DNA from: a virus
IMG/VR virus record: IMGVR_UViG_3300027908_000053
Location: 1-23,010 of that record
Strand: one strand, 5' to 3'
DNA: 23,010 nt
Shown here: piece by piece, positions 1-23,010 of the stretch
Numbering within the stretch: the stretch's first letter is position 1
Layout: each line of letters starts with the position of its first letter
Notes under the pieces: generated by a model
What the model saw: the letters and a program-made list of their open reading frames with translations, nothing else
Told to the model about the DNA's origin: nothing
Database searches by the model: none
Made by a program: the position numbers and the translations under genes

Positions 1-274
1 TTTGCAAGTATCGCGCACCAATCATTAGGTACATTGTTTTTTCGCTCGGAACAACTGTACAGATAAACATTGAAATAATAAATACGATGCCCGCATTTTT
101 GAAGTAATATTTTGATTTAACAAGATCGTGATCGTCATCATTACAATTACTATTAGCTAAAATTCCTACTCCAGACACAGCTAAACCCATTGTCGCCATT
201 CCCGTTATAATACTAAAAGAAATATTAATATTATTGACTAAAGAAATTAAATATATAGCAAAACTCACAGACAT
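1..274 (-). CDS. Phage membrane protein, C-terminus cut by window edge
   Basis: I read this minus-strand frame directly. It opens with ATG at 274, overlapping the TAA of the upstream gene (TAATG), and stays open to base 1, giving 91 visible residues. Two hydrophobic stretches are visible: residues about 3-43, interrupted by a short polar bend, and about 66-78 (GIVFIISMFICTVV). An acidic/His patch (NDDDHD) lies between them and a VPSEKTMYLM segment follows the second. From memory, small phage membrane proteins encoded near portal or structural genes often carry a similar 'PSEKTMY' segment after a transmembrane helix, so this is probably a phage inner-membrane protein of unknown role. It is the last gene of the leftward late run visible here. 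Confidence 0.7.
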   Translation of the reverse strand, partial: MSVSFAIYLISLVNNINISFSIITGMATMGLAVSGVGILANSNCNDDDHDLVKSKYYFKNAGIVFIISMFICTVVPSEKTMYLMIGARYLQ

Positions 275-486
275 TATTTTTTCCCCGCTTTATCTATATA
301 TTTGCTACCTCGACAATGATGGCAAATAGAGCGCTCTGGCCAACAGATGGGGCTAATAGATTCGCCAATACCATGACAGACAGGACACATTATTAAATTA
401 GTGACAGGACGTAAACTTGTTTTTAAGTTTAAATCCCTGTTATATGCTTCTAATGCAGATATTTCTTTTAACTCATCCTCATTCAT
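274..486 (-). CDS. Small zinc-ribbon protein, DnaJ-like CxxC pairs (70 aa)
   Basis: The 70-residue protein has two cysteine pairs, CPVC followed by HGIG (about residues 34-41) and CHHC followed by RGSKY (about 55-63). They are spaced like one CxxCxGxG-type zinc module of the DnaJ cysteine-rich domain. The N-terminal half is predicted helical and charged. The stop overlaps the ATG of the following membrane protein, so the two are probably translationally coupled. A weak purine-rich ribosome site (GTGAG) precedes the ATG. Zinc binding is inferred from the cysteines only. Its role in the phage is unknown. Confidence 0.65.
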   Translation of the reverse strand: MNEDELKEISALEAYNRDLNLKTSLRPVTNLIMCPVCHGIGESISPICWPERSICHHCRGSKYIDKAGKK

Positions 487-499
487 TTTTTCTCACTTT

Positions 500-706
500 C
501 TATCCCAAAACAGTAGTCAAATAAGCCTGTAACCGCAAGGCATCCGCACGAGACATAAAACCTCCGACAGAGGGTTGAATCTCAAGACTATTGTTCAAAA
601 CAGCAACAAACGTTAGGCCGTCCCCTGACGTCAGGGCTATGTTCATGTGATCAACCCGCTCATTGCCGCGCATTCCGATACTAAACACATTATCATCTAT
701 TGGCAT
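500..706 (-). CDS. Hypothetical protein, 68 aa
   Basis: I chose the ATG at 706 rather than an upstream ATG at 748 because GGAGG stands six bases before it and the longer form would overlap the neighbouring gene by 56 bases. The product (MPIDDNVFSIGMRG...) has alternating hydrophobic residues suggesting beta strands, with a short helix at the end (SRADALRLQAYLTTV). No family recognised. It overlaps the preceding gene by 14 bases, as is usual in this block. Confidence 0.6.
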   Translation of the reverse strand: MPIDDNVFSIGMRGNERVDHMNIALTSGDGLTFVAVLNNSLEIQPSVGGFMSRADALRLQAYLTTVLG

Positions 707-935
707 GACCAGCCTCCAGTTTAAGTTTACATGATTTCCAATAATCAAAAATGTATCTGTACTCGCAATCGCAAGGTTCTTCGTCTTGTATGTGCATCTG
801 AGTATGCACTCTAACGTGCGTGCCCCTAAAGCAATTATGACAACTATTTAAAATATAATACTTTTCTATTTTTTTTGAGTAAGGTAACTTCTCAACAATA
901 AGTCCAGTGTCGTGACAGGAATTACATGTCATCAT
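693..935 (-). CDS. Small cysteine-rich zinc-ribbon-like protein (80 aa)
   Basis: The protein begins MMTCNSCHDTG and has a second pair CHNCFRGTH near residue 33, again a CxxC-x-G pattern like a DnaJ zinc module. A further CDCEY sits near residue 55 and the C-terminus is basic and aromatic. The sequence GAGG lies about six bases before the tandem ATGs. It is one of at least seven small CxxC proteins in this window. Function unknown. Confidence 0.65.
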   Translation of the reverse strand: MMTCNSCHDTGLIVEKLPYSKKIEKYYILNSCHNCFRGTHVRVHTQMHIQDEEPCDCEYRYIFDYWKSCKLKLEAGHANR

Positions 936-937
936 TT

Positions 938-1156
938 TTAACCTCGGCCAAAACTGCCCTTTTTAGACTTCTCAGCACTAGCTAGTTTCTTAAAAGACAT
1001 ATTAGCTTTTGTCTTATTTGGCAAAGGCTCAAGCGTATTTTTCCTACGTGTTTTATTAGTATCTTTAGCCACGGGCTTAACGCCCTTTTCAGTTTTGGCA
1101 TAGGCTTTATTCATGTTCTTATCTTCACGCTTGTTATAGGGAGCTTTAGTAGGCAT
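938..1156 (-). CDS. Lys-rich basic protein, 72 aa
   Basis: About a third of the residues are Lys or Arg, the sequence is low in hydrophobics and is probably disordered. The C-terminus KKGSFGRG is typical of small nucleic-acid-binding phage proteins, but no named family is recognised. The start ATG overlaps the stop of the upstream gene (TGATG at 1154-1158). Small basic proteins near portal genes may associate with DNA or the capsid interior; that is only a suggestion. Confidence 0.6.
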   Translation of the reverse strand: MPTKAPYNKREDKNMNKAYAKTEKGVKPVAKDTNKTRRKNTLEPLPNKTKANMSFKKLASAEKSKKGSFGRG

Positions 1157-1338
1157 CAGAATTTCCTCTTTAGATAAACCGTTTGATATAGTCTATTACG
1201 TTCCTGTGCATTAGCGCCATCCCAATGTCGTCTAATTTGTTGCTCAAGTTGTCGATCTGTCAGCTTGTAGGTTTTACGAAGCTCACCGTGTGTGGCCTCG
1301 TGCATGTCATTCCATGTTACCTTTTTTGGTTGCGTCAT
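1156..1338 (-). CDS. Hypothetical protein, 60 aa
   Basis: A short charged, helix-forming protein (MTQPKKVTWNDM..., ending LYLKRKF-like) with two His residues. It overlaps the next upstream ORF by 32 bases and shares a TGATG junction with the downstream gene, so it is embedded in the translationally coupled late run. No family recognised. Confidence 0.5.
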   Translation of the reverse strand: MTQPKKVTWNDMHEATHGELRKTYKLTDRQLEQQIRRHWDGANAQERNRLYQTVYLKRKF

Positions 1339-1483
1339 AGATAACTCCCTCTAATATTTCTACGCCAAAATCATGATATATAGCAACTGGTGAGCCGTTT
1401 AATGGTATCCAGCCGTGCTTATTCTTAAAAGCCTCTTTATGAGCCTCAATTGCAGCTTTCTGCTCGTCTGTAAATTCATGCAT
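1307..1483 (-). CDS. Hypothetical protein, 58 aa
   Basis: Read directly from the minus strand: ATG at 1483, stop TGA at 1307-1309. It begins MHEFTDEQKAAIEAHKEAFK, a clear amphipathic helix, followed by a strand-rich segment with GWIPLNGSPVAIYHDFG. It overlaps the upstream ORF by 8 bases (ATGCATGA) and the downstream one by 32. The continuous coupling and sensible composition support a real gene. No function assigned. Confidence 0.5.
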   Translation of the reverse strand: MHEFTDEQKAAIEAHKEAFKNKHGWIPLNGSPVAIYHDFGVEILEGVIYDATKKGNME

Positions 1484-1625
1484 TAATTAATTGTCCAAAT
1501 AGTATTTTCCAATCTTCCTCACGCGCTTTATACTTTTCACGCTCTGCCGGTACAGGATAACATCTTGGGCACTTACCCTTCGCATGATCGTAAACTAACT
1601 TACATAATGCGCATTCGAATTTCAT
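1476..1625 (-). CDS. Zinc-ribbon microprotein, 49 aa
   Basis: Read directly: ATG at 1625 overlaps the portal stop codon (ATGA), and the stop is at 1476-1478. The N-terminal half carries CALC (residues 5-8) and CPRC (19-22), a compact treble-clef or zinc-ribbon spacing. The C-terminal half is a charged helix (AEREKYKAREEDWK). Direct coupling to the portal gene argues for expression with the structural genes. Function unknown. Confidence 0.55.
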   Translation of the reverse strand: MKFECALCKLVYDHAKGKCPRCYPVPAEREKYKAREEDWKILFGQLINA

Positions 1626-3748
1626 TTTGTCGCCGCTCTAGCAGGCTCGCGCATAGCCTTTCGGTGTGCCTCAAAAGCAATGCCATGCTCAAGCGCCTCT
1701 TTTAAATGCGTATGGTCTTGATCCATCGCCTTAATCTTATAATCCATCTGCTTCCCATACCTTTCAGTTTGCGCCCTGACAAGATCGACATTGTTAGATT
1801 CATGCGACATCTTGAGATCGGCGTGTATCTTTACCTCCTCAAGCTCAAGCTTTTGCATATCGATTTGATGCTGTCTCGCATCACTTTCTTTCTGCTGCGC
1901 GAGTTTCGCCATCTCGACCTGTGTTTTCATGACAACAGGATTATTTTGCATCTCTTGTTGTTGCTGCTGCATTGCCATTTGTTTCTGTTGCTGCATCTCT
2001 TGCAGCCAGCCGTCAACAAGTTTCTTAAGCTCATCAACACCTTTACCTTCCATGTTATCCAATACAAACGGTAGGCCTTTTTCCGCAATAAACTGCGCGA
2101 ATATCGGCGACATGCCCATCATTTCCTTGACCATCATAATAGTACGGGATTTCTGGACTTGGAAGGAGGCACCCGCTTTGACAATAACATTGAGTGCGTT
2201 CTCATCCCAATCAAGCGGCAGCCCACCCTCTTGGTTAAGCTTAATATAAGATTTCTGCCCATCCGCATCCATGATAGGCAGTGTTCGTGGTGTAGTGTAG
2301 TACTTTGGCATTAACTCTACATAGAGTTGTGCTGCACGCTGGTACCCTTGTAAATACCCCACAATGTATGGCATCGCCGCTGCGTTCGATTGCGTAGCCG
2401 CCTCGACGAGAGCAACACCAGACAATTGATTATCATTAATTCCAAGACTAGCATCGTAACTCCCCAATATTTGTTGTATCAGTGCATCAGAACCCGTAAA
2501 TGCTTGCGCTATTTCAGGTGGCATAGGTGGACGTTGTATCTCACGAATAGGGTTTTGAATTACCATATCCGGGTTTTCTTCAAAGAATGAATTAAATACT
2601 ACTACAGATGCCTTCTGGACATCTTTATAAGCTTGCAGGTATTCTTCCTCTTTTGGAAGCGCCTCTTTGGCGACCATGAACTTATGTTGAACCGTATTCT
2701 CAATTTCATTCGCCCATGCAATACCCGCATAGTTCTTAAGCCGTTGTGCGCCTTTTGCGTGGTAAACATAAGGGCGAGTAACCTGTCGAACATTTCCGTT
2801 TTTAGGCGTCTTAATCATTATACTATTACCATCGACAAAGATAAGCGGCAGGTATGTAAAATCTGTCTCGACGTACTCTAAAACGACATTTTCAATTAAG
2901 CGGTATCTTACAATAGTATCAAGCTGGGTCTTACGCGGTTTGCCTATAATAGCGGGTGGGGCTTCAAGGGAACTCCATGAATCTAACATCTTCTTATACT
3001 CACTCTGCGTCATGGTTTCACCTGTTCGCAGTTGTACTAGCATGGCATCGCGTTTCTTTTTCTCATAATAGTCTGCAACCATGATAATCGGCGTTGCATC
3101 ATTAAGATAAGACCAGTTAAACCCTGCGAAATCACGGCGAAAGTTTAGGAGTGATGTATCGACATCGGGATATTCTTCTTCGAATACTTCTTTTATTTTT
3201 GGGAAAAGCTCAAAGCAAAATCGGCCATCGCCTTTATGTGAATACTTCGTAACTTGATCATAGCCACAAAGTGTTGGGTCAAATGTACGCTCTATGTTAA
3301 TCACCTGATGCATAGAGCGCGAGTTAGCATAGTCAGTTGTGACCTTTAATGAGCTAAAGCCACCGGACAATAAGTCTTTATAAATCTCTTGCTTAGTGTG
3401 GTGGTTTTTAGCATCGCATAGAGTGTGGCGAAGGTGCTGTTCGACGACCTTAATAGTAAGTGGATCAGCTTTAGTCTGGTCATCTGATGTGACCTCAATA
3501 TCCGGCTCCTGTTTACTAAACTCACCCAGTAAGCGTGATATGTAAGCCTCTAAGATATTAAACTCAAGCTGGGGTTTAGAGAGTGTGGCGAGAAGCGTTA
3601 TTTCTTCTTCTTTAAGCGATGACTCAAACACAAACCGCCTAAATTCATTATAGCGGTCATAGTTCGGTTTAAAATAATCATACGATCGTCGAACGTTAGT
3701 CTTGATGCGTTCGATTTGTTCCTGATGTATCTTGGCTGGTACGCCCAT
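1622..3748 (-). CDS. Phage portal protein, P22 type
   Basis: This 708-residue protein matches the P22 gp1-type portal in length (about 725) and layout. It has a charged N-terminal helical region (QIERIKTNVRRSYDYFKP), the LSKPQLEFNILEAYISRLLGEF segment typical of these portals, a long wing/stem alpha-beta region, and a C-terminal Gln/Met-rich helix (around residues 595-690) matching the helical barrel of P22-like portals. As established for the family, twelve copies form the ring through which terminase packages DNA and to which tail proteins attach. I start at ATG 3748, preceded by AAAAGGATTT, rather than at an upstream ATG that would lengthen it by 11 residues. It follows terminase in the same leftward operon and overlaps the preceding small gene by 53 bases. 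Confidence 0.9.
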   Translation of the reverse strand: MGVPAKIHQEQIERIKTNVRRSYDYFKPNYDRYNEFRRFVFESSLKEEEITLLATLSKPQLEFNILEAYISRLLGEFSKQEPDIEVTSDDQTKADPLTIKVVEQHLRHTLCDAKNHHTKQEIYKDLLSGGFSSLKVTTDYANSRSMHQVINIERTFDPTLCGYDQVTKYSHKGDGRFCFELFPKIKEVFEEEYPDVDTSLLNFRRDFAGFNWSYLNDATPIIMVADYYEKKKRDAMLVQLRTGETMTQSEYKKMLDSWSSLEAPPAIIGKPRKTQLDTIVRYRLIENVVLEYVETDFTYLPLIFVDGNSIMIKTPKNGNVRQVTRPYVYHAKGAQRLKNYAGIAWANEIENTVQHKFMVAKEALPKEEEYLQAYKDVQKASVVVFNSFFEENPDMVIQNPIREIQRPPMPPEIAQAFTGSDALIQQILGSYDASLGINDNQLSGVALVEAATQSNAAAMPYIVGYLQGYQRAAQLYVELMPKYYTTPRTLPIMDADGQKSYIKLNQEGGLPLDWDENALNVIVKAGASFQVQKSRTIMMVKEMMGMSPIFAQFIAEKGLPFVLDNMEGKGVDELKKLVDGWLQEMQQQKQMAMQQQQQEMQNNPVVMKTQVEMAKLAQQKESDARQHQIDMQKLELEEVKIHADLKMSHESNNVDLVRAQTERYGKQMDYKIKAMDQDHTHLKEALEHGIAFEAHRKAMREPARAATK

Positions 3749-3875
3749 AACTGAAATCCTTTTCAGTAGAGTCATTCTCAAACGCGGCGCGTCCTTGCGC
3801 CTCAGTATTCTTTATCCACTCACGCACTGTGTCGTCAGGGTCTATATATTTGTGGCATCTAATATTGTCCGTCAT
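3696..3875 (-). CDS. Hypothetical protein overlapping the portal start, 59 aa
   Basis: The ATG at 3875 gives MTDNIRCHKYIDPDDTVREWIKN..., a soluble charged protein with no recognised domain. It overlaps the portal gene by 53 bases in another frame. Its C-terminal residues are therefore dictated in part by the portal sequence, and the tail (SQDTSGTNRTHQD) looks unconstrained. The ribosome site is weak (AAGAAATTTG). I keep it because it fills the gap between two coupled genes with the usual short overlaps. Confidence 0.45.
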   Translation of the reverse strand: MTDNIRCHKYIDPDDTVREWIKNTEAQGRAAFENDSTEKDFSYGRTSQDTSGTNRTHQD

Positions 3876-4128
3876 GATCAAATTTCTTGAATGCATTTTG
3901 TAACCCTTGTATTGCAATTTCAACCTTTCGCAAGCGCATTTCAAATAAGCCTGACTCAGCCATACGATCTTGTATAATCTTGGCTTGCTGCGTGAATTTA
4001 GCTAGCTCGCCTTCAAAGTATTCTGTGCCGATAGTTTTTTCTAGGCGTTTCTGCGCTAATTCCAAGTCAGATATTTTATTCAATAGTAACGCTAGTTCTT
4101 TTCTAATTTCTTGTAGGTCATTTGGCAT
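3859..4128 (-). CDS. Coiled-coil protein, 89 aa
   Basis: Nearly the whole product is predicted coiled coil: heptad-like Leu/Ile runs such as LQEIRKELALLLNKISDLEL and LRKVEIAIQGLQNAFKKF. I use ATG 4128, preceded by AAAAGG nine bases upstream; an in-frame TTG at 4137 is an alternative start. Small helical proteins between terminase and portal are common in P22-like phages, but no specific function can be read from this one. Overlaps of 17 and 11 bases with its neighbours indicate coupling. Confidence 0.6.
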   Translation of the reverse strand: MPNDLQEIRKELALLLNKISDLELAQKRLEKTIGTEYFEGELAKFTQQAKIIQDRMAESGLFEMRLRKVEIAIQGLQNAFKKFDHDGQY

Positions 4129-4264
4129 TGGTGACAACCTTTTCTAAAAGATTACTGATTCTTAATACTTGATCTGCCAATGTATTTGTAAGGATTGCAA
4201 ACTGCGTTAATTTCTCTTGAATAAACTTAATATCGTTTTCCATTGCGACAAGTCTACTTTCCAT
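4118..4264 (-). CDS. Small helical protein, 48 aa
   Basis: With the ATG at 4264, preceded by GGGGAAG, the product is 48 residues and almost entirely an amphipathic helix (IKFIQEKLTQFAILTNTL then VLRISNLLEKVV). This start overlaps the upstream gene's end by 11 bases, matching the pattern of the block. A longer reading from 4300 would overlap it by 47. It may pair with the coiled-coil protein encoded next, which is an inference from size and adjacency. No family recognised. Confidence 0.5.
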   Translation of the reverse strand: MESRLVAMENDIKFIQEKLTQFAILTNTLADQVLRISNLLEKVVTNAK

Positions 4265-4451
4265 TTTTCTTCCCCAAATCAGGATACATTTCTTTTTCAA
4301 ATGCCGCTTGCACTTCTGCTAAGCCAACAAGATAACGTCCAGCAATACTGTCTTTTTCAGGATCACTATCCATTATCGATCTAATCGCGCAGAGTATTAA
4401 AACTGAAATAACCTCTAGTTTAATTCTTATATAACTATTATCAGTTTCCAT
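4254..4451 (-). CDS. Hypothetical protein, 65 aa
   Basis: Starting at ATG 4451 (METDNSYIRIKL...), which overlaps the terminase stop by 11 bases and has AAGAAGAG upstream. The product has a hydrophobic helix (LEVISVLILCAIRSIM, about residues 9-24), a DSDPEKDS turn and a second amphipathic helix, ending in a Lys-rich tail GKKNGK. It could be membrane-peripheral or a helical packing protein; neither is demonstrable. It is the first of three small genes between terminase and portal. Confidence 0.5.
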   Translation of the reverse strand: METDNSYIRIKLEVISVLILCAIRSIMDSDPEKDSIAGRYLVGLAEVQAAFEKEMYPDLGKKNGK

Positions 4452-6006
4452 AAGCACTCTTCTTAAGCCGGTCAATCCGGCTAAATGATTGCGCCAGTTC
4501 CTTGGCAGTACGAGAATCCTTTCGCTTAATAGTATTAATCACGGCGGTGTCAGGTACGGCAAACGTCAGACATAAAGCTTCAGCCTCATCAGGGGATCGG
4601 ATGCCGCGTTTCTTCATATCCTCTTTCTTTTCCAGCACTAATCGTGAGTTACTATCAAACTTATAACGCACGCCACAAAGATCTGCGTGTAAACTATCAT
4701 TATCAGGTATTTGTACAGGGAAGTCCATTAACCACTCACCCAACGTACCCCACATTTCAGCGCGTTTGTTGTAATATATCTTCTGGTTTAAGGGTGTAGA
4801 ACCTGAATTAACAGCCACAAGGATTTTGCGATCAACCAGCTCACACAATCTATCATAAACCCCAGCGCCAAGACCGCCAATATCAATACACACCTTATCA
4901 GGATTTTCCTCCACAATGATGCGATGGACTATACCTGTTACCTCCATTAAGTCCTTCTTTTTATGGGATTCTAGCTTGTAGGCGCAGCGACCGCGACGTC
5001 TAATAATTGATGTTCTATCGTCACCAAAACGTGCAGGGTCAACGCCCAATACCAAACCACCATAAGCCTCAGCCGTACACTTTCGCGCTAACATCACAAT
5101 GTTAGGCTTGATGAATGTATCCTCACCCGTTAACTGGAACGCCTCAGTTGCGTTACAGGGATATTCCTGCATGAACTCTTTAGTGCCATCAACGCCACCG
5201 ACAGACATCTCAATAATCTTAAAACGTCGCCACATTAACTGTTCAGGTGTTAGATTATAAAGTCTAACTAACTCTTCTTCTTCAATAGTCTTTGCAAAAT
5301 CAGGTGTTACCTCACGACTATACTCAGCCTGCCAATACCACGGAATAAATATCGGTATAAACTCGCTATCACCCGCCTCCGCTAGCTGCCATTGCTCATG
5401 AAAGTAATTACCAATGCCATTTGCTGTAGACTCTAAAAATATCTCAGTGCCCGCAGCGTTTGGCACCGTTTGCATAATGCCTTTTGCATGTTCAGCCGCA
5501 TTGGGCTGATAGGCTACCTCGGAGGAATGTAGGAGTTGAACGGTACTACTTCGCCCCACGGCTTTGTTTCCGGCGGTACCGAGTTTATAACCAGAATCAA
5601 GTCCATCAAAGATAAGTTCCTTGGCATTAGACGCGAGTACAGTTGGACGCACCACGAGAGGGCAATGCTCGTGATAACGTTTAGCCATATCAAAAAGGTT
5701 GTTAGTTGCCTCGTTATCGTGAGTGAGGATAAAAGCACGTACACCAAAGCGATGAGTAACCAACCAATAGAAACGGCCTTCAATATACGTAGAGCATCCC
5801 TGTTGTCTGCCCTTAAGGATAATACAGCGCACTTTAGCTATTGTTGCTCGCTGCTGCTCAACCCGCGCATGAATAAACTCCTGACATGAATTTAAAACGA
5901 ATGGTGCTATTTCGCCGTCTTTCGTGCGAATCGACAAACACTTTTTAGAATAATGCGCAAAGTCATCGCGTAATCGGCGACGTATGCGCTTTTCCGTTTC
6001 GTCCAT
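4441..6006 (-). CDS. Terminase large subunit (packaging ATPase and nuclease)
   Basis: 521 residues. The N-terminal ATPase shows a Walker A-like KGRQQGCST (residues 65-73), a Walker B-like segment LLHSSEVAY (158-166, probable catalytic E163) and the coupling motif ESTANG (192-197). The C-terminal RNase H-fold nuclease shows the expected acidic residues in GVDPARFGDD (D323), CIDIGGLGAG (D375) and SPDEAEAL (D473). In this family the protein docks on the portal, cuts concatemeric DNA and pumps it into the prohead. Both domains look complete. AAGGA stands nine bases before the ATG. The small-terminase candidate lies 0.4 kb upstream and the portal 0.7 kb downstream in the same direction. Confidence 0.93.
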   Translation of the reverse strand: MDETEKRIRRRLRDDFAHYSKKCLSIRTKDGEIAPFVLNSCQEFIHARVEQQRATIAKVRCIILKGRQQGCSTYIEGRFYWLVTHRFGVRAFILTHDNEATNNLFDMAKRYHEHCPLVVRPTVLASNAKELIFDGLDSGYKLGTAGNKAVGRSSTVQLLHSSEVAYQPNAAEHAKGIMQTVPNAAGTEIFLESTANGIGNYFHEQWQLAEAGDSEFIPIFIPWYWQAEYSREVTPDFAKTIEEEELVRLYNLTPEQLMWRRFKIIEMSVGGVDGTKEFMQEYPCNATEAFQLTGEDTFIKPNIVMLARKCTAEAYGGLVLGVDPARFGDDRTSIIRRRGRCAYKLESHKKKDLMEVTGIVHRIIVEENPDKVCIDIGGLGAGVYDRLCELVDRKILVAVNSGSTPLNQKIYYNKRAEMWGTLGEWLMDFPVQIPDNDSLHADLCGVRYKFDSNSRLVLEKKEDMKKRGIRSPDEAEALCLTFAVPDTAVINTIKRKDSRTAKELAQSFSRIDRLKKSAYGN

Positions 6007-6024
6007 CTGATTACGTCCTTGTAA

Positions 6025-6216
6025 TCATTTAAAATGGGTGGCAGCGCTATGTAACCTTTGCATTAACACCGCAGGTGTCCTATATTTTCGGCCTGTCACG
6101 GTAGCTACCTGTGTAATAGGTGCATCACTAGCTGCACTGCGCTTGCCATAACTGGCGGCTAACTTTCCAAGCGAGTCGCTTAACGAATTAAGCATGATCC
6201 TGTAGTCATTAGCCAT
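6025..6216 (-). CDS. Hypothetical protein built on a duplicated segment, 63 aa
   Basis: The ATG at 6216 begins MANDYRIMLNSLSDSLGKL, followed by a basic, low-hydrophobic tail. The first 70 bases are a diverged copy of the DNA just upstream (6217-6284), so the gene seems to have grown from, or next to, a tandem duplication. No clear ribosome site precedes the ATG; translation may re-initiate from the short frame upstream. Function unknown. It ends 18 bases before terminase begins. Confidence 0.45.
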   Translation of the reverse strand: MANDYRIMLNSLSDSLGKLAASYGKRSAASDAPITQVATVTGRKYRTPAVLMQRLHSAATHFK

Positions 6217-6220
6217 ATAA

Positions 6221-6284
6221 CTGGCGGCCTATTTTCCCCGATCTAGTCACTAGCTCGCTTAGCTCTTAAGGTATCGTCAGCCAT
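6221..6284 (-). repeat. Module copy 1 (also at 13027-13126)
   Basis: On the minus strand the module starts with an ATG (6284) reading MADDTLRAKRASD then stop at 6243, and ends with a sequence whose plus-strand form is ctggcggcctattttccc (6221-6238). That 18-base string recurs exactly at 13027-13044, and the other end of the module, gtatcgtcagccat (6271-6284), recurs with one change at 13113-13126, preceded in both places by cttaag. A weaker copy of the end (ctggcggctaactttcc) lies at 6152-6168 inside the next gene, 69 bases away, so there is also a local tandem duplication. Confidence 0.7.
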
Positions 6285-6287
6285 AAA

Positions 6288-6416
6288 CTATTTTGCTTTA
6301 TTAAATTCATATAATTCTGGACAAACATTTGCAATAATGTCATCCAAAGCATTAATAAATTCATTAGGTGTCATTTCATCCAAAGCTTTTTGTATTTCTT
6401 TTTCATTGATATTCAT
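6288..6416 (-). CDS. Small acidic helical protein, 42 aa
   Basis: Read directly: ATG at 6416, stop TAG at 6288-6290. The product (MNINEKEIQKALDEMTPNEF...) is acidic and helical, with a single Cys near the C-terminus and no recognised domain. A weak GGA lies about ten bases before the ATG, and the start is 8 bases after the stop of the small-terminase candidate. Short length and weak ribosome site keep confidence moderate. Confidence 0.45.
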   Translation of the reverse strand: MNINEKEIQKALDEMTPNEFINALDDIIANVCPELYEFNKAK

Positions 6417-6423
6417 ATATTAA

Positions 6424-6777
6424 TTATTCCAATTGCTTAATCGCATCCTCTTGCTTAATGATATTTAAGTTAAGGTTCAACTCTTGCGGCTCACGCCACT
6501 GACCACGCACTTTAAGATACCATATCTGCGCGCCTAAATTCCCCGATTTTGCGTTTTCATACAATGCGTTAGCTATTTCCGCAATGCCTTTTGTTTGACC
6601 ATTTTTAATAGCCTCGGAGAATTCGTGATATTCTTTTGACCTTTCATTAAGCGTATCATAAGAAATTCCCAATGCGCGCGCGACCTGCTCTTTAGTCAGT
6701 CCGCGTGCAGATAACGCCTCAACGCGCGCTAAATCCGCATCAGACGGAATCCATTTTGGTCTGCCGACTGCTGCCAT
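6424..6777 (-). CDS. Probable terminase small subunit, HTH type
   Basis: From ATG 6777 (117 aa) the protein begins MAAVGRPKWIPSDADLARVEAL, followed by a clear helix-turn-helix, LTKEQVARALGISYDTLNER (about residues 27-46). Next come helices with the KGIAEIANALYENAKSGN and AQIWYLKVRGQW segments common in small terminase or phage HTH proteins of this size. In such phages the small subunit binds the packaging site as a ring and regulates the large subunit. Position just upstream of the large subunit supports the call. I favour this start over ATG 6798 because a GGAG lies ten bases upstream and the overlap with the methyltransferase is shorter. The alternative is a general HTH regulator. Confidence 0.65.
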   Translation of the reverse strand: MAAVGRPKWIPSDADLARVEALSARGLTKEQVARALGISYDTLNERSKEYHEFSEAIKNGQTKGIAEIANALYENAKSGNLGAQIWYLKVRGQWREPQELNLNLNIIKQEDAIKQLE

Positions 6778-8131
6778 TTGTGGCCTGCTCCATTTCATTA
6801 AAAGATATGTTAGTGCCTTCTAAAAATGCCGTATTGTTTGCGAATTTCTGCCAGCGTTTGATAATGACATCGCAGTAGTGCGGTGATATTTCCATCATTA
6901 GGCATTTGCGGTTTGTCTTTTCACAGGCGATTAATGTTGTGCCAGAACCACCAAAGCAATCTATAACACTTTGCCCCGGGTCTGTCATAGATTCAATATA
7001 GGGTTGCACTAACCCGATGGGATATTTAGCTGGATGGTCGATCGTTCTTTCTTTTTCAATATATGTGGAAATGACAGTGCCCGCGTTTTTATTCATATAA
7101 TCTTGGCCGTAAACAGTCGATCTCATGCTGCCATCTCTCTGTCTAACAAGTCGTACTTTCTGGCCTTTTTCATTTACTTTAAAATACTTTTGTCGCTCAG
7201 TACTACTTTCTGTTTTATCCCAAATACGGTTAAGTGGTTTCGATTTCATACCAAACACAAATAGCCATTCATGCTGCAATGCAAACATGCGTCTTTGCGC
7301 TGCAATAGATCCTGAGTATAATTTATCCCACACATTCCAAGATAATAACTTTAAACCAGCCCCGGACGCTGCATCTAGCCATGCGTTCCAATAAGGAAAA
7401 ACAGCATCATCTTTGAACTGAACACCGAGATTAATAACATAATAGGATGACCGGTCAAGATATGCATGAAAGATAGTTACAAGCACGTCTAATGATAAAT
7501 CATTACCTGAATATTCTCGCATGTCACTGTAAGGTGGGGATGAGAAAAGCAATTCCGCTTTTCTAGCATTCATCAATCTATTGACGTCATCTACAGCAGT
7601 GCTATCGCCACACATCAATCTATGCTCGCCCATAAGCCATACATCACCTAACCTCGTAATAGCATCAGCTTTCACCTCCGGCACATCATCCGGATCAGTT
7701 TCCCCCACATTTAAAATAGCCGGAAACATAATCTCGTTTAACTCATCAGGACTAAACCCTGTCAGTGCTAAATCCATATTATCTGTTAAGAGCGCCTCAA
7801 ACTCCGTCTTTAACAAATCAAACGACCAGCCCGCATTAAGCGCTAACTTATTATCCGCAATAATATAAGCTTTACGTTTTGCATCGGTTAAATGTTCAAG
7901 CTTAATAGTCGGAACTAACGTCATTCCGATTTGTTTTGCCGCCATTAAGCGCCCGTGTCCGGCAACCACATTAAGATCAGAATCAACAAGTATAGGATTA
8001 TTAAACCCAAACTCAGTAATAGAGTTCGCCAATTGAGTGATTTGTTCATCAGAGTGTGTCCTCGCATTATTTGCATAAGGCTTTAGACAGTCTACGGAAA
8101 CGTGTGTGATTTGCAAATTAGCCTCTTGCAT
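6740..8131 (-). CDS. ParB-domain DNA methyltransferase (SPPY type)
   Basis: 463 residues from ATG 8131. The N-terminal 85 or so residues form a ParB/sulfiredoxin-like domain (NPILVDSD..., GHGRLMAA at about 58-65). The C-terminal part is a beta-class adenine/cytosine N-methyltransferase with the catalytic motif SPPYSD (about 198-203) before the AdoMet-binding DCFGGSGTT (391-399). SPPY, rather than DPPY or NPPY, is most often seen in N4-cytosine enzymes, so N4-methylcytosine is the likelier product; this is inference. No restriction enzyme is adjacent, suggesting an orphan enzyme that marks phage DNA. It overlaps the zinc protein upstream by 14 bases and the small terminase downstream by 38. 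Confidence 0.88.
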   Translation of the reverse strand: MQEANLQITHVSVDCLKPYANNARTHSDEQITQLANSITEFGFNNPILVDSDLNVVAGHGRLMAAKQIGMTLVPTIKLEHLTDAKRKAYIIADNKLALNAGWSFDLLKTEFEALLTDNMDLALTGFSPDELNEIMFPAILNVGETDPDDVPEVKADAITRLGDVWLMGEHRLMCGDSTAVDDVNRLMNARKAELLFSSPPYSDMREYSGNDLSLDVLVTIFHAYLDRSSYYVINLGVQFKDDAVFPYWNAWLDAASGAGLKLLSWNVWDKLYSGSIAAQRRMFALQHEWLFVFGMKSKPLNRIWDKTESSTERQKYFKVNEKGQKVRLVRQRDGSMRSTVYGQDYMNKNAGTVISTYIEKERTIDHPAKYPIGLVQPYIESMTDPGQSVIDCFGGSGTTLIACEKTNRKCLMMEISPHYCDVIIKRWQKFANNTAFLEGTNISFNEMEQATNGSSRQTKMDSV

Positions 8132-8375
8132 TGACACGGTTAAGTTCCTCATCGAGTATTTGTTCGGCTGCTGTGTCAGACATCACGGGATCGAGTTTCT
8201 TTATTTTCTCTTTGGCTTCTTGATAGCGTTTAGAATCTTTTGTCAGTAAAAACTCTAATTCATTTTCAGGCTCATCGATCTTGCCTTTGCCATCACAATG
8301 TTCACAATCGGATAGCATCATTCCACCGCCCATGACGCGACCTGAACCATTACACGGTATGCAGCGTTTCTTCAT
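8118..8375 (-). CDS. DnaJ-like zinc-finger protein, 85 aa
   Basis: The N-terminal 35 residues contain CIPCNGSG and CEHCDGKG, two CxxCxGxG repeats forming one zinc site as in the DnaJ cysteine-rich domain. The rest is a charged helix (KDSKRYQEAKEKIKKL). No J domain is present. It overlaps the upstream gene by 4 bases (ATGA) and the methyltransferase by 14. The role is unknown. Confidence 0.7.
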   Translation of the reverse strand: MKKRCIPCNGSGRVMGGGMMLSDCEHCDGKGKIDEPENELEFLLTKDSKRYQEAKEKIKKLDPVMSDTAAEQILDEELNRVNARG

Positions 8376-8587
8376 GTGGTTTTATCCTTAGTTTTAATTT
8401 TAAGGGCGAGTTGTATTTCTTCAACGTTTCCTTCCTCGATGAGATAGCAGAGTTTGCGTAATTCTTTTTGTAGGAGTGTTTCTAGAATAGTTTGGTTAGT
8501 GGCGACCTGCCAGACTTTTTCGTCCGTAGCTAAAGCATCGCTATATCTAATTAACAGATCAAGCTTTTTCGCGGCAACAATTGACAT
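8372..8587 (-). CDS. Hypothetical helical protein, 71 aa
   Basis: An all-helical, charged protein (MSIVAAKKLDLLIRYSDALAT...), with Leu-rich segments (ILETLLQKELRKLCYLIEEG) suggesting oligomerisation. TGGAG lies seven bases before the ATG and overlaps the end of an 18-aa upstream ORF. It ends in a 4-base overlap with the zinc-finger gene. No family recognised. Confidence 0.6.
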   Translation of the reverse strand: MSIVAAKKLDLLIRYSDALATDEKVWQVATNQTILETLLQKELRKLCYLIEEGNVEEIQLALKIKTKDKTT

Positions 8588-8590
8588 GCG

Positions 8591-8647
8591 TTATCTCCAG
8601 AGTAAAACCATTAAGAAAATAATTATTCCAAACTCGGTCATTGTCAT
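8591..8647 (-). CDS. Single-span membrane microprotein, 18 aa
   Basis: Read directly: ATG at 8647 overlaps the TGA of the preceding short frame (AATGA), stop TAA at 8591-8593. The peptide MTMTEFGIIIFLMVLLWR is a single hydrophobic helix with one acidic residue at the start and a terminal Arg. Its 3' end carries the ribosome site of the next gene. Tight coupling on both sides and the strong membrane-helix character make it a plausible lysis-region micro-ORF, but the size limits confidence. Confidence 0.4.
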   Translation of the reverse strand: MTMTEFGIIIFLMVLLWR

Positions 8648-8726
8648 TTTGAATTGCTCCCGAATAATTTTCTAAATAGATCATGCCATAAAAACATTCC
8701 ACCGCGTTGATTAGCTTGTTGAACTA
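8644..8726 (-). CDS. Frame continuing past the A9 run (27 codons, possible -1 product)
   Basis: Immediately after the A9 run the -1 frame is open for IVQQANQRGG then MFLWHDLFRKLFG and ends at TGA 8644-8646. It has its own ATG at 8697 but no good ribosome site there. Joining it to the preceding Cys/Lys peptide by a -1 slip would give a 46-residue protein, basic and Cys-rich at the front and amphipathic-aromatic at the back. A single missed base in the homopolymer would give the same joined frame. Confidence 0.4.
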
Positions 8727-8783
8727 TTTTTTTTTACCATGCTTTGCACACTTTCCCTTTTTACAATCTTTGCAGTCTTTCAT
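8724..8783 (-). CDS. Cys/Lys-rich micropeptide ending in an A9 run, 19 aa
   Basis: The ATG at 8783 is preceded by GAGG at five bases. The peptide MKDCKDCKKGKCAKHGKKK has three Cys and one His in a CxxC...CxxxH arrangement that could bind one zinc ion, and it is strongly basic. The last three Lys codons are nine consecutive A's, directly followed by TAG. That is a slippery A AAA AAA context, and the -1 frame continues open for 27 codons. It lies directly downstream of the holin-like gene. Confidence 0.5.
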   Translation of the reverse strand: MKDCKDCKKGKCAKHGKKK

Positions 8784-8790
8784 AATTACC

Positions 8791-9012
8791 TCACTTAATA
8801 AATATCCTAAAGTAGTGCGCAAGCACCATGATAAAACCTGATGACAATTGCCCGAACATGACATTAAACAAATCGCGCTCGTCAATATCGATGCGAACGA
8901 AAAACATCAGGACACACATAAAGAAGAAACCGAGGACGACAAAGATAGCGATAAAATCTAAAACATAATCGCGGTGAATAGTTGTTGAATCATCCGTAAC
9001 GATAGGAAGCAT
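8791..9012 (-). CDS. Holin-like small membrane protein, 73 aa
   Basis: I start at ATG 9012 (MLPIVTDD...), with AAGGA ten bases upstream; an in-frame TTG at 9033 would add seven residues. Two membrane helices are evident, at about residues 20-40 (FIAIFVVLGFFFMCVLMFFV) and 52-69 (QLSSGFIMVLAHYF), separated by a charged RIDIDERD loop. Size and two-helix layout fit holins or anti-holins, but such short membrane proteins are easily miscalled. No endolysin is adjacent in this window. It is the first gene after the terminator at 9067-9094. Confidence 0.5.
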   Translation of the reverse strand: MLPIVTDDSTTIHRDYVLDFIAIFVVLGFFFMCVLMFFVRIDIDERDLFNVMFGQLSSGFIMVLAHYFRIFIK

Positions 9013-9066
9013 ATCTTCGTTGTCCTTAACCAAGATTATTGGAACAGTGTGACATAATTCGCAGGC

Positions 9067-9094
9067 AAAAAAAAGCCGGGTGGATGTCCCGGCT
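9067..9094 (-). terminator. Rho-independent terminator, minus strand
   Basis: AGCCGGG (9088-9094 read on the minus strand) pairs with CCCGGCT (9074-9080) over a 7-base loop and is followed on the minus strand by eight T's. It lies between the VRR-NUC gene and the holin-like gene and should end leftward transcripts from the former. Confidence 0.85.
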
Positions 9095-9132
9095 AATAAT
9101 CGATAGAAAATAATATGGAAAGCGAAAGTATA

Positions 9133-9519
9133 TTAAAGCTTATTGGCGAGGTAATCAAGCACAATGTTTGCGGCGTCATTCCAGCCGTAGGCATAAGTGG
9201 CGTAATGGCCTTCGCTGAGTAATTCTGCTATCCATGCATCTTGTAGGGGGTTTTTGCGGTGTTTCTTTTTATCACGAGTTTTCATTTCAATCCAGAGCGA
9301 ATGGTATAGCGGATTTGCCTTAATAATCTGGTAATCAAGCAGTCCGGGCTGTAGGCCTATAAGCTTAAGTCTGTGACCTGTATGGGCTGCGCGTTTGCCC
9401 TCATTTGCATGATGGATGACTTTCTTTTTAAGCTTGCCAATAGTCTGCGTCCAGTGATAAAACCAGCGGCATTCATCGAATTCTGTCGGTATAATCCGAT
9501 ACTTTTTAGCGATTTGCAT
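9133..9519 (-). CDS. VRR-NUC-type endonuclease
   Basis: 128 residues. The pattern fits a VRR-NUC / phage Holliday-junction-resolvase-like nuclease: HHANEGKR (36-43), GLQPGLLDYQI (55-65, acidic D62), WIEMKT (76-81, E78 and K80) and Gln93 in PLQDAWI, then a C-terminal GHYATYAYGW strand. D, E-x-K and Q form the PD-(D/E)xK metal site. The usual PD pair is LD here, as the Pro before D62 is replaced by Leu. Members of this family cut branched or damaged DNA and are common near phage replication or packaging genes. AAGGA is seven bases upstream of the ATG, and a terminator follows the gene. Confidence 0.8.
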   Translation of the reverse strand: MQIAKKYRIIPTEFDECRWFYHWTQTIGKLKKKVIHHANEGKRAAHTGHRLKLIGLQPGLLDYQIIKANPLYHSLWIEMKTRDKKKHRKNPLQDAWIAELLSEGHYATYAYGWNDAANIVLDYLANKL

Positions 9520-9532
9520 AGTTACATCCTTG

Positions 9533-9646
9533 TATACTATTTAATCAGTTTATAGTCTAACATGTTCCACGTATAACTGAAATACTATTAAATACTATAA
9601 TATATTGTAATAAAGGCTTGTATTTTGGGAAATGTTCTGATAGAAT
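9533..9646. promoter_or_regulatory. Divergent control region with plus-strand sigma70-like promoter
   Basis: This AT-rich gap separates the leftward nuclease gene from the rightward small-gene operon. On the plus strand TTGTAT (9618-9623) and TAGAAT (9641-9646) are spaced 17 bases, a good sigma70 match, about 35 bases before the first ATG. The octamer aatactat occurs at 9581-9588 and 9591-9598, with a variant tatactat at 9533-9540; these could be operator half-sites. No equally clear minus-strand promoter is seen. Confidence 0.6.
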
Positions 9647-9679
9647 GGCTTTGTTAACTAAATCTATGGGAGACCTAAA

Positions 9680-9880
9680 ATGAAAAATGCTTACGAAACT
9701 TATATAGATATGCCAGATGATAGTCAGCAAAAAGAATGCTATTTCGAGTCTTGTAGTTTCCTGATGGACAGTGAAATATCAAATGAAATTCATAGTGCTT
9801 GTACTACAAACGATGAATTTCTAAAAGTATATTGCACAGAACATAAGAAAAAATTCAAAGAAGAATTTATTGTTAATTAA
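9680..9880 (+). CDS. Hypothetical acidic protein, 66 aa
   Basis: First gene of the rightward small-gene operon, 34 bases after the -10 box. The product is acidic with several Cys (ECYFESCSFLM, SACTT, VYCTEH) and no recognised domain. It is preceded by GGGAG. The same leader string, ctatgggag, precedes the next gene. As a first early gene it may act on the host or on regulation, which is only a guess. Confidence 0.6.
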   Translation: MKNAYETYIDMPDDSQQKECYFESCSFLMDSEISNEIHSACTTNDEFLKVYCTEHKKKFKEEFIVN

Positions 9881-9898
9881 TTCTATGGGAGTACAAAA

Positions 9899-10093
9899 AT
9901 GAAAACTGCACCAGCGCCAATGGCTTATGCAATACATGTTTTAAAAATGCATCTTAAGATAAAAAAAACTGATCTAAAAAGTTTAATCAATATATCTAAG
10001 CAAGTCGAAGCTAGAAGTGATAATGCAACAGTAAAAACTTGTAAGCAACAAATCGAAGATCTAAAACGCGCATTAGCGATGATAGAGGAGTAA
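9899..10093 (+). CDS. Hypothetical helical basic protein, 64 aa
   Basis: A Lys-rich helical protein (MKTAPAPMAYAIHVLKM..., ending LKRALAMIEE) that could dimerise through its C-terminal helix. GGGAG precedes the ATG in a leader almost identical to that of the gene before it. No family recognised. Confidence 0.6.
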   Translation: MKTAPAPMAYAIHVLKMHLKIKKTDLKSLINISKQVEARSDNATVKTCKQQIEDLKRALAMIEE

Positions 10094-10098
10094 TAACA

Positions 10099-10326
10099 AT
10101 GCTACATAAAAATATTATTCCGCTTATCACACCCGAGCAATTGAATTCTCTAATCGATGTTCAATTAGATGGAATCGATCACTCTGACTATCCAGATTTC
10201 ACAGACGCATACATTGATAGCGCCTGTTTTCCCGATGGTACAGAATTGTCACCCGAGCAACTCGATTACATTCAAGAAAATTATCATCAATGGCTTTATG
10301 AGAAAGTTATCGACTGGATTTTTTAA
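10099..10326 (+). CDS. Hypothetical very acidic protein, 75 aa
   Basis: The product is strongly acidic (runs such as DGIDHSDYPDFTDAYIDS) with a C-terminal aromatic helix (YHQWLYEKVIDWIF). Acidic small early proteins are often DNA mimics or inhibitors in phages, but nothing here identifies a target. It starts 5 bases after the preceding gene's stop. Confidence 0.6.
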   Translation: MLHKNIIPLITPEQLNSLIDVQLDGIDHSDYPDFTDAYIDSACFPDGTELSPEQLDYIQENYHQWLYEKVIDWIF

Positions 10327-10343
10327 ACCTAAGAGGAAACTGT

Positions 10344-10523
10344 ATGCAACGTAAAAAAATATTTGTATTACTTTCTAGTAGCGGGATAGTTTTGGAAGCT
10401 TATGAAACGGAGGAGGCTGTTAAAAAAGCTCGAACCGAAGCTTGCAATAAACATCAAGCTATTTTTGGCTATCAAGAATGCGATCTTATAACTACCGAAA
10501 AGGAAACTGTATGTCAGAAATAA
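10344..10523 (+). CDS. Hypothetical protein, 59 aa
   Basis: Read directly: ATG at 10344 preceded by AGAGGAAACTGT, stop TAA at 10521. The product starts MQRKKIFVLLSSSGIVLEAY and continues with a charged helix (TEEAVKKARTEACNKH) and two further Cys. The beta-beta-alpha look could be a small ferredoxin-like fold. No family recognised. It overlaps the next gene by 13 bases, and both genes share the same aggaaactgtatg leader. Confidence 0.6.
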   Translation: MQRKKIFVLLSSSGIVLEAYETEEAVKKARTEACNKHQAIFGYQECDLITTEKETVCQK

Positions 10524-10693
10524 AATATTTTAAAACCCGTCAGCTTGCGCGCGATGCGAAGAAACTTTTGGGTGATACAAAGCTAAGAGTTTTATATCAG
10601 AATGGTGGATGGTATCTAGCAAATCCATTAGCTCTTACACCGCTGACAGAACAAGATTTCAATGTTATGGAAACATTCAATAAGGGAAAATAA
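10511..10693 (+). CDS. Hypothetical protein, 60 aa
   Basis: I start at ATG 10511 (MSEIKYFKTRQLARDAKKLL...) because AAAAGGAAACTGT precedes it; an upstream ATG at 10478 would add 11 residues and lacks a ribosome site. The sequence alternates strand and helix and contains LYQNGGWYLANPLAL. No family recognised. Confidence 0.6.
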   Translation: MSEIKYFKTRQLARDAKKLLGDTKLRVLYQNGGWYLANPLALTPLTEQDFNVMETFNKGK

Positions 10694-10694
10694 A

Positions 10695-10883
10695 ATGGAC
10701 TACGCCACCGAACTCCTCCGCGCGGGACTTGTCGCGCTAATACAGGAACGTGAAAACTATCAACTCTCTTTAGTAAAAGGCAAAGTTAAAAATTATGGTC
10801 TTGCTGAGCAGATTGTTAAAAAGGTCACATCGATTGAACGCGCATTAATTATTTTGAAGGCACAAGATGATAAACATAAATGA
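10695..10883 (+). CDS. Hypothetical helical protein, 62 aa
   Basis: Starts at ATG 10695 with AAGGG upstream. The protein is helical and basic, with hydrophobic spacing (YATELLRAGLVALIQERENY; IERALIILKAQDD) consistent with a helical hairpin. It overlaps the next gene by 17 bases. No family recognised. Confidence 0.6.
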   Translation: MDYATELLRAGLVALIQERENYQLSLVKGKVKNYGLAEQIVKKVTSIERALIILKAQDDKHK

Positions 10884-11064
10884 TTTAAAAACCGATCTTA
10901 GAAAGCTGGGAATAAATTTTATAACGGGAGGATTTGTAAGTCTCATGATAGATCACTTGAATAGTTTAGAATTCCACGCCATGCTAAGGGGAGCGGTTGC
11001 ACTATCGATACTCGGCGTTTATTTTTGGGTTGTTGGATTACTAAAAGGAGTCGCGCATGTGTGA
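10867..11064 (+). CDS. Small membrane protein, 65 aa
   Basis: GAAGG precedes the ATG. The N-terminal part is amphipathic, followed by a moderately hydrophobic segment (INFITGGFVSLMI, about 16-28) and a clear membrane helix (GAVALSILGVYFWVVGLL, about 42-59). It overlaps the next, also membrane-spanning, gene by 8 bases. No family recognised. Confidence 0.55.
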   Translation: MININDLKTDLRKLGINFITGGFVSLMIDHLNSLEFHAMLRGAVALSILGVYFWVVGLLKGVAHV

Positions 11065-11176
11065 ATTTTTATATTACTTTCCTATCTGGTTTCCGTTTAT
11101 CATTGTTAATGCATTATTAATCTATGTACATTATCAGGAACGGGATGAACGCGCTCATAAACTTACTAAGGAATAG
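11057..11176 (+). CDS. Membrane microprotein, 39 aa
   Basis: Read directly: ATG at 11057 preceded by AAAGGAG, stop TAG at 11174. The N-terminal two thirds is one membrane helix (EFLYYFPIWFPFIIVNALLI) and the rest a charged tail (HYQERDERAHKLTKE), so an N-out/C-in single-span protein is likely. It overlaps the previous membrane protein by 8 bases; the two may work together, inferred from coupling only. Confidence 0.55.
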   Translation: MCEFLYYFPIWFPFIIVNALLIYVHYQERDERAHKLTKE

Positions 11177-11178
11177 TT

Positions 11179-11523
11179 ATGTCAGAAAAAGTAGATGTAA
11201 CAGACAAAATACCCGATAAAGATTTTTACGATAAAACTATTGTAGAAACCGCCGATGCGATGATCAACATTTTTAGAACGTGTACTCGACCATTGGTAAG
11301 GAGTCTTGATGATAACGAATATCAAGGTGCGATTATATCTAATGTGATTATAAACATTTTCGGAAATGCCATAGCGGCTATTTTCCATAATTGTTTTGAT
11401 ATGAATAATGAGCATATTAAAGAGATATTAAGCGCTTTGGTTACTCATATCAATCTAGCTATACAGCACATTCGCGATTGTGAATCCGGCAATAAATGCC
11501 AACATCATGCTGTTAAACATTAG
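11179..11523 (+). CDS. Hypothetical helical protein, 114 aa
   Basis: Starts 3 bases after the previous stop, with AAGGA upstream. It is mostly helical with a long hydrophobic central segment (IISNVIINIFGNAIAAIFHN, about 51-70) and a second helix near 78-95, then a Cys/His tail (CESGNKCQHHAVKH). The overall layout, central hydrophobic helix plus C-terminal amphipathic helix, is shared with the next two genes, so the three may be diverged paralogues. No family recognised. Confidence 0.6.
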   Translation: MSEKVDVTDKIPDKDFYDKTIVETADAMINIFRTCTRPLVRSLDDNEYQGAIISNVIINIFGNAIAAIFHNCFDMNNEHIKEILSALVTHINLAIQHIRDCESGNKCQHHAVKH

Positions 11524-11532
11524 GAATTACTA

Positions 11533-11802
11533 ATGACAATTGATCCCATTCCAACGATAGATCAACAAGAATTAATTACTAAAGCAGTTAATGAAACCTT
11601 GAAAGTAATTCAGAAACATGCAATTAAATGGAAATATTCCAAAAAGTACAGTTTCAAACAATTAGACTGTATGATTCTTACTGTAATGGTAGTGACATTT
11701 AAAGAGATTCTTATTAAGTTTTCTGTTAAGCCAGAATTATTTGACACAATTATAATGAATATTCGAAAAGAAATCAGTGGTGAAAGCAATGATAACTCAT
11801 GA
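11533..11802 (+). CDS. Hypothetical helical protein, 89 aa
   Basis: Preceded by TAGGAAT. The central hydrophobic helix (LDCMILTVMVVTFKEILI, about 44-61) and following helix (LFDTIIMNIRKEI) resemble the flanking two genes in layout but not obviously in residue identity. It overlaps the next gene by 14 bases. No family recognised. Confidence 0.55.
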   Translation: MTIDPIPTIDQQELITKAVNETLKVIQKHAIKWKYSKKYSFKQLDCMILTVMVVTFKEILIKFSVKPELFDTIIMNIRKEISGESNDNS

Positions 11803-12064
11803 CGAGCAAAAATCCCTAGAGTTAGGCAATGCCTTATTAGCTGAGCTTAAAGAAAGTGTTTTTAAGTATATAGATTTAGCTATGGAAGGAGCCGTCGATA
11901 AACCAACTATCCTCGCGGCTGTTTCTGCCTTTTATCTCCGAACTATTGTTTTACTAAGCGATGATCTGGACATTAACAAACTAAGGCGCAAACTTACTGC
12001 AACTGCTGCGGAAGTGATGAGTCGTGTTTACAAGAAAAGGGCGCCCTTTAAGTTCGAAGCCTAG
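11789..12064 (+). CDS. Hypothetical helical protein, 91 aa
   Basis: Start at ATG 11789 (MITHDEQKSLELG...); in-frame GTGs at 11777 and 11780 are alternatives. All-helical, with the central segment ILAAVSAFYLRTIVLLSDDL and a basic C-terminal helix (KLRRKLTATAAEVMSRV). It is the last gene of the rightward operon and its end overlaps the oppositely oriented helicase-loader-like gene by 17 bases, so transcripts converge here with no obvious terminator. Confidence 0.55.
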   Translation: MITHDEQKSLELGNALLAELKESVFKYIDLAMEGAVDKPTILAAVSAFYLRTIVLLSDDLDINKLRRKLTATAAEVMSRVYKKRAPFKFEA

Positions 12065-12407
12065 CCCGAATATTTTTAATAGCAGCTTTGGCTATTTCTG
12101 GATTGCCTCTATATTCTTTTTCGGGCAGTGGCTCGATATAGGGTACAGCATAACCCTTGCAGTACTTATAGAATTCCATGACATGTGGCGGCTTTGTCCC
12201 GGGTGTGGTGCTTGCTGTCTTACACAGTTTCAGTGCCGCGCGAATTTGCGTTTCGGTGCAGCCATACAATCCGTTTTGCCATATTGTATGCGCATATTGT
12301 TTTGTTAATTTATCGGGAAATAGTTTGCTAAATCGCTCGCCGTAGAATTGCTCTAGGCAGGTAAATAATTTCGTAATCCATTCTGGTGGTATAGGCTGCG
12401 CGTCCAT
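12048..12407 (-). CDS. Replication-associated protein, helicase-loader-like
   Basis: 119 residues starting MDAQPIPPEWITKLFTCLEQFYG, with a GLYGCTETQIRAALKLCK helix and a TPGTKPPHVMEFYKYCKG segment. Small phage proteins following an initiator gene, like lambda P and related loaders, have a similar helical N-terminus and a Pro-rich 'P-P-x-x-x-E-F' segment. I offer this as a family-level resemblance, not a proven match. GAGGTGACGC precedes the ATG. The gene starts only 15 bases after the CCA end of the tRNA-like RNA, so it and the RNA are probably made as one transcript and separated by processing. Confidence 0.5.
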   Translation of the reverse strand: MDAQPIPPEWITKLFTCLEQFYGERFSKLFPDKLTKQYAHTIWQNGLYGCTETQIRAALKLCKTASTTPGTKPPHVMEFYKYCKGYAVPYIEPLPEKEYRGNPEIAKAAIKNIRARLRT

Positions 12408-12422
12408 GCGTCACCTCTTTAG

Positions 12423-12580
12423 TGGTGGCAATTGGTAGGGGTTTCACCTACGACCTCTAGGGTTAGCCCGGCCTCAACCTTCTCGGATATTGGCCTGACC
12501 TCGCTTTCGCACCATCCTAGGCTCTTCGATTATCTGTCGCCTTGAAGAGTAACAGATACCTTGGCTGAGCTTCAATTGCC
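12423..12580 (-). ncRNA. tRNA-like RNA domain with encoded CCA and expanded arms
   Basis: On the minus strand the 5' end GGCAATTG (12580-12573) pairs with CAATTGCC (12434-12427), followed by A and an encoded CCA (12425-12423). A T-arm, GTAGG-TGAAACC-CCTAC (12451-12435), stacks on the acceptor, and AGGTC before it has the usual variable-loop sequence. CTAGG (12521-12517) pairs with CCTAG (12461-12457) in the anticodon-stem position and encloses about 55 bases. GCTC and GAGC can form a D-stem, but competing with them TATCTGT/ACAGATA and CTCTTC/GAAGAG form an H-type pseudoknot (12522-12558). The domain is 158 nt, twice a normal tRNA, and the T-loop lacks the TTC signature, so it is not a conventional tRNA. 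It might be charged or only recognised by tRNA enzymes. Confidence 0.7.
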
Positions 12581-12600
12581 ATGTTCTTTTGTGAAATGGC

Positions 12601-13020
12601 GCGAGTAGTATACCTAGTCGGAAGGAATGACCAACTACCCGTAATCTCACGATTAAAGGCTACTCGCAAAATCATGCCGGAGGACTATACCATACTGTCC
12701 GGCGCAGTAGCATTTAAGGCTGGTTATGCCTTTGGTATATGGCGCATCGGGGACGGTCTTTCACTCGATAGCAGGCAAGCAGTTTAATGATAAACGTCCC
12801 CGTTGCATAACTCATGCCGGAATTATGCAGAACAGTCCGGCGGCTGTCATGGAGGCTATTAACTGCCTCTGCATTAGTGCCGCAATACATGCAACAGTGC
12901 GGCGCTGCCCTCCGAGTCTCCCAACTCGCGCATTCGTGCTGGTTTTATGCCCACTATACCAGCGAATAGTGATATGACGCAGGAGGCATATGGAGAAAAG
13001 AACATATGCTATGACGCGTT
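12601..13020 (-). ncRNA. Large pseudoknot-rich structured RNA
   Basis: No protein-like frame is convincing here, yet the minus strand pairs extensively. Found by hand: hairpin GCATATG/CATATGC (13009-12986); pseudoknot CACTAT/ATAGTG with CTGGT/ACCAG (12971-12939); CGAGT/ACTCG; GCCGCA/TGCGGC whose loop TGCAT pairs with ATGCA (12903-12870); GAGGC/GCCTC; GCCGGA/TCCGGC whose loop TGCATAA pairs with TTATGCA (12841-12804); CGGGGACG/CGTCCCCG (12802-12748); a second GCCGGA/TCCGGC (12703-12676) whose loop TGGTATA pairs with TATACCA at 12739-12733; and GCGAGTAG/CTACTCGC (12667-12601), closing a junction with AATC-GTGA-GATT and TAGTTGG/CCGACTA arms. The GNRA-type loops fit the minus strand only. The 5' end is not defined. 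It continues into the tRNA-like domain. Confidence 0.75.
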
Positions 13021-13026
13021 GGCATT

Positions 13027-13126
13027 CTGGCGGCCTATTTTCCCGACTGCCTCATTTCATCTGCACATCACTACAATGCAGTCTCGACATCAATAAGCGT
13101 GACCTTAAGTCAGTATCGTCGGCCAT
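13027..13126 (-). repeat. Module copy 2 (also at 6221-6284)
   Basis: The plus-strand strings ctggcggcctattttccc (13027-13044) and gtatcgtcggccat (13113-13126) bracket this copy. The first matches 6221-6238 exactly and the second differs by one base from 6271-6284. The middle is longer here (100 versus 64 bases) and different. In both places the module starts at an ATG that follows closely on the end of a minus-strand gene. Confidence 0.7.
13052..13126 (-). CDS. Micro-ORF overlapping the upstream stop (24 aa)
   Basis: The ATG at 13126 overlaps the TAA of the 100-aa gene (TAATG) and reads MADDTDLRSRLLMSRLHC... to TGA at 13052-13054. The 13-aa frame in the other module copy begins MADDTLR, so the start of the peptide is conserved while its end is not. 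Translation by re-initiation is possible. It may equally be a remnant of a lost gene. Confidence 0.3.
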   Translation of the reverse strand: MADDTDLRSRLLMSRLHCSDVQMK

Positions 13127-13428
13127 TAATCGTCATTATCATTACTATGATCGGTATTGATATAAATTGCTATCAATCGATCAAGTCCCATACTCGATAA
13201 AATTCCGCGTTTGTGTTTCACAATAGATTCTATGATTTTTATAGCATCTCTAGCGTCATTTGTCTTTAGCTTTTTTAACTTTCTGATAATAACTTTTAGT
13301 TCAGTTATTGTCATATTTTTAAGCTGTTCAATTGATGCGCCGATGCTATTTAGCACGGAGTCATCTTTGCCATTAGCTTGATCACGGGCTGCCTGATGAA
13401 TGGGTTTTAGGCTTTGTCGATCTTCCAT
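13126..13428 (-). CDS. Hypothetical protein downstream of RepA-like gene, 100 aa
   Basis: ATG 13428 is preceded by AGGAG at about ten bases; an ATG at 13470 would add 14 residues without a ribosome site. The protein is mostly helical and basic in the middle (LKVIIRKLKKLKTNDARDAIKIIE) with an acidic tail (DHSNDNDD). No family recognised. Position between the possible origin and the structured RNA suggests a role in replication or its control, an inference only. Confidence 0.6.
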   Translation of the reverse strand: MEDRQSLKPIHQAARDQANGKDDSVLNSIGASIEQLKNMTITELKVIIRKLKKLKTNDARDAIKIIESIVKHKRGILSSMGLDRLIAIYINTDHSNDNDD

Positions 13429-13470
13429 AAATAAAAAACTCCTGAAAGTGTCTGTACTATAACCATCCAA

Positions 13471-13730
13471 CTTTACCAGAGAGTAGCTATAACTAGTAGG
13501 TTTTTAGTAAGTATTAGTGCTTTTGGGGTGCTACTTATTTTATGTTCTAAAACACTTATTAACAGAATCTGTGGATATGTCGTGTATATCTTTTTTTTAG
13601 GGGGTTTTTAGTTTGTTTTGTGGACTGTCAATCCCCAATTTTCTTGACAAATAGGGCAGTTTTGGGGTGAGCGCACATAGGTATTCGGCAGGATGGGTAC
13701 TATTGATTATTTTTTTTACAGACTGGTTAG
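13471..13730. other. Gene-free AT-rich stretch, possible replication origin
   Basis: These 260 bases hold no convincing gene. They contain a near-consensus DnaA box, tgtggatat at 13570-13578 (one mismatch from TGTGGATAA), and two pairs of direct repeats: ggtttttagt at 13499-13508 and 13603-13612, and ttttggggtg at 13521-13530 and 13660-13669. T-rich runs at 13591-13598 and near 13711 could ease melting. Lying directly downstream of a RepA-like gene, this matches how IncF-type origins are placed. Origin function is inferred. Confidence 0.45.
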
Positions 13731-14711
13731 CTAATCGGGGGGATCGCTACCTTGTTGAGATACTAATCTGATGGCCTCATGCATTGGCATATTAGGATAG
13801 GCCTTGATAAGTGCCTGTACAGCCACTAGCGTTGATACTGTACGCTTGTTAGGTTGAGGCCTATTGTCAGGAAGGGCTTTGGTTAAAATCGCTTGTAGGG
13901 CGTTTTTCGCGCCTAGCTTGTCTTGTATAGCAGCAAAGGCGGCTTTTTCGGCTTGGCGGTCATTGGGGTTATAGTCGGGTGAGTGCAAAAGAGGGGTGTC
14001 TTTTGCTTTTTGCATTTTTCGAGGTGCTATGGGTGCATCCCGTCTAACAAACTTTAGCATGTGCTTGGCGTGGGATTTTGCGGCGCGCGCGCGGTCTATT
14101 TCTAATTCATGTGTTAAACCGAGAAGCTCAAAGAATTTATGGGTTACGCTAATGATGACGCGCTCAACCCGGGTTTCACCGTTAGGATGCTCAATCAGAA
14201 CTTGCCTCACGGTAATAAGCCCGGCCTCCTGCAAGCGTCGCATATTGCGTGCGACGCGCCATTCAGACATCCCGGTGAGTTGTTTGTACTTGGCATAGGT
14301 ATAGTTTTCAAACTTGCCATGTACGAGATGGCCGCATTGCATATTAGCAAGATAAACAGTATCGGCTATGGCTGGCATCAAGAGCGCAAGTTCGGCCTCG
14401 CGGCGTTCTGAACGTTTCTGGCGGTGGTTTCGGTACATGAAGCCATGTAGGGCTGGATAGCTATAGGGATCGGCTAATGCTAACAGAATTGTGCGGCGGG
14501 CGGCTTCTAAGACGTGGAATCGCGTCCTGTATTCGGGGGGTCTGGAGTAAAATCTTAACGATTTTGGCGCGTGACCGCATTTATTGCCACAAAGTGGTTG
14601 ATTTTGACTTTTGTTAGTTGTAGTATTTTGCCCTATAAGGCATTCACTACCGTTAGTAGCAAACCCGGTCAAAGGTCTAGCGCTACTAACGGGAATCCTT
14701 CCCGCTTTCAT
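13731..14711 (-). CDS. RepA-like replication initiator (winged-helix)
   Basis: 326 residues. The central region resembles IncFII-type RepA or related plasmid and phage initiators: an Arg-rich YRNHRQKRSERREAEL segment, a winged-helix stretch with YAKYKQLTGMSEWRVARNM then RRLQEAGLITVRQ (about 138-169), a strand-rich wing (GETRVERVIISVTHKFFELL) and a basic helix (IDRARAAKSHAKHML). The C-terminal third is Pro/Ala-rich and less like known initiators. In that family the protein binds the origin downstream of its own gene and recruits DnaA/DnaB. AAAGGA stands seven bases before the ATG. A possible origin follows and a structured leader precedes. An alternative is a lambda O-like phage initiator. The match is from memory of motifs, not a search. 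Confidence 0.6.
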   Translation of the reverse strand: MKAGRIPVSSARPLTGFATNGSECLIGQNTTTNKSQNQPLCGNKCGHAPKSLRFYSRPPEYRTRFHVLEAARRTILLALADPYSYPALHGFMYRNHRQKRSERREAELALLMPAIADTVYLANMQCGHLVHGKFENYTYAKYKQLTGMSEWRVARNMRRLQEAGLITVRQVLIEHPNGETRVERVIISVTHKFFELLGLTHELEIDRARAAKSHAKHMLKFVRRDAPIAPRKMQKAKDTPLLHSPDYNPNDRQAEKAAFAAIQDKLGAKNALQAILTKALPDNRPQPNKRTVSTLVAVQALIKAYPNMPMHEAIRLVSQQGSDPPD

Positions 14712-14726
14712 GCGAAAATCCTTTTC

Positions 14727-14852
14727 TCAACGATCCGTGTTAAGTATGTAAGTTATTGAATTAGTGCAGGATTTCTGCCCGTATATCCTGCGGATACGTC
14801 TATGGGTGGTCTGACCCGGCGAGTAACGTTTTTGAGAAACCGTCAATATCAT
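14727..14852 (-). promoter_or_regulatory. RepA leader: hairpins and candidate leader peptide
   Basis: On the minus strand a 41-codon frame runs from ATG 14852 (MILTVSQKRYSPGQTTHRR...) to TGA at 14727, 15 bases before the RepA-like start, with no clear ribosome site. Inside it GCAGGA (14791-14786) pairs with TCCTGC (14771-14766) across a 14-base loop, and GGGT/ACCC (14817-14804) forms a smaller hairpin. IncFII and IncI plasmids control repA by antisense RNA acting on a leader hairpin and a coupled leader peptide, and this arrangement looks alike. No antisense promoter was identified. Confidence 0.4.
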
Positions 14853-14877
14853 TATCGATCTACTTTAAAACTTCAAC

Positions 14878-15174
14878 TTATTTATGCTTCTTTGTTTCAC
14901 TTGGGAAAAGTTCGGCTATAATCTTTTCAAATTGTTCTTTTTTTCGCTTTGTTAGCTCTAGATAATCGATAGCCTGCAGCAAATCATCAAAATCTATCGG
15001 GTATTGCGAGGCGCAAGACTGAATATTTTCCTCATGCTCTGCGATAGCGCCGTCGAGCTTTGCCATTTCAAGTTCCGCTTTCTTTAGCATCTCGTGCGCG
15101 CGGATAGGTGCCATTACTTCTTTTAGTTTATCTTTTGCCATGCCTAACAATTCGCTGTATTTCATTAAAGCCAT
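14878..15174 (-). CDS. Coiled-coil protein, 98 aa
   Basis: GAGG precedes the ATG by six bases. Almost the whole protein is predicted helical, with a long heptad pattern through KAELEMAKLDGAIAEHEENI and a second helix (DYLELTKRKKEQFEKIIAEL) after a short YPIDFDD linker. No catalytic motif or named family. It is the last gene of the leftward early run, before the repA leader. Confidence 0.6.
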   Translation of the reverse strand: MALMKYSELLGMAKDKLKEVMAPIRAHEMLKKAELEMAKLDGAIAEHEENIQSCASQYPIDFDDLLQAIDYLELTKRKKEQFEKIIAELFPSETKKHK

Positions 15175-15177
15175 GTG

Positions 15178-15564
15178 TCACCTCAATAATAGTAAAAGTT
15201 TTTTGGAAAGTGGAAGTTGTGGAAGTAGTCGGTTTAGTTTTGTATAGGGTTTGGTTTCTTGGGCTTTGCGCTCGGCGGCTTCTGCTTGTGCGGGTGTAGG
15301 GGAGATACCATTCTTAGGCATATTGGCCTTGTGATGTTCAGAGGCACCCAGTTCCATACCATAAACGCGCTGATATATATGGAGACAACAATGCGACCCG
15401 CATTCCATGCAATAACTCACACTTGTCCCTCCTACTGTCCATGATGGTGTTTGTACACTTTGTGCAGATCCTCCCAAGCCTCCAACCGAAACACAGCCCA
15501 ATCCCTGCGGTTGATTCAGATTGCCCATACCACCATGTCCATATAGTGCATTAGCCAGTGACAT
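15178..15564 (-). CDS. Hypothetical Gly/Cys-rich protein, 128 aa
   Basis: The first 45 residues are Gly/Ser-rich (GHGGMGNLNQ, SVGGLGGSAQ). A CMECGSHCCLHIYQ cluster follows (about 52-65) that may bind metal, then a charged linker and a Leu/Lys-rich C-terminus (LPQLPLSKKLLLLLR). AAGGG precedes the ATG. The region order is unusual and no family is recognised. Confidence 0.5.
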   Translation of the reverse strand: MSLANALYGHGGMGNLNQPQGLGCVSVGGLGGSAQSVQTPSWTVGGTSVSYCMECGSHCCLHIYQRVYGMELGASEHHKANMPKNGISPTPAQAEAAERKAQETKPYTKLNRLLPQLPLSKKLLLLLR

Positions 15565-15606
15565 AATTTAATCCCTTAAAGAGATTAGCTTATGCCTCAT
15601 GATGCG

Positions 15607-16149
15607 CTATTGAGAATGGCTAGAATCGTACTTATATGACAGCGATTGCCGATTGAGCCAGTTGTGTTTGTATTCATTTGCGACATTGGAATCAGATATG
15701 ATTATGATGTTTTCAGAGTTGTGTAGTTGTGCGGCATTAGTGAAATTGAAACTCCCTGTAAGCGTCACAGTATCGTCAATTAGTATGACTTTGCTATGGG
15801 CTATTGCTACTTTATCGTCAATCCAAATGGGGATTTCGGCAGCATGTAAAAGTGCTAAGCATGAATTAGGATCACTGATTTGTGATTTATCGATGATGAC
15901 ACTGACTGAGACATTATGCTGGTAGGCTGTAATGAGCGCGTCTGCGATAGGTTTTGATGTAAAGTTATAGGCCTGTACGAGAATAGATTCTTTAGCGTTC
16001 CCAATCTCGGTAATAATATTTTGCGTGCAATTGCCCGTGGGCGTGAAGCAGGTGGAAAAAAAGCTTTTAGGGGCAAACTCGGTTGCGTATGAGTCGGTTG
16101 CATACGACATTAATATAAGCAGATAGAGTAAAGCCTTTAGGGTTTGCAT
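15607..16149 (-). CDS. Secreted phospholipase D-family nuclease (Nuc type)
   Basis: 180 residues with an N-terminal signal peptide (about 1-22, hydrophobic ALLYLLILM then SYA-TEF) and one HKD motif: H118 S K120, then D125 and downstream GSFNF, the HxK(x)4D(x)6GSxN signature. A single HKD per chain and this length match the Nuc endonuclease of plasmid pKM101, which works as a dimer. Members hydrolyse nucleic acids via a phospho-His intermediate, usually in the periplasm. With a signal peptide the enzyme should leave the cytoplasm, which suits degrading incoming or released DNA; that role is inference. It is encoded among small early genes. Confidence 0.85.
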   Translation of the reverse strand: MQTLKALLYLLILMSYATDSYATEFAPKSFFSTCFTPTGNCTQNIITEIGNAKESILVQAYNFTSKPIADALITAYQHNVSVSVIIDKSQISDPNSCLALLHAAEIPIWIDDKVAIAHSKVILIDDTVTLTGSFNFTNAAQLHNSENIIIISDSNVANEYKHNWLNRQSLSYKYDSSHSQ

Positions 16150-16150
16150 A

Positions 16151-16459
16151 TTAGTCCTTTGGGAATGGTGGGGCTGGCATCCAGTGCGTTACCGTATATA
16201 ATGTGGGAAACCATTTCTTATACATTGATGAGTAATATGCAGATTGTATTATAGGAACTTCAATATTTATATCAGTTATTAAAACGAAAGTATCCGCTAA
16301 GCCATAACTCATGGGTGAATATTTATTTGCATCTACCCACTCATCTGGGCTGGATTTTTGTATAAGGCTACTATCCATTTTCAACCGACACGCATGACAG
16401 GATATTAATAATTTTTCATTCTCGATTGGGTCATTGCAGGTATCGCAGAGTATTGTCAT
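16151..16459 (-). CDS. Zinc-ribbon plus DUF551-like protein, 102 aa
   Basis: The N-terminus has CDTC and CHAC (residues 5-24), a possible zinc ribbon. The C-terminal part matches the phage DUF551 pattern: DEWVDANKYSPMSYG, VLITDINIEVPI, and the closing VTHWMPAPPFP. DUF551 proteins are common in tailed phages and have no known biochemical role. The two-domain layout with the zinc ribbon fused in front is a little unusual. Its first base coincides with the last base of the upstream gene. Confidence 0.75.
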   Translation of the reverse strand: MTILCDTCNDPIENEKLLISCHACRLKMDSSLIQKSSPDEWVDANKYSPMSYGLADTFVLITDINIEVPIIQSAYYSSMYKKWFPTLYTVTHWMPAPPFPKD

Positions 16460-16719
16460 TAGTTAAACCTATTAATATCAACTATTTCGATTTGTTCGGA
16501 AGTATAACCTAATTCATAAGCGCGCTTGATGCAACAATCGCCACACCAGATTTTAATCTTCTTCGGATTTTTAGCGCGCATTTCCCGTTTTTTGATACTG
16601 ACCCACATATCCGTATTGCACTTGGGGCATTGTTCGATTTGACATTCTTTTTGCTCCGGGTCAGGAGTTGGCGATACAGCAACCGGCATACAGGCAACAT
16701 AAAAATAAGGTTTTTTCAT
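16459..16719 (-). CDS. Zinc-ribbon-like protein, 86 aa
   Basis: Cysteines at CPKC (about 31-34) and CGDCC (59-63), separated by a basic segment (SIKKREMRAKNPKKIKIW), form a likely single zinc site. The rest is an extended, Pro-rich N-terminus and a short C-terminal helix. The start overlaps the upstream stop (4 bases). No named family. Confidence 0.6.
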   Translation of the reverse strand: MKKPYFYVACMPVAVSPTPDPEQKECQIEQCPKCNTDMWVSIKKREMRAKNPKKIKIWCGDCCIKRAYELGYTSEQIEIVDINRFN

Positions 16720-16964
16720 TTCTCCGCCAACTGTTTAACGTTAGTTAATAGCTTACCATTTTTAACATTTTTATTTAAGAAAGGTATATTCGGCTCCTTA
16801 TTAATTAATCGAGCATATTCCAATTCCGTTTTAATGCCTGACACAATTGCTTCTGATAGTTTTGCAACGATGGATGCTTGATCTAGTTCAATTTCACCTT
16901 CATCTAAATCAACTAATGTCTGTAGCAAATGATCTCGTAAATCTTCTAGATTATCTAATTTCAT
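16716..16964 (-). CDS. Hypothetical protein, 82 aa
   Basis: A helical, initially acidic protein (MKLDNLEDLRDHLLQTLVDLDEGEIELDQ...) with the SIVAKLSEAIVSGIKTELEYARL segment. Phage proteins of this size beginning 'L-x-D-L-R-x-x-L' are common, but I cannot name a family. It overlaps both neighbours (4 and 14 bases). Confidence 0.6.
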   Translation of the reverse strand: MKLDNLEDLRDHLLQTLVDLDEGEIELDQASIVAKLSEAIVSGIKTELEYARLINKEPNIPFLNKNVKNGKLLTNVKQLAEK

Positions 16965-17454
16965 TTTCTAATTCCTCTAATCGTTTATCTTTTTTGATAG
17001 ATTTAACCCGACGCCTAATAATCATCATAATACGTTTCACCTCGATAAGTTCTTTAGGTATGTTAAGGCGGGAAAGACCCGTATCTTGTACAAGTTTACA
17101 TTTAATATAAGAATCGCGCAGTTCTTTAACAGCTTTTCGTTTATAGCGTCTATCCCGTAGGCGCTCCGCTTCTGGATGTGCTAGATCATATTTTTTTCGT
17201 CTGACGCGCTCCTGTGCATAAAGCTTTTCTTTATTTTTGAGAAAATACGCACGTTTAAAGCCATGTACTTTTTCAGCATTATTTTTGCGATAGGTATTGA
17301 TTTTCTGAAGAACTTTTTCTTTATGCTTTTCATAATATTTCTTTCGCACATCCACCATACAAAGCTTACAACGGTAAGCACCCCTACCATGCTTATTGCA
17401 TTGGGCTAGAGTAAGCTCACCGTGTACAGAACAGATTTTAATAACATCAGACAC
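16951..17454 (-). CDS. HNH-like / zinc-binding basic protein, 167 aa
   Basis: The N-terminus CSVHGEL ... CNKHGRGAYRCKLC (about 8-32) is a zinc-binding arrangement common at the front of phage HNH endonucleases. Then follow repeated basic helical segments (YYEKHKEKVLQ, TYRKNNAEKVHGF, YFLKNKEKLYAQ), and the C-terminus carries the IPKELIEVKR segment often seen in the same group. I see no HNH catalytic core, so it could be a DNA-binding relative. Overlaps the upstream stop by one base. Confidence 0.6.
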   Translation of the reverse strand: MSDVIKICSVHGELTLAQCNKHGRGAYRCKLCMVDVRKKYYEKHKEKVLQKINTYRKNNAEKVHGFKRAYFLKNKEKLYAQERVRRKKYDLAHPEAERLRDRRYKRKAVKELRDSYIKCKLVQDTGLSRLNIPKELIEVKRIMMIIRRRVKSIKKDKRLEELENEIR

Positions 17455-17957
17455 TACGCTTTGAACCCCAAAGTGTTTTTATATTCAATATGTGCAACCT
17501 CGACAAATGAGCGAATAGGGGGTTTAAATTCTTTATGATTCCAAGTATAAACGACAACTCCAGAGCGACCGCCCCCTTCTTTACTTAATGTGAATCCTGC
17601 CATTTCAGTTTTTACTAATTTAAAAGCCATCAAATTATCGGGATGATTATAAACGATTAATCTATCTTTAAATTCCCAACCTAACTTATCTATAATATCA
17701 ACACCGATTCTAATAGTAACTTTGATAACTTTTTGTTTTCGCGGGTCTAGCTTTTCGTCAAACCTTACCATGACTTTATCGGTGGGAATGGATGGATCGT
17801 GTGATCGCTTGATAACTCTGAGCCAGCTATCATCCAGCATTAATGAATCAATATCCTCTACCGTTTTCATTTGCGGTTTAACATTGCGTAACATTTTTGC
17901 CTCCTGTAATTGATCTCTAAGATAAGGTTGTTGCATTTTCATATATTTCCGTGTCAT
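17454..17957 (-). CDS. Hypothetical protein, 167 aa
   Basis: Mixed alpha-beta composition with a helical N-terminus (YLRDQLQEAKMLRN), a strand-rich middle (KVIKVTIRIGVDIIDKLGW) and a GGGRSGVVVYTW loop near residue 129. AAGGATG precedes the ATG. No known motif. It sits second to last of a coupled set of five small genes from the excisionase-like gene and may be an early accessory factor. Confidence 0.6.
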   Translation of the reverse strand: MTRKYMKMQQPYLRDQLQEAKMLRNVKPQMKTVEDIDSLMLDDSWLRVIKRSHDPSIPTDKVMVRFDEKLDPRKQKVIKVTIRIGVDIIDKLGWEFKDRLIVYNHPDNLMAFKLVKTEMAGFTLSKEGGGRSGVVVYTWNHKEFKPPIRSFVEVAHIEYKNTLGFKA

Positions 17958-18250
17958 TTTGCATCCTTAATAGTTTCGTTAATTTTCAGATATTCCAATA
18001 CAACCACATCGATCCATTCTTTGATGGACTCACTCGTTAAATTCGGTATGTTATATATTTTGCCAAAGCCCTCTAGCGATATGCAAACTTTTGCAAATAG
18101 ATTTCCGAGTATATGTATTGCGAGATAAATATTTTCGCTAGGGTCATCTTCGGTAATAAAATCCTTGCTCTCATTAGTTATTATGGCAAGGATTTTACCC
18201 GTTACCTCATTGGCTTTTGCAAGACTTGCTGCTTTGTCTCTGACTATCAT
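17954..18250 (-). CDS. Hypothetical protein, 98 aa
   Basis: A helical protein with a central hydrophobic helix (IYLAIHILGNLFAKVCISL) in which the charged residues are spaced as in a soluble bundle. It overlaps both neighbours by 4 bases. No family recognised. Confidence 0.6.
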   Translation of the reverse strand: MIVRDKAASLAKANEVTGKILAIITNESKDFITEDDPSENIYLAIHILGNLFAKVCISLEGFGKIYNIPNLTSESIKEWIDVVVLEYLKINETIKDAK

Positions 18251-18468
18251 TGGATGCCCTCTGGCATTTTAATTTTTGATATATCGCATCCAAGATAGAG
18301 TGCGCATTCTTTTAAAAACTCAGTTAATGAAGTCGTTACTGGAAGATATGCATCGAGTAATTTTCTATCTTCTGGAATAAGCGGCTCGATTTTTGCTAAA
18401 AGCTCATTGACCTTATCGGTTAACTCAGTCAACACCATTATGCGGTTTATTTCTTCTCTGGATCGCAT
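18247..18468 (-). CDS. Hypothetical helical protein, 73 aa
   Basis: Helical, Leu-rich (LTELTDKVNELLAKIEPLI; LPVTTSLTEFLKECALYL). It overlaps the excisionase-like gene by 22 bases upstream and the next gene by 4 bases. No named family. Confidence 0.6.
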   Translation of the reverse strand: MRSREEINRIMVLTELTDKVNELLAKIEPLIPEDRKLLDAYLPVTTSLTEFLKECALYLGCDISKIKMPEGIQ

Positions 18469-18674
18469 TTCTTCTCCTTATCCATCGTTTGCGTTTCAAG
18501 CCATGCATTAAATTTCTCGACATCAAACAGCATTTTGCCGCCCAACTTAATAATATTTTGCTTAATATTGCCCTTATTTTGCCTAATATAATGGCGTAAA
18601 ATTTCCATCGTTCCAAATAGGGCTGGATAATTCTTAACCATTTCTTTCGTTTTATAGTATTTTTTTTGATCCAT
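18447..18674 (-). CDS. Excisionase/AlpA-like HTH protein, 75 aa
   Basis: Residues 8-60 follow the pattern of small winged-helix (MerR/AlpA-type) phage regulators: YKTKEMVKNYPALFGTMEIL, where a helix pair ends in RHYIRQN, then KLGGKMLFDVEKFNAWLE, the strand and wing helix of HTH_17-like excisionases. The C-terminus is charged. GAGGAG precedes the ATG. It is the first gene of the leftward early operon and lies beside a divergent promoter region, consistent with a regulator or recombination directionality factor. No integrase is seen here, so the excision role is untested. Confidence 0.7.
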   Translation of the reverse strand: MDQKKYYKTKEMVKNYPALFGTMEILRHYIRQNKGNIKQNIIKLGGKMLFDVEKFNAWLETQTMDKEKKCDPEKK

Positions 18675-18711
18675 TGTGCTGCTCCTCTACTAATTAATCC
18701 AATTTTTACCA

Positions 18712-18819
18712 CATATATTATAGTTTGTATAGTGTTATTATAGAATTAGCTAATATATTAACTATCTTTATAATTATTTATAGTTTAGTGTTGCAAATAG
18801 GAAAATAGTGGTGTATTCT
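18712..18819. promoter_or_regulatory. Divergent early promoters
   Basis: Plus strand: TTGCAA (18791-18796) and TATTCT (18814-18819), 17 bases apart, sit about 38 bases before the first plus ORF. Minus strand: a perfect TATAAT -10 (plus 18717-18722, ATTATA) with a poor -35 (18740-18745), about 42 bases before the HTH gene. Between them tatagttt occurs at 18719-18726 and 18779-18786 and short palindromes ttagctaa and taatatatta are present, possible operators. A poor -35 on the minus promoter suggests activator dependence. Confidence 0.6.
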
Positions 18820-18856
18820 GGCATTGTACCATTAATTAACCTACTAGGAGAAACAC

Positions 18857-18928
18857 ATGCAAACTTCTATAATCAAGATAACCCAGAACGGATTAGGGTT
18901 GTACGTAGCCACGGAGGGCTTAGTATGA
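18857..18928 (+). CDS. Leader micro-ORF coupled to the next gene, 23 aa
   Basis: ATG 18857 is preceded by TAGGAG. The frame reads MQTSIIKITQNGLGLYVATE... and ends TGA at 18926-18928, overlapping the ATG of the next gene (ATGA). GGAGG inside this ORF serves as that gene's ribosome site. It is the first ORF after the plus promoter. The pattern is of a real coupled mini-gene, or a translational control leader. Confidence 0.5.
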   Translation: MQTSIIKITQNGLGLYVATEGLV

Positions 18929-19338
18929 ACAGTATCCCAAAATGCTTTTATAACGATGAGATCAAAGAACTCATTAGCGATAATGTAGCTGATGGCTTTC
19001 ACTCTTATTCATCCCTTAACGCCTTGGCAAAACAAAAGCTCGCTGCTGCTTGTATTAGAGCATTGGGTAATGATGCTTATGGCGCGATTATCGACTCTGA
19101 ATTATTTACACAGACCCTAAAACATTTTCGTGAATATTTAATTAACGGTAAGTCAGACGACTTGCACGACATGGCATCAATGATGACAGAAAGTGCTATC
19201 GAATATTTCACCGATAATTTAGACGATATGTTTTATGACACTGTAAGCGATCAGGCTAGTGATTGTTATGAATCACTTGGCTATGCGCACAATACACGCG
19301 CCGATAATGGCGAAACTTACTGGGTGAGGAGAGGTTAA
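18925..19338 (+). CDS. Hypothetical early protein, 137 aa
   Basis: I start at ATG 18925, preceded by GGAGG seven bases away, not at the GTG 39 codons upstream that would run through the leader ORF. The product is mostly helical, acidic and alanine-rich (LNALAKQKLAAACIRALGN; EYFTDNLDDMFYD), with the C-terminal YAHNTRADNGETYWVRRG. No named family. It precedes the exonuclease by a single base, so it is probably a partner or regulator of recombination, an inference from position. Confidence 0.6.
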   Translation: MNSIPKCFYNDEIKELISDNVADGFHSYSSLNALAKQKLAAACIRALGNDAYGAIIDSELFTQTLKHFREYLINGKSDDLHDMASMMTESAIEYFTDNLDDMFYDTVSDQASDCYESLGYAHNTRADNGETYWVRRG

Positions 19339-19339
19339 T

Positions 19340-20185
19340 ATGTTAAACGATATTCAAACTATAGAATTAGCAACAGGTATAGGCGCATCAGAATGCGCCG
19401 CCGTTCTAGGAATTAACCCTTGGATGACGCCATATGAATTATGGCGCATTAAGACTGGACGCGATAAGCATGATATCTCTAAAGAACCGCACGTAATAAT
19501 GGGACAACTATTAGAACCTGTTATTGCAGAGCGCTACATGCAGCGTACGGGTGACAAACTGGCGCAAGTACATAAGGCTTACCGTCATCCGAAATATCCA
19601 CACATCCTCTGTCATATTGATCGACGAGTTGTCGGTAAGAAAAAGGCAGTTGAAATTAAAAAGGCAAGTCCATTTTCAAAAGATTGGGGCGAAGAAAATA
19701 CAGAAATTTTTCCGGCAATGTACCACGCGCAGATTCAACATCAATATCTTGCAACCAATGGTGCATTTGACGATATAGAAGTCGCTGCTTATCGCGGTCT
19801 TTCTGATATTGAAACCTTCGTTACAAAGCCTGAACCCGAGGTAATGAACCTCATTATAGAAAAGGTAAATCATTTCTGGTTTGAGCATGTCTTAAAAAAT
19901 GTCGCACCTGAACCCACTACGCGTGGGGATTTAGCTATTCTTTATCCATTAAACAAGGGCGATTATGTTATGTCAACGCCGCAAGTTTATGAACTATTAA
20001 CAAAACTTAAAGCCATTAAGATTGACATTAAAGAGTATACCGCCGAAAAGGTTGCACATGAAAAACAGGTGATCGAATTTATCAAAGATAAAGACGGAAT
20101 CATTGATGGCGATAATGTACTTGCGACATTTAAAGCCGATAAAAACGGTATTCGCCGCTTAATTATCAAAGGGGACAAATCATGA
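19340..20185 (+). CDS. YqaJ/lambda-exo-type phage exonuclease
   Basis: 281 residues. Family features are GASECAAVLGINPW (about 15-28), GQLLEP with E59, HILCHIDRRVVG with D94, AVEIKKA with E105 and K107, and YHAQIQHQYLATNG, which supplies the Gln. These are the PD-(D/E)xK catalytic residues of lambda exonuclease and YqaJ proteins, which resect DNA 5'-to-3' and load a single-strand annealing protein. The C-terminus after residue 225 is a coiled helical tail. GAGGAGAGG precedes the ATG. It overlaps the recombinase gene by 4 bases, the usual paired arrangement. Confidence 0.9.
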   Translation: MLNDIQTIELATGIGASECAAVLGINPWMTPYELWRIKTGRDKHDISKEPHVIMGQLLEPVIAERYMQRTGDKLAQVHKAYRHPKYPHILCHIDRRVVGKKKAVEIKKASPFSKDWGEENTEIFPAMYHAQIQHQYLATNGAFDDIEVAAYRGLSDIETFVTKPEPEVMNLIIEKVNHFWFEHVLKNVAPEPTTRGDLAILYPLNKGDYVMSTPQVYELLTKLKAIKIDIKEYTAEKVAHEKQVIEFIKDKDGIIDGDNVLATFKADKNGIRRLIIKGDKS

Positions 20186-21066
20186 GCCTAGCAATAAGAC
20201 CCATAGAAAGCGAGCTAATATTTTGGGACGACGAATTTAAACTCAAAGAAATTCGGATGTTGTTTGCGCCTACTCTTAGCGACTTGGAATTTAAAGCCTA
20301 TGTCGCTATGGGAAAGGCAACAAATTTAAATCCATTTTTACGTGAAATATGGGCAATTAAATATGCTAAAGATAAACCCGCACAAATATTTATAGGACGT
20401 GATGGTTATCGCAAAGGCGCACAACGCCATCCGCTATATGAATATCATGTTGCGGATGCTGTTTATAGTGGTGATAAGTTTGAGACTAGCAACGGCGAGG
20501 TTATGCATGTTTATAATTTCGGTAATCGCGGAGAATTAATTGGCGCATATAGTTCAGTGCAACGCAAAGGCTCAAGACGACCATCTTTTGTTTTTGTTGA
20601 GCATGATGAGTATGTTCTAAAACAAGGTGTATGGATCGGCAAACCTGCAACGATGATTCGAAAGGTTGCCGAGGCTCAAGCATTGCGTATGGCCTTTCAA
20701 GATCTCTTTGCTGGTAGTTATCATGAGTATGAAAGATGGGATGACCATGCACCAAAACAAGTTAATGTGCAAAGCAAAGGAATGGATGGCCTAAAACAGA
20801 AACTTGGCTTAGTCCCTACGCCCCAACCGGAGGTCGTTAACGACACAGGCGAAATACTAGACATCGAACCCGAAATCGAGTCCACAGGCGATGATATGCT
20901 AGACTATGTAACACACGGCGCGCCAAGCGTTAAGGATAAAGTCGAGGCCGCTGCAACACTTGATCAGCTAAAGGACATAATCAAAGAGATCAACGCAATT
21001 GATTCGACAAGTGAAAAGAAGGAACTTATGAAACTTTACAGGGAGCGTCACAAAGAACTTTCTTAA
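20182..21066 (+). CDS. Bet/RecT-family single-strand annealing protein
   Basis: 294 residues. The core carries the Bet-type segments: a helix followed by NPFLREIWAIKY (about 51-62), PAQIFIGRDGYRKGA (67-81), a strand-rich part with ELIGAYSSVQRKG, and KPATMIRKVAEAQALRMAF (154-172). This is the pattern of phage recombination protein Bet. It pairs with the adjacent exonuclease to anneal homologous single strands, as in Red recombination. The last 90 residues are an acidic linker and helix (DIEPEIESTGDD) that probably interact with SSB-like partners. GGGGACAAATC precedes the ATG. Confidence 0.9.
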   Translation: MSLAIRPIESELIFWDDEFKLKEIRMLFAPTLSDLEFKAYVAMGKATNLNPFLREIWAIKYAKDKPAQIFIGRDGYRKGAQRHPLYEYHVADAVYSGDKFETSNGEVMHVYNFGNRGELIGAYSSVQRKGSRRPSFVFVEHDEYVLKQGVWIGKPATMIRKVAEAQALRMAFQDLFAGSYHEYERWDDHAPKQVNVQSKGMDGLKQKLGLVPTPQPEVVNDTGEILDIEPEIESTGDDMLDYVTHGAPSVKDKVEAAATLDQLKDIIKEINAIDSTSEKKELMKLYRERHKELS

Positions 21067-21081
21067 AACTGTGAGGTGTTT

Positions 21082-21210
21082 ATGATGTTTTATTATGTAT
21101 TAGCGGCGTTTGCAATCTTTGGCGCTTTGGTCGGGGCTTTGGTAGTAATCTATCTAATGGGATCAACTATTTGGGGTGCAATACAAACATGGCTAAGGTG
21201 GACATCTTAA
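21082..21210 (+). CDS. Membrane microprotein, 42 aa
   Basis: ATG 21082 is preceded by GAGGTG. The product MMFYYVLAAFAIFGALVGAL... is one long membrane helix with a short basic/aromatic tail (TWLRWTS). It overlaps the next gene by 22 bases. Small, so the call rests on the good ribosome site and membrane-helix composition. Role unknown. Confidence 0.5.
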   Translation: MMFYYVLAAFAIFGALVGALVVIYLMGSTIWGAIQTWLRWTS

Positions 21211-21494
21211 AAAAGCTAAGCGATCACGGCTATCCAAAAGATAGCAAAAACTATCGCACAGCGCATAGTGAGGCTGATAATGCGGAGAAGCGCGCACACC
21301 CAAAGGCCTATCAAGATATGAAACGCATTGATAGGTCTTTGGGAAAGCACGAGTTAGCGGGTAAAAACACCAAGTCCGGCAAGATTGAAATTTCCAAAAA
21401 AGTGCCAGTCCGAGATCGTGCGGATGTAGCACTGCATGAGCGTACGGAACACAAAGCGCTCATGCGACTTGCAAAAAACCATAAAAAGCGTTAA
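21189..21494 (+). CDS. Phage hypothetical basic protein, 101 aa
   Basis: I use ATG 21189 rather than the TTG at 21171; AAGG-like bases are weak, and coupling to the upstream ORF is possible. The protein is basic with His-rich ends, and contains GKHELAGKNTKSGKIEIS followed by VALHERTEHKAL. The latter resembles metal-binding 'HE...EH' segments in some phage hypothetical proteins, but it is not a canonical HExxH zincin. Last gene of the recombination operon, ahead of a terminator. Confidence 0.65.
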   Translation: MAKVDILKKLSDHGYPKDSKNYRTAHSEADNAEKRAHPKAYQDMKRIDRSLGKHELAGKNTKSGKIEISKKVPVRDRADVALHERTEHKALMRLAKNHKKR

Positions 21495-21503
21495 ACATCA
21501 CCG

Positions 21504-21563
21504 TGCCAGCCCATGTATCCCTAGTAGGTTACGTTCATGGATTGAACACGGCTGGCATTATTT
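21504..21563 (+). terminator. Hairpin terminator with long loop
   Basis: TGCCAGCC (21504-21511) pairs with GGCTGGCA (21550-21557), and T-rich TTATTTTTT follows. The 38-base loop contains its own gttca/tgaac hairpin (21533-21547), so the structure is a two-tier hairpin. It closes the recombination operon. The opposite strand has no U-tract, so the tail genes are not terminated by it in the usual way. Confidence 0.7.
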
Positions 21564-21564
21564 T

Positions 21565-22209
21565 TTAGGCATATTCGTCTATTATAATTATCCCGGAACC
21601 TCCTGCCGCCCCAGCGATGCTTCCTGTTCCTGCAGCGCCTCCCGCTCCGATCAAATAAGTATATGTTCCCGAACTCGTGATACCAGTTGATATGCCCTCG
21701 GAATAACTTCCAGAACCGCCTCCCGGCAATCCAAAGCCTGTTACATCAGCCGCACCTCCGGCTCCTGCCCCCGTGTTTGCTAGACCTGCGTTTGGTGTGG
21801 AAGTTGTTGACCCTAAACCTCCTCCACCTAATACACTTGATCCCCCATTGCCTCCAACTGTTATGCCAATTACGGAAGCAGCATTAGAACCAAGCTGACC
21901 CGGCGCACCTGATGATGTAAAATTACCCGTATTTGCAGCACCACCTGCACCGGGCGCACCGGCTGTTGTAGAGCCTTGTCCAGCATTACACACAATGATA
22001 CTAGAAATATTAGTAAAAGATGTTGTACCGCCATTTCCACCATTGCCCGTGTTACCTGCAGACCCACCTCCGCCGCCCACGCCGCGTATCCTAATAATAC
22101 TTGTCCCTGCAGTCGGTATATAAGTTCCAGCGCCCACCGTCGTTAGGTATTGTGTGTTGAGATATTGCCCATGCCGTGTAGGCGAATTAATCGCATTGTT
22201 AGTAGCCAT
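21565..22209 (-). CDS. Glycine-rich fibre/adhesin-like protein, 214 aa
   Basis: Starts MATNNAINSPTRHGQYLN and continues with many Gly-rich repeats such as GVGGGGGSAG, GNGGNGGT, PGAGGAANTG and GAGGAAGTG, ending in GSGIIIIDEYA. This fits phage Gly-rich tail-tip or adhesin proteins with polyglycine-II-like sandwiches and a conserved 'GG-IIIEEY' ending. It would be displayed at the fibre tip to contact the host surface. The start is preceded by AAGGATTTC. It lies in opposite orientation to the recombination operon. Confidence 0.75.
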   Translation of the reverse strand: MATNNAINSPTRHGQYLNTQYLTTVGAGTYIPTAGTSIIRIRGVGGGGGSAGNTGNGGNGGTTSFTNISSIIVCNAGQGSTTAGAPGAGGAANTGNFTSSGAPGQLGSNAASVIGITVGGNGGSSVLGGGGLGSTTSTPNAGLANTGAGAGGAADVTGFGLPGGGSGSYSEGISTGITSSGTYTYLIGAGGAAGTGSIAGAAGGSGIIIIDEYA

Positions 22210-22231
22210 ATCGAAATCCTTTTCAATAGGT

Positions 22232-22972
22232 TTAATTAATTGTTAAATTGCCTTCGGGTGCTGCATTATTCATCCAGATAGTATTAGCGACGACACAAAC
22301 TAAATTGATAGCATCACCTGTTGAGGTAGACGCAATAAATCCTGTTGCGCCTAATGTTGAAATACTGGCTCCGACTTTTATTTGTTGGCCTGCACCTTGC
22401 GAGATTTTCCAACCACCCGCACCATAGGCTAGAATTGATAACTCATCACCAAATGCAGATGTTGCTGGAAGTGCGAGGGTTGCGAGTGAACCACCTGTGC
22501 AGATATAGCCGTTATCTGAAATCATCGTGGCACTTGTGCCAGTCACATTATTCCAACTAAATCCACCTGCGCCCGACGCTGAAATCTGTATAGCGCCCGG
22601 TGTATTAGTGATAGTGATATTTGTACCTGCTGTGAGAGTTGCTCTGACAGGCGCATTGCCAGTTGACCCAATGATTAATTGACCATTCGTCATTGTGCCA
22701 ATAACAGGAGTCCATATAGCAGTAGAAACAGATCCTGTTGTCGTACACACCCAAAGAATGAGATCGGTAGTGTCCCAACATGTCTGATAAACATTTCCCG
22801 CAACATTACCGTTTGGATTTCCTGCAAAAGATAAATTGCTCGATGCACTAGTCAGAGCGACAACTTGCGCGAGTGTTGCCTGTGATGATATGCCGCCCTG
22901 TATGTCATAAATAACATCCGTTAATTGACAAGATGGCACTGCAGGTAATTGTGAAACTTTTTCATTTGCCAT
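22232..22972 (-). CDS. Tail/fibre-like structural protein, 246 aa
   Basis: The N-terminal 45 residues (MANEKVSQLPAVPSCQLTD..., DIQGGISSQATLAQVVAL) match the start of many phage tail-fibre or baseplate-linked proteins. The rest is a long Ser/Thr/Gly-rich beta region with short repeats (GNPNGNVAG, TLTAGTNITITNT, WKISQGAGQQI) typical of fibre beta-helices. I use ATG 22972 with AAGGA seven bases upstream; a GTG six bases upstream is possible. It is followed 22 bases later by the Gly-rich fibre gene, so both are probably co-expressed with structural genes further right. Confidence 0.75.
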   Translation of the reverse strand: MANEKVSQLPAVPSCQLTDVIYDIQGGISSQATLAQVVALTSASSNLSFAGNPNGNVAGNVYQTCWDTTDLILWVCTTTGSVSTAIWTPVIGTMTNGQLIIGSTGNAPVRATLTAGTNITITNTPGAIQISASGAGGFSWNNVTGTSATMISDNGYICTGGSLATLALPATSAFGDELSILAYGAGGWKISQGAGQQIKVGASISTLGATGFIASTSTGDAINLVCVVANTIWMNNAAPEGNLTIN

Positions 22973-23010
22973 AAACACATCCTTGTGTTGTTTTGCGTTT
23001 AATATTCTTT

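Follow-up and report, generated by a model that had tools for sequence, protein, structure and literature searches.

Bacteriophage T4 encodes two stable RNAs, RNAC and RNAD, which come from its tRNA region and whose roles are unknown (PMC3014915). Both show late expression (PMC9697503). RNAC (species 1, 139 nt) and RNAD (species 2, 119 nt), small phage RNAs beside tRNA genes (PMC3014915, PMC9697503), are similar in length to unit T, the best-supported RNA of the present study. They are the nearest described kind, with no detectable homology to T.

Here we describe a gene-free gap in an IMG/VR virus record of 23,010 bases, the whole of which was analysed and is called the window below. The terminase of this virus shares about 50% identity with its counterparts in Pseudoalteromonas virus H6/1 and Vibrio phage 1.182.O. 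The gap (12408-13125; 718 bases) lies between a P-like gene and a gene of no known family, and its GC content of 0.50 is the highest among the larger gene-free gaps of the window. Elsewhere in the window, the minus strand of 15607-16149 encodes a protein with a PLD-like nuclease domain (Pfam PLDc_2). We hold it to be reasonably probable that the minus strand from 13124 to 12423 carries a co-oriented array of the units A, F, D and T together with a middle block, and that this array is matured by tRNA enzymes (Table 1).

Table 1. Positions of the RNA units, the regions between them and the flanking genes in the window.
Feature	Length	Position	Strand	Basis or description
Downstream flanking gene		12048..12407	(-)	P-like helicase loader relative; phrog_1524 E=1e-7, phrog_109 E=0.006
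Unit T, enlarged tRNA-like RNA	158 nt	12423..12580	(-)	12-sequence covariation; jackknife covariance model
Unit D	71 nt	12597..12667	(-)	Predicted; fold and end geometry
Linker between F and D		12668..12739	(-)	Putative; fourth hairpin GCCGGACAGT...CCGGC, from sequence reading
Unit F	67 nt	12740..12806	(-)	Predicted; end geometry
Middle block		12807..13027	(-)	Candidate structure, not significant alone; three hairpins GCTGG/CCAGC, GCCGC/GCGGC, GCCGG/CCGGC
Unit A copy 1	97 nt	13028..13124	(-)	21-member family; model match 45.8 bits, copy in training set
Upstream flanking gene		13126..13470	(-)	No known family
Candidate unit E	62 nt	6153..6214	(-)	7-bp GGCTAAT/GTTAGCC, GCCA; immediately follows A copy 2
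Unit A copy 2	61 nt	6222..6282	(-)	Model match 42.7 bits, copy in training set

An earlier reading of the window, made from its letters alone (the sequence-only reading), had taken this stretch to be gene-free and to encode on its minus strand a large, pseudoknot-rich RNA, possibly a GOLLD or ROOL relative or a new class. A conserved protein frame was looked for and is absent from 12408-13125. For the two plus-strand open reading frames inside the gap, neither PHROG (best E=0.28) nor Pfam gave support, and 2.6 Mb of fetched loci contained no relative. Searched against the 4227 families of Rfam, the window gave no match at E<=1, with no sign of GOLLD, ROOL, tmRNA, RNase P or HEARO; the proposed kinship was therefore not borne out, while the alternative of an undescribed kind was. 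The best local covariance-model matches were GP_knot1 (17 bits, E=1.2) and PyrR205 (E=7.4), both far under the cut-off. ARAGORN found 0 tRNA and 0 tmRNA genes in the window. The group I covariance model found no match there, and the same library detects one in L127. A tmRNA reading was rejected, as neither Rfam nor ARAGORN gave a match.

Single-sequence evidence is weak, and a structural argument from one sequence alone would not stand. The global folding z-score was -1.6 for the minus strand and -1.5 for the plus strand (20 shuffles each), and the H-type pseudoknots summed over the region were about 1.7 SD better than shuffles, so that pseudoknot-richness as such was not confirmed. Among the proposed hairpin-plus-loop interactions, the four hairpins with GCYGS stems are present, but the number of such interactions in the middle block was reached by 79 of 1000 shuffles.

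Similarity searches with the region itself gave little. With the entire region as query, blastn returned nothing but chance matches from phages, plasmids and E. coli genomes, and blastn of T, A and a whole array against 50,697 phage records, limited by its sensitivity, gave no significant match. No relative was reached through the genes neighbouring the gap. Relatives of the terminase provided 80 loci, yet the RNA had no blastn or nhmmer match there. The pattern GCCGGACNGT..CCGGCATGA matched viral contigs 34 times, many of them clearly coding, and no real relative was identified. Scanned for the exact pattern of the T core, with sensitivity again a limit, contigs from the genomes of 84,980 bacterial and archaeal species gave 33 matches; all of them lacked the remaining T element, and none was a real copy.

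The first homologue of T, in L125, was spotted in GC-rich gaps of terminase-relative contigs. This stretch resembles 12580-12423 of the window, and its stems differ in sequence with complementarity kept. Pattern scans of viral contigs provided further copies (L142, L145, L146, L147, L152 and L188-L194; L147 and L125 are the same contig). In a full-length MAFFT alignment of 12 sequences with a 36-pair structure (A1), 94.2% of cells were paired, as opposed to 34-41% with partners slid. Twenty-two pairs had changed on both sides, and 81 double-change cells were observed, against 23.9 expected from shuffles; for every measure, none of 500 shuffles reached the observed value. Because the structure was derived from the same 12 sequences, there is some circularity in the slid control, but none in the jackknife. 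A covariance model built from the 11 other sequences matched the window at 12580-12423 with 90.0 bits (E=7.6e-26), its sole match in the window. Each of 12 other phage records carries one strong T, and G034 has a weak second match of 12 bits. T was not found in the terminase relatives G001, G003 and G013.

In the window, the acceptor of T is formed by GGCAATTG (12580-12573) and CAATTGCC (12434-12427), followed by ACCA (12426-12423). The D-stem is GCUC/GAGC, the stem at the anticodon-stem position is CUAGG/CCUAG and encloses a three-way junction, and the T-arm is GTAGG-TGAAACC-CCTAC (12451-12435). Across the family, an 8-bp acceptor with an inner G-C or G.A pair is followed by a two-nucleotide linker, the D-stem GCUC/GAGY and an internal loop, (A-rich)/GAA. 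The D-loop is replaced by a long variable hairpin with GA/UC pairs, a bulged A, a covarying helix and a variable loop. The 5-bp stem at the anticodon-stem position is CUCUG/CAGAG (CUAGG/CCUAG in the window), and a conserved three-way junction stands in place of the anticodon loop in all 12 sequences. Its strands are AUUGU, GAR and UAAC, and it carries a short hairpin, whose tetraloop is often GAAA, GCAA or UUCG, and a second variable hairpin. A variable loop AGGUU and a 5-bp T-arm with the loop UGNAANN complete the fold; in this loop, the U54-A58 pair can persist and position 55 is G, not U.

The CCA-ended tRNA-like domain of the sequence-only reading thus corresponds to unit T. A pseudoknot can be drawn within T (TATCTGT/ACAGATA and CTCTTC/GAAGAG). 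Its first stem is kept through covariation; the homologues do not show its second stem, which competes with the conserved D-stem. With filters off, the T model also matches tRNAs of T4, namely tRNA-Thr (18.5 bits, E=2e-5) and tRNA-Pro (17.4 bits), in support of the descent of T from tRNA. These data support the view that T is a tRNA-derived RNA that keeps the acceptor, the D-stem and the T-arm. Since T has no anticodon loop, it should not decode. The acceptor is free to vary in sequence and is followed by A, T or G, so no fixed aminoacylation identity (a single synthetase) is kept. CCA is encoded after T in the window, in L145, L190 and L194 and in the L193 record; several other copies have ACCT, ACCC, GCGG or AAAG instead, and in these CCA would need to be added.

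Unit A occurs twice in the window. Copy 1 reads GGCC-GACGATA-CTGACT...AGTCGG-GAAAATA-GGCC-GCCA; copy 2 is located upstream of the terminase gene and is preceded by the leader AGTTTAT. The viral scan and earlier loci together provided 21 distinct members, 61-97 nt in total length, with the consensus GGCY-GAMGAUA-CY(helix)RG-GAAAAUA-RGCC-RCCA. They share a near-invariant 7x7 internal loop and a covarying inner helix. In the trimmed alignment, 91.1% of cells were paired and 20 double-change cells were found against 9.7 expected; neither value was reached in 500 shuffles. The number of pairs with a double change was unexceptional (277 of 500 shuffles), with only eight pairs tested. The model (R3) was built on excised sequences, so a large insertion lowers the scores. 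GTTTAT directly precedes 9 of the 24 listed A copies, and close variants precede most of the others. Compensatory change in homologues, the test that the sequence-only reading had proposed, is therefore seen in T and, on fewer pairs, in A. Judging from covariation, T and A are almost certainly structured RNA families, and the minus-strand, non-coding phage RNA that had been anticipated is present as RNA of an undescribed kind.

The remaining parts of the gap contain further candidate units. Unit D is predicted to consist of an 8-bp acceptor-like stem, GCGAGTAG/CTACTCGC, two hairpins, one of them with a GUGA tetraloop, and a GCCA end; it agrees with the three-way junction drawn earlier at 12667-12601. 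The 8-bp helix drawn at 12802-12748, CGGGGACG/CGTCCCCG, also exists and lies within unit F, whose predicted stem is GCA-A-CGGGGACG/CGTCCCCG-A-TGC with one A.A mismatch, a GCCA end and the leader GAGTTAT. No homologue was found for D, F or the pseudoknot-rich middle block. When units closed by at least 8 of 9 Watson-Crick pairs and ending in NCCA were counted, this region contained three with 8-bp stems; the shuffle mean was 0.15, and one shuffle in 2000 reached three. In the remaining 22 kb of the window (both strands) there are 12 such matches, about the chance rate. The loops of the middle-block hairpins can pair nearby, and the loop of the linker hairpin, GGTATA, can pair with an upstream TATACC. 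The reuse of a GCCGG/GCCGC stem claimed earlier stands insofar as four GCYGS...SCRGCA hairpins occur across the middle block and linker and none elsewhere in the window, but this pattern was chosen after the sequence had been viewed. One similar hairpin is located in the L213 array at +424. Candidate unit E overlaps the start of a 63-codon open reading frame (6025-6216) without detectable relatives, and may be a coincidence given this overlap.

T and A were detected by these searches solely in uncultured phages. The portal proteins of T-carriers, where found, range from 71% (G002) down to about 23-26% identity to that of the window. T adjoins the O/P replication genes in the window and G030, is near a relative of the gene 14878-15174 in G028, G029 and G033, and lies elsewhere in G031. 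T without A and A without T both occur, and in other phages both are positioned away from replication genes. With the proteins of the window as queries, no gene was found to accompany T in all its carriers. The structures of T and A, their tRNA-like ends and this distribution are computational observations.

In several other phages (L225, L135, L223, L229, L230 and L243), different RNAs follow one another in series as NCCA, a short leader such as GTTTAT, and G; the junction CCA-GTTTAT-G joins tandem units in L225, L135, L223 and L229. Most of the tandem units have closing stems of 7-9 bp. Of 85 stems of at least 7 bp that start with G directly after TTTAT in the T-carrying records, the window and two relatives, 14 are followed by NCCA, against 25 of 1249 for 18 control leaders. 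Against maturation of the array by tRNA enzymes, the leaders of T (AACAT) and D (TTTT) in the window depart from TTTAT, and the acceptors of L142 and L189 begin with T, not G. Rfam detected only ordinary tRNAs at those array loci to which it was applied, bar two elements of L127, a terminase relative of the window phage: a group I intron at L127:8064-8271 (+) and an abiF RNA at L127:5307-5343 (-).

Candidate unit families that recur by eye include C, U3 (L135, L222), U4 (L225, L135), U5 (L229, L234) and U7 (L225, L230, L243). Family C (L135:12954-13104, L213:~241-385, L218:~2225-2370, L223:~4940-5110 and L234:398-614, all +) has an acceptor, a D-arm-like GCGGCG...GACARTGA..CGC, a large insert and a T-arm with the loop TGCAATT, in which, as in T, U55 is replaced by G. 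Units of about 70 nt at L135:13112-13180 (+) and L222:1532-1602 (-) have ACGTGCAAGACG..CGCTTGCAGGG..AGCCG in common; their closing stems differ and their ends are GCCA. L225:2463-2580 (+), L230:3592-3479 (-) and L243:3398-3288 (-) have in common (G)CTCTCGA...GCGCGAWAGTWTG and an AGAG(T/C)C-NCCA end. The sequence GGGGWGAGAAGGGRTAAWGACCCTAGTAGT...GTAAGCGTACGATGAAATG is common to L229 (-), directly after the A unit ending at 868, and L234:259-351 (+). An array unit with a hammerhead-like core, CTGATGA-GAGA..TCTC-GAAA, is present at L239:~5305-5140 (-) and in L230 upstream of 3746 (-). The L239 unit allows stems I and III to be drawn, together with a dinucleotide UC that resembles a cleavage site; Rfam gave no match at E<=1. 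At L213:~634-736 (+), a unit GGTAATAAG...CTTATTACCA has a T-arm-like hairpin that precedes a D-arm-like one, the order of a circularly permuted tRNA, and ARAGORN calls part of it tRNA-Leu. The full-text literature that was searched contained no description of such arrays or of a repertoire of such families.

Among the features recognized by bacterial RNase P are U at -1 and G at +1, a paired acceptor-like stem and an RCCA end, so host tRNA maturation is the simplest route to separate RNAs. Host RNase P would cut the 5' ends from a longer transcript, typically between a leader with UUUAU at its end and the initial G of the RNA, and the NCCA end would be trimmed or completed by CCA addition. We are fairly confident that the units are matured separately as tRNA-like RNAs; their transcription, processing and stability are inferred. 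With the anticodon loop and the usual D-loop/T-loop contacts lost, T would be non-decoding. The products are probably stable RNAs that could occupy proteins recognizing the tRNA acceptor/T-arm or CCA ends. As the T-arm/acceptor shape is kept together with special cores, we favor host proteins that recognize tRNA ends as the targets, and, as the function we prefer, tentatively suggest that the units act as decoys or mimics of tRNA that would blunt host tRNA-targeting enzymes during infection; a shield against tRNA-cutting defence would be the most plausible gain. Defences that cleave tRNA are documented: Cas12a3 removes CCA tails from a variety of tRNAs and is also active on synthetic mimics of the acceptor stem (PMC12851939), and PARIS AriB (PMC12409363), retron effectors (PMC11555353) and Septu (PMC13096335) act on tRNAs.

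Binding of the conserved cores by a phage protein is about as likely as the decoy role. Regulatory or structural RNAs of this kind would serve packaging, replication or translation control, with the tRNA-like ends for maturation and stability only, and we regard this as a genuine possibility, though less likely than not. The conserved elements are internal (the A loop GACGAUA/GAAAAUA; the T strands AUUGU, GAR and UAAC), as expected of a specific binding site, and the array adjoins replication genes in the window and G030; on the other hand, the genomic position differs between phages and the T-carriers share no companion gene among those searched with the window's proteins. The single ornate GOLLD/ROOL-like RNA, of which the tRNA-like domain would be the 3' end and the units the domains, is unlikely. 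It would account for co-oriented, GC-rich units contiguous over about 700 nt and for four similar hairpins in the middle part. However, A and T occur singly or otherwise combined in other phages, each unit has its own closing stem and NCCA end, and no giant RNA in Rfam matched.

T could also be read as an intron-bearing tRNA, in which removal of the insert would leave an anticodon loop, for example AU-CUA-AC (amber) or AU-GUA-AC (Tyr). All 12 sequences retain U at position 33, and the 3' side, (C/G)UA and then AC (10) or UC (2), resembles a CUA or GUA anticodon. We consider this very unlikely, since there is no group I match, the insert holds the strongest conservation, and the D-loop without the usual GG and the G at 55 in the T-loop would give a joined product without standard tRNA contacts. 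A DNA-level feature misread as RNA, for example a replication origin with repeats, would suit the place between replication genes and the repeated GCCGG hairpins, but scarcely deserves credence: covariation of the acceptor and T-stem including G-U pairs, the T-arm spacing and the CCA ends are features of RNA, and T and A lie away from replication genes in other phages. The covariation thus largely refutes this explanation for T and A.

Our preferred reading, the array of separately matured tRNA-like units, adds T and A as two new covariation-supported families absent from Rfam. It may extend further: uncultured phages could possess a modular repertoire of at least seven recurring, unrelated RNA families that share only tRNA-style ends and are arrayed like tRNA genes, from which host tRNA maturation would yield non-decoding RNAs acting on host tRNA-binding proteins. 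We find this proposal plausible but still short of probable. If the RNAs act on host proteins that recognize tRNA, they would be a nucleic-acid counterpart of anti-defence proteins, which is timely given the many bacterial defences now being discovered that cut tRNA. A recurring set with conserved cores also makes the question of the role of RNAC and RNAD testable.

This study also allows a comparison with known RNAs. GOLLD and ROOL are, like the present locus, large non-coding RNA regions of phages, sometimes near tRNAs; in contrast, the present units are 60-250 nt, do not form one RNA and have no covariance-model match. In tmRNA, as in T, tRNA-like ends surround large helix-bearing inserts, whereas T keeps the D-stem, has its inserts in the anticodon arm and D-arm, and has no identified tag frame. 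T shares with tRNA an acceptor, the positions of the D-stem and anticodon stem, a variable loop (AGGUU) and a T-arm of 5 bp with a 7-nt loop, all in the order and spacing of tRNA; the 8-bp acceptor and the 5-bp T-stem of T covary. It lacks the 7-nt anticodon loop, its D-loop is a long hairpin without GG, its T-loop is UGNAANN as opposed to UUCRANY, and neither ARAGORN nor Rfam recognizes it as a tRNA. Like RNAC and RNAD, T is a phage-encoded small RNA with tRNA-like features. When the T model was run unfiltered on the T4 cluster, it matched tRNAs, and neither RNAC nor RNAD rose above noise. Both RNAC and T end in a T-arm, which in RNAC is of the tRNA style (CCGGG-TTCGAAT-CCCGG); the loop is canonical in RNAC, but not in T. 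In T4, two such RNAs accompany eight tRNAs, whereas several recurring families are present in the phages described here, often with few or no tRNAs.
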